Origin: Pseudobutyrivibrio ruminis
GTDB taxonomy: Bacteria > Bacillota > Clostridia > Lachnospirales > Lachnospiraceae
Length of the DNA: 64,000 nt
Direction of reading: 5' to 3'
Assembly: GCA_015057315.1 (NCBI GenBank)
Contig: SVER01000005.1
Location: forward strand, 1-64,000
This document shows positions 1 through 64,000 of the stretch, in pieces (the first letter of the stretch is position 1; each line of letters starts with the position of its first letter). The notes below the pieces were generated by a model. The model worked only from the letters and a program-made list of their open reading frames with translations, did no database searches and had not been told where the DNA came from. The translations under genes were made by a program, and so were the position numbers.

Positions 1-203
1 TTTTGATACCTTCTTTTCAACCTGTATAAAATTTTCAATGTTCTTTAATTTAGCCTTGACTTTTTATTTGCAGGCTAATTATTTTTCTACATAATAACTT
101 CCACTCAATTTGCTCTATAAATTTGAATTTGTCGACATGCCCATCTTATTGAACTGACGTTCAAGAAGCATCCCTCGCTCTAAAGAGCTCGGGCAACAAC
201 GAT
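1..203. other. Left-edge stretch without a supported gene
   Basis: AT-rich sequence at the window edge. The minus strand has a short open stretch ending near position 116 that could be the tail or remnant of a coding sequence, but I recognise no protein motif. A small inverted repeat (GCTCTaaAGAGC) lies around 177-188. I see no clear promoter or terminator. Confidence 0.3.
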
Positions 204-854
204 TTATACAAACTGTACCATGTTATAAATAAAATGCGTAATTATTGGAATCCAAACATTATTTGTTTTGTTATACTGAATTCCACAAACTAAACCTAAG
301 ATTATTAATAAAATCACACTATCAATTGGTAGAAACCACTTTCCCACACACCACTTTACCGGATAATGTGATAGAAGGAACAAAAATGCTCCTATAAAAA
401 GAACAAGTTTTTCATTATCAATTAAACCTCTTAATCGGGTCTGTAAATATGCTCTACAGGTAAGCTCTTCTTCAATTGCCCCTGGAAGAAATATCAATAT
501 ATTTATATAAGAACCAAACAATGTTGTAATATGCGTTTTCTCCATAAATATACAGCTGAACACTCCATTAATAGAGACCATTATCACTGTTCCAATCAAT
601 AGTATAATGATGTGTTTCCATGATTTTGTTAATCTTATTCCAATTGATGATAAGCCACGTTTTTCATATTTTACGAACATTAGACATAGCAATATCGGTA
701 TATAATCTAATGTAAATAGCAATATGTTTATTGTGTCATAGCTGATTCTCGTTTGTGGCAGTATTCCGCAGCAAATAACTGGAATGATGCAACCTACTAC
801 ATATAATATTATCGCTCTAAAACCATCCCACTTTGTATATGTTGTCTTTTCCAT
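204..854 (-). CDS. CPBP family intramembrane metalloprotease
   Basis: A 216-residue multi-span membrane protein. It carries the family motifs: EELTCR (the EExxxR motif), a later membrane segment with a histidine (FLLSHYP), and HFIYN (HxxxN) close to the C-terminus. These are the metal-binding residues of the CPBP/Abi (CAAX-protease-like) family. Members process membrane peptides or give self-immunity to bacteriocins; the substrate here is unknown. I chose the internal ATG at 854, because AAGGGAGA lies about 7 bases upstream; an upstream ATG at 890 would add 12 residues without a good ribosome site. It is the last of three small minus-strand genes, 98 bases from the VanZ-like gene, and need not be in one operon with it. 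Confidence 0.8.
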   Translation of the reverse strand: MEKTTYTKWDGFRAIILYVVGCIIPVICCGILPQTRISYDTINILLFTLDYIPILLCLMFVKYEKRGLSSIGIRLTKSWKHIIILLIGTVIMVSINGVFSCIFMEKTHITTLFGSYINILIFLPGAIEEELTCRAYLQTRLRGLIDNEKLVLFIGAFLFLLSHYPVKWCVGKWFLPIDSVILLIILGLVCGIQYNKTNNVWIPIITHFIYNMVQFV

Positions 855-952
855 TGATGTTCTCCCTTTATACAAATTTCGATTTGTCATCGTCTATAAA
901 ATTCCGGAACAACTTACTATCACATCATCCCGGCATACTTGGATTCAACTGT

Positions 953-1495
953 CTATAAAGAACTGTTTTTCTTCTGCTTTCCCCGAATCAGGAATACAAT
1001 ACATGCGCCAATTACTACACCGATCGTATTTAAGATCAAATCATCTACATCCGTATGTCTTCCGAGGCAAAAGAGCTGAGTCATTTCGATAAGTAGAGTA
1101 AACCCGGCCCCTGCAAATATGGTTTTTCTAACCGTATCAAGTCTGCTAAAACAAATCGGCCATACGATCCCAACCGGTATGAACATTGTGATATTTCCAA
1201 TAATGTTCATCTTCCAACCATCATATCGGTCTACAAGAAAATAAAATGGGATGAAACTGATCATATCACGGATATCATCTTCAAAGCCTATCTTTAATGT
1301 CGGTATCTTTCCATTCTCAAGATGGAATCCGAAGTATACAAATCTGCAAATAACAACAATACACACATAAACCAAAAGTTGCCGACATTCACGCTTTACT
1401 GAAAATATCTTCGATTTTATCGCTATGAAACATCGAGTGATTATCCATATTATCGTTATAAATAGAAAAAGTTGAAAGTATGTGATCTCAATCAT
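953..1495 (-). CDS. VanZ-like membrane protein
   Basis: A 180-residue protein with about four or five predicted membrane spans. It has the VanZ-family pattern: NIIGN followed by a hydrophobic span with a Pro-Gly pair, an E-x-x-Q-L segment, and R-x-TDVDDLILNTIG before the last span. VanZ-like proteins are integral membrane proteins, some linked to glycopeptide (teicoplanin) tolerance, but most have no assigned role. A GGAG ribosome site precedes the ATG. There are no van genes nearby, so a resistance function should not be assumed. Confidence 0.8.
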   Translation of the reverse strand: MIEITYFQLFLFITIIWIITRCFIAIKSKIFSVKRECRQLLVYVCIVVICRFVYFGFHLENGKIPTLKIGFEDDIRDMISFIPFYFLVDRYDGWKMNIIGNITMFIPVGIVWPICFSRLDTVRKTIFAGAGFTLLIEMTQLFCLGRHTDVDDLILNTIGVVIGACIVFLIRGKQKKNSSL

Positions 1496-1523
1496 TATCT
1501 CCGTGATCCTTAAAAACTCCGAT

Positions 1524-2024
1524 TTATCTTTCTATTACATAATACGTTAAATCACGCTCTTCTCCTAGATATTCAAATTCTTTTTCAACAAACCTATCAT
1601 AAGTCATACCACATTTTTTCATAACCTTTTGGGATGAATCATTTCCTGTAAAATATGATGCATATACTTTTTTTAGGTTCAAATCATAAAAACAATACTC
1701 TATAAAAGCAGCAACAGCTTCAGTAGCATATCCTTTGTTCCAATATTCAGAACCAATACCATAACCTATTTCGCATGATTCTCCATTATTATCAAAATAC
1801 AATATAATTCCTATAAGCTTCCCTGTTTTCTTTATACGTATAGCAAAGAGATTCTCCATTTTTAAATATGGGTCAAAATCAAATTTCTCAAGAGATTCTG
1901 CGTATGCACATACAAAGGTTTCCAAAACTTTTTTGTCATTTGAAATATTTCTAAAGTAATCTTCCTTATCATTAGGGGTGATTCGGTTAATTTCTAATCT
2001 CTCTGTAATCATGTCAATCTTCAT
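1524..2024 (-). CDS. GNAT family N-acetyltransferase
   Basis: A 166-residue acetyltransferase of the RimJ/RimL-like type. It starts with the TERLEINRIT strand, has the GYGIGSEYWNKGYATEA segment that forms the acetyl-CoA pyrophosphate loop, and a late NDSSQKVMKKCGM motif, all typical of this group. The substrate (a ribosomal protein N-terminus, another amine or a small molecule) cannot be told from the sequence. It lies 28 bases upstream of the VanZ-like gene and diverges from the ABC operon on the other side of a 480-base gap. The ribosome site is weak (AAAGAGA). Confidence 0.8.
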   Translation of the reverse strand: MKIDMITERLEINRITPNDKEDYFRNISNDKKVLETFVCAYAESLEKFDFDPYLKMENLFAIRIKKTGKLIGIILYFDNNGESCEIGYGIGSEYWNKGYATEAVAAFIEYCFYDLNLKKVYASYFTGNDSSQKVMKKCGMTYDRFVEKEFEYLGEERDLTYYVIER

Positions 2025-2104
2025 TCTCTTTATAAATATTTTTTGCTCTCAATAAGCATTCTTTTAAACATCTTACCATTATAAGTGTCTTCATGAACAA
2101 CAAT

Positions 2105-2287
2105 TACTATCTATATTCCATTTTAATTTAAAGCTAGTAACCGTGCTTGTTTTTTTTACTACCTATGCACCACTTTTTTCTTACAGATAGTAAGCCGACT
2201 ACTATCTACAGGATATTTTGCGCCGTAGATAGTAGTTTTAGCGGGTTCGATTACTTCCTGTGGAATAATTCACGCCTCAGATAGTAA
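2105..2287. repeat. Array of four consecutive imperfect hairpins sharing TTACTATCT/AGATAGTAA arms
   Basis: Within the 2025-2503 intergenic gap the 8-mer TACTATCT (or its complement AGATAGTA) occurs exactly five times and with one or two changes three more times, always alternating in orientation. Left/right arm starts pair as 2105/2132, 2157/2185, 2200/2227 and 2252/2279, so each pair is 27-28 bases apart. The third unit has a perfect 12-base stem (2198-2209 with 2225-2236, 15-base loop). The fourth has 13-base arms (2251-2263 with 2275-2287) with ten pairs. No coding potential was seen. Function unknown: structured RNA, operator array or dispersed repeat. Confidence 0.65.
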
Positions 2288-2372
2288 CTGTTCAAATGTA
2301 TAGCTACAAAGGCACACTACCGCCTCATAATAATCATTACGTAGAATATAGCATATTTGTACCCCTACAACA

Positions 2373-2442
2373 ACATGACATTTGTCATGTACACTTATGA
2401 CACAGTTCACTTCATATGTGACAAAAGTTTCGGTATTATAAT
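2373..2442 (+). promoter_or_regulatory. Probable promoter and operator of the ABC/two-component operon
   Basis: A perfect inverted repeat with 8-base arms (ACATGACA / TGTCATGT, two-base centre) covers 2373-2390. Further half-sites follow: ATGACA at 2397-2402 and TGTGACA at 2417-2423. A consensus -10 box TATAAT lies at 2437-2442, 62 bases before the start codon; the -35 region is poor, as expected of an activated promoter. Inference: binding site of the LuxR-type regulator encoded at the end of this operon. Confidence 0.55.
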
Positions 2443-2503
2443 CTCAGAACAAAACAAAAGATAAACAGCAGCGGCTGTAAAACAAATAAAAAGGAGAAGT
2501 AAA

Positions 2504-3445
2504 ATGAGTCAACCAGTAGTATCAATAGACAACTTAGTAAAAAGATATGGAGAAAACGTAGCTGTAGATCACTTTTCTCTAAAAATCGAAGAAGGTGAGA
2601 TACTTGGTCTCTTAGGACCAAATGGATCAGGCAAAACTACAACAATCAACTGCCTGCTCTCTCTTCTTTCTTTTGATAAGGGAGACATCAAAATCTGGGG
2701 CAAAGAAATGAGTCCAAGTTCCTATGACATAAAAGCCAGGATTGGAGTAGTCATGCAAAACGTGGCTGTTATAGATACTTTAAATGTATATGAAAATGTA
2801 GATTTCTTCTGCGGCCTTTATATAAATGATAAAAAGCTTAGAAAACAGTATGTAGAGGAAGCATTGGAATTCACAGGGCTGACAGAATACAAAAAACAAA
2901 AGCCAAAGAAGCTTTCCGGTGGACTTCTTCGAAGACTTAACATCGCCTGCGGAATTGCTCACAAGCCAAAGCTAGTCATCTTTGATGAACCAACAGTTGC
3001 TGTTGATCCACAAAGTAGAAATGCAATCCTTGAAGGCATCAAAAAAATGAATAAAGCAGGTGCAACAATCATCTACACATCTCACTACATGGAAGAGGTT
3101 GAAGAGCTTTGCAGTAGAGTTGTTATTATGGATCACGGCAAAAACATTGCAAATGGCACATCAAATGAACTGAAATCGTCACTTATCAGCCGAGAAAAAA
3201 TCCGAATAGGATTACCTAACAAATCCCCTGAGATTCTTGCAGGCCTTAAGGAAATTAACCATGTATATAAGGTTAAGGAGGATGGTGATGATGTGATTAT
3301 CAAATGCGATGGTGGCGAACATAATCTAGTTCATGTGCTTAGCTATCTTACAGATAACAATATTCCATTTGGCCATGTAACTACAGAGCTTCCAACTCTT
3401 AATGATGTATTCTTGGAGATTACTGGAAAGGAGCTTAGAGACTAA
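2504..3445 (+). CDS. ABC-2 type exporter, ATP-binding protein (LnrL/DrrA-like)
   Basis: A 313-residue ATPase with Walker A GPNGSGKTT, signature LSGGLLRRL, Walker B LVIFDEPT, and an H-loop in TSHYMEE. The last 90 residues form the accessory domain common in DrrA/NatA/LnrL-type exporters. A strong AAGGAG ribosome site precedes the ATG. It is the first gene of a five-gene operon whose stop codon overlaps the next start. The set (ATPase, two ABC-2 permeases, DesK-type kinase, NarL-type regulator) matches B. subtilis LnrLMN/LnrJK, which gives resistance to membrane-active polyenes; the substrate here is unknown. Confidence 0.88.
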   Translation: MSQPVVSIDNLVKRYGENVAVDHFSLKIEEGEILGLLGPNGSGKTTTINCLLSLLSFDKGDIKIWGKEMSPSSYDIKARIGVVMQNVAVIDTLNVYENVDFFCGLYINDKKLRKQYVEEALEFTGLTEYKKQKPKKLSGGLLRRLNIACGIAHKPKLVIFDEPTVAVDPQSRNAILEGIKKMNKAGATIIYTSHYMEEVEELCSRVVIMDHGKNIANGTSNELKSSLISREKIRIGLPNKSPEILAGLKEINHVYKVKEDGDDVIIKCDGGEHNLVHVLSYLTDNNIPFGHVTTELPTLNDVFLEITGKELRD

Positions 3446-4590
3446 TGTTTTTAAGAATTTTCGTCTATAAAATAAAGGAATTATCCAGAAAATATTGGCT
3501 GGTGGGCTGGAACTTTGTTTTCCCACTAGTTCTTGCCACAGCATTTTTCTTAGGATTTGGAAATCTTATAAAGGAAGATCCTGACACTCTTCAAACCATA
3601 GATGTTGGCTATGTAAACCAATTAGATAAATCTGCTGGATTTGAACAGGTGCTAAAAGAGCTTTCAAAAGAAAATGATGAGGGAACTACTCTTCTAAACC
3701 TACACACCTATTCATCTAAAGATGAAGCTGTCGAGGATATGAATTCTGATATAATCTTCGGATTTTATCTAGAATCCCAAGATGGAATTGAAACAGTTGT
3801 CCGGTCAAACAGCTACGTTTCCACCATCATGAACGAAATCGTTCGAGAATATAATAATTACACTGATGTGATTAATGATATTGCGAAAAAGCATCCTGAG
3901 AAAGTACCAGAGGCGATGGATGCAATCAGCTCAAATAACAGCTTTATTTCTGAACATAGCTTTGGACAAAACACCAGTCAATACCTACAATATTTCTACG
4001 CACTGCTAGCCATGACTTCTCTCTTTAGTTCATGGATAAGCACTTCCATGCTAGAAGGTATGTGCGCAAATATGTCGGAACGTGGAAAGCGAGTGGAGTG
4101 CTCTCCTGCTTCCAAATTCCTTAGCATTGCAGCTGGAATTTTGGCTGGAACTCTTTTACAAATAGTATCCAACATTATAGTTGTCATTTACATTCAATAC
4201 ATACTTGGAATAAATTTAGGAGTTCCAATGGGCACTATGATTATCCTCTGCAGTATAGGTAGCGGACTTGGAATTTCCTTTGGAACACTTATGGGTTCAA
4301 TGATTAGAAATGAAAGACTACTTGTCACAGTACCACTATTTTTCACAATGATCTGCTCATTCTTCAGTGGACTTATGTGGGGACAGATCAAGCAGTTGCT
4401 TCAATATAACTGCCCAATCATTAACAAAATAAATCCTGCAGCACTTCTTACTGATGCTATGTATATCCGATCAACCTACGGACCAACAGATGAATTTTAC
4501 CAAGACACTTTTATCATGTGCTTAATGATTGTAGGTTGTCTCATCGTCAGTACATTATTCCTAAGGAGGAGAAAATATGTCAGTCTTTAA
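3445..4590 (+). CDS. ABC-2 type transporter permease (first)
   Basis: A 381-residue membrane subunit: one N-terminal span (about residues 20-40), a large extracytoplasmic domain (about 45-180), then five closely spaced spans and a basic C-terminus. This is the ABC2_membrane_3 layout found in NatB/LnrM-type permeases. Its start overlaps the last base of the ATPase stop codon and its end overlaps the next permease by 14 bases, so all three subunits are translationally coupled. It presumably forms a heterodimer with the product of the next gene. Confidence 0.85.
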   Translation: MFLRIFVYKIKELSRKYWLVGWNFVFPLVLATAFFLGFGNLIKEDPDTLQTIDVGYVNQLDKSAGFEQVLKELSKENDEGTTLLNLHTYSSKDEAVEDMNSDIIFGFYLESQDGIETVVRSNSYVSTIMNEIVREYNNYTDVINDIAKKHPEKVPEAMDAISSNNSFISEHSFGQNTSQYLQYFYALLAMTSLFSSWISTSMLEGMCANMSERGKRVECSPASKFLSIAAGILAGTLLQIVSNIIVVIYIQYILGINLGVPMGTMIILCSIGSGLGISFGTLMGSMIRNERLLVTVPLFFTMICSFFSGLMWGQIKQLLQYNCPIINKINPAALLTDAMYIRSTYGPTDEFYQDTFIMCLMIVGCLIVSTLFLRRRKYVSL

Positions 4591-5740
4591 TGCAATACTA
4601 AAATCTACGAAGGCATGCCTCGTAACAATAATAGTTTACTTTTCAGTTTTTGTTCTATTTGGAAATATATCAGCAAAGGCAACTGCTACCACTAAAGATA
4701 CCATGTTTGAGGATTCCATTGTTAAAGTAGCCATAACTGATAACGACAACTCTGCTTTAAGCCGTGGACTAATAGAATATCTAAATGAAACTGAAGATGT
4801 GGTAGACCCACAAACCACTTCCATAAAAGAAATGAATGATAATGTACGTTTTCTCATATATGATTATGCATTAATTATCCCTGATGATTTTTCCGAAAGG
4901 GCAAAAAAAGGGGAAACTGAGGATTTGTTGGAATTCGTTGCACCTAGAGCCACCGCTCCACAATATCTACTGACCGAGAAAATACGTACCTATATGCAGG
5001 ATGTTATGGTATATTTAAATAGTGGTTATTCAGAGGATGAAGCAATAGCTTTAACCAAAGAAAACATGATTAAGCTTTCAGACACTAAGGCCAGCATCAT
5101 GGACAACGCAGACGAAAACCATCGTTCCTTCTACACAGGAATGTTTACATTTAACGGATATACGTTAATGATGATACTTTGCATTTCAATTAGCTCAGTA
5201 CTGAGCTTTACAAAGGATGTTGATGTTAAAAATCGTATTAGTGTCAGTGGAATGCATTTTAAAACCAGAAATTTTGCAATTATAGCTGCTGTATTTTGTA
5301 TCGGCATTGTTATCACCGCTGCAGTCACTGTTGTAGTTGGCTTGATGGGATTATCCGATACCAACGGAAAGTTCATATTCTACTGTATTGATGTAATTGC
5401 ACTTATGCTGGTTGGCCTTGGTATGGCCTATATGATTAGCGCCATCACAACCAACGAAAATATAATAAATATGGTTACAAATATGTTTGTACTTTCAATG
5501 AGTTTTTTCTGTGGCGTATTTATTGATATTCAGTTTTTATCGCCAGCTATTGTGAAGTTTGCACACTTCTTACCACTATACTGGTACACAGCTGCCATTA
5601 GGCTTATTAATGATACACCTGTAGATAAAATTCTTGGAAAAACATTCTATGAATATTTGCTAATAGAGATATTATTTGCTGGCATATTCTTCGCAGCCGG
5701 ATTAATTATCTCTAAGAAAAAGGAACAATATGCTGTATGA
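4577..5740 (+). CDS. ABC-2 type transporter permease (second)
   Basis: A 387-residue permease with the same plan as its neighbour: an N-terminal span, an extracytoplasmic loop of roughly 170 residues, then a C-terminal block of five or six spans ending in a KKKEQ tail. A very good ribosome site (AAGGAGGAG) lies inside the upstream gene. The two permeases are clearly related in layout but have diverged, typical of heterodimeric ABC-2 exporters such as LnrMN. Its end overlaps the sensor kinase start by 11 bases. Confidence 0.85.
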   Translation: MSVFNAILKSTKACLVTIIVYFSVFVLFGNISAKATATTKDTMFEDSIVKVAITDNDNSALSRGLIEYLNETEDVVDPQTTSIKEMNDNVRFLIYDYALIIPDDFSERAKKGETEDLLEFVAPRATAPQYLLTEKIRTYMQDVMVYLNSGYSEDEAIALTKENMIKLSDTKASIMDNADENHRSFYTGMFTFNGYTLMMILCISISSVLSFTKDVDVKNRISVSGMHFKTRNFAIIAAVFCIGIVITAAVTVVVGLMGLSDTNGKFIFYCIDVIALMLVGLGMAYMISAITTNENIINMVTNMFVLSMSFFCGVFIDIQFLSPAIVKFAHFLPLYWYTAAIRLINDTPVDKILGKTFYEYLLIEILFAGIFFAAGLIISKKKEQYAV

Positions 5741-6737
5741 CATAATCATCAGGCTTCTTTCAGCCGCCGGACTAACAATTCTTATTAACGCAAATGGCAT
5801 TACCACAGGCACTGTGGTAATGTCTCTTTGCGTTTTTTTATTTATGGAAATTGGTGTTATCGTAAATACGAAGTTAGCCAACTTTATTCTCACAGCTATT
5901 CCTTTTGCATTAGCAATCATTTACATGATTACAGCTAGATCTACTAATATGATGATTAAGATTATTGCTTTAATTATCATAGCTTCCTTTACAATCATTT
6001 CCATTTCACTTTTTGACAAAATGATTATTTATAAAAATCAACTTCACCGCACCCGTGATGATAGCATTGAGCTTGAAGAAATTCTAAAAAATAAAAACAA
6101 AGCTCTTCTCATGGAGCAGGATCAACAGGTTCACCTAGCCACCCTAGCCGAGAGGAATCGAATTGCCAGAGAAATCCACGACAACGTGGGACATCTACTA
6201 TCTCGAGCAATCCTTCTTCTTGGTGCTATCTCCACTGTAAATAAAGATGAAGCAATTGCCCCTCAGCTAAAGATGCTGTCGGACACCTTGGATGAATCCA
6301 TGGAAAAAATGCGAAGCTCAGTACACGATTTGCATGATGATTCTATTGATTTAGAGAAAAATATAAATGAGATTCTTAATGAACTAAATGGATTTACCGT
6401 AAATACGGAGTTAGATTTAGAGGAAGCCTTTCCTACTAATGTAAAACTTTCCGTTATAGGAATATTAAAGGAAGCCGTCACCAACATTATAAAACATTCC
6501 AACGGAAATTCAGTATCTGTGATTCTACACAGGAATTATAGCTTTTGCACCTTATCCATCACTGATAACGGCACCCTGACAACTGAGCAAAAAGAGGGGA
6601 TTACCTCAGAAAACTTTGATGGCATAGGACTTACCAATATAAAAAACAGAGCAATCTCTTTAGGTGGCGAAGCTTACTTCTATCTAAACGATGGCTTCAC
6701 AGTATTTGCAAGATTACCATTTGAATTAAAAAAATAA
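5730..6737 (+). CDS. Sensor histidine kinase, DesK/LiaS-type (HisKA_3)
   Basis: A 335-residue kinase. The first about 95 residues hold four hydrophobic spans with almost no extracellular loops, the 'intramembrane sensing' layout. The dimerisation/phosphoacceptor segment is ERNRIAREIHDNVGH, with the phosphorylated His in REIHD. The HATPase domain follows (N-box KEAVTNIIKHSN; G-boxes TDNGT and GIGLTNIKNR). It partners the response regulator that starts 12 bases downstream and is cotranscribed with the exporter. Inference: it senses the exporter's substrate or membrane stress, as in LnrJK, LiaRS or DesKR. Confidence 0.88.
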   Translation: MLYDIIIRLLSAAGLTILINANGITTGTVVMSLCVFLFMEIGVIVNTKLANFILTAIPFALAIIYMITARSTNMMIKIIALIIIASFTIISISLFDKMIIYKNQLHRTRDDSIELEEILKNKNKALLMEQDQQVHLATLAERNRIAREIHDNVGHLLSRAILLLGAISTVNKDEAIAPQLKMLSDTLDESMEKMRSSVHDLHDDSIDLEKNINEILNELNGFTVNTELDLEEAFPTNVKLSVIGILKEAVTNIIKHSNGNSVSVILHRNYSFCTLSITDNGTLTTEQKEGITSENFDGIGLTNIKNRAISLGGEAYFYLNDGFTVFARLPFELKK

Positions 6738-6748
6738 GAGGATTTATT

Positions 6749-7387
6749 ATGGAAAAGAAAAGAATCTTACTAATTGATGATGATGAACTAATTACAATGT
6801 CGCTTGAAATGATAATATCTGCAGAACCAGAATTTGAAATTATAGGCAAAGGTTGCAGCGGGCGTGAAGCTGTAGCTTTGTTTGATGAGCTTCAGCCTGA
6901 CCTGCTACTTATGGACATCCGTATGGAGGATATGAATGGACTTGAAGCAGCAGAAGAAATTCTATCAAAACATAAGGACGCTACTATCCTCTTTTTAACA
7001 ACCTTTTCTGATGATGAATATATCGTAAAGGCATTAAAGCTTGGTGTTAAAGGCTATCTTTTAAAGCAAGATTACAAATCTCTGCCTGCAGCCCTCCATG
7101 CTGCAATTAATGGCCAAAGTGTATTTGGTGGTGCTGTAGTAGATAAGCTTCCTACTCTTATGTCTTCTATTAATAACGAGAATGGTTTTGATTATCGTAA
7201 ATACGATATCTCTGAAAAAGAATACGAAGTCATCCAACTTGTAGCTGAAGGCTTCTCTAACAAAGAAATCTCCCAGAAGCTTTTCCTTTCCGAAGGCACA
7301 GTTAGAAACTATCTGTCCACCATCCTAGAAAAGCTTAATCTGAGAGATCGTACTCAACTAGCCATATTCTATTTAAAGCATGCATAG
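6749..7387 (+). CDS. Response regulator, NarL/FixJ family
   Basis: A 212-residue regulator with a receiver domain (acidic pocket DDDE near the N-terminus, phosphorylated Asp in LLLMDIRM, Thr in LTTFSDD, Lys in YLLKQD) and a C-terminal LuxR-type helix-turn-helix (VAEGFSNKEISQKLFLSEGTVRNYLSTILEKL). It is the output partner of the preceding kinase. The palindrome at 2373-2390 upstream of the operon is its likely target, which would make the operon self-activating. Confidence 0.9.
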   Translation: MEKKRILLIDDDELITMSLEMIISAEPEFEIIGKGCSGREAVALFDELQPDLLLMDIRMEDMNGLEAAEEILSKHKDATILFLTTFSDDEYIVKALKLGVKGYLLKQDYKSLPAALHAAINGQSVFGGAVVDKLPTLMSSINNENGFDYRKYDISEKEYEVIQLVAEGFSNKEISQKLFLSEGTVRNYLSTILEKLNLRDRTQLAIFYLKHA

Positions 7388-7410
7388 GCAGCTTACAAAC
7401 ATCAAAAAGT

Positions 7411-7440
7411 CTCTCCTAAAATCATATAATTTTAGAAGAT
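7411..7440. terminator. Weak convergent hairpin between two gene ends
   Basis: A hairpin with arms CTAAAAT / ATTTTAG (7416-7422 and 7429-7435), extended by a few more pairs, lies between the plus-strand operon end (7387) and a minus-strand gene end (7449). It is AT-rich with no clean T-tract, so its role as terminator is only suggested by its position. Confidence 0.35.
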
Positions 7441-7448
7441 ACTCATTT

Positions 7449-8402
7449 CTACTGTATCTGTTCAGGCAATACCTGCTTTATCTTTTCTAAAGCTTTATTG
7501 CCCAAATAGTTTTTATTTAATTGTGTTTTAGAATACTTATATATTGTTTGACCAGAGGCATCAATTAAATATCTGGTGTAATATTCTTCCCAGCTTACAA
7601 ATGCCTTACTATCAGCATAATTATATGTTTCATGCAGAATATCTTTTGGAACATCTAACAGTTCTGAACTAAGTAAAATATATTCAAATGACTCTGGCGC
7701 ATAAAGTACACAAGAGTTATCATTAACAGCTAGATAGCTCATTATCTTGCCTACTTCAGGCCCAAAAGCCGCTCCATCTACAATCACAAGAATCCTTTTG
7801 TCGCTCTGCGTTCTTATATTAGCATATATGTTACTCTTTCCATTAGCAGATACGCAATTTGCAAAAATATGAGAGAAGCATTGGTATCCTGAATTGGAAT
7901 CTTCTGTGATTACAAGCTCAGGATTAACCCTCTGAATTGGATTTAAATTATAAAGCTTATACATTTCATTATAAACTTTTTTGTAAGCCTTGTATTTTGA
8001 TGTTGAAGATACATTGGTTAGACCATAAATCTCGTCAATACTGTAAGGTAGCTGACTTAAATCATCACGTGTAACAATTACAAAGTAATTATCAGAGCCT
8101 TTGACCAGTTCAGCAAATCTCTTGGTTTTTATAAAATCTGCTGTTTCATCTATGAATATGATAGTTTGAGACATTGAAGCCAATCTCAACTCCCAGGCTA
8201 TATTAGTTAATACAGAACATTTTTTATCGCACTTTAAACTAATACCAGAGGAATTTCCATTAGCTTCATACTCACTGATTAATCTAATCAATTCAGTTTT
8301 GCCAGTTGCACTATTTCCCTTAAGAATTGTGATATTCCTCTTAATTGTCAAAAAATAATGGACTTTATTATTATATATTTCAATATCGTATTTGCCTACC
8401 AT
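7449..8402 (-). CDS. P-loop ATPase of unknown function, paired with a DUF4869-like protein
   Basis: A 317-residue protein. Residues 29-36 form a Walker A loop (GNSATGKT) right after two short strands, IIFIDET at 81-87 is a good Walker B, and IVTRDD about 20 residues later fits a sensor-type Asn/Asp position. The remaining 200 residues are unrecognised. The fold looks AAA/ABC-like but no family name can be given. It starts 11 bases after the DUF4869-like gene and both are the last genes of a minus-strand run beginning with priA. An AAGGA ribosome site precedes the ATG. Confidence 0.6.
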   Translation of the reverse strand: MVGKYDIEIYNNKVHYFLTIKRNITILKGNSATGKTELIRLISEYEANGNSSGISLKCDKKCSVLTNIAWELRLASMSQTIIFIDETADFIKTKRFAELVKGSDNYFVIVTRDDLSQLPYSIDEIYGLTNVSSTSKYKAYKKVYNEMYKLYNLNPIQRVNPELVITEDSNSGYQCFSHIFANCVSANGKSNIYANIRTQSDKRILVIVDGAAFGPEVGKIMSYLAVNDNSCVLYAPESFEYILLSSELLDVPKDILHETYNYADSKAFVSWEEYYTRYLIDASGQTIYKYSKTQLNKNYLGNKALEKIKQVLPEQIQ

Positions 8403-8413
8403 ATCACCATTCC

Positions 8414-8863
8414 TTAAATCAATTTATTATCAAGTACCTCTAAAACTAATTCCTTGTTGGAATGAACCATTTTACCAGTGTTAACAATTTCTACTTCAAA
8501 AGAAGTGTCCCCAAAGTCCATCAGATATCCTAATCGAATCATGATATCTTTATTTTCAGCAATCTTTAAAATCCACTTAGCACAATTATCACCACATGCA
8601 GATGCATTAAACACATGGGAATCATCATTATTCATAAGGATAAGTGTTTTTACACCACCCGATAATCTTTCAACAGGAATTGAACCAAGGTAGGGACTAT
8701 CAATTAGTCTAGGTCCTATCACATCTGAACCATCAACATCCTTAATCATATCAACTGATAGCTTATCTACAATCCATTCATCTTCGTATGTATTATTAAA
8801 ATAAACATCGGGATTAAATATATAGTTGTCTGCTTCCAATTCTCCAAAATAAATTTTCAGCAT
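8414..8863 (-). CDS. Small DUF4869-like protein
   Basis: A 149-residue soluble protein beginning MLKIYFG, with YEDEWIVDKLS and a central GGVKTLILM segment. From memory this opening matches the DUF4869 family of clostridia, which often sits next to a P-loop ATPase as here; I could not test this. No catalytic motif is visible. It has a strong GGAGG ribosome site and short gaps to both neighbours (11 bases on each side), so co-expression with the lysozyme and the ATPase is likely. Confidence 0.5.
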   Translation of the reverse strand: MLKIYFGELEADNYIFNPDVYFNNTYEDEWIVDKLSVDMIKDVDGSDVIGPRLIDSPYLGSIPVERLSGGVKTLILMNNDDSHVFNASACGDNCAKWILKIAENKDIMIRLGYLMDFGDTSFEVEIVNTGKMVHSNKELVLEVLDNKLI

Positions 8864-8874
8864 AATTCCTCCAC

Positions 8875-10461
8875 TTATTCCACAACCTTAATAAAGCTAC
8901 TTACACAGTAAAGCACCTGGCCGTTGTATTCTACCCTAGACCAGCCGTACTCGTTGTTTACTCCAGTGCGGACTGCTGTCTGGCCATTGTACAAAGTAAC
9001 TACTACAGCTGAATCGGCATCGGTTACACTTGGTTTACTACGAAGGTTTACCATTTCCTTTGCAGTGATTGTTTCGTTTACATCAGTAAACTTTGTTTTA
9101 AAGCCTGGTGCCGCAGGAGCTGGTGCAGGCTCTGGTGCTTGGGCTGGTGTAGTTGCCTGAGCTGGTGCTGATGTATCTGTAGTTAGATAGCTAGATACCG
9201 CATAGTATGTAGCGCCATCTAACACTACTCTAGACCATCCGCTGTTGCTGACGCCTGTTCTTGTTGCAACCTGTCCATTAAGAAGCGTAGTCTTAACGGT
9301 GCTGTCTGCTCCCTGGCTAGGCTTATCTCTAAGATTAGTCTTACTTTTAGCTGTAACAGCCTCGTTAACCTCAGTAAACTTCATCAGTGCTTCCACATCA
9401 GCAGTAGCCACTTCACGTTCTGATGTGTCCTTAGCACTTTCTGTACCATTATATCCAAAGTAAGCAATGTTAACATCTACCTTACCCTTGATTCCAGGAA
9501 CATCTCCCTGATTAGAATACTGCCACATATCATATTTAAACCCGGCAGAAGGCCCATTTGCAACATTTGATGTATCCTGATTGTACCAAGCCATCCAAAT
9601 CTTGTACTTAGAGCCTATTGTAGAAGTATTCCACTTGGTATCATTCGCCATCTCATTTTTGGAAGCATAAAAGATAGGTGTGTACCCTTTATTATAAACT
9701 TCATTAAGAAATGCCATTGCAACCTTGCTTCTATCGTCCTTGGTAATGTTATACTGTCTACTCTTACTATTTTCAAAGCCTTCGCAGTTATAACCCACAG
9801 GATATGTAATGGCATATTTGCTGATGTAATTTGCTACCCAATCAGCTTCTTCCACTGCCTCAGTGTTATTTACTGCTGTAGAGAAGAAGTAGGCTCCAAC
9901 CTTAATGCCATTCTTCTCAGCTTCCTGCATATTGTATTTGGCATTAGTGTCTGCTTTGATTTCTCCGGTGACAGAATCTCTATAGCCTACGCGAACCATT
10001 GCAAAATTAATGCCTGTGCTTGCCACCTGAGCCCAATCTATTGTGCCCTGAAACTTAGAAACGTCAATACCATATGTAATGCTGGAATTCTCACCAACAT
10101 TGCTGGCATTTACAATATCTACAACATTTACTTCAGCACCAGTTTCTTTTGTGGCAGTACTTTCTGGGTCAGAGTCCTCAGCAGAATCAGCAGCCCCTTC
10201 TTCATCAGGATAGACCACCTCTATCTTAGCATCGTCATCTTCCTTGGAAGGTGTCTCCACAGTCTCTGCCACCAAGTCTGCCTCATCATTCTTAGAATGC
10301 ACATTCTTAACTATAAACACTGTACCAATGATAAGTACTAATGCTACCACGCCTGCAATAGATGCAAACATTATTCTTCTTTTTTGAAGCTCTCTCTTTC
10401 TTCTGGCTCTGCTTAAGCTATGAGACCTCTGGCTATTTAATTTTTCATAATCATTATTCAT
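8875..10461 (-). CDS. Membrane-anchored GH25 lysozyme with two SH3-like domains
   Basis: A 528-residue cell-wall hydrolase. A basic N-terminus is followed by one membrane span (about 30-51) and an acidic linker. The GH25 (lysozyme) domain covers roughly 125-335, starting ITYGIDVSKFQG with the first catalytic-site Asp and ending in the KVDVNIAYFGY strand. Then come two SH3-like repeats of about 75 residues (each with LRxKPS and GWSRV), joined by a Pro/Ala linker. In the usual D-x-E active-site strand this protein has YNCEGF, with Asn in place of the first acid. It probably remodels peptidoglycan at the membrane surface. It follows def by 25 bases. Confidence 0.85.
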   Translation of the reverse strand: MNNDYEKLNSQRSHSLSRARRKRELQKRRIMFASIAGVVALVLIIGTVFIVKNVHSKNDEADLVAETVETPSKEDDDAKIEVVYPDEEGAADSAEDSDPESTATKETGAEVNVVDIVNASNVGENSSITYGIDVSKFQGTIDWAQVASTGINFAMVRVGYRDSVTGEIKADTNAKYNMQEAEKNGIKVGAYFFSTAVNNTEAVEEADWVANYISKYAITYPVGYNCEGFENSKSRQYNITKDDRSKVAMAFLNEVYNKGYTPIFYASKNEMANDTKWNTSTIGSKYKIWMAWYNQDTSNVANGPSAGFKYDMWQYSNQGDVPGIKGKVDVNIAYFGYNGTESAKDTSEREVATADVEALMKFTEVNEAVTAKSKTNLRDKPSQGADSTVKTTLLNGQVATRTGVSNSGWSRVVLDGATYYAVSSYLTTDTSAPAQATTPAQAPEPAPAPAAPGFKTKFTDVNETITAKEMVNLRSKPSVTDADSAVVVTLYNGQTAVRTGVNNEYGWSRVEYNGQVLYCVSSFIKVVE

Positions 10462-10486
10462 GTCGCTTATTCAAGTCCATTTATGT

Positions 10487-10975
10487 TTATTCTTCTTCGT
10501 ACTCTTCCATAAGGTCTTCTACATTGTAAAGCTCGCCCTCTACCTTTTCTGTGTAGATATGACCGTCAAGATGATCAATCTCATGTAAAAGGGCACGAGC
10601 CATAAGGCCTTCACCCTCTACGATGTACTCTTCCATATCCTCATTAAGTGCCTTTACCTTGGCATAATTAGGACGAGTAACCACACCAGTTTTACCAGGA
10701 ACCGAAAGACATCCCTCATTACCTGTCTGCTCTCCAGATGTTTCAAGAACCTCTGGGTTAATAAGTGTAACAGGACCTTCCCCTATATCGATAACACAAA
10801 TGCGACGAAGAACACCTACCTGAGGGGCAGCAAGTCCTACACCATCCGCATCATACATAGTCTCATACATGTCCTCGATTAAGGTCTTAAGACGAGGTGT
10901 AAGCTCCTTTACAGGCTTGCACACCTTAAGTAATACATCATCTTTTCCATATTCTCTAATTTCTAAAAGTGCCAT
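10487..10975 (-). CDS. def: Peptide deformylase
   Basis: A 162-residue enzyme that removes the N-formyl group from new proteins. All three family motifs are present: GVGLAAPQVG (motif 1), EGCLSVP (motif 2, metal-binding Cys) and HEIDHLDG (motif 3, two metal-binding His and the catalytic Glu). Length is normal. It lies 23 bases after priA, a widely conserved order; fmt, which usually comes next, is replaced here by the lysozyme gene. Confidence 0.95.
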   Translation of the reverse strand: MALLEIREYGKDDVLLKVCKPVKELTPRLKTLIEDMYETMYDADGVGLAAPQVGVLRRICVIDIGEGPVTLINPEVLETSGEQTGNEGCLSVPGKTGVVTRPNYAKVKALNEDMEEYIVEGEGLMARALLHEIDHLDGHIYTEKVEGELYNVEDLMEEYEEE

Positions 10976-10998
10976 TTCATAAATCCTTTCATAAAAAA

Positions 10999-13230
10999 CT
11001 ATATTGTTGAAATTGGGTCGAAGTCAAACCATGTGGTTGTACTTCGATACTCCTTTTGTTCAAGTAAGAATTTGTCGATTTCATCCTTAACCCTTACTAG
11101 TCTATCATAATCGTCAGCCTTTACATAGATTACTCTTCGATAAATATCCTTAAGCTTTCCTATGTAGGCATCCTCTGGACCCATAATAATGATTTCAGGG
11201 TCTGTCTGCCTAATCACAGATGCTAAAATATCTGCCTGTGCAATAGCATCCCCTTGCTTTTCACTGCTTACCTGTATTCCAAGGATATGTGAGCAAGGTG
11301 GGTATTGAAGCAGCCTTCTGTAAGCAAACTCCTGCTTGAAAAAGCTGTCGTAATCCTGATTAGCTGATGTAACTACTGCGTAGTTTTCAGGCTGATATGT
11401 CTGTATAACAGCAATACCAGGCTCCGTTCCTCTTCCTGCACGACCAACAGCCTGAGTGAGAAGCTGGAAGGTGCGCTCACCACTGTGAAAATCTGATTCA
11501 TTAAGTGATATATCTGCTGCTATTATACCAACTAGTGTTACATTAGCAAAGTCGTGTCCTTTAACAATCATCTGTGTTCCAATAAGAACATCTGCCTCAT
11601 GGGCTGCAAATGCCGATAGGATTTCCTCATGGCCATTCTTGCCTGATGTGGTATCAGCATCCATTCTAAGAACCCTGGCCGTTGGAAATGCTTCCTTAAC
11701 AATCTCCTCTAAGCGCTGAGTTCCAGCCTTAAAGCTTCCAATGTATTTGCTGCCGCAGCTAGGACAAGTCTTGGCTGCCTTAGTGGTATATCCACAGTAA
11801 TGACATTTCATTACCCCACCTGCATGGAGATGAAGTGCCACATCACAATGTGGGCATTTCAGTACATGACCACAAGCTCTGCATGAAACAAAGCCCATAA
11901 GACCTCGCCTATTCAAAAACAGCATTATCTGTTGATTCTTTGATAGCCTGTCTGCCATAAGCTCCTTTAGCCTGCGGCTAAGCATTGAACGATTTCCAGA
12001 TTGAAGCTCAGCCCTAAGGTCTACTATTTCGCATTGTGCCATATCCTGTCCCATGGCCCTGTTGTTAAGGGTGATAAGCTGATATTCACCTGAAACAGCC
12101 CTGGAGTAGGCCTCTAAGCTAGGGGTGGCTGAACCTAGAATAACAGTGACTCCTGTAAGCGAAGCTCTATAAACAGCTGTCTCCCTGGCATGATATCTAG
12201 GAACTACCTCCGATTTATAGCTAGGCTCATGTTCCTCATCAATAATAATAAGACCAAGATTAGTAAATGGTGTAAACAATGCCGAACGAGGACCTACCAT
12301 AATACTGATTTTTCCAGATTTAGCCCGCTCGAACTGGTCGAAGCGCTCACCTGGAGACATGCGGCTATTTAAGATACTAACAGAATCTCCAAACCTGGTA
12401 TAAAATCTCATAACAGTCTGATATGTAAGGGCAATCTCTGGTATAAGCACAATCACCTGCTTGCCCATATTTATCACATGCTCCATAACATCCATGTACA
12501 CCTCAGTCTTACCCGAACCTGTAACACCATGTATAAGATATGTTTTGTGACGGCCTGTATCAATATCTGCCTTTATCTGCTCTGCTGCCGCCTCCTGCTC
12601 TTCATTTAAGTTAACCCTGCCTCTGGTAGAATCTGCCTGCAAATGAGGATTTCTAAAGGTTCTGACAGAATCAATCTTAACTATCCCCTTTGATTCCAAA
12701 TCCCTGATGTTAGATGAGGGAATCTGAAGCTTTTTAGTGGCAAGCTCCCAGTCTAATACATCTACCTCAAGTAACTCTTTAAGAAGTCTCTCCTTACCAA
12801 CAGCATGTCTTTTGTTAGTAAGCAATTCGTTTAATTCAATCCTGGCCTGATTGGTGCTGACTGCTAAGCTAATTTCTTTCTTAAGTTTCTCATTTTCCTT
12901 TTTCTTAATAGGAATAACAGTCTTAAGGGCCTGATTCATGGTACTTCCATAATTGCGTTTAATAAATGCAGCCAAAGAAATAAGCTGAGATTCTATAGCG
13001 ATACTGTCCTTAACAACCCGTGCAATCGGCTTTAGCTTTGTAACATCAAACTGAGGCTTATCATGTAGCCCCACCACATAACCTGTGATGGCGCGATTGC
13101 CTGCGCCAAATGGAATAACCACCTGCACACCTTCATGTATTTCATCCTCCAGTTCAGGTGGAACAATATATTCAAATGTTTTATCTAATCTCTCATGAGA
13201 TATGTCAATAATAATATCTGCGTATTTCAT
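10999..13230 (-). CDS. priA: Primosomal protein N' (replication restart helicase PriA)
   Basis: A DNA helicase of about 743 residues that restarts stalled replication forks. Visible parts in order: N-terminal DNA-binding domain (YADIIIDIS), Walker A GVTGSGKTEVYM, DEEH box (IIDEEHEPSYK), a zinc-binding block with eight cysteines in CxxC pairs (CRACG, CPHC, CHYC, CPSC), and the C-terminal helicase motifs (DADTT, GTQMIVKGHDF, QAVGRAGRG). I chose the ATG at 13230, where homology begins; the frame stays open to 13323 but the extra 31 residues are not PriA-like and overlap the pyrB promoter region. No clear ribosome site precedes this ATG. Divergent from pyrB. Confidence 0.93.
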   Translation of the reverse strand: MKYADIIIDISHERLDKTFEYIVPPELEDEIHEGVQVVIPFGAGNRAITGYVVGLHDKPQFDVTKLKPIARVVKDSIAIESQLISLAAFIKRNYGSTMNQALKTVIPIKKKENEKLKKEISLAVSTNQARIELNELLTNKRHAVGKERLLKELLEVDVLDWELATKKLQIPSSNIRDLESKGIVKIDSVRTFRNPHLQADSTRGRVNLNEEQEAAAEQIKADIDTGRHKTYLIHGVTGSGKTEVYMDVMEHVINMGKQVIVLIPEIALTYQTVMRFYTRFGDSVSILNSRMSPGERFDQFERAKSGKISIMVGPRSALFTPFTNLGLIIIDEEHEPSYKSEVVPRYHARETAVYRASLTGVTVILGSATPSLEAYSRAVSGEYQLITLNNRAMGQDMAQCEIVDLRAELQSGNRSMLSRRLKELMADRLSKNQQIMLFLNRRGLMGFVSCRACGHVLKCPHCDVALHLHAGGVMKCHYCGYTTKAAKTCPSCGSKYIGSFKAGTQRLEEIVKEAFPTARVLRMDADTTSGKNGHEEILSAFAAHEADVLIGTQMIVKGHDFANVTLVGIIAADISLNESDFHSGERTFQLLTQAVGRAGRGTEPGIAVIQTYQPENYAVVTSANQDYDSFFKQEFAYRRLLQYPPCSHILGIQVSSEKQGDAIAQADILASVIRQTDPEIIIMGPEDAYIGKLKDIYRRVIYVKADDYDRLVRVKDEIDKFLLEQKEYRSTTTWFDFDPISTI

Positions 13231-13254
13231 GAAAAATATTTTATCATAAAAGGC

Positions 13255-13282
13255 TTTTATTTTAAATTCAATGTGGTACAAT
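13255..13282 (+). promoter_or_regulatory. Candidate pyrB promoter
   Basis: A -10 box TACAAT at 13277-13282 lies 40 bases before the pyrB start. The -35 region around 13255-13260 (TTTTAT) is a poor match. No PyrR-type attenuator or pyrimidine-responsive terminator is visible in the 90-base divergent gap. Confidence 0.4.
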
Positions 13283-13322
13283 AAATTGATTTTGAAAACT
13301 AATTTCATAGGGAGGATAATCA

Positions 13323-14237
13323 ATGCGACACCTAATGAGCCCTCTAGATTTTTCTAGGGAGGAATTAGAGCAGCTTATGGACCTGGCCGATGATATTAAA
13401 AATCATCCTGAGAATTACTCCGAAAAGTGCCACGGCAAAAAGCTTGCAACCTGTTTTTACGAACCAAGTACACGTACACGACTTTCTTTTGAAGCTGCCA
13501 TGCTTAACCTTGGCGGTTCAGTTCTTGGTTTCTCTTCCGCTGATTCTTCATCAGCAGCTAAAGGCGAAAGTGTTTCCGACACCATTCGCGTCATTTCTTC
13601 TTACGCAGATATTTGCGCTATGCGTCATCCTAAAGAAGGCGCTCCACTTGTTGCATCGCAACGTTCACGTATTCCAGTTATTAACGCCGGTGATGGCGGT
13701 CATCAACATCCCACTCAAACACTTACAGATTTATTTACTATCCGCTCTTTACGTGGTGAAATCAAAGACCTTACTATCGGACTTTGTGGCGATTTAAAGT
13801 TTGGCCGTACAGTTCACTCTTTGATTAATGCACTTGTGCGCTACCCTGGAATCAAATTCGTACTTATCTCACCTGAGGAGCTAAAGGTTCCAGAATACAT
13901 CCGTGAGGATGTGCTTGAGAAAAACGGATACGAATACAAGGAAGTGGATTCTTTGGATGATGTTATGAGTGAGCTTGATATACTCTATATGACACGTGTT
14001 CAGAGGGAACGCTTCTTCAACGAAGAAGACTACATCCGTTTAAAGGATTTCTTCATACTTACACCTGAAAAAATGCAACTTGCCAAAGAAGACATGATGG
14101 TTCTTCACCCACTACCTCGTGTCAACGAAATTTCCGTGGACGTGGACGAAGACCCAAGAGCCATGTACTTCACCCAAGCCCAATACGGCGTCTACATACG
14201 TATGGCGCTAATCCTAACGCTACTCGAACTAGTATAG
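13323..14237 (+). CDS. pyrB: Aspartate carbamoyltransferase, catalytic chain
   Basis: A 304-residue enzyme joining carbamoyl phosphate and aspartate in the second step of pyrimidine synthesis. Motifs: [10 protein letters not shown] (carbamoyl-phosphate loop), the mobile SAAKGES loop, [10 protein letters not shown] and HPLPR in the aspartate-binding part. Length is normal. An AGGGAGG ribosome site precedes the ATG. It is followed by pyrI, so the enzyme is probably the allosteric catalytic/regulatory holoenzyme of the E. coli type. Confidence 0.96.
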
Positions 14238-14240
14238 ATA

Positions 14241-14320
14241 GCCTGTAGTAGACAATAAAATATTTTCTGTAGGAGACATCAGTCGACGAAAGAATATATT
14301 TTATTGTCTGCGTAACAGGC
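14241..14320 (+). other. Long intercistronic hairpin between pyrB and pyrI
   Basis: Outer arms GCCTGT (14241-14246) and ACAGGC (14315-14320) enclose a perfect 14-base stem, 14250-14263 with 14296-14309, AT-rich in its centre, then TTTC/GAAA and a loop of about 20 bases. It begins 3 bases after the pyrB stop and ends 27 bases before pyrI, whose own ribosome site (AGGAGG) lies outside it. There is no T-tract after it, so it is not a normal terminator. It may set mRNA stability or the pyrB:pyrI ratio. A structure of similar plan lies at 44731-44816. Confidence 0.65.
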
Positions 14321-14347
14321 GAGCCAATAAACTTAGGAGGAAATGAC

Positions 14348-14785
14348 ATGCTTAATATAAGTGGAATACATGAGGGATTTGTGTTAGATCATATTAAAGC
14401 CGGCGAGTCTATGACTATTTATCGCGACCTGCATCTAGAAGACCTAGGCTGTGACTGCACAATCGCCATGATTATGAATGCAAAATCAAATAAAATGGGT
14501 CGCAAAGATATTATAAAAATAGAATGTCCAATAGAGCGTGTAGATTTGGACATATTAGGATTTATCGACCATAACATCACCTGTAATATTATTAAGGATG
14601 ATGCCATAGTTGAAAAAAGACAGCTAAAGCTGCCTAAAGAAATCAAAAATGTAATTAGCTGCAAAAATCCACGATGCATAAGCACCGTGGAACAAGAGCT
14701 AGATCAAATCTTCATCCTTACAGACGAAGAAAACGAAGTATATCGCTGTAAGTATTGCGAAGAGAAATATAGCGGTGTGAAATAA
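14348..14785 (+). CDS. pyrI: Aspartate carbamoyltransferase, regulatory chain
   Basis: A 145-residue chain that binds nucleotide effectors and couples to PyrB. The N-terminal two-thirds is the allosteric domain (VLDHIKAGES, ending KLPKEI). The C-terminus holds four zinc-binding cysteines as C-x4-C (CKNPRC) and C-x2-C (CKYC). Its stop codon abuts the stop codon of the convergent kinase gene with no base between, so there is no room for a terminator outside coding DNA. Confidence 0.95.
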   Translation: MLNISGIHEGFVLDHIKAGESMTIYRDLHLEDLGCDCTIAMIMNAKSNKMGRKDIIKIECPIERVDLDILGFIDHNITCNIIKDDAIVEKRQLKLPKEIKNVISCKNPRCISTVEQELDQIFILTDEENEVYRCKYCEEKYSGVK

Positions 14786-16453
14786 TTACTCTTCGTTTAA
14801 ATCCAACGATAATTCGAACCAGAATGTGGCGCCTTGGCCTTGTTTTGATGAAACACCATACTTGGCGCCATGTAGTTCTAATACGTTTTTAACAATGGAC
14901 AGTCCTAAGCCTGTGCCAGAGATGGCACGCTTATGGGCTGTTTTATCTTTGTAGTATCTATCCCAAACATAAGGAATGTCTTCCTGCTTAACACCATCAC
15001 CTGTGTCCTTTACTTCTATCCTTAGGGTATCATCAATCACCTTTTGAATAACAGTAACTTTCTTGTCAGGCCCTGTGTAGTTGATAGCGTTGTTTACCAG
15101 ATTGTAAAGAACCTGATACATTTTCTGCTCATCCGCATATACGATAACCTCATCATCATACTGAAAATCGATTGTGTACCCTTCCACTTCTCTAAGCTTA
15201 TTGTATCGTTCTAACACATGACGAATGCTTTCGGTGATATTGTACTCCTCTGGCTGAATGGTGATTGTACCAGCCTTTAGCTTGGAGATATCTAACATAT
15301 CATTAACAAGTCCTGTAAGTCGCTCTGTCTCATCTATGATAACCTGCACATTTTCAGGTGTGTTCTCTCCTGGAATGTCACGCATAACTTCTGCATAGCC
15401 TTTTATCATGGTAAGTGGCGTACGCAAATCATGGGATACATTTGCAATCAATTCCTTTTGGAAGCTATCTGTCTTACCAAGCTCTGTGGCTGTGTAGTTA
15501 AGAGTATCAGATAGCTCTGCCACCTCCATATAATCCCTAGAGTTAAACTTAACAGAGTAATCACCATCTGCCAGCTTCTTGGCTCCTTCGTTTATACGAA
15601 TTATTGAATGGGACAGGCTTTTAGATAAAGTAGCAGCAAGAACAAAGGCAATAACAATCATAATTGCAGATATGAATCTAAGCTGAACCTTTAATGTAGA
15701 TACTGTGGCATCTACAGGGGTTAGCACAGAATTTACCATTATAACCTCTTCTAATCCATTGTTCTCAATAATGCGAACATAGATTACAGATTCTGCCATA
15801 TCATTACCTATATTTTGTCTAAATCCCTCTTCACGCTTTTCTTCTGGTATGGTATATGCAATTTTACCAGCCGGTTTTTCAGGAGCAGCTTCTTCTTGTG
15901 ATTGGGCCTCATCATTTTCATCCCCACCATCAGTATCGTCAGCATCATCTAAATTATCATTATCGCTTTCCTCGGTAGTATCAGTACCATTTTCTGCTTG
16001 TTCAGCTGGGTTATCTCCTATATTTTCAAAGGCATATCTTGCTCTTTCTACCTTCTTTTGCATTTCGCTGCCCTTGAATTCAATAACAGCCTCGCCCCCA
16101 TTTGCTACAGCCTGGTCATAGAACAAACCAAACATGAATTGTGGCAAAGATGACATTTGAGAATTAGATATGTACTCAGCATTATAAAGTGGCGCACCAT
16201 TCTTATCTGTAATGTAAATGCCCAGATTATTGCTGGCCGCTATTTTTTCTATGTCATCAGTAGGATTTTCAGATGTATAAAGAATGTCCTCCACATCCTT
16301 TAACACAACTTCTGTTTCCTGCCTTTTTATAATCTTGTAAAAATCGTCAAGATAAACAATCTGAAAAAACCATAGTACTCCCAAAAGTACTATGGCAAAA
16401 ACTAAGAATATAAAAAATGTCTTCCACTTTACACTAATTCGACTTTTTTTCAA
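14786..16453 (-). CDS. Sensor histidine kinase with acidic extracellular domain
   Basis: A 555-residue kinase. One span at about 13-35, an extracytoplasmic domain to about 257, a second span (258-278), HAMP, HisKA with the phosphorylated His at 341 (ANVSHDLRTPLT), and a HATPase domain (N-box NLVNNAINYTG, DTGDGV, GTGLGLSIVK). The extracellular part has a low-complexity stretch at 151-192 made mostly of Asp, Glu, Asn and Ser, which could bind cations or cationic peptides. The start is TTG, fixed by GGAGG six bases upstream. Its regulator gene lies 14 bases upstream. Confidence 0.9.
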   Translation of the reverse strand: MKKSRISVKWKTFFIFLVFAIVLLGVLWFFQIVYLDDFYKIIKRQETEVVLKDVEDILYTSENPTDDIEKIAASNNLGIYITDKNGAPLYNAEYISNSQMSSLPQFMFGLFYDQAVANGGEAVIEFKGSEMQKKVERARYAFENIGDNPAEQAENGTDTTEESDNDNLDDADDTDGGDENDEAQSQEEAAPEKPAGKIAYTIPEEKREEGFRQNIGNDMAESVIYVRIIENNGLEEVIMVNSVLTPVDATVSTLKVQLRFISAIMIVIAFVLAATLSKSLSHSIIRINEGAKKLADGDYSVKFNSRDYMEVAELSDTLNYTATELGKTDSFQKELIANVSHDLRTPLTMIKGYAEVMRDIPGENTPENVQVIIDETERLTGLVNDMLDISKLKAGTITIQPEEYNITESIRHVLERYNKLREVEGYTIDFQYDDEVIVYADEQKMYQVLYNLVNNAINYTGPDKKVTVIQKVIDDTLRIEVKDTGDGVKQEDIPYVWDRYYKDKTAHKRAISGTGLGLSIVKNVLELHGAKYGVSSKQGQGATFWFELSLDLNEE

Positions 16454-16467
16454 TTGCTTCCTCCAAA

Positions 16468-17139
16468 TTAGGCTTCAAATCTATAACCAACACCGCGAAG
16501 TGTAACAAGAAGCTTGCGGTATTCACCAAGACTGTTTCTTAAAAGCTTAATATGAGTATCTAAGGTTCTGTCATCACCGTAGTAATCGTAACCCCACACC
16601 TCAGTAATAAGCTTCTCACGCTCTAATGCAATATTCTTGTTTCTTACCAGATAGAATAAAAGCTCATATTCCTTAGGTGACATATCAACTCTCTTGCCAT
16701 CAATAGAAACTGTTCTTGCAGTAAAGTTAATTTCAAGCCCCTCATATCTGAAAATATCAGCACTAGACTCCTCTGCTCTGGTTCTGCTAGTAACAACATT
16801 TACACGCATCATAAGCTCTTTTGGTGAAAAAGGCTTAACCACATAATCATCAACACCAGCCTCAAATCCATGTATTCTATCATACTCTTCACCTCTGGCA
16901 GAAAGCATGATAACAGGAATATCCTTAAGCTTCTTAATCTCGCTGCAAGCTGAAAAGCCATCAAGCTCTGGCATCATAACATCCATGATGATAACATCAT
17001 AATCGCCATTTTCCTTAACCTTCGTAATTGCATCCATGCCATCGCAGGCCTCAGATACTTCATAGCCTTCAAACTCACCGTATTTACGAATTATAGAACG
17101 AATCTTTTCCTCATCATCTACAACTAAAATCTTCTTCAT
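16468..17139 (-). CDS. Response regulator, OmpR/PhoB family
   Basis: A 223-residue regulator: receiver domain with acidic pocket VDDEE, phosphorylated Asp in VIIMDVMMP and Lys in VVKPFSP, followed by a winged-helix DNA-binding domain (SPKEYELLFYLVRN, YDYYGDDRTLDTHIKLLRNSL, LRGVGYRFE). GGAGG precedes the ATG. It is the partner of the kinase immediately downstream. Target genes are not apparent in the window. Confidence 0.93.
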   Translation of the reverse strand: MKKILVVDDEEKIRSIIRKYGEFEGYEVSEACDGMDAITKVKENGDYDVIIMDVMMPELDGFSACSEIKKLKDIPVIMLSARGEEYDRIHGFEAGVDDYVVKPFSPKELMMRVNVVTSRTRAEESSADIFRYEGLEINFTARTVSIDGKRVDMSPKEYELLFYLVRNKNIALEREKLITEVWGYDYYGDDRTLDTHIKLLRNSLGEYRKLLVTLRGVGYRFEA

Positions 17140-17219
17140 ATATACCTCCGTAAACGAAATTCTCCTGTAATATAATTTTGCACAAATATGTGAATTCTAA
17201 GTGATGCTTAGCTTACATT

Positions 17220-17570
17220 TTACTGAATATACTTCTTTTTTGCCTGATGAAGGAAATAAGAAAAAAGCACGTAGATTACAACAAATGCAATCAAAAATCC
17301 TGCGTTTACAGCCTTTGAAACCACAAGCTTTCCTGTATCATTTAAAAGCCCCTGTATACCAAACAATATACAAAAGCCACCGAATATAGCTGTCTTTGGC
17401 ATTAATTCCTTAGACATAGCCTTAACATCCTTACATTTAAGAAGCTCATCTGAAGTTACAAGCATTGGATCTACCTCCCCCTTCTTATAGCCCTTAATAC
17501 CGATAAAGAGAAGATAAAAACCAAGAATACCTATAATTACATCAAAAATAGTCATAAAACTCATGTCCAT
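17220..17570 (-). CDS. Small membrane protein of unknown function
   Basis: A 116-residue protein with three predicted spans (about 6-26, a middle span with GGFCILFGIQGLLN, and a last one AGFLIAFVVIYVLFSYF) and a basic C-terminus. I placed the start at 17570, because GGAGG lies 8 bases upstream; the frame extends 10 codons further. I recognise no family. It lies 80 bases upstream of the response regulator on the same strand and diverges from the CheY-like gene. Confidence 0.6.
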   Translation of the reverse strand: MDMSFMTIFDVIIGILGFYLLFIGIKGYKKGEVDPMLVTSDELLKCKDVKAMSKELMPKTAIFGGFCILFGIQGLLNDTGKLVVSKAVNAGFLIAFVVIYVLFSYFLHQAKKKYIQ

Positions 17571-17766
17571 AACAAAATCCTCCAAATACTTTTCTAACAT
17601 GAATAATTATACTCAAACTTTCATTTATTTTCCATAATTAAGAAGATTGTTTCGCACAAGATTGTTTTACTTCAATTCAACAAATTTTAACATTATTATC
17701 TGATAAATACATTTGAATATTGCCTTTGTATATTGTATTATAATTCTATATAGGAGGATTCGGCGT

Positions 17767-18147
17767 ATGAACATTTCAGGCAAAAAGATACTAGTGTGCG
17801 ATGATTCTGTATTGGCAAGGAAGCAATTGATGGATGCCGTCAAAGAAGTTTCCGAAGGAGCCGTATTTATCGAAGGTAAAAACGGTTCTGAAGCTGTTGA
17901 ATTATATAAATCAGAAAAACCTGACTTAGTATTTATGGACATCGTTATGCCAGAGAAGGATGGCAATACTGCTCTATCTGAAATTAAAGAATTTGATAAT
18001 GAAGCAGTCATAATAATTGTTTCTTCAGTTGGTACTCAGGACCAATTAAAAAAGGCTATTCAGCTTGGCGCAAAGGATTTTATCCAAAAGCCTTTTGAAA
18101 AGAACCAGATTCAAGAAATAATCGAACTTCGTCTTGGAGGAAAATAA
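17767..18147 (+). CDS. CheY-like single-domain response regulator
   Basis: A 126-residue receiver domain with no output domain: acidic pocket CDDS, phosphorylated Asp in LVFMDIVMP, Ser in IVSSVG, Lys in FIQKPF. The ATG at 17767 has GGAGG upstream; the longer open frame from 17713 has no such site and a non-receiver N-terminus. Its end is 3 bases from the CheX-like gene. The CDDS.LARKQL segment resembles receivers that work with CheX/CheC-type phosphatases, in line with the neighbour. Confidence 0.9.
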   Translation: MNISGKKILVCDDSVLARKQLMDAVKEVSEGAVFIEGKNGSEAVELYKSEKPDLVFMDIVMPEKDGNTALSEIKEFDNEAVIIIVSSVGTQDQLKKAIQLGAKDFIQKPFEKNQIQEIIELRLGGK

Positions 18148-18150
18148 TTT

Positions 18151-19032
18151 ATGTATACACAGTTCTTGGGCAATTATCTGCTTCAAAGAGGAATTGTAAC
18201 TCAGGATCAGTTATTCGAAGCCATGTCCCGCTTATCACAAACTCATATCAAGCTTGGCACTATCGCTATTAAAGAAGGCCTTATGACTGCCAAGGAAGTG
18301 GACGAGTGTCTCTATGTACAATCCAGAGAAGATAAACGTTTTGGCGAAATAGCAATTGAGCGAGGCTACCTTACAGAAGATCAGGTAAACGATTTGCTAT
18401 CAATGCAAACTCCTGATTACATTCTTTTAGGACAGAATCTAGTTGAAGATGGTGTCTTCTCCTACGAAGATTTAGAGAGAATCCTTTTCGACTACAGAAA
18501 TGATACAGAGCTTTACGACCTAAGCTTAGATGTAGAAAACCAGGATGCAATAGCTGCCATAATATCAAAGTTCTTCCTGGTTGCAGAGATGCCTGTAGAG
18601 CCTACAAATGTAATGTACCTTGAGCTGATGTTTAACAGCTTGATTCGATTTGTTGGTGAGGACTTTTCTCCTCTCACGCCTATGGTACTTGATGAATATC
18701 CAATCACCTTTGGAGTGTCTCAGGCCATTTCCAGTGACAGAGATTATGTAACCCACATAGACTGCGACAGAGACACAGCCATTGCCTTTGCATCCAGATA
18801 TGCCAACGAAGAATTTGCAGAGTTCGATGAATATGTCATTGCAGCCTTAGAAGATTTTCTAAACCTTCACAATGGACTCTTCATCGTCAACGTATCAAAC
18901 GACACCTCCAAGACGATTTCGCTTGCGCCACCAGAAATCACCATGGAAGGAGTCCTCAGTGGCCCTAACAAGTGCGTAGACTTTCCAGTAGCCTACCCAT
19001 TTGGAACTATACATTTGATAATATGCTTCTAG
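18151..19032 (+). CDS. MshEN-like repeat protein with CheX-like domain
   Basis: A 293-residue protein. Residues 1-115 hold three consecutive segments of the form (L/F)G-x6-G followed by a helix ending near Q: LGTIAIKEG, FGEIAIERG and LGQNLVEDG. This is the spacing of the c-di-GMP-binding motif of MshEN domains. The last about 150 residues have the length and layout of a CheX/CheC-like chemotaxis phosphatase domain (EPTNVMYLELMFNSLIRF...). It is coupled to the CheY-like gene 3 bases upstream, with GGAGG before the ATG. Inference: a phosphatase for that regulator whose activity may respond to c-di-GMP. Domain calls are from pattern only. Confidence 0.6.
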   Translation: MYTQFLGNYLLQRGIVTQDQLFEAMSRLSQTHIKLGTIAIKEGLMTAKEVDECLYVQSREDKRFGEIAIERGYLTEDQVNDLLSMQTPDYILLGQNLVEDGVFSYEDLERILFDYRNDTELYDLSLDVENQDAIAAIISKFFLVAEMPVEPTNVMYLELMFNSLIRFVGEDFSPLTPMVLDEYPITFGVSQAISSDRDYVTHIDCDRDTAIAFASRYANEEFAEFDEYVIAALEDFLNLHNGLFIVNVSNDTSKTISLAPPEITMEGVLSGPNKCVDFPVAYPFGTIHLIICF

Positions 19033-19066
19033 TACGACTTTAGTACGGCGACTAATAAGCCCAGAA

Positions 19067-19096
19067 AAAAGCCAGTGATTGAATTCACTGGCTTTT
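19067..19096. terminator. Bidirectional intrinsic terminator
   Basis: A perfect 12-base stem, AAAAGCCAGTGA (19067-19078) with TCACTGGCTTTT (19085-19096), 6-base loop and A/T tracts on either side. It serves the CheX-like gene on the plus strand and thrC on the minus strand. Confidence 0.9.
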
Positions 19097-19114
19097 GTAT
19101 TGGATACCGCTTAC

Positions 19115-20605
19115 TTATACATTAAGGAAGCGCTTTACTTCTGGGCACATGTCCTCTACTTCGATGACTGTGTCGTGGCGAACAGGAGCTTTACGGATTT
19201 CTTCAATGGCGCCAGGAACGGCAACCTTTGCGATTTCTGAAAGCTTGTCTACAAGTACAAAGTCTTCCTCAGATTCGTATGCTGAATCGATAGCGCCCAT
19301 AACAGCTCTTGTAAACTTAAATGGGCTTGCAGTAGATGCAATAACTGTAGTCTTGTCATCTCCTGTTTCATTCTTGTATTTATTATATACTGTAGATGCT
19401 ACAGATGTATGTGTGTCGATTACATAGCCTGTATCCTCATATAGCTTCTTAATAGTATTGCCTGTCTCTTCCTCTGATGCATAGTTTCCATAGAAGCTAT
19501 CAAGCTTAGCCTTCATATCAGCTGTAATCTCGTATTTGCCTGTAGTCTTAAGGCTTTCCATAAGCTCGCTATTTTTAGCAGCATCATCACCTGCAATGTG
19601 ATAGATTAATCTCTCAAGGTTGCTAGAGATAAGGATATCCATTGATGGAGAATTTGTAAGGATAAATTCTCTGTTCTTGTCGTACTCACCTGTTGTAAAG
19701 AAATCATAAAGAACCTTGTTCTCATTTGATGCACAAATAAGCTTTTCGATTGGAAGTCCCATGTTCTTAGCGTAGTATGCTGCAAGAATATTACCAAAAT
19801 TTCCAGTAGGAACTACTACGTTAATTGTTTCACCTTCTGTTACCTTTTCCTCTGATAAAAGCTTAGCATAAGCATATACGTAGTAAGCAATCTGTGGAAC
19901 AAGACGTCCTATGTTAATTGAGTTGGCAGATGATAACTGGAAGCCTGCTTTATCAAGCTCTTCAGCTAATGCCTTGTCATTGAACATCTTCTTAACACCA
20001 GTCTGAGCCTGATCAAAGTTACCCTTGATACCAACTACATGAGTGTTATCACCCTTCTGGGTAACCATCTGGCGCTCCTGAATAGCAGAAACACCATTCT
20101 TTGGATAAAATACTACAATGCGTGTGCCCTTAACATCTGCAAAACCAGCAAGTGCAGCCTTACCTGTATCACCAGATGTAGCTGTAAGAATTACGATATC
20201 GTTCTTAATATTATTTTTACGAGCGGAAGTAATCATAAGATGTGGCAGGATAGAAAGTGCCATATCCTTAAAAGCAATTGTTGCACCATGAAACAGCTCA
20301 AGATAATATGCCCCATCAGCGTATACCAAAGGTGCAATCTCTTCTGTGTCGAACTTGCTGTCATAGGCATTTTCAATACATTTCTTTAATTCGTCCTCTG
20401 TGAAATCTGTAAGGAAAAGCTTTAATACTTCGTAAGCTACCTGCTGATAATTCATCTCAGAAAGCTCTTTAAGTGACTTATCAAGCTTTGGAATAGATGT
20501 AGGAACGAATAAACCTCCATCGTCAGCCAAGCCCTTTAAGATAGCCTGTGAAGCAGTAATCTCTGTTTTATTTGTATCTCTTGTACTTACGTAATTGATT
20601 CCCAT
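19115..20605 (-). CDS. thrC: Threonine synthase
   Basis: A 496-residue PLP enzyme turning O-phosphohomoserine into threonine. The N-terminal signature YVSTRD and the PLP-lysine motif HGATIAFKDMAL are present, with TATSGDTGKAA and the NSINIGRL segment of the phosphate-binding region, as in the long (yeast/E. coli-type) class. A GAGGAAG ribosome site precedes the ATG. It is monocistronic, with its own terminator downstream. No T-box or other leader RNA was seen in the short upstream region. Confidence 0.95.
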   Translation of the reverse strand: MGINYVSTRDTNKTEITASQAILKGLADDGGLFVPTSIPKLDKSLKELSEMNYQQVAYEVLKLFLTDFTEDELKKCIENAYDSKFDTEEIAPLVYADGAYYLELFHGATIAFKDMALSILPHLMITSARKNNIKNDIVILTATSGDTGKAALAGFADVKGTRIVVFYPKNGVSAIQERQMVTQKGDNTHVVGIKGNFDQAQTGVKKMFNDKALAEELDKAGFQLSSANSINIGRLVPQIAYYVYAYAKLLSEEKVTEGETINVVVPTGNFGNILAAYYAKNMGLPIEKLICASNENKVLYDFFTTGEYDKNREFILTNSPSMDILISSNLERLIYHIAGDDAAKNSELMESLKTTGKYEITADMKAKLDSFYGNYASEEETGNTIKKLYEDTGYVIDTHTSVASTVYNKYKNETGDDKTTVIASTASPFKFTRAVMGAIDSAYESEEDFVLVDKLSEIAKVAVPGAIEEIRKAPVRHDTVIEVEDMCPEVKRFLNV

Positions 20606-20697
20606 TGATTCTTCCTCTCTATATTATTTTCTTTCCAAATACATTAACACACTAAAGCGCTAAAATCTAGTGAATATCTACACAATTTTGAAGAAAT

Positions 20698-23580
20698 CTA
20701 CTCAACAGCTTTCAGCGATTCTGTCATACTTATTTCTTCAAGCTTCTTTCCCATGAATAAATCGATAATAAAAGTAAATACTACCGTAAGTACAAAGGCT
20801 ATTGTATAGCTAAGTATTGTAACTCTAACATCAAATGTAATTAAATCAACCACTATCTCACTCATAATAAAAGCATGTAGAAGCTTACCAAGGAATAGTC
20901 CAACTGCTGCTCCCATAATAGACAATATTATATTTTCTCTAAATACATAAGACCTTGTTTCTTCCTTGTAAAAGCCCAATACCTTTACAGTGGCAATTTC
21001 TCTTACTCGTTCTGCTATATTGATATTGGTAAGATTGTAAACAACCACAGCAGATAGAGCCATAGCACAGCCGATTACCAAGTACACAATGATATTAAGG
21101 CTTTCCATCATATTGTCTACTCTATCAAGCATATCATCTGTAGCAGATACAACAGTCACCCTTTTATCGTTCATAAGCTTAGCCCCAACTCCGTGGGCAT
21201 TCTCCCCTTCTTTTACATTTAGATATACATTTTTCTTTTCAGGAAGTTGGCCTATGGTGTTTTCGTATCCTGTTTTGGTAAGATACATGTAATTGTATAT
21301 GAAATTTTCATTTATGGCAGTAACCTTAAACTTAGTTTTCGCCAGATTCTCAGAAGATATTGTTATTGTATCTCCCACTTTTATATTATATCTATCACTT
21401 AAGCCCTGATTGATTATAGCTTCATCATCCTTTAAATCTGAAAAGCTAATATGCTTTCCCTTTTCATCATGCATATCATAAAATTTATCTAAAGGAGCAT
21501 CATTATCATACACATTAAGATAGATATTCTTAGTGTACTTACCTGCTTTCATATCCACAGATGTATGATAATACAAAAGATAGTCTTCGTTAGAATATCC
21601 CATATTTTCCAGTAAGGATACATCTTCTTCCCCATTCTTTAATGTAATATCTACATCATACTTAGATATATTTGAAAACTGATTAACAGCAATATCAGCA
21701 ATAGAATCATATATACCAAAGCCTGCCACAAGAAGTGCCGTACAGCCACCAATACCTAGCACCATCATAAACAAGCGTCCTTTATATCTAAATATATTTC
21801 TAAGGCTAACCTTTTTTAAGAACTTTAGCCTGTTCCAGAAAAATGTAATATACTCCAGGAAAATTCGCTTACCGGCCTTAGGAGCCTTTGGGCGCATTAA
21901 TGAAGCTGCCATTTCCTGCATCTCATATCTACATGAAAGAATAGTCACTCCCACCGAACATAATAATGCAACTATAAAGCTGATTATCAGCATTGATGAA
22001 CTAAAGTAGTAGCTTATATCAGAAGTGTTGTACATCATCTGATAAGCAAACCAGATAGCCTTTGGGAAAGCAATTGTACCTGCAATAAAACCAATGGTTG
22101 CACCAATCAGAGAAGCACTTCCTGAATATGCCACAAACTTGCCCATAATACTTCCACTGCTATATCCTAAAGCCTTCAATACACCTATTTGGGTTCTTTG
22201 ATCCTCTACCATTCTGTTCATAGTAGTCATACATACAAGTGCAGCCACCAGGAAAAAGAATATAGGAAATACATTTGCAATAGCACCTACTATTGTGGAA
22301 TCACTTTCAAAACAGACATAACCTACATTTGAATCCCTGCCCATTAAATATGTACTGGCTTCTTCTATGTCATCTATTTTATCCCTTGCTTCTTCAATCT
22401 CCTTTTCGGCATCATCTATCTTAGTATTAAATTCTTCTACTCCATCTTCATATTCAGCCTTACCATCCTCATATTTCTTTAGACCACTAGCATATTCCTT
22501 TCTTGCAGATTCTAATCCTGCTTGTAGTGTATAAAGATTTGCACTGTACTGTTGATAGGTAGCAACTAAAGTCTGATACTGAGCTTCATCATAGTATTCA
22601 GGGGACATTTGCTTGACCTGCTCCATCTTATTTATATTAGAAAGCATTTCATCTAATGCAACTTTAAGCTCAGCTTCTTTATTTTCATATTCATTTATTT
22701 GAGCCTTTCCAGCATCAAGCTGTTTTTTTGCCTTATCCAAATCAGCCTTCGCATTATCAAGCTCTTCCCCTGTTTCTTTTCTTTTATCCTCAAGCTCTTT
22801 TTCAGCATCAGCTAATTCTTCTGTGGCATCGGCTATTATTCTTTCATACCTGTTTTCAGCAGCCGTATCTAAGGCTTTTTGTATATTATCCTCATTACTT
22901 TCTATCAAATCCTTATACTCATCTGAATAAAGAGGTAAATCACTATCCAGCTTAACGTAGCAATCCGTATAAACCTCTGAATCAAAGCCACCCTCATTTA
23001 TATAGATAAATCCATCTAACACACCGCTTCCAAGAGCTGTATTGCCACGCTCGTACTGGATAAAAAGGGGCGATTTAACAAGACCTGCTATTTTATACTC
23101 CTTGTATTTAAAATGGTCGCTATCTTCTTTTTCATTGCTGTTAGAAATCGTCACCATATTTCCAATAGAAGAACTATCAAACAGATAAGAATCCACAAGA
23201 CATTCATTGTCCTCTGATGGCATATTTCCTTCAACAAGCTCTATTTTATTGATTTTAGTTGGAATACTGATGGCTTTGATGGCATGAGACATTCCCTCAT
23301 AATCTGCCAATACATCAAAAGAAATGGAAGGCTCTACAGCCCTTGCTTTTATATTATTTTCCAGATAATTTATATCTTCATCTTCAAAACCTAATGTAGA
23401 AACTAATCGATAATCAAAAAATTCCTTGTCCTTTAAATAGTCGTGCATAGATGTGCGCATAGCAGGATCTGTTACCTTTAATCCAGCAAAAAATCCCACA
23501 CCAAGAGCAATGATTAATAGCAATGCTAAAAATCTGCCAAAGGTATCTTTAATTTCTCTTAATAATGAAACCAACAGCAT
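20698..23580 (-). CDS. FtsX/MacB-like ABC transporter permease with coiled-coil extracellular domain
   Basis: About 960 residues. An N-terminal span (about 10-30) leads to a large extracytoplasmic domain, which includes a long charged coiled coil (about 240-415, with many Glu/Lys heptads). A first FtsX-type block of spans follows, then a second extracellular domain and a last three-span FtsX block at the C-terminus (VIYLVIGCAMALSAVVVYNL, then two more). I chose the ATG at 23580 (AGGTGA upstream); a GTG three codons earlier is less likely. The cognate ATPase is encoded 59 bases upstream. Such pairs export lipids, peptides or drive envelope work; the substrate is unknown. Confidence 0.88.
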   Translation of the reverse strand: MLLVSLLREIKDTFGRFLALLLIIALGVGFFAGLKVTDPAMRTSMHDYLKDKEFFDYRLVSTLGFEDEDINYLENNIKARAVEPSISFDVLADYEGMSHAIKAISIPTKINKIELVEGNMPSEDNECLVDSYLFDSSSIGNMVTISNSNEKEDSDHFKYKEYKIAGLVKSPLFIQYERGNTALGSGVLDGFIYINEGGFDSEVYTDCYVKLDSDLPLYSDEYKDLIESNEDNIQKALDTAAENRYERIIADATEELADAEKELEDKRKETGEELDNAKADLDKAKKQLDAGKAQINEYENKEAELKVALDEMLSNINKMEQVKQMSPEYYDEAQYQTLVATYQQYSANLYTLQAGLESARKEYASGLKKYEDGKAEYEDGVEEFNTKIDDAEKEIEEARDKIDDIEEASTYLMGRDSNVGYVCFESDSTIVGAIANVFPIFFFLVAALVCMTTMNRMVEDQRTQIGVLKALGYSSGSIMGKFVAYSGSASLIGATIGFIAGTIAFPKAIWFAYQMMYNTSDISYYFSSSMLIISFIVALLCSVGVTILSCRYEMQEMAASLMRPKAPKAGKRIFLEYITFFWNRLKFLKKVSLRNIFRYKGRLFMMVLGIGGCTALLVAGFGIYDSIADIAVNQFSNISKYDVDITLKNGEEDVSLLENMGYSNEDYLLYYHTSVDMKAGKYTKNIYLNVYDNDAPLDKFYDMHDEKGKHISFSDLKDDEAIINQGLSDRYNIKVGDTITISSENLAKTKFKVTAINENFIYNYMYLTKTGYENTIGQLPEKKNVYLNVKEGENAHGVGAKLMNDKRVTVVSATDDMLDRVDNMMESLNIIVYLVIGCAMALSAVVVYNLTNINIAERVREIATVKVLGFYKEETRSYVFRENIILSIMGAAVGLFLGKLLHAFIMSEIVVDLITFDVRVTILSYTIAFVLTVVFTFIIDLFMGKKLEEISMTESLKAVE

Positions 23581-23639
23581 ACATATCACCTATAAACAAG
23601 GAAGAACATTTTGAAACATCATTTCAAAAATGATTACAT

Positions 23640-24341
23640 CTACCAAATTATCTCATCTACACTCTTAGGATTCTCGTTTAGCTTAATGCTTGAAACTGTT
23701 CCTGATTTTACAGTTATCACTCTATCTGCCATTGCCGTCAAGGCATGATTGTGAGTAATTACAACAACTGTTTTATGATTCTTCTTACAGGTTTCCTGCA
23801 ATAGCTTAAGCACCGCTCGTCCTGTTTCATCATCAAGGGCTCCTGTAGGCTCATCACACAAAAGTAGCTTAGGATTTTTTGCCAAAGCTCTTGCTATAGC
23901 AACTCTTTGCTGCTCTCCACCTGATAACTGAGCCGGGAAATTGTTCATTCTATCTTTTAAGCCTACAGATGTAAGTATTTCCTCAGCCCCAATTGGATCC
24001 TTGCAAATCTGAGCCGCCAATTCCACATTTTCCTTAGCAGTAAGATTTCCCACCAGATTATAAAACTGAAATACAAAGCCTACATCATAGCGCCTATAGC
24101 TGGTTAGTTCCCTTGGACTATAGCCTGATATGTCTCTATCAGCAAGATATACTCCGCCAGCTGTCAAAGTATCCATACCACCTAGAATATTAAGTATTGT
24201 AGTCTTGCCTGCGCCAGAGGCTCCTACAATAATACAAAACTCCCCCTCTTCTATCTCAAAATTAACATCCTTCAATGCTTCAATTTTTATATCACCAGTC
24301 TTATAGGTTTTGCCTACATTCTTAAATTCAACAAATGCCAT
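23640..24341 (-). CDS. ABC transporter ATP-binding protein (MacB/LolD type)
   Basis: A 233-residue ATPase: Walker [11 protein letters not shown]-loop [12 protein letters not shown], signature [15 protein letters not shown], Walker [14 protein letters not shown]-loop ITHN. The Q-loop and DEPTGALD are typical of the MacB/LolD class, which pairs with FtsX-like permeases such as the next gene. I placed the start at the ATG at 24341, preceded by GGAGG; the frame runs on to 24506 but the extra residues are not ABC-like and would overlap the nfnB terminator and 3' end. Confidence 0.93.
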
Positions 24342-24409
24342 AGGTAATACCTCCATCGCAAAACTTAAGGATTGTAAAGCAAATATATCATGAATTTGTG
24401 ACATAAATA

Positions 24410-24441
24410 AGAAAATCCACCCTAAATAAGGTGGATTTTCT
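24410..24441 (-). terminator. Intrinsic terminator of the nfn operon
   Basis: A perfect 12-base stem, AGAAAATCCACC (24410-24421) with GGTGGATTTTCT (24430-24441), 8-base loop, followed on the minus strand by a T-rich stretch. It sits 13 bases after the nfnB stop and separates it from the ABC exporter genes. Confidence 0.88.
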
Positions 24442-24453
24442 AACCAATAACAT

Positions 24454-25839
24454 TTATTTATTCTTGAAATATTCATCGATGGCTGCAGCCGCTGTCTTTC
24501 CAGCACCCATAGCCAGGATAACTGTTGCGGCGCCTGTTACCGCATCACCACCAGCGTAAACGCCAGCCTTTGTTGTTGCGCCATCCTCTGTTGCAATAAG
24601 ACAGCCCTTCTTGTTTGTCTCAAGGCCTGCTGTTGTGCTTGAGATAAGTGGGTTTGGTGATGTACCAAGTGACATGATTACTGTATCGCATTCGATTTCG
24701 TATTCACTACCTGGAATTTCAACTGGTCTACGTCTGCCTGAAGCATCTGGCTCGCCAAGTTCCATCTTAATAATCTTACATCCCTTAACTGAACCTTCCT
24801 CGTTAACAAGGATCTCAACAGGGTTCTGAAGAAGATCAAAAATAACGCCCTCTTCCTTAGCGTGATGTACTTCTTCTGCTCTTGCAGGAAGCTCAGCCTC
24901 TGAACGACGATATACTACGTGAACCTCTGCTCCAAGACGAAGTGCTGTACGGGCAGCATCCATAGCAACGTTACCGCCACCAACAACTACTACCTTCTTA
25001 CCGCGGGCAATTGGTGTATCATAGCCTTCCTTGAATGCCTTCATAAGATTGTTTCTTGTAAGGAATTCGTTTGCTGAGAATACGCCGTTAGCCTGCTCAC
25101 CAGGAATATGCATAAACATTGGAAGTCCAGCACCTGAGCCGATAAATACTGCTTCGAAGCCTTCCTTCTCAATAAGCTCGTCAATTGTGATTGAACGGCC
25201 GATGATTACGTTCTTTTCAAACTTAACGCCAAGTCCCTTAACGTTTTCTACTTCAGCCTTAACAACCTTTTCCTTTGGAAGACGGAATTCTGGAATACCA
25301 TAAACAAGTACGCCACCCATCTCGTGAAGAGCTTCAAATACTGTTACGTCATAGCCAAGCTTAGCAAGGTCTCCAGCTGCTGTAAGACCTGAAGGGCCTG
25401 AACCAATAACAGCTACCTTGTGTCCGTTAGGAGTAGATGTGTTCTTTGGCTTGATTCCGTTTTCTCTAGCCCAGTCAGCTACGAATCTTTCAAGCTTACC
25501 AATGGCAACAGCTTCGCCCTTGATACCACGGATACATTTACCTTCACACTGAGATTCCTGTGGACAAACACGTCCGCAAACTGCTGGAAGTGCAGATGAC
25601 TCAGAAATAATCTCGTAAGCCTTCTCAAAATTACGTTCCTTAACCTGCTCGATAAATGCAGGGATATTAATAGAAACTGGGCAACCGCCTACACACATAG
25701 GCTTCTTGCAATTAAGGCAACGGCTTGCCTCTGCAACTGCCTCTTCCTCTGTATATCCTAAACATACCTCTTCAAAGTTAGTAGCACGAACCTTTGGGTC
25801 CTGCTCAGAAATAGGTACTCTAACCATCATATCTGCCAT
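24454..25839 (-). CDS. nfnB: NfnB: large subunit of electron-bifurcating transhydrogenase (GltD-like)
   Basis: A 461-residue flavoprotein related to the small chain of glutamate synthase. N-terminal cysteines for two [4Fe-4S] clusters are visible (CLNCKKPMCVGGCP and CGRVCPQESQCEGKC), then two dinucleotide-binding folds (GSGPSGLTAAGDLA for FAD, VVVVGGGNVAMDAARTA for NADPH). Taken alone it would be called GltA/GltD, but the overlapping NfnA-type partner upstream and the lack of a large glutamate synthase gene indicate NADH-dependent reduced ferredoxin:NADP oxidoreductase. The start codon overlaps the nfnA stop region, with GGAGG inside nfnA. Confidence 0.88.
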   Translation of the reverse strand: MADMMVRVPISEQDPKVRATNFEEVCLGYTEEEAVAEASRCLNCKKPMCVGGCPVSINIPAFIEQVKERNFEKAYEIISESSALPAVCGRVCPQESQCEGKCIRGIKGEAVAIGKLERFVADWARENGIKPKNTSTPNGHKVAVIGSGPSGLTAAGDLAKLGYDVTVFEALHEMGGVLVYGIPEFRLPKEKVVKAEVENVKGLGVKFEKNVIIGRSITIDELIEKEGFEAVFIGSGAGLPMFMHIPGEQANGVFSANEFLTRNNLMKAFKEGYDTPIARGKKVVVVGGGNVAMDAARTALRLGAEVHVVYRRSEAELPARAEEVHHAKEEGVIFDLLQNPVEILVNEEGSVKGCKIIKMELGEPDASGRRRPVEIPGSEYEIECDTVIMSLGTSPNPLISSTTAGLETNKKGCLIATEDGATTKAGVYAGGDAVTGAATVILAMGAGKTAAAAIDEYFKNK

Positions 25840-26729
25840 TATTTGTCACCTCCGCAATTTCCGCATCCGCCGTGGTGTGTATCGCCCTCCTGAATCTTAA
25901 GAAGCGCTCTACCTTCCTCTGTCTTGTACTGCTTGCTACGAGCCATAGCCTGATCAAAATCAACCAGGTGACCATCAAACTCAGGTCCATCTACACAAGC
26001 AAACTTAACCTCATCACCAACAACAAGACGGCAAGCTCCACACATACCAGTTCCATCAACCATGATTGGGTTCATAGAAACTACTGTTGGAATGCCTAAT
26101 TCCTTTGTAAGGAGGCATACAAATTTCATCATAATCATAGGACCGATTGCTACACAGTGGTCAAATCTCTTGCCTTCATCCCATAAAGCCTGAAGCTGCT
26201 GACAACCATTTCCGTGGAAGCCATAGCTACCATCATCTGTTGCAAGATAAAGCTCTGTAGCAACTGCCTTCATTTCTTCCTCGTAGAAAAGGATGTCCTT
26301 AGTACGTGCACCAATAATAACAGTTGAATCAATGCCATGCTCCTTAAGCCATTTAACCTGAGGATATACTGGCGCTGTACCAACACCACCTGCTATGAAA
26401 ACGATGTTCTTCTTTTTGGTCTCTTCAAGATTCTCTTCTAAGCAAAGCTCTGATGGCTGACCAAGTGGTCCAACAAAATCATCAAATGCATCCCCCTCAT
26501 TTAAAAGAGCCATACGCTCTGTAGATGCACCAACAGTCTGGAATACTATTGTAACTGTACCCTCGGCTCTATCGTAATCACAAATAGTAAGCGGAATACG
26601 CTCGCCCTCTTCGTCGATTTTTACAATAATAAACTGTCCTGGCAAACAACCTGCAGCAACGCGAGGTGCCTTGACAACCATTAGGAAAATCTTATCTGAA
26701 AGCTTTTCCTTTTTTAAGATTGAATACAT
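25839..26729 (-). CDS. nfnA: NfnA: small subunit of electron-bifurcating transhydrogenase
   Basis: A 296-residue ferredoxin-NADP reductase-like protein, of the type otherwise annotated sulfide dehydrogenase or dihydroorotate dehydrogenase electron-transfer subunit. It has the FAD-binding barrel (LPGQFIIV, IPLTICDYD), an NAD-binding fold (IVFIAGGVGTAPVYPQ) and cysteines for a [2Fe-2S] cluster (MCGACR and FACVDGPEFDG). The C-terminus has an extra Cys/His tail (HHGGCGNCGG). NfnAB couples NADP reduction by reduced ferredoxin to that by NADH, a central redox step in anaerobes. First gene of a two-gene operon. Confidence 0.88.
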   Translation of the reverse strand: MYSILKKEKLSDKIFLMVVKAPRVAAGCLPGQFIIVKIDEEGERIPLTICDYDRAEGTVTIVFQTVGASTERMALLNEGDAFDDFVGPLGQPSELCLEENLEETKKKNIVFIAGGVGTAPVYPQVKWLKEHGIDSTVIIGARTKDILFYEEEMKAVATELYLATDDGSYGFHGNGCQQLQALWDEGKRFDHCVAIGPMIMMKFVCLLTKELGIPTVVSMNPIMVDGTGMCGACRLVVGDEVKFACVDGPEFDGHLVDFDQAMARSKQYKTEEGRALLKIQEGDTHHGGCGNCGGDK

Positions 26730-26819
26730 AAATTAGACTCCTTCCCTATCATCCTTTAATCAGGTATTATATCTTTTTACTTTAGCATTGTAAAGTGTTA
26801 AATTAACCAAATACTAATA

Positions 26820-26851
26820 AATAGCCTCTAGTTTATTTACTAGAGGCTATT
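26820..26851. terminator. Intrinsic terminator
   Basis: A perfect 13-base stem, AATAGCCTCTAGT (26820-26832) with ACTAGAGGCTATT (26839-26851), 6-base loop, flanked by A/T tracts. It lies 10 bases after the stop of the COG0523 GTPase and ends the minus-strand metal-GTPase pair. Confidence 0.88.
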
Positions 26852-26860
26852 TTAAAGACT

Positions 26861-27817
26861 TTAACTAAAATATACTAACTCATCCTCAGGCTTTTCAGTA
26901 GGATCTACACTAATTGGATAAAGAACCGGTCCCTTACCCTTATATTCCTTAGCGAACTCAACCTTTATCTGAGCTGTAATATCTATCCAACTTCTGTGCT
27001 CTAATGATGAAGCCTTATCCCATTTGCACTTCATTCCAAGGAATTGAATGTCCTCAACGCAGCATGTCATAGCAAATCTTCCTGGAACAAATACATCACG
27101 ACGAAGCTTTCCATCGTTAGGATTGTAAACAAGGCCAGTGAAATGAACCTTCTTACCATCATACTTCTTAGGTGTCTCCATACAATCCATAAACCAAAGA
27201 GCATAATCAGCATCTGTAATCTCTATCACATCTGCATTAATATCAAATGGAAGCTCCTCTGGAGAATCATCAACAGTGCCATCTGCTCTCTCATATACAA
27301 TCTGAGCTGGTCTGTTCATAGATTTAATCTGTCCGCGGAACTTAGTCTTTGGTGTTGCATCTGTACATCTGTTAAAGATAACTACCTCTGCCTTAAAAAG
27401 CTGCTCCATCATCATGGTACGCATATTGTTAAGGTAATTCTCAAATGTAGTAGCATCTACAGTTGCAAGGGACTGAGCTGGTACCCAACCTTCTGGAAGT
27501 GGCTCATCATATATGTGATCCACGCCCCATGTACCGTTGTACTCAAGGAAGATAACATCTGGGTCATATTCCTTCTGAAGCTTGTTAAGGTTTTCAAGAT
27601 TGAAATCTTCTTCGTTCTCAATCATTGTAACCTTGGCATTAACTGTCTTAAGCTTCTCGATGTCGTATTCAACATCTCCATCCTCACATGCAATAATGAG
27701 GATTTTATCATCACCGCCCTGGGTGAAATCATTTTCAAACAAAGTCTCCTGGATAAGGGTAGTTTTTCCACTATCCATAAATCCAGTGAAGACGTATACT
27801 GGTATATCCTTTGCCAT
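26861..27817 (-). CDS. COG0523 (CobW-family) GTPase with YcgQ/DUF1980-like C-terminal domain
   Basis: A 318-residue protein. The GTPase part has Walker A GFMDSGKTT (12-20) and a conserved FLEYNG segment, but the CxCC metal site of classical CobW proteins is replaced (ACEDGD). From about residue 215 the sequence turns into a second domain: KKVHFTGLVYNP, then RFAMTCCVEDIQFLGM, and a WIDI strand. This fits the C-terminal domain of YcgQ (DUF1980), a protein of the zinc-related YcgR/YcgQ pair. Gap to the upstream His-rich GTPase is 13 bases. Inference: metal (zinc?) allocation; the fusion is judged by eye. Confidence 0.65.
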   Translation of the reverse strand: MAKDIPVYVFTGFMDSGKTTLIQETLFENDFTQGGDDKILIIACEDGDVEYDIEKLKTVNAKVTMIENEEDFNLENLNKLQKEYDPDVIFLEYNGTWGVDHIYDEPLPEGWVPAQSLATVDATTFENYLNNMRTMMMEQLFKAEVVIFNRCTDATPKTKFRGQIKSMNRPAQIVYERADGTVDDSPEELPFDINADVIEITDADYALWFMDCMETPKKYDGKKVHFTGLVYNPNDGKLRRDVFVPGRFAMTCCVEDIQFLGMKCKWDKASSLEHRSWIDITAQIKVEFAKEYKGKGPVLYPISVDPTEKPEDELVYFS

Positions 27818-27830
27818 ATAAAACCTCTAA

Positions 27831-28970
27831 TTATAATCCGAAAATCTCTTCAATCTTGTGCTCGTCAATGTCAGCACCGATAACTACAAGACGTCCTGTG
27901 TAATCAGGCTCACCTGTTCTAAGCTCGTACTCACCGTCAACGAAGTCGAAGTAAATCCATCCGCCATTAACGTCCTCAACCATACCCTTTGAACGGATGA
28001 TTGTACCGTAGTCATTTGTGTTAGCAAATGCCTTCATAGCATTTTCGATAGTAGACTTCTCGAACTTGTGAGGTGTCTCCTTACCCCATGTAGTAAATAC
28101 ATCATCTGCATGATGGTGATGATGATGCTCATGGTCGTGATCATGACAACCGCATGTACAATTCTCGTCATGTTCATGATGATGTTCATGGTCATGCTCC
28201 TCGTGATCATGGTCATGATGATGCTCGTGCTCATGCTCCTCGTGATCGTGGTCATGATGATGCTCGTGCTCATGCTCCTCGTGGTCATGGTCATGATGAT
28301 GCTCGTGCTCATGCTCTTCCTCTTCATGCTCATGAGCCTCCTCTGCAAGATGCTTCATCTCAGATGCAAGATTATCCTGTCCCTCCATAACTGAGAGAAG
28401 CTTTTCACCTGAGATTTCATCCCAAGGTGTTGTAATAATAGCAGCCTTTGGATTAAGCTTCTGAATCTGCTTAACGCAGAACTCAAGCTGATCCTCTGTA
28501 GCTGTCTGTGAACGTGATAATACTACTGTTGTAGCAAACTCAATCTGATTGTTAAAGAACTCGCCAAAAGCCTTCATCTGCTTAGAAGCCTTAAGAGCAT
28601 TAACAACTGTAACAAGACCAGTAAGCTTAACATCTGCTGATTCCTCAAGCTTGATAACTGATGTCATAACATCTGAAAGCTTACCAACACCTGATGGCTC
28701 AATAAGGATTCTGTCTGGGCTGAACTTCTCAAGAACTTCGTGAAGATTCTTGTCGAAATCTCCAACAAGTGAACAGCAAATGCAGCCTGAGTTCATTTCT
28801 GAAATAGTGATACCAGCATCCTTAAGGAAACCGCCATCGATACCTACCTCACCAAATTCGTTTTCAATAAGAACTACCTTCTCACCTTTGTATGCTTCCT
28901 CAAGCATCTTCTTAATGTAAGTAGTCTTACCTGCACCTAAAAAACCTGAAATTATATCAATCTTTGTCAT
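27831..28970 (-). CDS. COG0523 (CobW-family) GTPase with long His-rich metal-binding insert
   Basis: A 379-residue G3E-family GTPase: Walker A GFLGAGKTT (9-17), the metal-binding CxCC motif (CICC, 63-66), a Walker B-like IEPSGVGK, and an SRSQ base-recognition position. Residues 213-287 are almost only His, Asp and Glu with a CTCGC group; the DNA there carries a 39-base tandem repeat. The CobW C-terminal domain follows. Such proteins are metal insertases or chaperones (zinc, cobalt); the His-rich part suggests storage or sensing. The start follows an AAGGAAGG ribosome site. Confidence 0.88.
   Translation of the reverse strand: MTKIDIISGFLGAGKTTYIKKMLEEAYKGEKVVLIENEFGEVGIDGGFLKDAGITISEMNSGCICCSLVGDFDKNLHEVLEKFSPDRILIEPSGVGKLSDVMTSVIKLEESADVKLTGLVTVVNALKASKQMKAFGEFFNNQIEFATTVVLSRSQTATEDQLEFCVKQIQKLNPKAAIITTPWDEISGEKLLSVMEGQDNLASEMKHLAEEAHEHEEEEHEHEHHHDHDHEEHEHEHHHDHDHEEHEHEHHHDHDHEEHDHEHHHEHDENCTCGCHDHDHEHHHHHHADDVFTTWGKETPHKFEKSTIENAMKAFANTNDYGTIIRSKGMVEDVNGGWIYFDFVDGEYELRTGEPDYTGRLVVIGADIDEHKIEEIFGL
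28185..28316 (-). repeat. In-gene 39-base tandem repeat encoding His/Asp/Glu blocks
   Basis: About three copies of a 13-codon unit (protein pattern HEHEHHHDHDHEE) in direct tandem, nearly identical at the base level, followed by a degenerate fourth. Because the codons are cat/gat/gag-rich the opposite strand is also open in all frames, which is an artefact of composition. Copy number is likely to vary between strains. Confidence 0.85.
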
Positions 28971-29026
28971 AATGTAACCTTCCTTCCAAAGAAAAATTTA
29001 TTATCTAAACAACACTTAATTTTAGC

Positions 29027-29074
29027 ACACTATTATAAAAAGTGCTATATTAATAGTGTATATATTGTGTACAA
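29027..29074 (-). promoter_or_regulatory. Promoter and palindromic operator candidate of the metal-GTPase pair
   Basis: On the minus strand a -10 box TATAAT (29037-29032) is spanned by an inverted repeat with perfect 9-base arms, ACACTATTA (29027-29035) and TAATAGTGT (29051-29059). The second arm overlaps the -35 position (TACACT, 17-base spacing). An alternative promoter is TTGTAC (29074-29069) with TAATAT, 16-base spacing. The layout fits repression by a dimeric regulator such as a metal sensor, but the sequence is not the B. subtilis Zur or Fur box. Confidence 0.45.
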
Positions 29075-29098
29075 TTTAATTTGTCTTTTAATGCATTT

Positions 29099-30664
29099 TT
29101 ATAATACTTTTGTAGTCCACTGACTAACATCCCACACATCTGTAGCAAGGCCTTCATAAAACTCTGGCTCGTGGCAAACCATAAGGATAGAGCCATTATA
29201 TTCCTTAAGAGCACGCTTTAGTTCATCCTTTGCATCCACATCCAAGTGGTTTGTAGGTTCGTCAAGAAGAAGTAAGTTTGTTTCACGATTAAGTAGCTTG
29301 CAAAGTCTAACCTTTGCCTGCTCTCCTCCAGAAAGCACGCGACATAAGCTTTCGATGTGCTTTGTTGTAAGACCACACTTTGCAAGGGCAGCTCTGACCT
29401 CGCTTTGGTTGTAAGAAGGAAACTCATTCCATATCTCTTCAATACATGTAGTTGAAATATGCTGGTCCATCTCCTGCTCAAAATATCCTATTTCAAGGAA
29501 TTCTCCCTGATATACTGTGCCTGAAATTGGTGGAATAAGGCCTAAGATACTTTTAAGAAGTGTAGTCTTACCAATACCATTAGCCCCTGTAAGAACCACC
29601 TTCTGCTTTCTTTGCATCTCCAGGTTAAGCGGCTTTGATAAAGGCTCATCCTTTTCATAACCAATTACCAAATCCTTTGTTGAGAAAATCACTCTACTTG
29701 GTGTTCGCGCTTCCTTAAAATAGAATTCCGGCTTTGGCTTTTCAGCAGCAAGCTCAATCTTATCCATCTTATCAAGCTTCTTCTGACGAGACATTGCCAT
29801 GTTACGTGTTGCCACATTTGCCTTATTTCTTGCAACAAAATCCTTAAGCTCGGCAATCTCCTTCTGCTGCTTGTTATAGGCAGCCTCCAGCTGAGCCTGC
29901 TTCATAGCGTATACTTCCTGGAACTTATCATAATCTCCCACGTATCGCTCCAGCTTTTTGTTATCCATGTGATAAATCAGATTTATAACGGAATTTAAGA
30001 ATGGAACATCATGGGAAATAAGAATGAAGGCATTTTCATAATCATTAAGATATCTTTTAAGCCATTCAATATGTTCCACATCCAAATAGTTAGTAGGCTC
30101 ATCCAAAAGCAGTATGTCAGGCTTTTCAAGAAGCAGCTTTGCCATCAGTACCTTGGTACGCTGTCCACCTGATAGTTCAGTAACATCTCTGTCAAGGCCA
30201 AGATCAAGTACTCCAAGTGCTCTTGCAACCTCTTCCACCTTAGAATCTATCATGTAAAAATCATGCATTGTAAGAAGATCTGCAATAGTTCCAGCCTCCT
30301 CCATGCGCTTGTTCATTTCATTATCATCTGTGACATCACCAAGGCTTGCATAGATATCGTTCATCTCTGCTTCCATCTCATATAGGAAATCAAAAGCTGA
30401 ACGAAGCACATCACCGATAGTCATTCCCTTTTCAAGGACTGTGTGCTGGTCAAGATAGCCAACACGCACCTTCTTAGACCACTCTATTTTGCCTTCATCT
30501 GGCTGAAGCTTTCCGGTGATAATATTCATAAAGGTAGACTTACCCTCGCCGTTAGCTCCAACAAGCCCAATGTGCTCTCCCTTCAGTAATCTAAAGGAAA
30601 CATCCTCAAAAATCGCTCTATCTCCAAATCCATGGGATAAATGCTCAACATTTAAAATACTCAT
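29099..30664 (-). CDS. ABC-F family ATPase (YkpA/YbiT-like)
   Basis: A 521-residue soluble protein with two ABC ATPase domains and no membrane segment: Walker A GANGEGKST and GANGIGKTT, signatures LSGGQRTKV and LSGGEQAKV, Walker B LLLDEPTNYLD and LLLDEPTNHLD, joined by a charged linker of about 80 residues. ABC-F proteins bind the ribosomal E-site and help translation or protect against antibiotics; this plain architecture resembles the housekeeping YkpA/YbiT group. The ribosome site is weak. A promoter TTGTTA-18-TAAAAT lies in the divergent gap. Confidence 0.9.
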   Translation of the reverse strand: MSILNVEHLSHGFGDRAIFEDVSFRLLKGEHIGLVGANGEGKSTFMNIITGKLQPDEGKIEWSKKVRVGYLDQHTVLEKGMTIGDVLRSAFDFLYEMEAEMNDIYASLGDVTDDNEMNKRMEEAGTIADLLTMHDFYMIDSKVEEVARALGVLDLGLDRDVTELSGGQRTKVLMAKLLLEKPDILLLDEPTNYLDVEHIEWLKRYLNDYENAFILISHDVPFLNSVINLIYHMDNKKLERYVGDYDKFQEVYAMKQAQLEAAYNKQQKEIAELKDFVARNKANVATRNMAMSRQKKLDKMDKIELAAEKPKPEFYFKEARTPSRVIFSTKDLVIGYEKDEPLSKPLNLEMQRKQKVVLTGANGIGKTTLLKSILGLIPPISGTVYQGEFLEIGYFEQEMDQHISTTCIEEIWNEFPSYNQSEVRAALAKCGLTTKHIESLCRVLSGGEQAKVRLCKLLNRETNLLLLDEPTNHLDVDAKDELKRALKEYNGSILMVCHEPEFYEGLATDVWDVSQWTTKVL

Positions 30665-30834
30665 AATATTAATCCATTTCTAAATACAAACTTCGCCCTA
30701 TTTTAACAGATAATCAGTGGCGCTAACAAGCTTTATTTCTAGGACACAAATTGTTCATTGGAAAAGGTACACTTTCTCCAATACAATAAGGTTGAAGGGT
30801 TTTATTTTCTATAATCTTTTTTAGGAGACTAACT

Positions 30835-32727
30835 ATGTGGGATTACAGTTTTGCCATACCTAGCCTTATGATACTAGGCCTATTAATGTCAAATTACTTT
30901 TTGCTTAAGCGTCTTCCGCTTAGGGTAAATAGATTTTTCGTAGGTTTATTAATCATTGAAGCTATCGTCATTTCTTCCGATATTATTTCAAGCTGGGCAT
31001 GTGAAGAATATAGAGATTTACCTAAAACTATTGTAATATTGACAAACATGATTTTCTTCATTTTCTTTGCAATCAGAGGTCATGCCTTCTTTGCCTTTAC
31101 CTGCAGTTTTTTGGGACTAGATCCTAGTGAAAATAAATTCAGGACCTTTCTATGCCAACTTCCGCTAATATTCAATGAAATTGTTATTATTTCATCACCA
31201 TGGACCAAAGCCATATATAGTGTAGATGAAAATGGCTATCATCGTGGAAAATACTATATGTTAATTGTATTTATATTTTTCTTCTATATATTATTCAGTG
31301 CTTGTGTTTCCATAATATATCGAAAAAATATAAGACGACGTCGCGAATTATATGGAATTGCCATATATCTTGTATTACTATGCTTGGGCCTAACTTGTAG
31401 AACCTTTATACCACAATTTCTTTTGATGGATACATTTTGTATCATGGCCATCTTAACAATCACTCTTGTATTTATGAATCCTGATTTTTACATAGATATA
31501 AGAACCAGGCTTTTTAATACCGAAGGCCTTAGAATGTACTTAAACGAAATGACTCCAAAAAATCATTCTGTGATTGCCGCATTTGTTATAAACCATTATG
31601 AAGAGGTTGTAGAAATATATGGACGAAAACAAATGGATAAAGGTATCGGCTTAATTGGTTTATATTTAAAGAAGACTTTTCCTGATTTACTTTTGTTCTA
31701 TTATCGCTCCGGCAGGTTCATTATAATTGCAAAACCTGATGTGGACATGGATGATGTTTTAGATAATATTGAAAATAGATTTAATAAGCCTTGGACATCT
31801 GATGATACTGAGCTTTACTTAAACGTAAGCTTTACAAAAATTGATTGCAACTGCACCAGATACTCTACAGATGCAATCTTAAACGTGTTAGCCAATTCCT
31901 TAGAGTTTGTCAGCAACACAGAAAATGAAACATATATAATAAGCGAAACTCAATTTGATGCAAGCGAGGAATCAACCACTATAAAAAGATGCTTAGAAAA
32001 ATCCATCGAAAATAACGCTGTAGAAATATTCCTACAGCCTATTGTGGACGCTCATACCTATGAACTTGTTGGCGCAGAAAGTCTATGCAGAATCAGAGAT
32101 TATGAAGGAAACATCATTCCTCCTGGCAAGTTTATATCCATTGCCGAAAGTAATGGTAGAATTAATCAGTTAGGTGAGCAGGTATTTGAAAACACTTGTA
32201 AGTTTATCAGTGAAAACAGCCTATCTTCCTTTAATATGAAGTGGATTAACGTAAATCTTTCCACCGCCCAGTTTATGAAGAACGACTTAGCCCATACCTT
32301 TGAGGCTTTTACAAAGAAATACAATGTAAATCCATCAGAAATACATTTAGAGATTACAGAAGCCGCTATTATTGATGAATCTATTATGAAAAGCCAGATT
32401 CAGGAAATTCAAAAGATTGGATTTGTATTCGCATTAGATGATTACGGCACAGGATATTCAAACGCCAGCCGCCTAAAGCATTTCCCATTCATCAATGTAA
32501 AGATAGATATGAGTCTTGTTTGGGATTACTGTGCTGCACCTGACCAGATGCTTCCAATGCTTATTGAAACCCTAAAAAGCAATGGCTACAGCATCACAGC
32601 CGAAGGAATAGAAACCCTTGAAATGGCAAAAGCCATGACCGAAATCGGTTGCGATTATCTACAAGGCTGGTACTTCTCAAAGCCAATACCACCAAATGAA
32701 TTTATATCAAAATACAAGAAAAGCTAG
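30835..32727 (+). CDS. Membrane EAL-domain protein with degenerate GGDEF domain
   Basis: A 630-residue protein. Residues 1-215 contain about seven spans, the middle region (about 220-365) is a GGDEF domain without its signature, and residues about 375-630 are an EAL domain. The EAL catalytic residues are largely kept: AESL (E of EAL), NVNLS, EITEA, DDYGTGYS, KID, AEGIET and QGWYFSKP. It is thus a likely c-di-GMP phosphodiesterase with a membrane sensor. AGGAG precedes the ATG and TATAAT lies at 30810-30815. It is transcribed alone. Confidence 0.88.
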   Translation: MWDYSFAIPSLMILGLLMSNYFLLKRLPLRVNRFFVGLLIIEAIVISSDIISSWACEEYRDLPKTIVILTNMIFFIFFAIRGHAFFAFTCSFLGLDPSENKFRTFLCQLPLIFNEIVIISSPWTKAIYSVDENGYHRGKYYMLIVFIFFFYILFSACVSIIYRKNIRRRRELYGIAIYLVLLCLGLTCRTFIPQFLLMDTFCIMAILTITLVFMNPDFYIDIRTRLFNTEGLRMYLNEMTPKNHSVIAAFVINHYEEVVEIYGRKQMDKGIGLIGLYLKKTFPDLLLFYYRSGRFIIIAKPDVDMDDVLDNIENRFNKPWTSDDTELYLNVSFTKIDCNCTRYSTDAILNVLANSLEFVSNTENETYIISETQFDASEESTTIKRCLEKSIENNAVEIFLQPIVDAHTYELVGAESLCRIRDYEGNIIPPGKFISIAESNGRINQLGEQVFENTCKFISENSLSSFNMKWINVNLSTAQFMKNDLAHTFEAFTKKYNVNPSEIHLEITEAAIIDESIMKSQIQEIQKIGFVFALDDYGTGYSNASRLKHFPFINVKIDMSLVWDYCAAPDQMLPMLIETLKSNGYSITAEGIETLEMAKAMTEIGCDYLQGWYFSKPIPPNEFISKYKKS

Positions 32728-32746
32728 CATCGTGCTAGCTTTTCTT
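32716..32746. terminator. Bidirectional intrinsic terminator
   Basis: A 14-base stem, AAGAAAAGCTAGCA (32716-32729) with TGCTAGCTTTTCTT (32733-32746) and a 3-base loop, overlapping the last codons of the EAL gene and ending 3 bases before the convergent phosphatase gene. It serves both directions. Confidence 0.88.
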
Positions 32747-32748
32747 AA

Positions 32749-33207
32749 TTATATTTCATATCCTAAATGCTTTAATAATCCATTACAACCATTTACTACA
32801 TCTTCATAGCAGACATCGAACTTTCTTGTGTACCAAGGATCATCTATATCCCTAGGCCTATCAGTAAAATCTAACAGTCTATAGATTTTGTCTTCCCTGT
32901 CCTCGCCAAACTCATACCTAAGGTCACGCATATTTTCTGCATCCATTCCGATGATATAGTCAAAATCCCTATACTCATCCTTCCTAATATGGCGAGCCCC
33001 ATATCCACTGCAATCTATCCCCTTGCTATTTAACAGCTGCCTAACAGGCGGATATACAGGATTTCCTATTTCCTCATAGGTCATAGCCGCACAATCTATA
33101 TAAAACTCCTGCGCTATTCCTTTTTTATCAACCATATCCTGCATAACATACTTGGCCATAGGTGAGCGACAAATCGAACCATGACACACAAATAATATTC
33201 TTGTCAT
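32749..33207 (-). CDS. Low-molecular-weight protein tyrosine phosphatase
   Basis: A 152-residue phosphatase with the P-loop CHGSICRS (catalytic Cys, phosphate-binding Arg) right after the first strand and the general acid in DIDDPWY near the C-terminus. The family P-loop usually reads CxGNxCRSP; here Ser replaces Asn. I chose the ATG at 33207 (GGGG upstream); an 18-codon longer frame overlaps the neighbour and lacks homology. It lies 24 bases downstream of the esterase gene and may be cotranscribed with it. Confidence 0.92.
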   Translation of the reverse strand: MTRILFVCHGSICRSPMAKYVMQDMVDKKGIAQEFYIDCAAMTYEEIGNPVYPPVRQLLNSKGIDCSGYGARHIRKDEYRDFDYIIGMDAENMRDLRYEFGEDREDKIYRLLDFTDRPRDIDDPWYTRKFDVCYEDVVNGCNGLLKHLGYEI

Positions 33208-33230
33208 TGTGAAATCCCCTTGTTTTTTTG

Positions 33231-34766
33231 CTATTTTGTAAATGATGACATGAAGTTCCAAGCCACCTCACAGGTGTGTTCTCTACATTCATGTACCTGA
33301 TTATCCACACTTCCAAAGGCTGTACGGCAAATACCATCTTCGCTGTCATAATAATTGACAGTAAGTACACCACCTGTAGATGGATCCTTAAACTGCTCTA
33401 CTCTGTCACCAGGTATACCGTAGATTTTATCTTCCCAGTTGTCTTTATCAGAAAAATCCACATCAAAATTAATCTTTAGCTTATTAACCGATGCCGCATA
33501 TTGAATGCGCTCTAAAGATTCATTTGCCTGAAATGGCAATTCTGGAAGTGGACTCTTTACACCTCCGGCATAAAAGATTGGAACTGACACTGATGTGTTC
33601 ATACCAGGGTCGCCAAGTGATTTGCCAAATGGATTATCCTTTACTGGAAACAGTGCACTCTGTGGAGCCACTGCAGCAAAAACATTTGGATATTCCTGAA
33701 ACATATCCCAGGTCTTTGCACTTCCCATAGAAAATCCTGTGGCATAGATTCTCTTCTCATCTATGTTGTATCGCTTTTTGAGACCTTCAATAATCTGTAT
33801 AGCCTTGGTAGGAGTAACATTCTGATGATTTTCGATTGCAACAAATAAGAAGTTGTGCTTATGGCAAACCTCCCACCAGCCTGAAACGTATGTTAAAAAT
33901 AATGCGGAATCACCGCCACCATGAAATCCTATCACAAGAGGCGCTGGGCCTTTATCAAAAACATCTTTGTTATAATACGCAAAATAACCATCCCCAGGCT
34001 CTGCCACCATGCCTATTTCATTAAAGTCTGGCTCGATTTCCACCTTACCACACCACATTTTATATTTCCAGATAAAGCTCTTAAAATCTGCAACATAATC
34101 AGCCTTATCCTTAATCATCACATGCTCACATGATTCAAAAGCCTCGTTAACATCTAAAGAATTCCCTACACTTATAATAGCAATATCCTTACGCCTTACA
34201 TCAGGTACAACTGAAAGACCTTCCATGGAAATCATTATTGGTGTAATCTCACCTGGTCCCCAAAGATACTCCCCATCAATTGTCTGTATAAGATTCTTAG
34301 CACAATAATCAGCAGATTTGCCAAAGCTAAAAATATCTGCTCTGTAAATAGCGCCGCGGATATAATATCCCCTAAACTGCTTGTTTGGAAAATCGTAGTA
34401 TTCTACAATTCCATCTTCATATCTAGGGTCAATTCTGGTATTGGCAATAAGTTCTTTGTAAAGGCTAACATCTGCATTATCCCAACCGCCATCGCAAGTA
34501 GGATATACAAATAACACACTTGAATCGTATGAAGCTGCAATATCGGCTAATCCTGATTCCTTAGCAAACGCAATTGCCTCTTCCTCTGTCTTTTTAGTTT
34601 CCTCAAAAACAATTAACATTGGAGCCTTAAATCCGTAGTTAAGCACTGTTCCATCTATATCTGTTTTTGGAACGTAAGCCTTTAGATAGAAGTGCTCATA
34701 TTCATGCTCCCAAAACTTTCCTCCATCAGTAAGCTTTCTAACTGTTGGTCTAATCATTATTCCCAT
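33231..34766 (-). CDS. Alpha/beta-hydrolase (PHB depolymerase/feruloyl esterase-like)
   Basis: A 511-residue protein without a signal peptide. The C-terminal half is an alpha/beta-hydrolase: oxyanion segment IGFHGGGDSA, nucleophile elbow GFSMGS, and a late HECREH region with a candidate catalytic His. This resembles the PHB depolymerase/LpqC esterase group. The N-terminal about 240 residues (with FYLKAYVPK and PMLIVF) form an extra domain that looks like a second, degenerate hydrolase-like or beta-rich half; I do not recognise it. The likely role is hydrolysis of an ester of plant or cell origin. A GGGGG ribosome site is present. Confidence 0.75.
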   Translation of the reverse strand: MGIMIRPTVRKLTDGGKFWEHEYEHFYLKAYVPKTDIDGTVLNYGFKAPMLIVFEETKKTEEEAIAFAKESGLADIAASYDSSVLFVYPTCDGGWDNADVSLYKELIANTRIDPRYEDGIVEYYDFPNKQFRGYYIRGAIYRADIFSFGKSADYCAKNLIQTIDGEYLWGPGEITPIMISMEGLSVVPDVRRKDIAIISVGNSLDVNEAFESCEHVMIKDKADYVADFKSFIWKYKMWCGKVEIEPDFNEIGMVAEPGDGYFAYYNKDVFDKGPAPLVIGFHGGGDSALFLTYVSGWWEVCHKHNFLFVAIENHQNVTPTKAIQIIEGLKKRYNIDEKRIYATGFSMGSAKTWDMFQEYPNVFAAVAPQSALFPVKDNPFGKSLGDPGMNTSVSVPIFYAGGVKSPLPELPFQANESLERIQYAASVNKLKINFDVDFSDKDNWEDKIYGIPGDRVEQFKDPSTGGVLTVNYYDSEDGICRTAFGSVDNQVHECREHTCEVAWNFMSSFTK

Positions 34767-34860
34767 GTCTAATTCCCCCTTTATTTGATGGTGTAATCTT
34801 ACTATTTCAAAGAGGTATTAAACACCTGTATTCTTTAGAAAAAACCTTGAAAAATTATTG

Positions 34861-36102
34861 CTATTTTTCTCTATTGTCTTCCATTTCTGCCTTATGACGC
34901 CTGTTAATATTTTTGCTGGTATCAATTGTGCTGGCTCTTTGGACAGAAGCATTGCCAAATTTACCACGAATGGAATCCAGTGCCCCATCCAACGCCTTTC
35001 TTTTTTCCTTATTTTCATCAGCAAATAAGCTCATTTGTTCAAAGCCATCTCTATCTATATCAGTAACAGAAAGGCCAATAAGTCTAAGGGGTTCTCCTTG
35101 CCAGCTTTCCCTCATAAGCCTTTTGGCAGTTTGATATATAACCTCTGTAACATCTGTAGCATCACTTAGCTTAGTTTGATGTGATTTATTAACAAAATCA
35201 AGATTTCTGAAGGTAACCCCGACGCACCTGCATTTACCATTATCTGCCCTCATTCTGGCAGCCACCACATCAGCCTGAGCTAAAAGCAATCTGTTAATAG
35301 ATTCCAAATCTACCAAATCATCCTCCACAGTTGTCTCAGCTGAATATCCCTTAGCATCCTCAGGCTCATCCACAACAGGCGAGTCGTCATAACCATTAGC
35401 ATAGTTATGAAAATGCACTGCCGCCCTTTCACCAAGAACAAGGGCAAGCTGATTTACAGGAGTTGCTGCAAGCTCACCTATTGTTTTTATATTAAGGCTC
35501 TTTAACCTGGCTGTAGTAGATTTGCCACATGAAAAAAGCTCACCTACAGGAAGAGGCCACATTTTCTTAGGTATTTCATCTAAAAATAATGTGTGAACCT
35601 TATTAGGCTTTTCGAAATCAGATGCCATCTTAGCGCAAAGCTTGTTAGGACCTATTCCAACATTTACAGTAAATCCAAGTTCCTTATAAATCCTATCCTT
35701 TATTTCATGAGCTGTGGCAATAGGGTCTGGATAAATCAGATGCATGCCTGACATATCAAGGAACACCTCATCAATTGAAAAGGATTGCATACAAGGGGTA
35801 TATTCCTGGCAAATTGCCTTAAAAGCTCTGGAGCATTTTACATACCACTTAAAGTTGGAACCAGCGATAACCAGATTAGGGCATTTTCTTAGGGCTGCAC
35901 TAACTGGCTCCCCTGTTACTATTCCGTACTTTTTGGCAGGAATAGATTTGGCTGCAACTATGCCTCGCCTTGATTTTGGATCACCACCAACTATAGATGG
36001 AACCTCACGCAAATCAGGCCCACCGTTTTTAAGCATCTCAACAGCCGACCAGGAAACAAAAGCACTATTAACATCTACGTGAAAAATCAATCTATCTGAC
36101 AT
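34861..36102 (-). CDS. dinB: Y-family DNA polymerase (DNA polymerase IV-like)
   Basis: A 413-residue translesion polymerase. The palm opens with HVDVNSAFVSW (metal-binding Asp), has SIDEVFLD with the catalytic Asp-Glu pair, helix-hairpin-helix segments (GIGPNKLCAKMAS and LKSLNIKTIGELA) and a little-finger domain. QMSLF near the C-terminus matches the sliding-clamp binding motif. I chose the ATG at 36102, preceded by AGAGG; 28 upstream codons are not homologous. Divergent from the radical SAM gene, 104 bases apart. Confidence 0.9.
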   Translation of the reverse strand: MSDRLIFHVDVNSAFVSWSAVEMLKNGGPDLREVPSIVGGDPKSRRGIVAAKSIPAKKYGIVTGEPVSAALRKCPNLVIAGSNFKWYVKCSRAFKAICQEYTPCMQSFSIDEVFLDMSGMHLIYPDPIATAHEIKDRIYKELGFTVNVGIGPNKLCAKMASDFEKPNKVHTLFLDEIPKKMWPLPVGELFSCGKSTTARLKSLNIKTIGELAATPVNQLALVLGERAAVHFHNYANGYDDSPVVDEPEDAKGYSAETTVEDDLVDLESINRLLLAQADVVAARMRADNGKCRCVGVTFRNLDFVNKSHQTKLSDATDVTEVIYQTAKRLMRESWQGEPLRLIGLSVTDIDRDGFEQMSLFADENKEKRKALDGALDSIRGKFGNASVQRASTIDTSKNINRRHKAEMEDNREK

Positions 36103-36170
36103 AAAATAACCTCTTAATATATAATACAACATATTCAGGCAAATGCAAACAAACGTTTCGCTTGAAGCTA

Positions 36171-36199
36171 TTGAAAATTGGGTCAATGGACTATATTAT
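36171..36199 (+). promoter_or_regulatory. Strong promoter placing transcription start at the yhcC ATG
   Basis: TTGAAA (36171-36176), a 17-base spacer, and TATTAT (36194-36199). By the usual geometry (last base of the -10 box at -7) transcription would begin at 36206, which is the A of the ATG. No Shine-Dalgarno sequence lies upstream of that ATG, so the mRNA is predicted to be leaderless. Confidence 0.6.
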
Positions 36200-36205
36200 C
36201 TTAGT

Positions 36206-37126
36206 ATGAATTACATTAGTTTATCTGATTATCTAAAAAATAAATATGGAACCAAGGTATACAAGTTATCCCTTTCAACAGGCTGCACATGCCCTAACAG
36301 GGATGGAACTATTTCTTATGGTGGCTGCATATTCTGCTCTGAGGGTGGCTCTGGGGATTTTGCTGCTACAGGCATGGATTTAGATGAACAGATTGCCTAT
36401 GCCCGTGAAAAAGTCGATGCAAAAATACCAGCTAAGATTCCTGCAGATCAGCGAAAGTACATAGCATATTTTCAGTCGTTTACCAATACATATGGAGATG
36501 AAAAATATCTTATGGAGCTTTTTAAGCGAGTTCTTGATTATCCATTTATCCTAGGGCTTTCCATTGGAACCAGGCCTGACTGCCTGTCAGATGAAATGAT
36601 TTCGTTTTTAAGTCAGCTTAACAAAGAAAAAGAAGTTTGGGTTGAACTAGGTCTTCAAACTATTCATGAAAATACAGCAAGACTTATTAATAGAGGTTAT
36701 GATTTGCCTGTATTTGAAGATGCCTATAAAAGACTTACTGATGCCGGGCTAAAGGTTGTAGTCCATGTAATACTAGGCCTTCCTGGGGAATCGGATGACG
36801 ATATTATTGAAACAGTAAAATATTTAGCAGCCCTTACCCCTACCCTGTTTGGAATAAAGCTGCAGTTACTACATATACTTAAAGGCACTAAGCTTGCCGC
36901 TATGTATGAAAAGGAGCCATTTCGTATATACGAATTAGATGAATACTGTGAAATTGTCGGCCGCTGCCTAATGGCTCTTCCTAAAGAAACTGTAATCCAC
37001 AGGCTCACTGGCGACGGACCAAAAAAGCTCCTCATTGCCCCTCTTTGGAGTGGCAACAAGAAGCTTGTAATGAACACAATGCGAAGCTATATTGCGAAGC
37101 TGACGGATGAGGGTCTAAACAGCTAA
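36206..37126 (+). CDS. yhcC: Radical SAM protein, YhcC/TIGR01212 family
   Basis: A 306-residue radical SAM protein. The cluster cysteines are in the N-terminal CTCPNRDG and GGCIFC segments, in the spacing of this family; QSFTNTY, GTRPDCL, GLQT and GLPGES follow as usual. Its biochemical role is not settled. The start at 36206 fits family N-termini (YLKNKYGTKVYKLS) but has no ribosome site; see the promoter entry. The last codons (AKLTDEG) come from a 20-base stretch almost identical to one end of repeat R. Its end overlaps the convergent oxidoreductase gene by 12 bases. Confidence 0.88.
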   Translation: MNYISLSDYLKNKYGTKVYKLSLSTGCTCPNRDGTISYGGCIFCSEGGSGDFAATGMDLDEQIAYAREKVDAKIPAKIPADQRKYIAYFQSFTNTYGDEKYLMELFKRVLDYPFILGLSIGTRPDCLSDEMISFLSQLNKEKEVWVELGLQTIHENTARLINRGYDLPVFEDAYKRLTDAGLKVVVHVILGLPGESDDDIIETVKYLAALTPTLFGIKLQLLHILKGTKLAAMYEKEPFRIYELDEYCEIVGRCLMALPKETVIHRLTGDGPKKLLIAPLWSGNKKLVMNTMRSYIAKLTDEGLNS

Positions 37127-38071
37127 GTCAATAATCTTCGCCACCATCTTACTATATCCTAAAATCTTATCCATCAAAGAAGTGTCCTTCTCTTCAATAG
37201 CACGCTTAAACTCTGCAAATTCAAAGTACAAGCGATTACTTCCATCTGAAAGAGACACTTCTTTTGTATCAGTATCTGCATCATTGAAAAGTACATCATA
37301 CTCAGTCATTCCGTTTACATGAGGATAAATACAAACTGTTGCATCCACACCCTGAATAGTTGATGGTCCTGGAGCATTACAATCCTTTGTAGCCATGCAG
37401 ATGCACTTAAAGCTGCCATAATCAGCAAGCAAAGCTCCACTTGTATCAATGCCTCGCTCCATATTGGCACTATATGTTACACTTTCTGGCATTCCAAACA
37501 GCCCCACCATTGCAGAGATATTATATACATTCAAATCCCTAAGGCATCCCCCTGCATGGTCTGGTGAAAACACAGCCGGTGCCTCACCGCCTTCATGGAA
37601 AGCCTTATATCTTCTAGACATCTGGCTATAATTGAAGTTACAAAACTTCACATCACCAACAAGCTTTACATCTTGCTGCAGCTGTTTATATGCTGGCATA
37701 TGATAGATACTCATAGCTTCAAATATCATCACACCATTTTCCTTAGCCTTCTTTTCAAGCTCTTCCACCTCAGCTAAAGTAACGCACATTGGCTTCTCAC
37801 AAATAACATGCTTTTTAGCCTGAAGCGCCTTAACAGCATAATCATAATGCATATCATTAAGCAACCCAATATATACCACATCCACATCACTTGAAAGAAG
37901 CTTATCATAATCTGTAAAAACCTGATTCAGATGATGCTTTTTAGCCAAGGCATTTAACTTATCCTCACTGGCCTTCCTGCCACAAATATAAATCTCATCA
38001 AATCCAATCTCATCAATAAATGTAAGTATCTCCTGAACGATAACTCCATTTCCTACTATTCCAAGTTTCAT
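37115..38071 (-). CDS. Gfo/Idh/MocA-type NAD(P)-dependent oxidoreductase
   Basis: A 318-residue dehydrogenase. The N-terminal Rossmann fold starts LGIVGNGVIVQEI, followed by the family motif CEKPM (EKP lysine) and a C-terminal alpha/beta substrate domain with a DLNVYN segment in the position of the conserved substrate-site region. Members oxidise or reduce sugars, inositols or related ring alcohols; the substrate cannot be told. A GGAG ribosome site precedes the ATG. It lies just downstream of the cobalamin run, 57 bases after cobD, but its product has no known link to cobalamin. Confidence 0.85.
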   Translation of the reverse strand: MKLGIVGNGVIVQEILTFIDEIGFDEIYICGRKASEDKLNALAKKHHLNQVFTDYDKLLSSDVDVVYIGLLNDMHYDYAVKALQAKKHVICEKPMCVTLAEVEELEKKAKENGVMIFEAMSIYHMPAYKQLQQDVKLVGDVKFCNFNYSQMSRRYKAFHEGGEAPAVFSPDHAGGCLRDLNVYNISAMVGLFGMPESVTYSANMERGIDTSGALLADYGSFKCICMATKDCNAPGPSTIQGVDATVCIYPHVNGMTEYDVLFNDADTDTKEVSLSDGSNRLYFEFAEFKRAIEEKDTSLMDKILGYSKMVAKIIDLAV

Positions 38072-38127
38072 AATGTTATTCTCCTTCTATTTTCTAACAC
38101 ACTACAGCAGCGCTGCCACAAGTTGTC

Positions 38128-39171
38128 TTACTCATTCAGAATATTCTCCAATGCTGAAATCAATCCATTATTCTCATTATGTAATTTGATTGCAACTCTA
38201 TAATAGCCTTTCTCAAGCCCTACGTAATCTGAGCAATCTCTTATCATGATATTATACTCAAGTAATCTTTCTGCCAAATCCTTTCTTTTTGTTTTAAACA
38301 GGATGTAATTAGCCTCCGTAGGATAAACCTCAAAGCCTAAAGCTGTGAGCTCCTCACTCAAATATTTTCGCTCTGGGTTTATGATTTTTACTGAATCTTC
38401 TACATAATCCATGTGCTTAAGACATTCTGCCCCTGCCATCTGGGCGAAAATAGAAAGATTCCATTCTGGCAAATGAGACTTAATACTTTCTGCAAGAACC
38501 TTCCGTGAGCAGATGGCGTAACCTAGTCTAACTCCTGGAATGGCAAAGGTCTTTGTAAATGCCCTAAGGACAACAAGTGATTTATACTTTCTGATGTTGT
38601 AAGCTAATGAAAGTTCCTTTTCCTTGCCTGTAAGTGTAAGGAAACACTCATCAACTACCACTGTACAAGAAATGCTTTCGCAGGTTTCAATTATTCGCTC
38701 AAGCAAATCCTTATCAATTAATAGCCCATTAGGATTGTTAGGATTTGTAAGAAACAGTACCCTAGGCTTTTCTGTTTCGATGGCATCTAATATGCCTCCT
38801 GTCAGTTTAAAATCATCGCTTTCCTTTAGCTGATAATAAACCACATCACATTTTGGGCAGGCTCCCTGTAAGCAGTATTCGTATCCTGAAAAGCCTGGAA
38901 CTACCAGCATAGCCTTTTTAGGAAGCAGTGCATGACATATTGCCATTATTATTTCCGAAGCACCATTTCCATACACCACCACATCATTTATTACATTAAA
39001 TATCTTAGCCGTTTCTGTAACTAAGCTTTCGTGAACAATGTCAGGATATCTTCCTGCATGTAAAGCTGCTTCAGTAAGAACCCACTGTACCTCTGATGGA
39101 ACCCCCAGTGGATTAGTGTTTACTGAAAAATCGAAATGAATACTGTTTCTGTAAATATCACCGCCGTGCAT
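38128..39171 (-). CDS. cobD: L-threonine-O-3-phosphate decarboxylase-like (CobD)
   Basis: A 347-residue PLP enzyme of the aminotransferase class I/II fold, close to histidinol-phosphate aminotransferase. The opening MHGGDI, the NPNNPNG substrate segment, the VDECF strand and the PLP-lysine motif FTKTFAIPGVRLGY are all present. In this setting, directly after cbiB, it should make (R)-1-amino-2-propanol phosphate for the nucleotide loop. An AAGG ribosome site lies in the 1-base gap region after cbiB. Last gene of the cobalamin run. Confidence 0.88.
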   Translation of the reverse strand: MHGGDIYRNSIHFDFSVNTNPLGVPSEVQWVLTEAALHAGRYPDIVHESLVTETAKIFNVINDVVVYGNGASEIIMAICHALLPKKAMLVVPGFSGYEYCLQGACPKCDVVYYQLKESDDFKLTGGILDAIETEKPRVLFLTNPNNPNGLLIDKDLLERIIETCESISCTVVVDECFLTLTGKEKELSLAYNIRKYKSLVVLRAFTKTFAIPGVRLGYAICSRKVLAESIKSHLPEWNLSIFAQMAGAECLKHMDYVEDSVKIINPERKYLSEELTALGFEVYPTEANYILFKTKRKDLAERLLEYNIMIRDCSDYVGLEKGYYRVAIKLHNENNGLISALENILNE

Positions 39172-39172
39172 G

Positions 39173-40162
39173 TTAAAACCTTCCTTCTACTGCCAAAATC
39201 AAAATGCTGCAAATTATCACACATAATATAGAGGTACAAGCCATAAGCTTATTTGTCCTTTTAATATCCTCTATTTCTATGGTTCTTAACATATCTCCAA
39301 TATAAGGCTTATCCTTAAGCTTTCCAAAATAGCTAGCAGGACCTGCCAACTGCACCCCTAATGCCCCAGCACAAACACTTTCTGTCTGAGCGGAATTAGG
39401 GCTTGGATGATTAAACCTGTCTCTCTTAAAAATATATATGGCATTTACGGTATTATAACCCTTTCCTAAAAAAAATGTAGCCATAATCATAAGATAAGCA
39501 CTGATTCTTGCAGGAATAAAATTTACTACATCATCTAATTTCGCTGCTGCCCTGCCAAAATCCAGATATTTATCATTCTTATATCCAATCATTGAATCCA
39601 TGGTGTTAATGGCTTTATAGCAGATTCCAAGTACTGGACCGCCTATAGCTAAATATAACATTGGAGCAATTATACCATCTGAAGTATTTTCTGCTACAGT
39701 TTCTACCGCCGCCTTTGTAACCCCTGCTTCATCAAGGGATGCAGTGTCTCTTCCTACAATCATTGAAACTGCCGCCCTTCCAGCTTCAAGTGAAGTCTCC
39801 TTAAGTGCATGATACACCTTCATGCTCTCAGTATAAAGACTCTTTGTGGCAAGACATTGATAAGTAATAATTGCCTCTACTGCAATCCCAAAAATCCTAT
39901 TTATTTTATACGCTAATATAAGGCAAAAGCCTGTCAATAAAACTGATATCGTAATTACGATAATTACAAGTATTTTTCCCTTTAATCTTTTCTTATCAGG
40001 TGAATCATTTTCCTGTAAAAGCTTACCTGTTAATGCAGAAATAAGCTTCCCAATCCAAACCACCGGATGAAAGCTACCAAATGGATCACCTAATAAAAGA
40101 TCTAGTACGTAGCCCATGATAAAGGCCGTTAGATGATAATTCAAATGTATATCCCTCGCCAT
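39173..40162 (-). CDS. cbiB: Adenosylcobinamide-phosphate synthase CbiB
   Basis: A membrane protein of about 329 residues attaching aminopropanol (phosphate) to adenosylcobyrate. It starts with a span holding DLLLGDP and has HPVVWIGK, AENTSDGIIAPMLY and NHPSPNSAQ, all typical of CbiB. The start is uncertain: the ATG at 40162 has no good ribosome site, whereas a TTG six codons later (40144) has GAGGG 8 bases upstream. Either start overlaps the preceding phosphatase gene by 59-77 bases. Confidence 0.9.
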   Translation of the reverse strand: MARDIHLNYHLTAFIMGYVLDLLLGDPFGSFHPVVWIGKLISALTGKLLQENDSPDKKRLKGKILVIIVITISVLLTGFCLILAYKINRIFGIAVEAIITYQCLATKSLYTESMKVYHALKETSLEAGRAAVSMIVGRDTASLDEAGVTKAAVETVAENTSDGIIAPMLYLAIGGPVLGICYKAINTMDSMIGYKNDKYLDFGRAAAKLDDVVNFIPARISAYLMIMATFFLGKGYNTVNAIYIFKRDRFNHPSPNSAQTESVCAGALGVQLAGPASYFGKLKDKPYIGDMLRTIEIEDIKRTNKLMACTSILCVIICSILILAVEGRF

Positions 40163-40661
40163 TTTCTACATGATATGAATAATAATCCCCCTCAAAAAGA
40201 CTGCTTAAAATTGCCATGATAGTTCCGCCGTGGCAAACGACTGAAATATTCTTGCAATCGCCACTTAGCTTAATAAGCTTTTCAAAACCTATCATGGTAC
40301 GGCTGCTTGCCTCATCCCTGCTTTCTCCATTTGGAAAAGGCGTCGTTCCCCCTGATTCAATCCAATCTATATATTCCTTGGTTTCAGCAAGCTCTATATA
40401 ATTTTTACCTTCAAAGATTCCAAAATCTGTTTCCCGTAATTCCTTTATAATCACAGGTTTATATTCAGGATATATAAGCTCTGTCGTCCTGATACAACGG
40501 CTTAATGGGCTTGAAAAAACAATATCACATTCGGGATAATGCCTCGATATGATTTCCTTTTCTCCATCTACGCTCAAAGGTTCATCAGTGATTCCAATAT
40601 ACCTTTTTTCATAATTTCCTGGAGTTTTACCATGGCGGATTAAAGTGATTGTCTTTTCCAT
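40086..40661 (-). CDS. cobC: Histidine phosphatase, probable alpha-ribazole phosphatase
   Basis: A 191-residue member of the phosphoglycerate-mutase-like superfamily: RHGKTPGN with the catalytic His, FSSPLSRCIRT, ELRETDFGIFEG and VCHGGTI with the second active-site His. In a cobalamin operon this is CobC, which removes phosphate from alpha-ribazole phosphate or from adenosylcobalamin phosphate. It is coupled to the upstream CobU-like gene (TAATG overlap) and overlaps cbiB. Confidence 0.85.
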   Translation of the reverse strand: MEKTITLIRHGKTPGNYEKRYIGITDEPLSVDGEKEIISRHYPECDIVFSSPLSRCIRTTELIYPEYKPVIIKELRETDFGIFEGKNYIELAETKEYIDWIESGGTTPFPNGESRDEASSRTMIGFEKLIKLSGDCKNISVVCHGGTIMAILSSLFEGDYYSYHVENGEGYTFELSSNGLYHGLRTRSFIR

Positions 40662-40993
40662 TATTTAATCCTCTGACCTATGCCTAAAACTACCCTATGT
40701 ACTTCTGTGGCTTCCTTAGCAAGCTCTATTAATATTTGACCTGCAATGTCACGCCAATTTCTTTCATTGGCATCCATTGGAACCACACCATTTCCTATTT
40801 CATCTGCAATGATTACCCATTGCCCCTCTGATGTTGCAGCCAGGATTTCAGCTAAGATTTCTTCCTTAACCCTTCCTTCTGTTAATCTCTTTTTTATAAA
40901 AAGATGTGCCTGATTAAAAAACTTAGCTCGAGGAAAAGTATTAAGTGCATATTCAGTTTTACCTTGATAACTGCCACCTATTACAAGATTCAT
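40661..40993 (-). CDS. Short CobU-like P-loop protein
   Basis: A 110-residue protein. It keeps the CobU start (LVIGGSYQGKTEYA, P-loop) and the CobU end (IADEIGNGVVP, WRDIAGQI, VHRVVLGIGQRI) but lacks the middle 60 residues of a normal CobU (about 170-190). A separate full-length cobU lies 764 bases upstream. An internal deletion during duplication is the simplest explanation; the two ends are well kept, so it may still be a functional small nucleotide-binding protein. GAGG precedes the ATG and its stop overlaps the cobC start. Confidence 0.75.
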   Translation of the reverse strand: MNLVIGGSYQGKTEYALNTFPRAKFFNQAHLFIKKRLTEGRVKEEILAEILAATSEGQWVIIADEIGNGVVPMDANERNWRDIAGQILIELAKEATEVHRVVLGIGQRIK

Positions 40994-41001
40994 AATCTAC
41001 C

Positions 41002-41760
41002 TCAAAAAAACTTAAATAATGCTAGAAACAAAGCTGCTAGAAACTCAGCGTTCACCACATACCAGCCAGCCACATCCCCAGTGATTCCACCAAACAGCCT
41101 GTTGGCTCTCTTTTGCAGCATATACACTGTCACTATTGGAATGATAAATGCATACACTGCCCTAAAAGCAGACACTGCAAATGCCAGGCAAAAGCTCATT
41201 ATCAGCTCTATGCACAAAATCACAAATACCGGTTTATCAGAAGTATTTTTGGCTTCTGAATAAAGCATTCCCTCTGACTTGGCCTTTTTCCCCTTTACTA
41301 CAAGCATTCCGCTTAAGGCTCTTGCCATAAAAAATGAAAAGTTCCAGATTATGAAGCTTTCTCTATCCATAATAAGAATAGAAGCAAATAGTAATAATCC
41401 AACAATGATTACATTTATAACAGAAAAAGCTCCGATGTGAGGGTCCTTAAGTATTTCAAGGCGCTCTTCCCTAGTCTTAAAGGAGCTAATAGCATCTTCA
41501 ACATCCATAAAGCCATCCAGATGAAAGCCCCCTGTTACTATAAGAGGTATTGCTATTGCAAGGGCTGCAAATGCAGCATTTGGAAAACCATACTTTTCAG
41601 TTAATAGCAAAAGTCCATATTCTAACAGCCCTATCACAGCCCCAATCCAAGGAAAGAAAATAAGATGATATTTCATATCCTCACTATCCCAGGTAAATCT
41701 TGGCATAGGAATTCTTGAATACATTGAAAATGCTACGATAAACGATTTTATAATTCTCAT
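41002..41760 (-). CDS. cobS: Adenosylcobinamide-GDP ribazoletransferase (cobalamin synthase)
   Basis: A 252-residue membrane enzyme joining adenosylcobinamide-GDP and alpha-ribazole. The conserved aspartate-rich motif GGFHLDGFMDVEDA and the late NRLFGGITGDVAG motif are present among about six spans. The start ATG overlaps the cobU stop (ATGA), so the two are translationally coupled, matching their consecutive steps. Confidence 0.94.
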   Translation of the reverse strand: MRIIKSFIVAFSMYSRIPMPRFTWDSEDMKYHLIFFPWIGAVIGLLEYGLLLLTEKYGFPNAAFAALAIAIPLIVTGGFHLDGFMDVEDAISSFKTREERLEILKDPHIGAFSVINVIIVGLLLFASILIMDRESFIIWNFSFFMARALSGMLVVKGKKAKSEGMLYSEAKNTSDKPVFVILCIELIMSFCLAFAVSAFRAVYAFIIPIVTVYMLQKRANRLFGGITGDVAGWYVVNAEFLAALFLALFKFF

Positions 41761-42272
41761 AATTTAATTCCAATCCCTACCACTACTTCGTATACTTCAT
41801 TAGAAAGCTTCGCCAGTCTTTCGTTTATTAGCCCTAAGGCTCTCATATATTCCTTAGTACCTTCATCATAGCTTACCCCACCTTCAAATATGTTATTACT
41901 AACTATTACAAGGGCAGTTGCTTTCCTAGACAAAGCAATTACATCATCTATTATCTTGTCTGCACATTCGGTAAAAGAGACATTTCTTTCACCTGCAAAC
42001 ATTTCGTTTGCCACCAGATTAGACATACATTCAAGAAGCACTATCGAATCAGGATCTACTATCGTATTTGCGATATCTGTAGGCTGTTCTATTGTAATGA
42101 AGCCCTTGCCTTCTCTTTGTTTTCTATGCTTTTCAATTCGCCTATCAGCTTCTTCATCAAATGATTTCATTGTAGCCAGATAATATCTGTTTTGGTAATT
42201 AGTTTTACAAACTAAATCCTCAGCAAATGCTGATTTACCGCTACCACTTCCACCATATACTAATGTAATCAT
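41757..42272 (-). CDS. cobU: Adenosylcobinamide kinase / guanylyltransferase
   Basis: A 171-residue bifunctional enzyme: P-loop GGSGSGKSAFAE, the DEEADRRIEKHRKQR segment with the guanylylated-histidine region, VLLECMSNLVANEMF and VIVSNNIFEGGVSYD. It phosphorylates adenosylcobinamide and activates it with GTP. The usual EVG-x-G-(I/V)VP segment is here NIFEGGVSYD, a divergence that the short paralogue (40661-40993) does not share. AGAGGA precedes the ATG, which overlaps the cobT stop. Confidence 0.92.
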   Translation of the reverse strand: MITLVYGGSGSGKSAFAEDLVCKTNYQNRYYLATMKSFDEEADRRIEKHRKQREGKGFITIEQPTDIANTIVDPDSIVLLECMSNLVANEMFAGERNVSFTECADKIIDDVIALSRKATALVIVSNNIFEGGVSYDEGTKEYMRALGLINERLAKLSNEVYEVVVGIGIKL

Positions 42273-43354
42273 GCTTCCTCTTTAAAATCCTTGTACTGCT
42301 CCACTCCAGAATCACCAAACTTTAACGCATCATGAAATGCAATATCTACAATCCTAAGGGAAGATACCATCATAACAGCACCTACGCCCTCTCCTACAGC
42401 CATAGCTGCATCAATTGCAGGCGTAAGTTTAAGCTTATTTACAAGCTTCTTTGCCACCGGTTCTTTACTAATATGTGATGGAATCAGATAATCCTTAGTA
42501 TTATCTAATAGCCTGTCAGCCACAAGAGCTGATACCATACTAAGCATTCCATCTAACACTACTGGCACACTATATACAGCACCACCAAGAATGATTCCTG
42601 TCATTGCTGCAAGCTCAAGACCACCAAAATTACTGCAAATCTCCACTGGTGACAGACCGCTGTACATTGATAATGCCATAGATACAACAGCACGCTTTTT
42701 GCTGAAGCCTTCATCATCTAAGCCAGCCCCTCTTCCGGTAACCGCCTCTGCATTCAAATCCAGCAGATAGCCTGCGATGACTGCAGCTGATGTGGTATTT
42801 CCTATTCCCATTTCACCAACTAGCAGTAAATCATATCCACTTTCCTTACTCTCCAAGGCTAAATCCATACCAACCTGAACAGCTCTTGAAAATTCTTCCA
42901 CCGACATTGCTGGCTGCTTTAAAAAATTGCAGGTTCCATATTTCACTCTTCGATTTAATGTGTATGGCACCTCTTTGGCATAATTAATACCAACATCCAC
43001 AGCCATAATATCTATCCCTAGGGATTTTGCCATGACACCAGCAGTAGTAAGCCCTTTTCCAATATTTGTTGCGCAGATTCTTGTAACATCCTGGTCAGTC
43101 TGACTCACACCTTCTTCAACAATTCCATGGTCTCCACAGCACACAATAAGCCTTGGATGATATAAATCAGGTGCATCAAAGCCTTGAATGGCAGCGATTT
43201 TGGAATGAATATTCTCAAAGTTTCCAAAACTATCAATAGGCTTTGAAACCCTGTTCCATTCCTGTTTTACCTGTTTGATTTTTTCTTTATTAACAGGCTC
43301 TATTTTAATTTTATCCTCTAAAATGTCGTCAAATAATACTCTAGTATCCCCCAT
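42269..43354 (-). CDS. cobT: Nicotinate-nucleotide--dimethylbenzimidazole phosphoribosyltransferase
   Basis: A 361-residue enzyme activating the lower-ligand base as its alpha-ribotide. Recognisable segments: KPIDSFG, CCGDHGIVEEGVSQ, VDVGI, GEMGIGNTTSAAV, VTGRGAGLDDEG, and the C-terminal FGDSGVEQ with a conserved Glu. No base-synthesis genes (bluB or bza) lie in this window, so the native lower ligand is unknown. Overlaps cbiA by 14 bases upstream and cobU by 4 downstream. Confidence 0.94.
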   Translation of the reverse strand: MGDTRVLFDDILEDKIKIEPVNKEKIKQVKQEWNRVSKPIDSFGNFENIHSKIAAIQGFDAPDLYHPRLIVCCGDHGIVEEGVSQTDQDVTRICATNIGKGLTTAGVMAKSLGIDIMAVDVGINYAKEVPYTLNRRVKYGTCNFLKQPAMSVEEFSRAVQVGMDLALESKESGYDLLLVGEMGIGNTTSAAVIAGYLLDLNAEAVTGRGAGLDDEGFSKKRAVVSMALSMYSGLSPVEICSNFGGLELAAMTGIILGGAVYSVPVVLDGMLSMVSALVADRLLDNTKDYLIPSHISKEPVAKKLVNKLKLTPAIDAAMAVGEGVGAVMMVSSLRIVDIAFHDALKFGDSGVEQYKDFKEEA

Positions 43355-44702
43355 AATTTTTCATAGCCTCCACAAAATTTTTGATAAAATCCAGATTAGA
43401 AAGATAATATAAATGTGGGAACCCCACGAACCCACCATTTGCCTTATGAATGCACTGCCAGCTTCTTGTAGAAGATGGCTTTGTTGCCTTACAATCACTT
43501 CCATTATTATCTGTATCATAATAATGAAATTCATGCCCTTTTATCTTTCTTTCTCCATCATCTATTATAGCATATCCAAACCTAACAAGATGCCCTGTAA
43601 ATGTGGCTTTTCCATTAATGGCAGAAACCATTTTATAAGCTGTATTATCACTATCTACTATCTCATCCATAAGATACATAAAGCCTCCACATTCAGCCAT
43701 TATTGGCATCCCATTTTCATAGGCTAATCTTATTTCATTTTTTATTTGATTATTAATAGAAAGTTCCTTTAAATGATTCTCAGGATAACCACCACCAAGC
43801 AAAATTCCACTAATACCTGTAGGAAGATGGAAATCTTTTATAGGTGAAAAAAAGCAAAGCTTAATTCCTATGCTTTCAAAAAGCTCTAAATTTTCTTTAT
43901 AGTAAAAGCAAAATGCCTCATCCCTTGCAACAGCAAGCTTTATCGTATTTACGGATTGCATACTGTTCATTAGTGTATCTAATTGCTTAGGTGCTTTAGC
44001 CTTTCCTATATCCTCACATGCCCCATTGGCAAACTCCAATATTGCATCAACATCTATCTCTTCTTCAACCTTTTTACAAAGAAGGGATAACTGGCTTTTA
44101 ATATCTGTTATTTCCTCAGGAAGATATAGTCCTAAATGTCTGCTTGAAATATTTATATCTGAAATATCAGAAAGGCTACCAAGATATTTTACGCCAAGCT
44201 CCTGTTCAATTATAGGCTTTAGAATCTGCCCAAAGCTCTTTGAAGTTTTATTTAAAATCACGCCCTTAATAAGCTTATGCTTGTCATAATCAATAAAACC
44301 TTTTAAGGTAGCCACTACGGATTTACCAGCCCCCTTGCTGTTGACTACTAAAATAATCGGGCAATTTAGCGCTCTTGCTAAATCATAACTAGATCCTATT
44401 TCTTCAACACCCCTTACACCATCAAAAAGCCCCATTACACCTTCTATAACACTGATATCACCAGTGTATTCTTTGCCGTAAATCCATCTGGTAACCTCAT
44501 CCTCAGTAAAAAAAGTATCCAGGTTACCTGACTCTATCCCCAGCACATTTCTGTGATACATAGGGTCAATATAATCTGGACCACACTTAAAGCTGCAGGG
44601 CTTTAGGCCTCTTTGCTTTAGGGCTGTAAGCAGGCCACATGTAATTGTAGTTTTGCCACTGCCACTGGCTGTGGCTGCTATCATAATTCTTGGTTTCTTC
44701 AT
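43341..44702 (-). CDS. cbiA: Cobyrinate a,c-diamide synthase
   Basis: A 453-residue two-domain enzyme amidating the a and c side chains. The N-terminal ATPase domain has ATASGSGKTTITCGL and KCGPDYIDPMYH; the C-terminal class-I-like glutaminase domain has LLGGGYPENHL, MAECGGFMYL (nucleophile Cys) and GHEFHYYD. A GGAG ribosome site lies upstream. It begins the second block of the cobalamin run after a 122-base gap holding a long hairpin. Confidence 0.94.
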   Translation of the reverse strand: MKKPRIMIAATASGSGKTTITCGLLTALKQRGLKPCSFKCGPDYIDPMYHRNVLGIESGNLDTFFTEDEVTRWIYGKEYTGDISVIEGVMGLFDGVRGVEEIGSSYDLARALNCPIILVVNSKGAGKSVVATLKGFIDYDKHKLIKGVILNKTSKSFGQILKPIIEQELGVKYLGSLSDISDINISSRHLGLYLPEEITDIKSQLSLLCKKVEEEIDVDAILEFANGACEDIGKAKAPKQLDTLMNSMQSVNTIKLAVARDEAFCFYYKENLELFESIGIKLCFFSPIKDFHLPTGISGILLGGGYPENHLKELSINNQIKNEIRLAYENGMPIMAECGGFMYLMDEIVDSDNTAYKMVSAINGKATFTGHLVRFGYAIIDDGERKIKGHEFHYYDTDNNGSDCKATKPSSTRSWQCIHKANGGFVGFPHLYYLSNLDFIKNFVEAMKNYGGY

Positions 44703-44730
44703 TTGTCTCCTAGTATTATAGTTTTTCTCC

Positions 44731-44816
44731 GCTCGTCACGGTAACAAGCCATTATATTTCTACGCTTCGCATGGAAAGCTCCACTTAAGAAACATAAGAG
44801 CTTGTTACCTACGAGC
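44731..44816. other. Long hairpin in the gap between cbiJ-E-T and cbiA
   Basis: Arms GCTCGT plus GGTAACAAGC (44731-44736, 44740-44749) pair with GCTTGTTACC plus ACGAGC (44800-44809, 44811-44816). A second AT-rich stem (44752-44761 with 44788-44797, nine of ten pairs) lies inside, closing a loop of about 26 bases. It is the only sizeable gap in the middle of the cobalamin run. No T-tract follows in the direction of transcription. The plan (GTAACA(A/G)GC outer arm, AT-rich inner arm with TTTC/GAAA) resembles the pyrB-pyrI hairpin. Confidence 0.6.
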
Positions 44817-44824
44817 TCATCTAA

Positions 44825-46870
44825 TTACAAAGAAAACGATACCACGTATACGGGATTTTGAGCTTGCATTACGTTGTAGTCGCCGATAGTTTTTGCTTTA
44901 CTTATAGCAACTTGAACTACATCAGCATCACTTATTGCAAAATTCTTTAGGATGCCATTAACCTCTGCTATAGTCTCTAGAGTAACTGCATTGATTACAA
45001 CCCTTGTATTATTTCCTTTGGCTTTTATAGTCCTTAGAATCTCTTCTAGTCTGCCACCACTACCGCCTATAAACACGTGTGTAGGTGCAGGCAGATTTTC
45101 TAATGCTTCTGGTGCAACTCCTTCGTAAAGCTTTACATTCTTCAGATTGAATTTGTTAATATTAGCTCTTATAAGCTTACATGCCTCTTCCTTAAACTCT
45201 ACCGTATATACGTTAATTGATGGGTGAAGCAATCCAATTTCAATAGAAACAGATCCGCTGCCTCCGCCTATATCATAGACAACTGCATTCTCTGTAAGCC
45301 CTAGCTTGCAAATAGAAAGTGATCTTATCTCTTCCTTTGACATAGGAGTCTTGTTACGCAAGAAAACATCATCCGATAATCCAGGCGATAGTCTTCTGGT
45401 AGCAGGCTTTTTATTTTTTATCATAAGAACCACAAGACCATCCTCTGGGAAGGTGGCACACTTCATGGCACTTAAAGTAACAATCTTTTCATAGGAATAT
45501 AGATTAACGCCAGCCACTATTTCATATTTAACACCATAATCTTCTTCCAGCTTGCATAGGATTTCACCGATAATGCGAACATCTTTACCACCTGATGTAA
45601 GTGTAAAAACCTTGGCATTATGTAGCACGGCATCTATCAACTTAGGCTGCCATATACTTTCTTCAATACCATGGCAGCTCATAACAACTGCATCATCATA
45701 GCTTTCCCCTATGCGGCTTGCCAGGGCACTTACTGATGAAATGCCAGGCATTACAGTTACCTTTATCCTACCATCTGCTTTAAGTGCATCCCTAAGCTTT
45801 TTTGTTCCACTGTAAAATCCAGTGTCCCCTGAAAACAGTACTAAAGCATTAAGAATTCCATAAGGCAGCGCCTCAATACGTTCATTTAATACAGGCATAA
45901 TATCCTTCGCCAAATAATATGGATATTTCTTTCCCTTACACTCTATAGAAGAAAGCATCCTGGCAGCCCCAAATATTATGTCCGCATTTTGAATCGCCGC
46001 TTTAACCTCTTCCGTAATAGAGCCAAATCCCATTCCAAATCCAGCTAATGTGATATGGCATTTCACATCAGGAGTAATTTCTGAAAAAGCATTAGGCTTA
46101 AGGCTCACCTGTAAAACCTCTTCTAGCTTTTTGATTGCATCTTCATTAGATAAGCCTTCTGCTGAATCATCAGGCCTTTTTATGATAAAGCATTGTACCC
46201 CTTCTTCTTTTGCTGCATTTATTCGCTCAGCTTCTCCACTGGATTTACCACTACTTTTAAGAACCATAATCTTAGCATTAGTTTCTTTTAGTTGAATTCT
46301 ATTCATAGCCTTAGAAAATGGTCCCTGCATTGCAATGAGTTGTTTTCCTGTAAGCCCGTTATCCATGCATATTTTAAGACTTTCAATGCTTGGAATCACT
46401 CTTACAACTAATCGCTCTTTCAAAGCTTCATTCTTGCAAAAGGCGCTTAGCTCTTTGCTTCCAGTTGTAAGAAATATAGTTCCACTGGTGGATTCTAGTG
46501 CCTTCTCGCATGAATCAACATCTTCAAAGAAAGTGCAATCTTTATAATCTACTTCATCTGCATCACGGCACACTCTTATAAAGCAGGTAGCTTTGTACGA
46601 AAACAATGCGCTATCTATTTCCTTTTTTACAACTTCTGCAAAAGGATGAGTGGCATCTACTATTACATTTGGATTTTCAGCTTCAAACAGCTTTATCATT
46701 TGGTTACTATCAAGCCTACCTACCCTAACATCTATGCCACTATCACCTAGCACCATATCTTTGCCATATTCAGTTGCAACGCAGTAGACTACAGCTATCT
46801 TAGCCAGATTTAGCTTCTCCGCCAGCTGTCTTCCCTCTGTAGTTCCACCAAAAACAATTACCTTTTTCAA
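44825..46870 (-). CDS. cbiJET: Triple fusion CbiJ-CbiE-CbiT
   Basis: A 681-residue protein joining three pathway enzymes. Residues 1-253: precorrin-6A reductase (VIVFGGTTEGRQLA, DATHPFA, LTTGSKEL, MQGPFS). Residues 270-488: CbiE methyltransferase (ITLAGFGMGFG, LFSGDTGFYSG, MPGISSVSALASRIG). Residues 500-681: CbiT methyltransferase/decarboxylase (PMSKEEIRSLSICKL, SAM motif YDIGGGSGSVSIE, FIGGSGG). CbiE-CbiT fusions (CobL) are common; adding CbiJ at the front is less so. The start is TTG, overlapping the cbiH stop. It would channel the reduction at C18-C19, methylations at C5 and C15 and the decarboxylation. Confidence 0.9.
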   Translation of the reverse strand: MKKVIVFGGTTEGRQLAEKLNLAKIAVVYCVATEYGKDMVLGDSGIDVRVGRLDSNQMIKLFEAENPNVIVDATHPFAEVVKKEIDSALFSYKATCFIRVCRDADEVDYKDCTFFEDVDSCEKALESTSGTIFLTTGSKELSAFCKNEALKERLVVRVIPSIESLKICMDNGLTGKQLIAMQGPFSKAMNRIQLKETNAKIMVLKSSGKSSGEAERINAAKEEGVQCFIIKRPDDSAEGLSNEDAIKKLEEVLQVSLKPNAFSEITPDVKCHITLAGFGMGFGSITEEVKAAIQNADIIFGAARMLSSIECKGKKYPYYLAKDIMPVLNERIEALPYGILNALVLFSGDTGFYSGTKKLRDALKADGRIKVTVMPGISSVSALASRIGESYDDAVVMSCHGIEESIWQPKLIDAVLHNAKVFTLTSGGKDVRIIGEILCKLEEDYGVKYEIVAGVNLYSYEKIVTLSAMKCATFPEDGLVVLMIKNKKPATRRLSPGLSDDVFLRNKTPMSKEEIRSLSICKLGLTENAVVYDIGGGSGSVSIEIGLLHPSINVYTVEFKEEACKLIRANINKFNLKNVKLYEGVAPEALENLPAPTHVFIGGSGGRLEEILRTIKAKGNNTRVVINAVTLETIAEVNGILKNFAISDADVVQVAISKAKTIGDYNVMQAQNPVYVVSFSL

Positions 46871-47622
46871 ATTCTGTATCCTCGTTTTGTTACAAGCTTC
46901 CCTTTTATAATTTCACTCTTTGAATTGCCTATAAATACGGTAGTAAACATATTTACAGAAGCATCCTTCAGCTCATCTAAAGAAAGTACCTTTGAGTTAG
47001 TTCCTTCCCTTCCAATATTTTCTACATAACCGCAGGCTCTTTTATTATCTGCTCCTGCATCTAACATTATTTTGCAGGCTCTCTGGAGATAATCATGCCT
47101 CTTTTTACTAGAAGGATTATATAAAACAATGGCAAAATCTCCCATTATTGCTGCCCTTAATCTCTTTTCAATCACTTCCCATGGAGTAAGCAAATCACTA
47201 AGACTGATTACACAAAAATCATGATTTATAGGTGCCCCTAAAACTGCCGCACCTGATATAGCCGCTGTTACTCCTGGAATAACAATGATATTATCTTCCG
47301 TGAAATCTGAATTCGTATTTACGTATTCAGGAATAAGCTCAAACATAGGGGCTGCCATGCCATACACCCCTGCATCTCCGCTACAGATAAAAGCAACATT
47401 CTTACCTTCATTAGCAAAATCAAAGCATGCCCTGCACCGTTCTATTTCCTGACGCATTGGAGTAGTAAAGAATTCTTTATCCTCAAAATACTCTTTTACC
47501 AAATCCACATAGACTGTATAGCCTACGATAACATCAGATTTTTTCATGGCACTAAAGGCTTCATCAGTCATCATATTTCTGTCTCCAGGCCCCATGCCAA
47601 TTATGTATATCATTCCTGCCAT
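46867..47622 (-). CDS. cbiH: Precorrin-3B C17-methyltransferase (CbiH)
   Basis: A 251-residue SAM-dependent tetrapyrrole methylase: IIGMGPGDRNMMT start, TTPMRQEIERC, FICSGDAGVYGMA, PGVTAAISGAAVLGAPINHDFCVISLSD, and YNPSSKKR. Catalyses C17 methylation with ring contraction in the anaerobic route. AGGAG precedes the ATG; it overlaps the cbiG end by 13 bases. Confidence 0.94.
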   Translation of the reverse strand: MAGMIYIIGMGPGDRNMMTDEAFSAMKKSDVIVGYTVYVDLVKEYFEDKEFFTTPMRQEIERCRACFDFANEGKNVAFICSGDAGVYGMAAPMFELIPEYVNTNSDFTEDNIIVIPGVTAAISGAAVLGAPINHDFCVISLSDLLTPWEVIEKRLRAAIMGDFAIVLYNPSSKKRHDYLQRACKIMLDAGADNKRACGYVENIGREGTNSKVLSLDELKDASVNMFTTVFIGNSKSEIIKGKLVTKRGYRI

Positions 47623-48620
47623 TTTATGCTCCTTAAATCTCTAGTGGCGTATGCCTTTGTCATACCATCACGTGCCTGCTTTTTAGCTATTAGCTTAGCC
47701 CCTACACACACTGCTGCTCTTTCACTTACATTTCCTACGCCTACATTTTCCTTCACAAACTCTGATTCACTAAAATCCCCTGAAACGGCTTCTAACTCCT
47801 CAGCCAAAAAGGTTATAAATTTGCAATGAAGATATGCCGCAAGCTTAAGTAAGCCTATCTCATTTGCCTTTTTATCTATTGAACAAATTCCATATAGATT
47901 ATCCTTAAGTTCTTCTAAGGTATAATCCTCTAGGATAAAAGAAAGCAATTCTTCAAAGCTTTTTCCTCTTTTACAGCCCATACCAATTACTAAAGTCTTG
48001 GGCGTTAATATAAGGGTGCCATCGTCTTTCTTTTTATCATTCGTAAATACGAAGTCTATTTTTTCGCCACTTGCCTGATTAATATTTTTAGGCTCTTTAT
48101 CTTGGAATTTCAAATCTTCAATTTCATTTTTGTAATAAACTATCTGGCCTTCTAAAAGCTTCATGGATACATTTTTAATCTTTGATTTATCAAGAATTCT
48201 AAAGCCATTTCTTGCCGCAAAAGAATCTATGGTATATACATCCTCCACATCTGTTGCAGTAGTTATCACAGGATTTGCATTAAGTACTTTTGCAAAATCT
48301 CTCGCCAAATCGTTACCCATTCCATAGTGTCCAGACAAAACAGGAATAACATTTAATCCCTTTTCATCAATAACAATCACTGGAATATCTGAAAGCTTGT
48401 TATCTATAAAAGGCGCAATAGTCCTTACAGCAATCCCCACAGCTCCAATAAAAATAAGCGGAATATGCCCCTCAAAGCTATCCCTTGCAAACTCCTTTAA
48501 AGATATATTGTCATCCTTCACTTCAAAGGTAATATTTTCAAATGCCTGTACAAGCTTTGCGCCAACGCTCTTTCCTTCCTCAGTAAAATATGTAATTCTA
48601 ATCAAATAATTTTCAATCAT
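47610..48620 (-). CDS. cbiG: Cobalt-precorrin-5A hydrolase (CbiG)
   Basis: A 336-residue protein opening the delta-lactone and releasing acetaldehyde during ring contraction. Segments of the family: FIGAVGIAVRTIAPF, VIDEKGLNVIPVLSGH-GMGNDLA, and a C-terminal GMGCKRGKSFEEL and VGVGNVSERAA. Only the anaerobic pathway uses CbiG, which sets the route for this organism. The GGAG ribosome site sits next to the end of repeat R1. Confidence 0.93.
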   Translation of the reverse strand: MIENYLIRITYFTEEGKSVGAKLVQAFENITFEVKDDNISLKEFARDSFEGHIPLIFIGAVGIAVRTIAPFIDNKLSDIPVIVIDEKGLNVIPVLSGHYGMGNDLARDFAKVLNANPVITTATDVEDVYTIDSFAARNGFRILDKSKIKNVSMKLLEGQIVYYKNEIEDLKFQDKEPKNINQASGEKIDFVFTNDKKKDDGTLILTPKTLVIGMGCKRGKSFEELLSFILEDYTLEELKDNLYGICSIDKKANEIGLLKLAAYLHCKFITFLAEELEAVSGDFSESEFVKENVGVGNVSERAAVCVGAKLIAKKQARDGMTKAYATRDLRSIKWQE

Positions 48621-48630
48621 ACAAACTCCA

Positions 48631-48679
48631 AAGCCTTCCCCCTCTGGGGGAAGGTGTCAGCGCAGCTGACGGATGAGGG
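48631..48679 (-). repeat. Repeat R1 (two-hairpin palindromic repeat)
   Basis: Two hairpins: GTCAGC/GCTGAC and ACCTTCCCCC/GGGGGAAGG. Its CTCATC end begins 7 bases after the cbiF stop, and its other end lies 11 bases before the cbiG start, filling nearly the whole gap between these genes. Confidence 0.85.
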
Positions 48680-48685
48680 CAACCA

Positions 48686-49564
48686 TCATCTACTCTTCCT
48701 AAACTCCGTCTCAAATTCAGCATCATACAACTTAGACAACGAATACCCCGACTTTGAAATCACATCTCCAACCAACACAACAGCCAGGTTACTAATCCCA
48801 TGTTCTTCAGCGGTCTTTGCAAGTGATTCCACAGTACAAATATACTTCTGTTCATCTGGCCAGCTAGCCTTATAAACTATAGCTGCTGGTGTATCCTTAG
48901 AATATCCACCATTTATAAGTGCTCTTGATAACTTATCCATCATGCCACTACTAAGATAAATTGCCATAGATGCATTATGTGCAGCCAACTTTTCAATAGA
49001 TTCCCTTTCCGGTACTGCAGTGCGCCCAGCCATTCTTGTAATAATAAGTGTCTGGCTAACATCAGGAAGAGTATACTCCAGATTAAGGCTTGCCGCTGCC
49101 CCAAAGCATGCACTCACCCCTGGACAGCTTTCATACTCAATACCATTAGCTTCCAATATCTGCATTTGCTCTAACACTGCACCATATATACTAGGCTCAC
49201 CTGTATGCAATCTTACAACCATTTTGCCCTGCCTTGCAGAAGCAATTAGCACAATCATTACCTCCTCAAGAGTCATGGTAGCACTATTATGAATCTCGCA
49301 ATTTCTCTTCGCATAATTCAAAAGCTCTGGATTCACTAAAGACCCTGTGTATACAATCACATCAGCCGCCTTTAAAAGATTCATTCCCCTAACTGTAATC
49401 AAATCCGCCGCCCCACAGCCGGCTCCAACAAAATAAACCAAAGGCTTCTCCCTTTGGGGCGAAAGAGGTCCAGTGGACCTCTGCCTTGAGCCGACCGGAG
49501 CGGAAGCGGAGAAGAAGCTGTCAGCGCAGCTGACTGATGAGGGTGTATGTAAATTATTATTCAT
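48686..49564 (-). CDS. cbiF: Precorrin-4 C11-methyltransferase (CbiF) with repeat-derived N-terminal extension
   Basis: The conserved enzyme covers residues 43-292: VYFVGAGCGAADLITVRG, YTGSLVNPELL, LHTGEPSIYGA, PGVSACFGAAASL and the MAGRTAVPE segment. The first about 41 residues are encoded by long repeat R2 and are not family-like. The ATG at 49564 has a modest GGAT site. An alternative is TTG at 49441, which has AGGGAG six bases upstream, formed by the end of R2, and gives 251 residues, the normal family length. Either way R2 has replaced the native start region. Follows a DUF559 gene by 2 bases. Confidence 0.88.
   Translation of the reverse strand: MNNNLHTPSSVSCADSFFSASAPVGSRQRSTGPLSPQREKPLVYFVGAGCGAADLITVRGMNLLKAADVIVYTGSLVNPELLNYAKRNCEIHNSATMTLEEVMIVLIASARQGKMVVRLHTGEPSIYGAVLEQMQILEANGIEYESCPGVSACFGAAASLNLEYTLPDVSQTLIITRMAGRTAVPERESIEKLAAHNASMAIYLSSGMMDKLSRALINGGYSKDTPAAIVYKASWPDEQKYICTVESLAKTAEEHGISNLAVVLVGDVISKSGYSLSKLYDAEFETEFRKSR
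49440..49547 (-). repeat. Repeat R2 (long, three-hairpin variant) inside the cbiF reading frame
   Basis: Ends match the short copies (CTCATCAGTCAGC hairpin; GCTTCT/GGAGAAGC stem), but the second stem holds about 60 extra bases with a perfect hairpin AGAGGTCCA/TGGACCTCT, one-base loop. It is open in the cbiF frame. R2 and R3 form an inverted pair around a DUF559 gene. Confidence 0.85.
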
Positions 49565-49566
49565 AA

Positions 49567-49920
49567 TTAAATCCTCTCTTTAATCTTGGCATCTATATCT
49601 TCACAAACTGCCATAAAATTATTGTTTATATCATAATTAGAATATCTTAAAATCTTTATTCCCAAATCAGCTAAATATTTATCTCTAACTAAATCAGCTT
49701 CATGTCCTTCTTTTTCATAATGCTGACTTCCATCTAGTTCTATTACTATTTTGGCCTTAGCGCAATAAAAATCTACTATATATTTTTCAAAGACTTTTTG
49801 TCTTTTAATTGTAACAGGATAGTCTTTTAAATAATCGTACCAAAGGTGTTTTTCTTCTTTGGTCATGTCATTTCTTAGATTTCTTGAATACTGTTTTAAT
49901 ATAGGGTTTAGTTTTGACAT
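49567..49920 (-). CDS. DUF559 family endonuclease-like protein (first)
   Basis: A 117-residue protein of the DUF559 family, related in fold to very-short-patch-repair (VSR) endonucleases. Conserved parts: RNDMTKEEKHLWYDYL, KYIVDFYC, IVIELDGSQHYE, VRDKYL and GIKILRYSNYDI. Asp (VDFYC) and Glu (ELDG) are the likely metal-binding residues. It is the only non-cobalamin type besides its relative at 51147, both being lodged between cobalamin genes and bracketed by inverted R repeats (here R3 and R2). GAGGAG lies upstream of the ATG. About half to 60% identical to the second copy by eye. Function unknown; a role in repeat movement is an inference. Confidence 0.82.
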   Translation of the reverse strand: MSKLNPILKQYSRNLRNDMTKEEKHLWYDYLKDYPVTIKRQKVFEKYIVDFYCAKAKIVIELDGSQHYEKEGHEADLVRDKYLADLGIKILRYSNYDINNNFMAVCEDIDAKIKERI

Positions 49921-49966
49921 AGATTTATTTTCTCCTCGAAAACAATTTGAAAGCCTTATTTACTCC

Positions 49967-50020
49967 CCCTCATCAGTCACCTACGGTGACAGCTTCCCCC
50001 CTAAAGAGGGGGAAGCCTTT
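49967..50020 (+). repeat. Repeat R3 at the 3' end of cbiD
   Basis: Two hairpins, GTCACC/GGTGAC (3-base loop) and GCTTCCCCC/GGGGGAAGC. The cbiD stop codon (49973-49975) lies within it, and the last 15 or so CbiD residues (KGFPLFRGEAVTVGD) are read from it. R3 lies inverted to R2, with the CTCATC ends facing the DUF559 gene. Confidence 0.87.
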
Positions 50021-51154
50021 AGACTGTGCTAAAAATCCAAATTCATTGGAATACAGTAAACACTCTATTTTTATTTTACCTTGGGCTCTAAAATCCAGGT
50101 AAAATAAAATTCTTTCTAAGACAATATCCATAGTAGGTCTAAGCAAGCCTGCATCTTCTATATAATGAAGAGCTTCTTCAGTATTGAGACAAGCTAAGAT
50201 CTTTCTGGCAAGTTCAGCATCTGCCCCTGCTTTGATGGCGCAGGCTGAAAGGATTTCCATTCTGGCATCGGCCTCGTGTGAATGGGTATTCATGATGCCG
50301 CCAGCTACCTTAATAAGCTTTCCGATGTGTCCTGTGATGACAAGAGTTTCAAAGCCCATCTCACAAACCATGTCGACAGTCTCGCCTATGAAGTTGGAAC
50401 ACTTTACACTTTTATCTAAATCATAGTCATAATTATCCTTCATAAATTTCAGGCCGTAGTTGCCTAGGGTTACGAAGGCTGTTTTAAATCCTAATGCTTT
50501 CTTCTGGGAAAGCTCAACTCTTATTGTATCCACCAATGCTTTTGCACTCATTGGCTCAACGATACCTGTTGTTCCCAGTATTGAAATGCCTCCTACAATT
50601 CCAAGACGAGGATTGAAGGTGTGACTGGCAAGCTCTTTTCCTTCAGGAACAGATATGATTACACTAAGCTTTCCACAAAAATCAAAAAGCCTGCACACCT
50701 GTAGCACTTCCTTTTCAATCATTTCTCTTGGCACATGATTGATTGCAGCATTTCCCACAGGCTGATCCAGCCCTGGCAATGTTACCCTGCCTACACCAAA
50801 GCCTCCATCTATTACAATTTCAGCCTCACCAGTATCTGCAACAGATTCAATTGTAACTGTAGCCACCACGTGGCTTCCTGTAGTAACATCAGGATCATCA
50901 CCACCATCCTTGATAACAGCGCAGCTTACCTGTGACTCTTTCCGTTTAATATCTACAATATCCGCATTAAACATAATCCCTGCAGGAGTTTCTATTCCAA
51001 TATTCAGTTTTTCCTTCCCTGACAAAAGCATGTAGGTCGCCGCCTTCGCAGCCGCCGCCGAGCAACTACCTGTAGTAAAACCTTTTTTAAAGGCTTCCCC
51101 TTGAGGAGAAGCTGTCACCGAAGGTGACTGATGAGGTGTCATATTTTTATTCAT
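49973..51154 (-). CDS. cbiD: Cobalt-precorrin-5B C1-methyltransferase (CbiD) with repeat-encoded ends
   Basis: A 393-residue enzyme of the anaerobic pathway. The family starts at about residue 23: KKGFTTGSCSAAAAKAA; then DGGDDPDVTTG, GFGVGRVTLPGLDQPVGNAAINHVPR, LGIVGGISILGTTGIVEPMS and GHIGKLIKVAGGIMNTHSHEAD. Residues 5-22 come from repeat R4 and about the last 15 from R3. No start codon lies between R4 and the conserved part, so the repeat-encoded N-terminus must be translated. The ATG at 51154 has GGAG inside the upstream DUF559 gene, which it overlaps by 8 bases. Confidence 0.93.
   Translation of the reverse strand: MNKNMTPHQSPSVTASPQGEAFKKGFTTGSCSAAAAKAATYMLLSGKEKLNIGIETPAGIMFNADIVDIKRKESQVSCAVIKDGGDDPDVTTGSHVVATVTIESVADTGEAEIVIDGGFGVGRVTLPGLDQPVGNAAINHVPREMIEKEVLQVCRLFDFCGKLSVIISVPEGKELASHTFNPRLGIVGGISILGTTGIVEPMSAKALVDTIRVELSQKKALGFKTAFVTLGNYGLKFMKDNYDYDLDKSVKCSNFIGETVDMVCEMGFETLVITGHIGKLIKVAGGIMNTHSHEADARMEILSACAIKAGADAELARKILACLNTEEALHYIEDAGLLRPTMDIVLERILFYLDFRAQGKIKIECLLYSNEFGFLAQSKGFPLFRGEAVTVGD
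51089..51138 (-). repeat. Repeat R4 at the 5' end of cbiD
   Basis: Two hairpins, GTCACC/GGTGAC and GCTTCTCC/GGGGAAGC. In frame with cbiD, encoding the residues SPSVTASPQGEAF. Inverted relative to R5; the pair R4/R5 encloses the second DUF559 gene. Confidence 0.87.
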
Positions 51155-51506
51155 TAGAACACTCCATATTTTTTAGAATATCCTCACATACAGCTATAAA
51201 ATTTTTGTTTATATCATAATTTGAATATCTTAATACCTTTATACCTATACTATTTAGATATTCATCTCTTCTAGTATCACTATTAATTCCATCAGCTTCA
51301 TAGTGCTGACTACCATCAAGTTCTATTACTATTTTTTTACTTGCACAGTAAAAATCTACAATATAGTTCCCTATGATTTGTTGTCGCTTTATTGTGTACT
51401 TTAATCCCTTCAAGAAATCAAACCACAAATGTCTTTCTTCTTTTGTCATGTTCTTTCTCAGTTTTTGAGAATTCTTCTTTAATTTTTGATTATAAGTTTC
51501 ATTCAT
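51147..51506 (-). CDS. DUF559 family endonuclease-like protein (second)
   Basis: A 119-residue DUF559/VSR-like protein, clearly related to the one at 49567 (shared MTKEE-HLW, YIVDFYC, KIVIELDGSQHYE, LRYSNYDIN-NF-AVCEDI). The start is taken as the ATG at 51506: GAGGTG, six bases upstream, is the terminal part of repeat R5. A longer frame begins 4 codons earlier at an ATG that is itself part of R5. Its end overlaps cbiD by 8 bases, so cbiD translation is coupled to it. Bracketed by inverted R5 and R4. Confidence 0.82.
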   Translation of the reverse strand: MNETYNQKLKKNSQKLRKNMTKEERHLWFDFLKGLKYTIKRQQIIGNYIVDFYCASKKIVIELDGSQHYEADGINSDTRRDEYLNSIGIKVLRYSNYDINKNFIAVCEDILKNMECSNE

Positions 51507-51512
51507 AGAACA

Positions 51513-51558
51513 CCTCATCAGTCAGCTTCGCTGACAGCTTCCCCTCAAGGGGAAGCCT
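51513..51558 (+). repeat. Repeat R5, providing the ribosome site of the second DUF559 gene
   Basis: Two hairpins, GTCAGC/GCTGAC and GCTTCCCC/GGGGAAGC. Read leftward it ends GATGAGGTG, six bases before the DUF559 ATG. It lies 40 bases after the cbiC stop. Confidence 0.87.
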
Positions 51559-51598
51559 TAATCAAAGTTTTCCAATGCCAATTGGAAAACCACATTTT

Positions 51599-52225
51599 CT
51601 ATAGGCTGTAAAGTATCGCATTTACGATAGCTGCTGCGATGTTGCTGCCGCCTTTGCGGCCTTTGTTGATGATGTGTGGAACTGAGGAGTTAAGGAAAAG
51701 TTCCTTGGCTGCCTCTACGTTTACGAATCCAACTGGTACGCCAATGACAAACTCTGGTGTGAATTTGCCTTGCTCCATCATTTCATAAAGTGAAATAAGG
51801 GCTGTTGGTGCGTTGCCTATGGCAAAGATTACTGGCATAGGCAGAGCTGCTGCTCGCTCCATGGATACAGTAGCTCTTGTAACCTGGCGATCCTTTGCTT
51901 CCTTGGCTACGTCTTCATCTGCCATAAAGCAGTGTACCTGGCCTCCGAAGGATGCCAATTTTTTTTTGTTGATGCCGGCTAATGCCATGTTAGTGTCAGT
52001 AACTATGTGAGCACCATTTTTTATTAATTCCTTGGCAAGGTTAATTGCACCTTGCGAATAACACATTGTCTTAGCATAATCGAAATCAGCGCTGGTGTGG
52101 ATTACACGCTTGGTGATGGGAGCTTCTTCCTCGGGGATGGTGATTCCCAGGGAGTCTAGCTCAGCGGTTATGATTTCGAAGCTACGATGTTCTATTTCTG
52201 TTGGTAAGATGTATTCTATTTGCAT
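51599..52225 (-). CDS. cbiC: Cobalt-precorrin-8 methylmutase (CbiC)
   Basis: A 208-residue isomerase moving the C11 methyl to C12. Segments: RVIHTSADFDYA with the catalytic His, GAHIVTDTNMALAGI, NAPTALISLYEM, PEFVIGVPVGFVNVEAAKE and a terminal GRKGGSNIAAAIVNAI. I prefer the ATG at 52225, because GAGGG, seven bases upstream, is the end of repeat R6; an ATG two codons earlier is too close to it. The cobyric acid synthase gene ends 3 bases upstream. Confidence 0.94.
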   Translation of the reverse strand: MQIEYILPTEIEHRSFEIITAELDSLGITIPEEEAPITKRVIHTSADFDYAKTMCYSQGAINLAKELIKNGAHIVTDTNMALAGINKKKLASFGGQVHCFMADEDVAKEAKDRQVTRATVSMERAAALPMPVIFAIGNAPTALISLYEMMEQGKFTPEFVIGVPVGFVNVEAAKELFLNSSVPHIINKGRKGGSNIAAAIVNAILYSL

Positions 52226-52227
52226 GT

Positions 52228-53736
52228 TCATACCCTCATCCGCCCCTTCGGGGCACCTTCCCCCAGCGGGGGAAGGCTCATTATTTCGTATATATAGTTT
52301 ATATCTAGGTTTGCACGGACTGCGTCAGCCAGTTTATCGTATTCTTTTTCTCTGATTGCCTGATAGTCCATTGAATCTTCTGAAAGACTAACGCCTTTTT
52401 TGTTAGCCAGTGACTTGGCAAGCTTAAGTGCAATGTCTCCATTATCAAAGCAGCCGTGTACATAGGTGCCAAATATATTACCGTTTTGATAGCTGCTCAC
52501 AAATTCTTCGTTAATTTTTGAGCGTCCGTTGTGTATCTCATAGCCTTCAAAATATTCTCCTGAAAGACTTTCGAAAATTCCGTCCATTTTTCTAAAATGG
52601 CCTTTTGTCTGGCTTCTGTATTTGCCATCAACAATAACTGTATCCATAGGAATAAGTCCAAGTCCATTAATTCTGCCTACTCCTGCACCCTCAACTAAAT
52701 CCGGATCACTGATAGTGTTTCCCATAATCTGAAAGCCTCCGCAGATTCCTACTACAGGTCCATGGTTTGCAAATTTTTTGATGGCGGTAGACATGCCAGA
52801 TTCAATCAGCCATACCATATCTGAAATGGTATTTTTGCTACCAGGGATAATCACCATATCAGCCCCATCCAGCTCAGATGGTTTTGAGACAAAATTAACC
52901 TTTACGCCATCAATATTTTCAAATGGTGCCACATCAGTAAAGTTTGAAATCTTAGGTAAACGAATAACTGCAATTTCAATTACTGCATCCCCTTTAACAT
53001 CTCCCTTATTATCAAGCCTTTCACTAAGGCTATCCTCATCATCTATCATAAGCCTTGTGTAAGGAATGGTTCCAACTACAGGCACTCCACCTCGTTCCTC
53101 TAGCATATCTATTCCAGAATCAAGTAGTGTTTTATCCCCTCTAAATTTGTTAATAATTAATCCTTTTACTCTATCTCTTTCATCTTCTTCTAAAAGCTCC
53201 AATGTTCCAAGCAACTGAGCAAACACACCGCCCCTGTCAATATCTCCCACAAGAAGTACTGGTGCATCCACAAGCTTGGCCATTCCCATGTTTACAATAT
53301 CATCTGCCTTTAGATTAATCTCCGCAGGGCTTCCTGCTCCCTCAATTACTATTACATCTGCCCACTGAGCAAGCTTATTGTATGCAGCCTTAATATCACC
53401 TATTAAGTTTTTCTTGTAGGCAAAATATTCTCTAGCCGTCATGTTGCCTAGCACTTCCCCATTTACAATCACCTGGGATCCTACATCATTGGTAGGCTTT
53501 AGTAATATAGGGTTCATGTAAACAGAAGGCTTTACTCCTGCGCACTCTGCTTGCATTACCTGGGCTCGGCCCATTTCAAGTCCTTCTTCTGTTACAAAGG
53601 AATTGAGCGCCATGTTCTGCGATTTGAAGGGGGCCACCTTTAGGCCATCTTGTTTGAATATTCTGCATAGGGCACCAACTAGGAGGCTTTTGCCTACGTT
53701 TGACATGGTGCCTTGAATCATGATTACTTTTGACAT
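52228..53736 (-). CDS. cbiP: Cobyric acid synthase (CbiP/CobQ) with repeat-encoded C-terminus
   Basis: A 502-residue enzyme making the last four side-chain amidations. N-terminal ATPase domain: [53 protein letters not shown]-terminal glutaminase domain: [22 protein letters not shown] (nucleophile Cys), YEIHNGRS and YVHGCFDN. The last 15 residues ([15 protein letters not shown]) are read from repeat R6. The ATG has GAGGG nine bases upstream, formed by repeat R7. Confidence 0.94.
52233..52277 (+). repeat. Repeat R6, at the cbiP 3' end and cbiC ribosome site
   Basis: Two hairpins: GCCCC-TTCG-GGGC (tetraloop type) and ACCTTCCCCC/GGGGGAAGG. It encodes the CbiP C-terminus and, at its GATGAGGG end, the cbiC Shine-Dalgarno site. 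Confidence 0.87.
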
Positions 53737-53745
53737 ATATTCATA

Positions 53746-53793
53746 CCCTCATCCGCCCCTTCGGGGCACCTTCCCCCTACTTAGGGGGAAGGC
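53746..53793 (+). repeat. Repeat R7, upstream of cbiP
   Basis: Two hairpins: GCCCC-TTCG-GGGC and ACCTTCCCCC/GGGGGAAGG. It starts 5 bases after the ABC ATPase stop and its GAGGG end is nine bases before the cbiP ATG, filling nearly the whole gap. Confidence 0.87.
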
Positions 53794-53798
53794 ATAAT

Positions 53799-54590
53799 TT
53801 AGAGAAGCCTTTTTATTGAGGCTGAATAATTCCACAGCCCACTACATATAATCTCACCAGTTCCTGGGGACATTGAATACATTACTTCTAAGTTCTCTCC
53901 AGTGAGGACTTCTTCTGGGGAGCCTGCGACGTACACTTCATCACCTGCTACACCAATCACTTTATCAGCAATGGCAGGAACAAATTCCAGCTCATGGATA
54001 GACATAAGAACTGCAACATTCTTTTCCTTTGCCATTTTCTTAATAACCTTTAGAATATCTAGTTTATACTGCAAATCCAAAAATGAAGTAGGCTCATCCA
54101 AAACCATTATTCCTGTATCCTGGCAAATAGCTCTGGCAAGCATTATACGCTGCTTTTGTCCATCACTGATTTTGGAAAAATCCTTATCTATTATCTTTCT
54201 TGCACCTACTAAATCTATAGCAGAATTCACAGCTTCCTTGTCTTCATCAGACAAAAAACCTAATCTGCCTGTATATGGATATCTTCCTGTGGCAACCACC
54301 TCAAAGCATGTCATAAGCTCAGGATGAATCCGTTCTGTCATTACCATAGAAACAGACTTTGCCACATCCTCTTCACGAAGGTTCGCCTCATTTGCTCCAT
54401 CAATGATAATGCTTCCTCCCAGCTTTTTTAGCTGCCTTACAATAGTCTTAAGCACTGTAGATTTGCCAGCCCCATTAGCACCTATCAGACATACTATCTC
54501 ACCAGGTAAAATATCTATGTTAACATTATTAAGTACAATAGATGTGCCGTAGCCCACCTTTAAATCTTCTAATCTTATTCCCTTATCCAC
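53799..54590 (-). CDS. Corrinoid/siderophore ABC transporter ATP-binding protein (BtuD-like)
   Basis: A 263-residue ATPase of the FecE/BtuD class: Walker A GANGAGKST, signature ISDGQKQRIMLARAI (Asp in place of the second Gly), Walker B IMVLDEPTSFLD and H-loop SIHE. It overlaps the permease gene by 8 bases. The place between the riboswitch and cobalamin genes makes corrinoid the likely substrate; iron-siderophore or haem cannot be excluded by sequence. Confidence 0.88.
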   Translation of the reverse strand: MDKGIRLEDLKVGYGTSIVLNNVNIDILPGEIVCLIGANGAGKSTVLKTIVRQLKKLGGSIIIDGANEANLREEDVAKSVSMVMTERIHPELMTCFEVVATGRYPYTGRLGFLSDEDKEAVNSAIDLVGARKIIDKDFSKISDGQKQRIMLARAICQDTGIMVLDEPTSFLDLQYKLDILKVIKKMAKEKNVAVLMSIHELEFVPAIADKVIGVAGDEVYVAGSPEEVLTGENLEVMYSMSPGTGEIICSGLWNYSASIKRLL

Positions 54591-55599
54591 GGGATACCTC
54601 CCTTCTTGCCACCAATAGATAAATCACAACTGGTGCAAGAAAAACAGATGTAACTGCACTAATGCTAATTTCGGTTGGTGCAAACGCTGTACGGGCAATG
54701 CAATCACACAAAAGGGTGATAATTGCTCCTCCTAAGAAACAGCCTGGAACCATCACGACAGGCTTGGCTGTTTTCATAGCCATTCTCATAATATGAGGCA
54801 CAGCTATTCCCACAAAAGATATAGGACCTGCAAAAGCTGTAACAGTTGCAGATAAAATGCTAGAAAGTAAAATCAAAATAATTCTTATACGTTTTATATT
54901 TACACCCATATTTCTGGCATAGTTTTCACCTAGCTGAAAAGCCCCGATAGGCTTAGAAAATATGAATGTACAAATAACTGCAATAATCACAATTACAGAT
55001 GATACAAGGACCTGCTCCATATTGATTCCAGAAAAACTTCCTAAGGACCAGTTATGAAGATTTACTATGTTTGTGTCGTCTGCAAATGTAACTACAAATT
55101 CTGTGATGGCAGAACAAATATATCCAATCATTACTCCGCATACTACTAAAAGTGACATATTACGAACCTTCTGTGCCAATGCCATAACAGCAGCCATGGC
55201 AATAATAGAGCCGATAAATGCAGCAATGACCATTACAAGAGAGCTAATCATTACTCCCCTACCAAGTAAAAACACCATGGATAATGCAACAAAAAGCTTT
55301 GCTGAAGAAGATATTCCAAGAACATAAGGACCTGCTATTGGATTTCCAAAAAAGATTTGCAATAAATATCCAGACACTGATAATGCCCCACCTAAAACTA
55401 TGGCAGCAATAATCCTGGGAAGTCTTATGGAAAGTAAAATCCTTCCCATATAAACATCCCCTGGATTAATAAGAGATTTACTGATATCTAACACAGAAAT
55501 ATCTGCACTGCCAACTCCCATTCCTATAAAAAAGATTATGACAAGCGCGCAAATCATCACTAGAAAGCAAACATTATACCTTTTCTTATTTGAATCCAT
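54583..55599 (-). CDS. Corrinoid/siderophore ABC transporter permease (BtuC/FecD family)
   Basis: A 338-residue membrane protein with about nine or ten spans. Motifs: RLPRIIAAIVLGGALSVSGYLLQ near the N-terminus, GPYVLGISSSAK, and FVGIAVPHIMRM, the coupling region contacting the ATPase. It follows the binding-protein gene by 4 bases. Confidence 0.9.
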   Translation of the reverse strand: MDSNKKRYNVCFLVMICALVIIFFIGMGVGSADISVLDISKSLINPGDVYMGRILLSIRLPRIIAAIVLGGALSVSGYLLQIFFGNPIAGPYVLGISSSAKLFVALSMVFLLGRGVMISSLVMVIAAFIGSIIAMAAVMALAQKVRNMSLLVVCGVMIGYICSAITEFVVTFADDTNIVNLHNWSLGSFSGINMEQVLVSSVIVIIAVICTFIFSKPIGAFQLGENYARNMGVNIKRIRIILILLSSILSATVTAFAGPISFVGIAVPHIMRMAMKTAKPVVMVPGCFLGGAIITLLCDCIARTAFAPTEISISAVTSVFLAPVVIYLLVARREVSRG

Positions 55600-55603
55600 T
55601 ATT

Positions 55604-57133
55604 CTACTCCCTTAGCCTTATAAAGCAATCTCCCGTATCAAAAGAACCCTCTAGAATTTCATTAAGCTCCTCTATAAATTCTGCCACATTTGTACTCTTT
55701 TGGAAATAACCTTCTCTTAAACAATACACATTTTTTTGTTTTATCGCCTTAAAATCCCCCAAAGATTGTTCTAAAGCTATTAACTCATCAAGAGATTCAA
55801 TCTCCCCTTCAATGGTGCTGTTGTATATAAGAACATCAGCTTCTAATGCTCTAATATAAAAATCCTCAGTGGTAATTTTCATGGTGGATAATGCATTATC
55901 TTCTGTTACGCTTATATCATCAGGCACATAATGTCCCCCTGCCATAGATATCATGGTAGCAATATAATCCTTAGGTTTTCTTACTATTATTTGTCCATTG
56001 GAATTAACAGAAAAGAATGCCACCTTTTTTCCAGTAGACTGAAGCTGCCCGATTTTATCTACTCTTGCGACCTGCTGATTAAAATAAGCTTCTGCCACAT
56101 CCTGCTTATCAAACAGTATTCCGTATAATTTAATCCACTCTAATCTACCTAGAGGTTTTTCCTCGTAGCTGGAACGCTCTACCATAACAGGTATTCCTAT
56201 TTCCTCCAGCTTTTCCTTAACCTCAGGATTGTGATATATCATGGTGTTTTCTATTGCAAAATTACAGCCAGATGATAAGAGCAATTCATAATCAGGTGCT
56301 GAGTATTTTCCTGCGTATATTATTTTTCCTGATTTCATAGCAGCTTTTGCATCTGATATATACCAATCCCGCGCCTTTGTGCCAGACAATGCAATACTTT
56401 TAAGAGCATCTATTTGGCATACCATATCCATCACAGATGTTGACACTAGATAGGTCTTTGAAATATCTGGTAAATATTTAATATCATCAGATACCCCTTT
56501 AGGCCTTTCATGTGCCCCATTCATAGGCTTAAGAAAACACTGCTTACTATCACCGCTTCCAATCGTGATTGCAGCGTATTCATTATTATCACTATCTACA
56601 TAAAAATCCACAGAATATTCCCTGGCATAATCAAGTGAATAGGAGCTTACAAAAGATAAATCACCAAATGAACCGTCTTCATTCTTAGCTTCTGATTTAT
56701 TACCAACTGTCGAACCCTTCTTTTCCTGAACCGATGTGCCTTTTCCCTCAGAAAAAACAGTAAGCTCATACTCTATTTCATGAGGTGTACTCATGGCAGT
56801 AGTGTCGCCTATGACAGTGAATGGTTCATTGAATGAATCAAATGGTATGGTAAATACGGAATTAGCATTAGCTTCTGCCTCATTGTCGTATCTAACATCA
56901 TCTACTAGCATGTAGTCATAGTTAGAGCTGGACCAAACAAGCTTTACCGTATTTCCCGATTCAGAAGTTACTACTTCGGCTGGAGATTCTACTGTGGCTT
57001 TGCCGCTGCCACCAGTAAGTGTCACCTCACAAAAGCAGGTTCCATATTCTGTTTTTTCTTCCTTATTAAAAAAGCTGCAGGCTGTTAGAAGTATAGCCAG
57101 CGCTGCAGCGATTGTATAAAATAACTTTTTCAT
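55604..57133 (-). CDS. Substrate-binding lipoprotein with extra N-terminal beta domains (BtuF-like)
   Basis: A 509-residue lipoprotein (lipobox LLTAC, Cys19). The last about 280 residues are a TroA/BtuF-type binding fold (ISKTYLVSTSVMDMVCQIDAL ... NFAIENTMIYHNPEVKEKLEEIGIPVMVE). Before it lie two smaller beta-rich segments (about 28-140 and 150-225); the first has WSSSNYDYM, TIPFDSF and TAMSTPHEIEY. These have no place in standard BtuF and recall the C-terminal domain of the chelatase encoded next. The ribosome site (GAGGG, 3 bases before the ATG) is the end of repeat R8. Inferred to bind a corrinoid or a related tetrapyrrole. Confidence 0.8.
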   Translation of the reverse strand: MKKLFYTIAAALAILLTACSFFNKEEKTEYGTCFCEVTLTGGSGKATVESPAEVVTSESGNTVKLVWSSSNYDYMLVDDVRYDNEAEANANSVFTIPFDSFNEPFTVIGDTTAMSTPHEIEYELTVFSEGKGTSVQEKKGSTVGNKSEAKNEDGSFGDLSFVSSYSLDYAREYSVDFYVDSDNNEYAAITIGSGDSKQCFLKPMNGAHERPKGVSDDIKYLPDISKTYLVSTSVMDMVCQIDALKSIALSGTKARDWYISDAKAAMKSGKIIYAGKYSAPDYELLLSSGCNFAIENTMIYHNPEVKEKLEEIGIPVMVERSSYEEKPLGRLEWIKLYGILFDKQDVAEAYFNQQVARVDKIGQLQSTGKKVAFFSVNSNGQIIVRKPKDYIATMISMAGGHYVPDDISVTEDNALSTMKITTEDFYIRALEADVLIYNSTIEGEIESLDELIALEQSLGDFKAIKQKNVYCLREGYFQKSTNVAEFIEELNEILEGSFDTGDCFIRLRE

Positions 57134-57136
57134 TTA

Positions 57137-57236
57137 CCCTCATCCGTCACCTGCGGTGACACCTTGTCTCGCCTCCCGGCTCGGTCGTTGCTAAACAGGC
57201 TCCACTGGAGCCTAGCAACCCCTAAGGGGGAAGGCT
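57137..57236 (+). repeat. Repeat R8 (long, three-hairpin variant)
   Basis: Hairpin 1 is GTCACC/GGTGAC. The second stem is interrupted by about 60 bases with GTTGCT/AGCAAC enclosing a perfect AGGCTCCA/TGGAGCCT hairpin, one-base loop. It shares a GGTCG/GGCTC-containing arm and a CCACTGG hairpin core with R2. It fills the gap between the chelatase stop (57237) and the binding-protein start. Confidence 0.85.
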
Positions 57237-58814
57237 TTATAATGTTACAGATACTACGTGGTCGTACCAAGTACCCTTTTCACCTAAAATTGCTAAATCA
57301 AAATCCTTACCAAGTGCCTCTACAGGAACATCAAATCCATTAACTGTTTCTGTTGTTCCATCAGAATATGTTACCTCATCCTTTGTAGGCTGAAGCCAGT
57401 TAGCCTTGTCGCTTTCAGCATCAGCTGCTTTACCTACATATAGGTTTACAATCTTATCAGATACAAGTGAAATGTGAATTGTCATCTTGCCATCTTTAAC
57501 AGTAAGCTCACCCTTGCCATTCTTTGCTTCGTTCACATGGAACATGCTGCTATCTGTTGTAAACTTTGCTTCGTAAGTTTCGCCTTCCTTAAGCTCATCT
57601 GTAGTTGCAACCTCTGCTGGCTTAACACCAGTAGCCTCTGAAGTATGTGCTACATAAATAGCCTGAACATCTGCAATCTCACCAAGACCTGCAATCTGGC
57701 ACTCAACTGATTCAAAAGCACCATCAGCTTCAAACATTGACTTCCAAGAATCCTCTTCATCACCAGCCATATCGTTGTTAGCATGGTCACCAGCTACAAC
57801 CATAAGTGGACGAAGAATTACATTCTTATATCCTGCTTCCTTAACAGCTGCAATAATATTTTCTACTGATGTCTCCTCTGGCTCACCCTCTACAGTACCG
57901 ATGAATACGTTCTTGTAACCAAGCTTATCCATCTGTGTCTGCATCTGGCTGTATGTAACCTTTGCAGTATGACTTGTACCATGACCCATAAATACAAAGG
58001 CTGTACCATCCTCTGCTGCCTTATCAATGCTTTCAAGTCCTGCATCAGAAACAGCCTCAGCTGTAATTGCTTTTGCAACTGTTTCCTTATCACCGTTAAC
58101 TGCACTAGCGTCTGCACCAACTTCTCCAAGTAATGGCTCAGCGATCTTTACACTTTCAAACTTATCAGCGTACTCATTTACCGCCTCTGTTAATTCATCG
58201 TACTCAGCACCATGCATTAAATGAGTTGGCTGAACTACCAAATTCTTCACCCCGTTTGCAACAGCTCTATCTAAAGCCTGTTGCATGTTATCAATCTTCT
58301 CCTCATCACGAGCCTGGATATGATTGATAATAATCTGTGCTGTGAAAGCACGTCTAACTGACCAATCAGGATATGCTGCAGCGATTGCCTTTTCTACACC
58401 ACCGATATCAGCAACACGGCTATCATTAAATGATGTACCAAAGCTTACTACAAGGATCTCATTCTCACCTATTTCATCCTGGTTCAATGGGTCATCCTTA
58501 GATGCATCACCTGTATCTCTTCCGAAGTAATCAGGGTCAGCAAATTCACCTTCAACTAATTCCTTTTGTGCATCTGTAAGAGCGTCCCAAGCTTCCTTAG
58601 CAGCCTTGCACTGCTCATCTGTCTTATCTGTACGCTCCTGCACATAGATAGCATCGATTAATGCTGCACAATTATCTGCCATAGCCTGATCATCCACCTC
58701 AGTCTCAGCCTCTACAGCTGTATCTACTGTTTCTTCTGATTTTGTTCCACATGCTGCAAACATCATTGTGGCACTTAGCATTAAAGCCAAGCTTGTAACT
58801 AATTTCTTCTTCAT
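57237..58814 (-). CDS. cbiK: Exported sirohydrochlorin cobaltochelatase-like lipoprotein (CbiK)
   Basis: A 525-residue protein beginning with a lipoprotein signal (lipobox FAAC, Cys22). Residues about 110-395 are a CbiK class-II chelatase: EILVVSFGTSF, QPTHLMHGAEYDEL and FMGHGTSH carry the two metal-binding His. The last about 115 residues are a separate beta-rich domain (MFHV, GKMTIHISLVS, FDVPVEAL, WYDHVVSV) that looks like a tetrapyrrole-binding (NEAT-like) domain. The start at 58814 has AGGAGG. First gene after the cobalamin riboswitch. An extracellular chelatase cannot easily feed ring synthesis in the cytoplasm, so it may load or strip metal of scavenged tetrapyrroles. Confidence 0.82.
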   Translation of the reverse strand: MKKKLVTSLALMLSATMMFAACGTKSEETVDTAVEAETEVDDQAMADNCAALIDAIYVQERTDKTDEQCKAAKEAWDALTDAQKELVEGEFADPDYFGRDTGDASKDDPLNQDEIGENEILVVSFGTSFNDSRVADIGGVEKAIAAAYPDWSVRRAFTAQIIINHIQARDEEKIDNMQQALDRAVANGVKNLVVQPTHLMHGAEYDELTEAVNEYADKFESVKIAEPLLGEVGADASAVNGDKETVAKAITAEAVSDAGLESIDKAAEDGTAFVFMGHGTSHTAKVTYSQMQTQMDKLGYKNVFIGTVEGEPEETSVENIIAAVKEAGYKNVILRPLMVVAGDHANNDMAGDEEDSWKSMFEADGAFESVECQIAGLGEIADVQAIYVAHTSEATGVKPAEVATTDELKEGETYEAKFTTDSSMFHVNEAKNGKGELTVKDGKMTIHISLVSDKIVNLYVGKAADAESDKANWLQPTKDEVTYSDGTTETVNGFDVPVEALGKDFDLAILGEKGTWYDHVVSVTL

Positions 58815-58862
58815 GTCAATCCTCCTAGAATTCATTTGGTAATTTTGACATGAGAAATAAAA

Positions 58863-58885
58863 AGACTGCTATTAAATAGCAGTCT
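58863..58885 (-). terminator. Riboswitch-linked intrinsic terminator
   Basis: A near-perfect stem AGACTGCTA/TAGCAGTCT (58863-58885, read on the minus strand) followed by a run of T residues (plus-strand 58856-58862). It lies between the cobalamin riboswitch and the cbiK ribosome site, where ligand-controlled attenuation would act. Another hairpin, GCACTT/AAGTGC (58902-58921), lies between and could be part of the switching region. Confidence 0.88.
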
Positions 58886-58960
58886 CTAAAATCAAAGCCT
58901 TGCACTTAAAACCTAAAGTGCGTTTTGCTAATCTGATTCGAGTTCCGCAAATCAAAATTA

Positions 58961-59125
58961 CCTGATATAGGCAGGTCTCCTGACTTCGATCATCATTTGC
59001 ACTCTCTTCCCAAGACTAGCTCAGTGATATGAGTACAAACTCCCTAACACAGTGACGGCTTCGCTCTGGATTCTCACCAGATTCCCTTTTCACCTATGCA
59101 AATTAATATTCCATAGGCACCTAAA
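58961..59125 (-). ncRNA. Cobalamin riboswitch
   Basis: On the minus strand the leader shows the conserved order: GGTGCC at the 5' side, AAAAGGGAATCTGGTG with AATCCAGAGC, GCCGTCACTG, and the B12 box GTCAGGAGACCTGCC at plus-strand 58970-58984. It is 150 bases upstream of cbiK and followed by an intrinsic terminator, so high adenosylcobalamin should stop transcription of the whole cobalamin run. Exact ends are approximate. Confidence 0.95.
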
Positions 59126-59149
59126 TCATATTTTTAAATTTCGTAAAAG

Positions 59150-59178
59150 AACATACCACATTTATCAAATACTGTCAA
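59150..59178 (-). promoter_or_regulatory. Promoter of the cobalamin run
   Basis: On the minus strand TTGACA (59178-59173), 17-base spacer, TATGTT (59155-59150). Transcription would start near 59143, just upstream of the riboswitch. It begins immediately after the stop codon of the GGDEF/EAL gene. Confidence 0.85.
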
Positions 59179-59181
59179 ACC

Positions 59182-61344
59182 TTAATCCCCACTACTTACA
59201 GCCACAACAACAACTTCAAAGGCTTCATATCCGTGTACAGGATTTTTGCTAATTTTTCTAATAAACAAATTCATTGTTAATCCTTCTATCTTCAGGTTCT
59301 CAACAATTTCCCATTTATTTATTCTATTACATGTTTTTATTACATCCAAAAATCCCTTTTCAGGCTGACGTTTTTGCTTGATTAATTCATGCCCCAAATC
59401 AATCTCATCTAGATAGTCAACTTTCAGCATAAAATCAGCAAAGGTTCTGTTGTAACGCACTATATAAACATCTTCACCTCTGAATTCAAGCACACCTGTA
59501 GGAAGCTGTCCAAAGAATTCATCAGCTTTCCAATTGTAATCCTCGTTGACAAGTGGTTCCACTAAATTAGCCCTACCTATAGCTTCGTAATAGTCATTTT
59601 CTTTATAATCTTCAATTCTATTACCAACCTTAGCATTACAAATAGCATACCATTCTGAAAGAGGTATTGGCTTTGCAAAGAAAAAGCCTTGCATCTTACT
59701 ACAGCCAACTTCTCTTAAGAATTTCACCTGCTCTATAGTCTCAACACCCTCAACAACTGTATCTAATCCAAGCTTGGTAGTCATCTGAATTAACTCACGC
59801 AAAATGATATGATTCTTCTTTGACATATCAAATTCACGCATGAATTTCATGTCAAATTTAATCAAATCAAAATCAAACTTCTGTAAGGTATTAAGTGATG
59901 AATATCCACTTCCAAAATCATCCATCCACACCTTAAAGCCTGCTTCATGGAATCTACGAATCTGGGTGGCAACAAAATCACTGTCAAGGCTTGATACACT
60001 TTCTGTTATTTCAATGGTAATCATGTCAGGTGTAATAGTTGATGCCTTCACCCTCTTATTTATTTCTTCTACTATATCGCAAAGTTCAAAATCGTATTTT
60101 GATAGATTAATAGAAACCGGCACAATAGGTAAATTCCTTTCAGCCACTTCCTCTAAATCCCTTAATACGCAATCAAGGATATATAAATCAAGCTTATGTA
60201 TAAGCTTTGAATCCTCTAATACATAGATAAAATGGTTTGGAGGTATTAATCCTCTGGTAGGGTCTATCCACCTAGCAAGGGCCTCTTCGTCGCACACTAA
60301 TCCATTAACAGATCTTATCAGCTGTTGATAGTATGGCTGAATCCACCCCTCTTCCATTGCCTTTTCAAAATTATTAATTACATATTCAAAGTGAGTTGCT
60401 GCAGCATGAGTGTTCTCATCATAGTAGGCGAACTTGGAAACATAAGCCCCCTTTTCCTTATCGCTGACAATCTTTGCCCTGTCGCAGGCACTAGAGGCTG
60501 TAACATCCTCAAATGCCATGGAATATATGCCCACATGTACTGGCAATGTTTTTCCATCATTGGCAAACTTAATATCTTCAAATATTTCATGGAGAATTTC
60601 TTCAATTCCTTCCATCTCAGCAAATACAGCAAAATGATCCTGACCCATTCTTCCACAATCTTCATTTGCGAAATACTTTTTCAGAATCATACTGAAGGCA
60701 ACAAGCAGATTATCCCCTTCTCTCAGACCATATTTTTCATTAAAGAATTTCATACCAGTAAGGTCAAAAAATACTATTCCAGGGGTACCTCCCTTTTTAT
60801 AAATAGCCTCTTTTCCAGCATCTGCAAGAGTCAGGAAGTATGACATATTTGGTAGACCTGTTAATGTGTCATAGAAATTATCACGAATAAGACTTTCCTT
60901 AGTCATTAGCTCCTTGAAATTAGAAGCAAGCCTTTCTGTTAGTGGATTTTCAAAATCTGCTCCTATACCCTCAAGCATATAGATAGTGGTAGAAAGCATT
61001 ATTCCATTTTCAGTAAAGAAATGGTTGCCATGAGAATGAATAATTACATAATCTCCTGTTAAATGAGATTTTGTCCTGTAAACGCAGTCAAAGGAATCCC
61101 CACCAGAGGCAAATTTAAGCGCAGCATCAGCCACCCTGGCTTTATCATCTGGATGGGCGTCACGATACATATCGTTATCTAAATTCCTAATCACTTCATC
61201 CCGCTTAACTCCCATCATATTACATAGTCCATCTGTAACAAGAAGTGTAACTACCCTCTTATCAATAAACTGGTATATAGCCATTGGGATATTAAGCTTC
61301 TCAAGGACCATTCTTTCGTTATCGCCAAATTCATATCTGACCAT
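59182..61344 (-). CDS. GGDEF/EAL protein with PAS-like domains
   Basis: A 720-residue soluble protein. A PAS-like N-terminal domain (about 10-130) is followed by a degenerate GGDEF domain (signature replaced by GQDHF, about 155-310), a well-conserved EAL domain (about 330-575: EEALARW, SINLSKYDF, EITESV, MDDFGSGYSS, VEGVET, QGFFFAKPIP) and a C-terminal PAS-like domain. Most likely a c-di-GMP phosphodiesterase with a regulatory GGDEF. GGAGG precedes the ATG. It lies directly upstream of the cobalamin promoter but shows no functional tie. Confidence 0.88.
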   Translation of the reverse strand: MVRYEFGDNERMVLEKLNIPMAIYQFIDKRVVTLLVTDGLCNMMGVKRDEVIRNLDNDMYRDAHPDDKARVADAALKFASGGDSFDCVYRTKSHLTGDYVIIHSHGNHFFTENGIMLSTTIYMLEGIGADFENPLTERLASNFKELMTKESLIRDNFYDTLTGLPNMSYFLTLADAGKEAIYKKGGTPGIVFFDLTGMKFFNEKYGLREGDNLLVAFSMILKKYFANEDCGRMGQDHFAVFAEMEGIEEILHEIFEDIKFANDGKTLPVHVGIYSMAFEDVTASSACDRAKIVSDKEKGAYVSKFAYYDENTHAAATHFEYVINNFEKAMEEGWIQPYYQQLIRSVNGLVCDEEALARWIDPTRGLIPPNHFIYVLEDSKLIHKLDLYILDCVLRDLEEVAERNLPIVPVSINLSKYDFELCDIVEEINKRVKASTITPDMITIEITESVSSLDSDFVATQIRRFHEAGFKVWMDDFGSGYSSLNTLQKFDFDLIKFDMKFMREFDMSKKNHIILRELIQMTTKLGLDTVVEGVETIEQVKFLREVGCSKMQGFFFAKPIPLSEWYAICNAKVGNRIEDYKENDYYEAIGRANLVEPLVNEDYNWKADEFFGQLPTGVLEFRGEDVYIVRYNRTFADFMLKVDYLDEIDLGHELIKQKRQPEKGFLDVIKTCNRINKWEIVENLKIEGLTMNLFIRKISKNPVHGYEAFEVVVVAVSSGD

Positions 61345-61458
61345 ATTGTCATCCTCCGTGAATGTTTTCAGGTCACCTCATGATGCGTCCTCTTTAACTA
61401 TAATCAAAATCTATGAAATTTCTGTTAAAAAAAAGATGTATTGTGCTTTTTATAAGCT

Positions 61459-64000
61459 TTATTGTATATTGAAGTTTTCTCTTAGTTCCTTTGCCTTTCG
61501 TTCCACTTCTTCTATAAAATCTCTTGATGAAAAAAGTCTAGCTCCAGCCCCTCTAATAATAACCTGTTCCAGCCCGTCAGAAGTTACTACTGTAATATCA
61601 TATTTTTTACCATGCTCATGGGTAAAACGCTCTATGTATGCATCAGCAGTTTGGGCTTCTGCAGTGAATACCTGGTGAATATTAAGGTAGTCCGATGCTG
61701 TCATCTCATGCCCCTTTACCTTATAAGCATCAAATACAGCAATCACCTCATAATCAGTCATAGCTTTGTAGTTACTAAGTATATCAAGTAGTTTTCCTCT
61801 TGCTCCGTCTAAGTTTACGTCTAATACTTCTTTAAGCTCAGGCCATGCATAAATGAGATTGTAGCCATCCACAAGAAGATACTTCTGCCTTGGCTTAACC
61901 TCCTTTGGTGCAGTATACACGTAATCCGAATCCACTCGCCTTGGTCTTGACGATTCTCCATAATGCCAGCCCTTCTTAGGATTCTTACCATGATTACTAT
62001 GTGTAGCCTGCCTTAATATGTTGTCTATCTCATCAGGGTCTAACCATTCGTCCACACTGTGATTCATTCGCTTTGAGTTGATTGGAGTATTCATATCTGT
62101 ATCCTTATCAACTGCATTTTCAATACAAGGCACATGGCATTTTTCCTTCACTTCAAACCATGGTACAATAACCCCTGCCCCATGAGAACAAAATACTGAA
62201 TCTGCCAGATTATCTATATCCGCCTCAGGATTATAGTTAGAGCTTGCAATTACCTCTTCACTATTTTTGCATTTATCGTAGTGTGCATTGCTTAAAGTAA
62301 TTCGACCCATGCCCTTTGTAAATGTCACAAGACTGGCCTGATAATTTCTGATTGCAACAGCCGGTGCCTGACCTGTGATTTTGGAATCGCCGCCTAAATC
62401 CTCTGGTGCATCAAAGCTTCCACCCATATTTTCAATATCAGTCATAACTCGTCCTATTTGAGTGGATGGCAACACTATTTCAAAATCAAAATATGGTTCT
62501 AAAACTTCAGTGCCAACTTCCATAAGACCTTGCCTGATAGCTCTGTAGGTGGCTTCTCTAAAATCACCACCTTCGGTGTGTTTGATATGGGCTCTTCCTC
62601 CTACTATAGTAAACCTGACATCTGTAAGTGGAGCGCCTATTGCAGTTCCTAGATGTTCCCTTTCAAGGATGTGGGTAGTGATTAATCTTTGCCAGTTAAG
62701 TGCCAAATCATCTGTTGAAACCTGACTTTTAACTTCTATTCCACTTCCAGTAGGAAGTGGCTCCATAAGAATGTGGGCTTCTGCATAATGACGAAGAGGT
62801 TCAAAATGACCTACACCTTCCACTGGCTCCTTTATAGTCTCCTTATATAATACCCCAGCCTCTGTAAACTTAGCCTTAATACCAAGCTCTGTTTCGATCC
62901 GTGTAAGTAAGATTTCTGTTTGAACCTCACCCATCAGGTTAAATGTGATTTCTTCTAAGGCCTCATTCCATTTTACATTTAAGGATGAATCCTCATCACC
63001 TAAAGCCATCAGCTTAGGGTATGCAAGACGAGGAATAGTATCATCCAAAAACTCAAGCTTATATTTAAGCACTGGGGTAATATTTAGCTCCGGCCTGTTA
63101 GAAACTATACCAAGGCCTTGTCCTGCAAATGTATTTTTAGGGCCTACAAATGCCACAACATCACCTGCATTTGCCTCATCCAGCTGGGTGTATTTTGCCC
63201 CTGAATACAGGCGAATCTGATCTACCTTTTCACCATTTGATAGTGTATCCTTTACTTTTATTTTTCCTGATGTAATCTTGGCAAAGGTAAGGCGACTGTC
63301 TCTTCCAAGGCTTTCTATCTTATAGATTTTAGCCCCAAATTCATCCTCTTTCACATCTTCATTTTTCTTATTTTTATATTCACTTAAGCCTTTAATAAAA
63401 CCAAGCAATTCATCTACACCTTGATTTTTCAAGGCTGAGCCTTTAAAAACCGGGAACAATTCTCTATTAAATGTTAATTCGTATATACGATTATCTGATA
63501 GAGTGTCTGTATCTAGATATTCCTCCATTGCCTCTTCATTTGCCATAGCAATATCCTCAAGTGAGGTGAGCAAATGACAAGAGCTTGATATATCCTTTAA
63601 ATCATTAAGACACATATCCTCATCGAAGCCTGGCATATCAGTCTTGTTTATAAAGATAATAGTAGGTACATTATTCTTTTTTAGAAGAGAGAACAGAGTC
63701 TTAGTATAAGCCTGCACTCCATCTGTACCGCTAATAAGAAGAATAGCAAAATCAAGTGCCCAGATTGCACGCTCTGTTTCTGTAGCAAAATCCACATGCC
63801 CCGGAGTATCAAGAAGTGTTATCTTAGTTCCCTCATATTCAAATACTGCTGGTTTTGAAAATATAGTGATACCCCTATTTTTTTCCTGCTGATTTGTATC
63901 CAAAAAGGCGGACCCCTTGTCTACTCGACCAAGGTCCGCCAAAACTCCAGCGTTATATAAAATTGCTTCTGATAGTGTAGTCTTGCCTGCATCTACGTGA
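61459..64000 (-). CDS. TetM/EF-G-like GTPase fused to a YacP/Rae1-like NYN nuclease domain (cut by window edge)
   Basis: The start lies beyond 64000; the frame is open to the edge, where HVDAGKTTLSEAIL (P-loop) is already visible, so only about 10-15 residues are missing. G2 RGITI, G3 DTPGH, G4 NKTD and G5 GSAL follow, then domains II-V as in TetM-type ribosomal protection proteins. After a charged linker the last about 140 residues form a NYN/YacP domain: VDGYNLI, VFDAYK, ADAYIERF and VVTSDGLEQ, supplying the acidic residues of a PIN-like RNase. Normal TetM ends before this part. Inference: a ribosome-bound factor that also cleaves RNA, as Rae1 does at the A-site. A tetracycline-resistance label would be unsafe. 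Confidence 0.85.
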   Translation of the reverse strand, partial: HVDAGKTTLSEAILYNAGVLADLGRVDKGSAFLDTNQQEKNRGITIFSKPAVFEYEGTKITLLDTPGHVDFATETERAIWALDFAILLISGTDGVQAYTKTLFSLLKKNNVPTIIFINKTDMPGFDEDMCLNDLKDISSSCHLLTSLEDIAMANEEAMEEYLDTDTLSDNRIYELTFNRELFPVFKGSALKNQGVDELLGFIKGLSEYKNKKNEDVKEDEFGAKIYKIESLGRDSRLTFAKITSGKIKVKDTLSNGEKVDQIRLYSGAKYTQLDEANAGDVVAFVGPKNTFAGQGLGIVSNRPELNITPVLKYKLEFLDDTIPRLAYPKLMALGDEDSSLNVKWNEALEEITFNLMGEVQTEILLTRIETELGIKAKFTEAGVLYKETIKEPVEGVGHFEPLRHYAEAHILMEPLPTGSGIEVKSQVSTDDLALNWQRLITTHILEREHLGTAIGAPLTDVRFTIVGGRAHIKHTEGGDFREATYRAIRQGLMEVGTEVLEPYFDFEIVLPSTQIGRVMTDIENMGGSFDAPEDLGGDSKITGQAPAVAIRNYQASLVTFTKGMGRITLSNAHYDKCKNSEEVIASSNYNPEADIDNLADSVFCSHGAGVIVPWFEVKEKCHVPCIENAVDKDTDMNTPINSKRMNHSVDEWLDPDEIDNILRQATHSNHGKNPKKGWHYGESSRPRRVDSDYVYTAPKEVKPRQKYLLVDGYNLIYAWPELKEVLDVNLDGARGKLLDILSNYKAMTDYEVIAVFDAYKVKGHEMTASDYLNIHQVFTAEAQTADAYIERFTHEHGKKYDITVVTSDGLEQVIIRGAGARLFSSRDFIEEVERKAKELRENFNIQ

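Follow-up and report, generated by a model that had tools for sequence, protein, structure and literature searches.

The window, that is, the whole stretch of 64,000 nucleotides of Pseudobutyrivibrio ruminis DNA analysed here (contig SVER01000005.1), contains two DUF559 nuclease genes, called nuclease F and nuclease D below, and eight clear copies of a repeat designated R. The ORFs adjoining both nuclease genes are, by eye, cobalamin genes; the names cbiF and cbiD are presumed from protein motifs, and cobQ, cobH and cbiG are what we take the other genes to be. The features are, in order:

48633..48679, minus strand: R1, solo, at the junction of cbiF and the next gene (presumably cbiG-like); E = 3.9e-16
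48686..49564, minus strand: cbiF-like gene, N-terminus read through R2
49444..49543, minus strand: R2, long variant with an extra hairpin, C-preceded head, facing nuclease F
49567..49920, minus strand: DUF559 nuclease F, 117 amino acids, at the cbiD/cbiF junction; PF04480, E = 2e-28
49967..50016, plus strand: R3, C-preceded head, facing nuclease F, coding for the CbiD C-terminus
49973..51154, minus strand: cbiD-like gene, N-terminus read through R4 and C-terminus through R3
51090..51137, minus strand: R4, A-preceded head, facing nuclease D, coding for part of the CbiD N-terminus
51147..51518, minus strand: DUF559 nuclease D, 123 amino acids as listed, at the cobH/cbiD junction
51512..51558, plus strand: R5, A-preceded head, facing nuclease D
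52233..52276, plus strand: R6, solo, at the presumed cobQ/cobH junction, coding for the C-terminus of the cobQ product
53746..53793, plus strand: R7, solo, upstream of a cobQ-like gene
57137..57236, plus strand: R8, solo, long variant

The preliminary description had placed each nuclease gene within an inverted pair of R copies whose ends point inward, with the start codon of the downstream cobalamin gene inside the bracket. Both brackets were confirmed, R2/R3 with heads at 49543 and 49967 and R4/R5 with heads at 51137 and 51512, and each encloses a start codon, that of cbiF (49564) in the first and that of cbiD (51154) in the second. R copies also exist outside the brackets, as had been stated, yet four are clear (R1, R6, R7 and R8) and one is a partial match (37113-37094), rather than six. 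For nuclease D, the in-frame ATG at 51506 is a likelier start than the listed one; the 3′ end of the gene overlaps the start of cbiD, and the gene is flanked by inverted arms of 67 nt that are 87% complementary. The two nucleases were found to share 60% identity, which agrees with the earlier view of them as diverged relatives and rules out recent tandem copying of the gene. Both genes are intact and represent the only PF04480 matches in this assembly. When 12 pairs were taken for dN/dS, 2 of which gave no computable value, the ratio was 0.06-0.21 for nuclease F (seven orthologue pairs at the cbiF site tested) and 0.52 for one nuclease D pair (G000/G004), the latter value counting against the reading preferred below.

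At an E-value of 0.001, Pfam assigned the DUF559 proteins to PF04480, with MTES_1575 and DUF2726 below the cut-off, all of them nuclease families; neither the tyrosine transposase domain PF01797 nor any other recognised transposase domain was found in this search. By profile match and fold, the proteins are Vsr-fold PD-(D/E)XK nucleases. Their candidate active-site residues are invariant in 50 sequences. When matched by order and spacing to the residues of Vsr and VsrA, D55-D68-H72 fit exactly and E28 and D81 do not.

R is a two-hairpin repeat with the conserved head CCTCATC or CCTCACC, which was matched 82 times genome-wide (reversed-pattern control: 0). The pairing of hairpin 1 is kept by complementary changes while its sequence varies: a stem of at least 5 bp is formed in 103 of 134 arms versus 358 of 2680 partner-swapped ones, and the 111 arms with at least 4 bp comprise 41 distinct stems. 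A known RNA family was rejected, no Rfam family scoring above its gathering score in 48400-53900 (two matches up to an E-value of 1, both below it). Among the 82 matches, nine neighbouring inward pairs less than 2.5 kb apart were found, seven with a spacer of 15-18 bp and the other two being exactly both DUF559 brackets. In the window, R is located at gene junctions; head-to-head doublets seem, by eye, to be located at gene ends, many followed by T-runs, and the reverse complement of the R head resembles a ribosome-binding site.

The association of DUF559 genes with inward R pairs, which the preliminary description had proposed for examination across genomes, is strong. All 14 intact nuclease loci of the genus are bracketed (13 by the strict pattern, G008/L011 by a looser pattern and by eye). 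Among 94 loci, mainly from Clostridia and including near-duplicates (L004/L075, L007/L116), inward R copies were present on both sides of 57 and on one side of 26; the 11 without R by pattern count against the preferred reading. Control placements had R on both sides in 0 of 1851 cases and on at least one side in 28 of 1851. When flanks were compared irrespective of repeat sequence, 45 of 76 loci (80 were named, 4 dropped for short flanks) reached at least the 99th percentile of 1110 controls. Same-orientation matches also reached the threshold in 22 of the 76, which is expected because the arms are palindromic, yet weakens this test. Chance bracketing is rejected by the two control sets (1110 and 1851). 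At family level, PF04480 was matched in 37 of 250 genomes; among the matches listed, those outside the own genome were all partial and weak (best 3.2e-9).

Genomes of the genus that are positive for the nuclease carry one or two genes for it and up to 82 copies of R. R counts were higher in the 13 genomes with DUF559 than in the 16 without (p = 1e-4), although correlations of this kind are not independent since the genomes are related. Exceptions are G014, G020 and G028, and, outside the genus, G601; G020 (27 copies), G028 (17) and G601 (19, by another pattern) have R but no intact nuclease, which counts against the reading preferred below but could be due to nuclease loss. The R subtype at the nuclease, defined by the base preceding the head, predicts that of the dispersed copies. 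Both arms of one locus agree in this base in 54 of 57 cases (permuted mean 34.1), and the dispersed A/C type tracks the bracket type ([11,0] versus [22,147], p = 1.6e-9; copies not independent; two bracket copies subtracted per C-type genome, three in all for G005 and G027). Mapped onto the nuclease tree, the bracket base is also clustered (8 changes versus 17.9 after shuffling, 0 of 500 shuffles as low), a count that includes near-copies, with host descent uncontrolled, 5 of 94 rows left out for stops and 14 tree rows without an A/C label.

Empty, occupied and relic alleles were found among relatives. Empty-site alleles, whose existence had likewise been posed as a test, were found for three solo copies of R as well as for the R-nuclease-R unit; the R6 site is empty in several relatives. 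No clear target duplication was seen by eye at occupied/empty pairs, with 2-4 nt possible at one site. At the one unrelated locus examined, the occupied site carries a solo R plus ∼20 bp, not a shortened R-gene-R unit, and the R subtype at one junction can differ between genomes. In other taxa, DUF559 genes split linked genes of various operons (for example sufB/sufC or transhydrogenase subunits).

DUF559 genes of Pseudomonadota, Deinococcota and Cyanobacteriota, and one locus of Chloroflexota, also have similar repeats at their flanks. The evidence from other phyla includes a flank test of 23 loci, several from the same genus or strain, only 8 of which passed the pooled 99th percentile, a point against the preferred reading. 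Five of the 23 (L184, L185, L189, L198, L204) scored no better than their own controls and have, by eye, hairpin pairs on one side only; L192 and L206 beat theirs, but the matched stretches form no clear hairpin arms. At least ten matches to the Clostridia R pattern were present only in G000, G564 and G601 among 398 phylum genomes. The other five phylum genomes with a full-length DUF559 gene had 0-4, and four of these five have, by eye, hairpin repeats of other kinds next to their best gene. No hairpin repeat was seen by eye beside the DUF559 gene of L160, nor beside five more distant PF04480 proteins, examined out of many more (low scores, 10-18). A generic repeat pattern matched 2 of 5 records but failed to describe the repeat of Sinorhizobium, which may be RIME1, a term not met in the available portions of the open-licence literature searched.

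The bracketing by R, its scatter, and its presence and absence among relatives point to an undescribed system that spreads short repeats. Probably, this system is RAYT-like: R would be the REP-type repeat, and its cognate Vsr-type nuclease would be the DUF559 protein encoded within the bracket, kept in one or two copies beside dispersed R. The REP/RAYT-like reading put forward in the preliminary description withstood both tests named there and also agrees with R counts, cognate subtypes and kept pairing, but the nuclease element does not itself multiply. The nuclease would be maintained, apparently by vertical descent, as one or two genes per genome, each held between two inward R ends. It may work in trans, on R hairpins that form in single-stranded DNA or as cruciforms, and nick at or near the conserved head. 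To our knowledge, no PD-(D/E)XK hydrolase joins strands by itself. Host repair would install a copy that contains R at a new site, for the most part where two genes meet, and would leave no clear target duplication. The non-autonomous products would be the solo copies of R and its head-to-head doublets.

That R-DUF559-R is an ordinary IS-like transposon, with R as its terminal inverted repeat and solo copies as MITEs and relics, appears unlikely. The long inverted arms of nuclease D, the filled and empty alleles, the DUF559 genes between linked genes elsewhere and the possible short duplication at one site would all fit, but one or two nuclease genes face up to 82 copies of R, and the occupied site with only a solo R is not a shortened element. 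As the leading reading, a plain IS was rejected on the low gene copy number, the nuclease rather than transposase domain and the unclear duplication. It is quite unlikely that R is instead a hairpin kept by the host as a terminator or for mRNA stabilisation, serving as a safe landing site for a functionally unlinked DUF559 gene. The position of R at gene junctions and gene ends, the T-runs and the resemblance of the head to a ribosome-binding site are consistent with such a role; however, both gene-sized inward pairs within 2.5 kb enclose DUF559, control placements yielded no bracket, R abundance follows DUF559 and the arms of a locus agree in subtype. Still less probable is a Vsr-type repair or defence nuclease whose R hairpins regulate its own mRNA, dispersed R being of unrelated origin. 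The Vsr fold would suit this, as would a Vsr-like repair process reported for a Caulobacter DUF559 protein in the available part of the source (PMC12907096), which counts against the preferred reading. Yet the correlation of bracket and dispersed subtypes, the inward-facing symmetry of the two flanks and the similar repeats across phyla would be left unexplained, and the neighbouring ORFs are cobalamin genes. Homing, in which cleavage of R-free alleles at the nuclease's own site would let recombination copy R-gene-R into them, in the manner of free-standing homing endonucleases, is highly improbable, because the arrival of R at dozens of unrelated sites would not follow from it and one junction can hold different subtypes in different genomes.

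The preferred repeat-spreading system resembles REP/RAYT but is not RAYT. As described in the available portion of the literature (PMC2817692), REP/RAYT likewise has a gene enclosed by a pair of palindromic repeats that are inverted relative to each other and have conserved heads; further copies are dispersed, stems are kept by complementary changes, repeat abundance correlates with the gene and repeat types co-vary with it. In contrast to RAYT (TnpA-REP), an IS200/IS605-related HUH enzyme (PF01797), the enzyme here has the PD-(D/E)XK Vsr fold (PF04480), and R has two hairpins and the head CCTCATC/CCTCACC where REP has GT(A/G)G. The DUF559 genes, as read in the loci here, are flanked by dispersed repeats, which would set them apart from Vsr very-short-patch-repair endonucleases and perhaps from the gene of the Caulobacter DUF559 protein VsrA. 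The Vsr-like homing endonuclease I-Bth0305I is sequence-specific, and we know of no hairpin repeat family for it. It shares the catalytic fold and a mobile-element context (3r3p) but, unlike the DUF559 proteins here, is intron-encoded (deposited as 'mobile intron protein'). The uncharacterised NGO0050 of Neisseria (3hrl) is also among the closest known systems; no function or repeat association of it is known to us. No earlier description of a link between DUF559 and repeats was found in the available portions of the open-licence literature searched.

Bacterial genomes are shaped by short palindromic repeats, and RAYT is the only enzyme class that we know to be tied to REP spread. The CGTC REP superfamily shows no association with transposase genes, according to the available part of a REP survey (PMC3733652). 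Full-length DUF559 proteins may be dedicated mobilisers of a pan-bacterial class of REPs with two hairpins. This class would form a second REP system, independent of RAYT, whose hairpins are copied into gene junctions by a hydrolytic Vsr-fold enzyme together with host repair, and it could account for some of the REP families that lack a transposase; we regard this wider proposal as evenly balanced. If true, hairpin repeats of several phyla would be linked to a different enzyme superfamily, providing a missing candidate. DUF559, a family annotated as unknown, would gain a role, and the hairpins from which operon junctions gain start regions, stop codons and terminators would have a suggested source.

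The assembly that contains the window (3.42 Mb, 94.5% complete) has only two matches to PF04480, both within the window:

49567–49920, minus strand, DUF559 ORF (PF04480, E = 2e-28)
51147–51518, minus strand, DUF559 ORF (PF04480, E = 2e-31)

As the preliminary description had it, both genes are bracketed by inverted R, each lying between two inward-facing copies of the repeat, in which a head, CCTCATC, is followed by hairpin 1 and then hairpin 2. Eight clear copies of R and one partial copy are present in the window; genome-wide, the R pattern (three mismatches or fewer) matched 82 times, and the reversed control pattern 0 times. Nine pairs of neighbouring inward-facing copies are less than 2.5 kb apart in this genome; in seven the spacer measures 15–18 bp, and the two wider-spaced pairs are exactly the DUF559 brackets. 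Long variants of R (49444–49543 and 57137–57236) carry within hairpin 2 an additional hairpin of ∼50 nt, which is AGGTCCACTGGACCT-like or GGCTCCACTGGAGCC-like. An array of degenerate short units at 28110–28362 may code for a His-rich stretch.

The proposed association of DUF559 with R recurs in relatives. PF04480 was present in 13 of 29 genus genomes. In 11 of these, no more than 1.5 kb separates the DUF559 gene from cbiD; in genome G021 the distance is ∼1.6 kb, and G014, which gave no cbiD match, was left out of this placement. All 14 intact genus genes were bracketed, 13 according to the strict pattern and one (locus L011) according to a looser pattern and by eye. The DUF559 gene of G014 (loci L014 and L016) is broken and adjoins another repeat family with the head CTCCCTCAGTC. 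R was also more abundant where DUF559 was present: the positive genomes carried 0, 7, 9, 15, 15, 23, 25, 38, 46, 48, 63, 64, and 82 copies, versus 0 in ten of the negative ones and 1, 2, 4, 6, 17, and 27 in the others (one-sided p = 1e-4, or 1.2e-4 with bracket copies subtracted; because genus genomes are kin, these values are guides only).

Beyond the genus, the best 80 of at least 580 loci from a scan of named genomes were taken, mostly from MAGs titled Clostridia, Oscillospiraceae, or Lachnospiraceae, plus two from Anaerovibrio and one from Anaerolineaceae. Together with the 14 genus loci (94 in total), R was found on both sides of 57, on one side of 26, and on neither side of 11, versus 0 (both sides) and 28 (at least one side) of 1851 control placements. 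When the repeat sequence was not used at all, inverted flank matches reached the 99th percentile of 1110 controls at 45 of 76 loci, and same-orientation matches at 22 of 76. A further 23 loci came from plasmid-collection records (22, from Pseudomonadota, Deinococcota, and Cyanobacteriota) and one phage. The inverted-repeat score of their flanks was above all own control placements at 18 of 23, two of the 18 lacking clear hairpin arms, and exceeded the pooled 99th percentile at only 8 of 23. By eye, these arms again combine GC-rich hairpins with a head resembling CCCTCAYC or CCCCYACC; the arm of Sinorhizobium occurs at 35 places in its own record and at 16 in each of three gene-carrying relatives. 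Besides the window's own genome, six of 398 phylum genomes encode full-length DUF559 (E < 1e-20), and hairpin repeats (by eye) flank the best gene on both sides in four, on one side in one, and on neither in one. Five more distant PF04480 proteins of the phylum set showed no flanking hairpin repeats by eye; the association therefore seems tied to the short, full-length DUF559 type. At three loci from Sphingomonas and Deinococcus (L196, L197, and L200), DUF559 genes lie within conserved operons, separating the linked pairs sufB/sufC, transhydrogenase subunits, and paaD/paaZ. In E. coli KE47 (L192), a CCTCACCCCAACCCTCTCCC-type sequence lies downstream of the DUF559 match and a long palindrome upstream. 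Among the papers listed in searches of the open-access literature, none connected DUF559 with repeats; an earlier description may exist elsewhere.

Hairpin 1 was paired over at least 5 bp in 103 of 134 arms (358 of 2680 with halves swapped), and 41 distinct stems occurred among the 111 arms with at least 4 bp; thus, structure is kept, not sequence. Hairpin 2 was present in 125 of 140 arms. Across hairpin 1, the nucleotide that follows the head was linked to the one at the foot of hairpin 2 in 126 of 140 arms (C/C 81, A/G 45, other 14), and neither combination is a Watson–Crick pair. IS200/IS605 enzymes make guide–target contacts, which this linkage resembles, although as a lead only. Head-to-head R doublets with non-conserved spacers of 15–18 bp were seen in G000 (L207–L213) and G004 (L216 and L218–L220). 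They sit at gene ends, often with T-runs past their outer sides (by eye), and therefore resemble REPIN-type doublets, with a possible role as bidirectional terminators.

Two subtypes of R were defined by the base preceding the head, A or C. Both arms carried the same base at 54 of 57 two-armed loci (permuted mean 34.1; 0 of 20000 permutations as high). Genomes G005 and G027, with only the cbiD-site nuclease and A-type brackets, contained 14 A-type and 0 C-type copies; eight genomes with C-type brackets only contained 22 and 163. Without bracket copies, the counts were 11 and 0 versus 22 and 147 (p = 1.6e-9, too small a value because R copies are shared by descent). G008 is the informative case: its nuclease falls in the cbiD-site clade, yet its brackets are C-type, and its R population matches the brackets (15 C versus 1 A). 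G020, without a nuclease, had 16 A-type copies and 1 C-type.

Empty-site alleles, which the preliminary description had proposed to seek in strains, exist at solo-R sites and at the R-nuclease-R site. The cbiD/cbiF junction holds R-nuclease-R in eight genomes and is empty in eleven of those readable; in G006, a decayed R is left and the gene is absent. At cobH/cbiD, a solo R is present in G023, G024, and G026 and none in G013 and G010; at cobQ/cobH, R is C-type in G000, G010, G013, G023, and G024, A-type in G004, and absent in others. At another locus of the genome, R occurs in G000, G010, and G023; G013 and G007 carry different R copies there, and the site is cleanly empty in G004 and G024. 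None of the compared occupied and empty sites showed a clear target duplication, although one of 2–4 nt may be present. At these junctions, R provides reading frames as well as start regions and stop codons: the N-terminus of CbiF is read through R2 and that of CbiD through R4, and the cobQ product ends within R6. GATGAGG, the reverse complement of the head, lies just 5′ of start codons at 52233–52276, 53746–53793, and 57137–57165. A role as a ribosome-binding site is conceivable and may be why R is tolerated at operon junctions.

The system is not classed as RAYT, as it lacks two features that define RAYT, the enzyme domain and the GTAG head of the repeat. The most economical reading is a RAYT-like arrangement, of which the genomes display the bracketing, the structure of R, its cognate types, the co-occurrence, and the polymorphism. 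The nuclease would be kept as one or two copies at few fixed sites while its cognate hairpins spread in trans; it would recognise and nick R, which would be copied via host repair, with gene junctions chosen as insertion sites.
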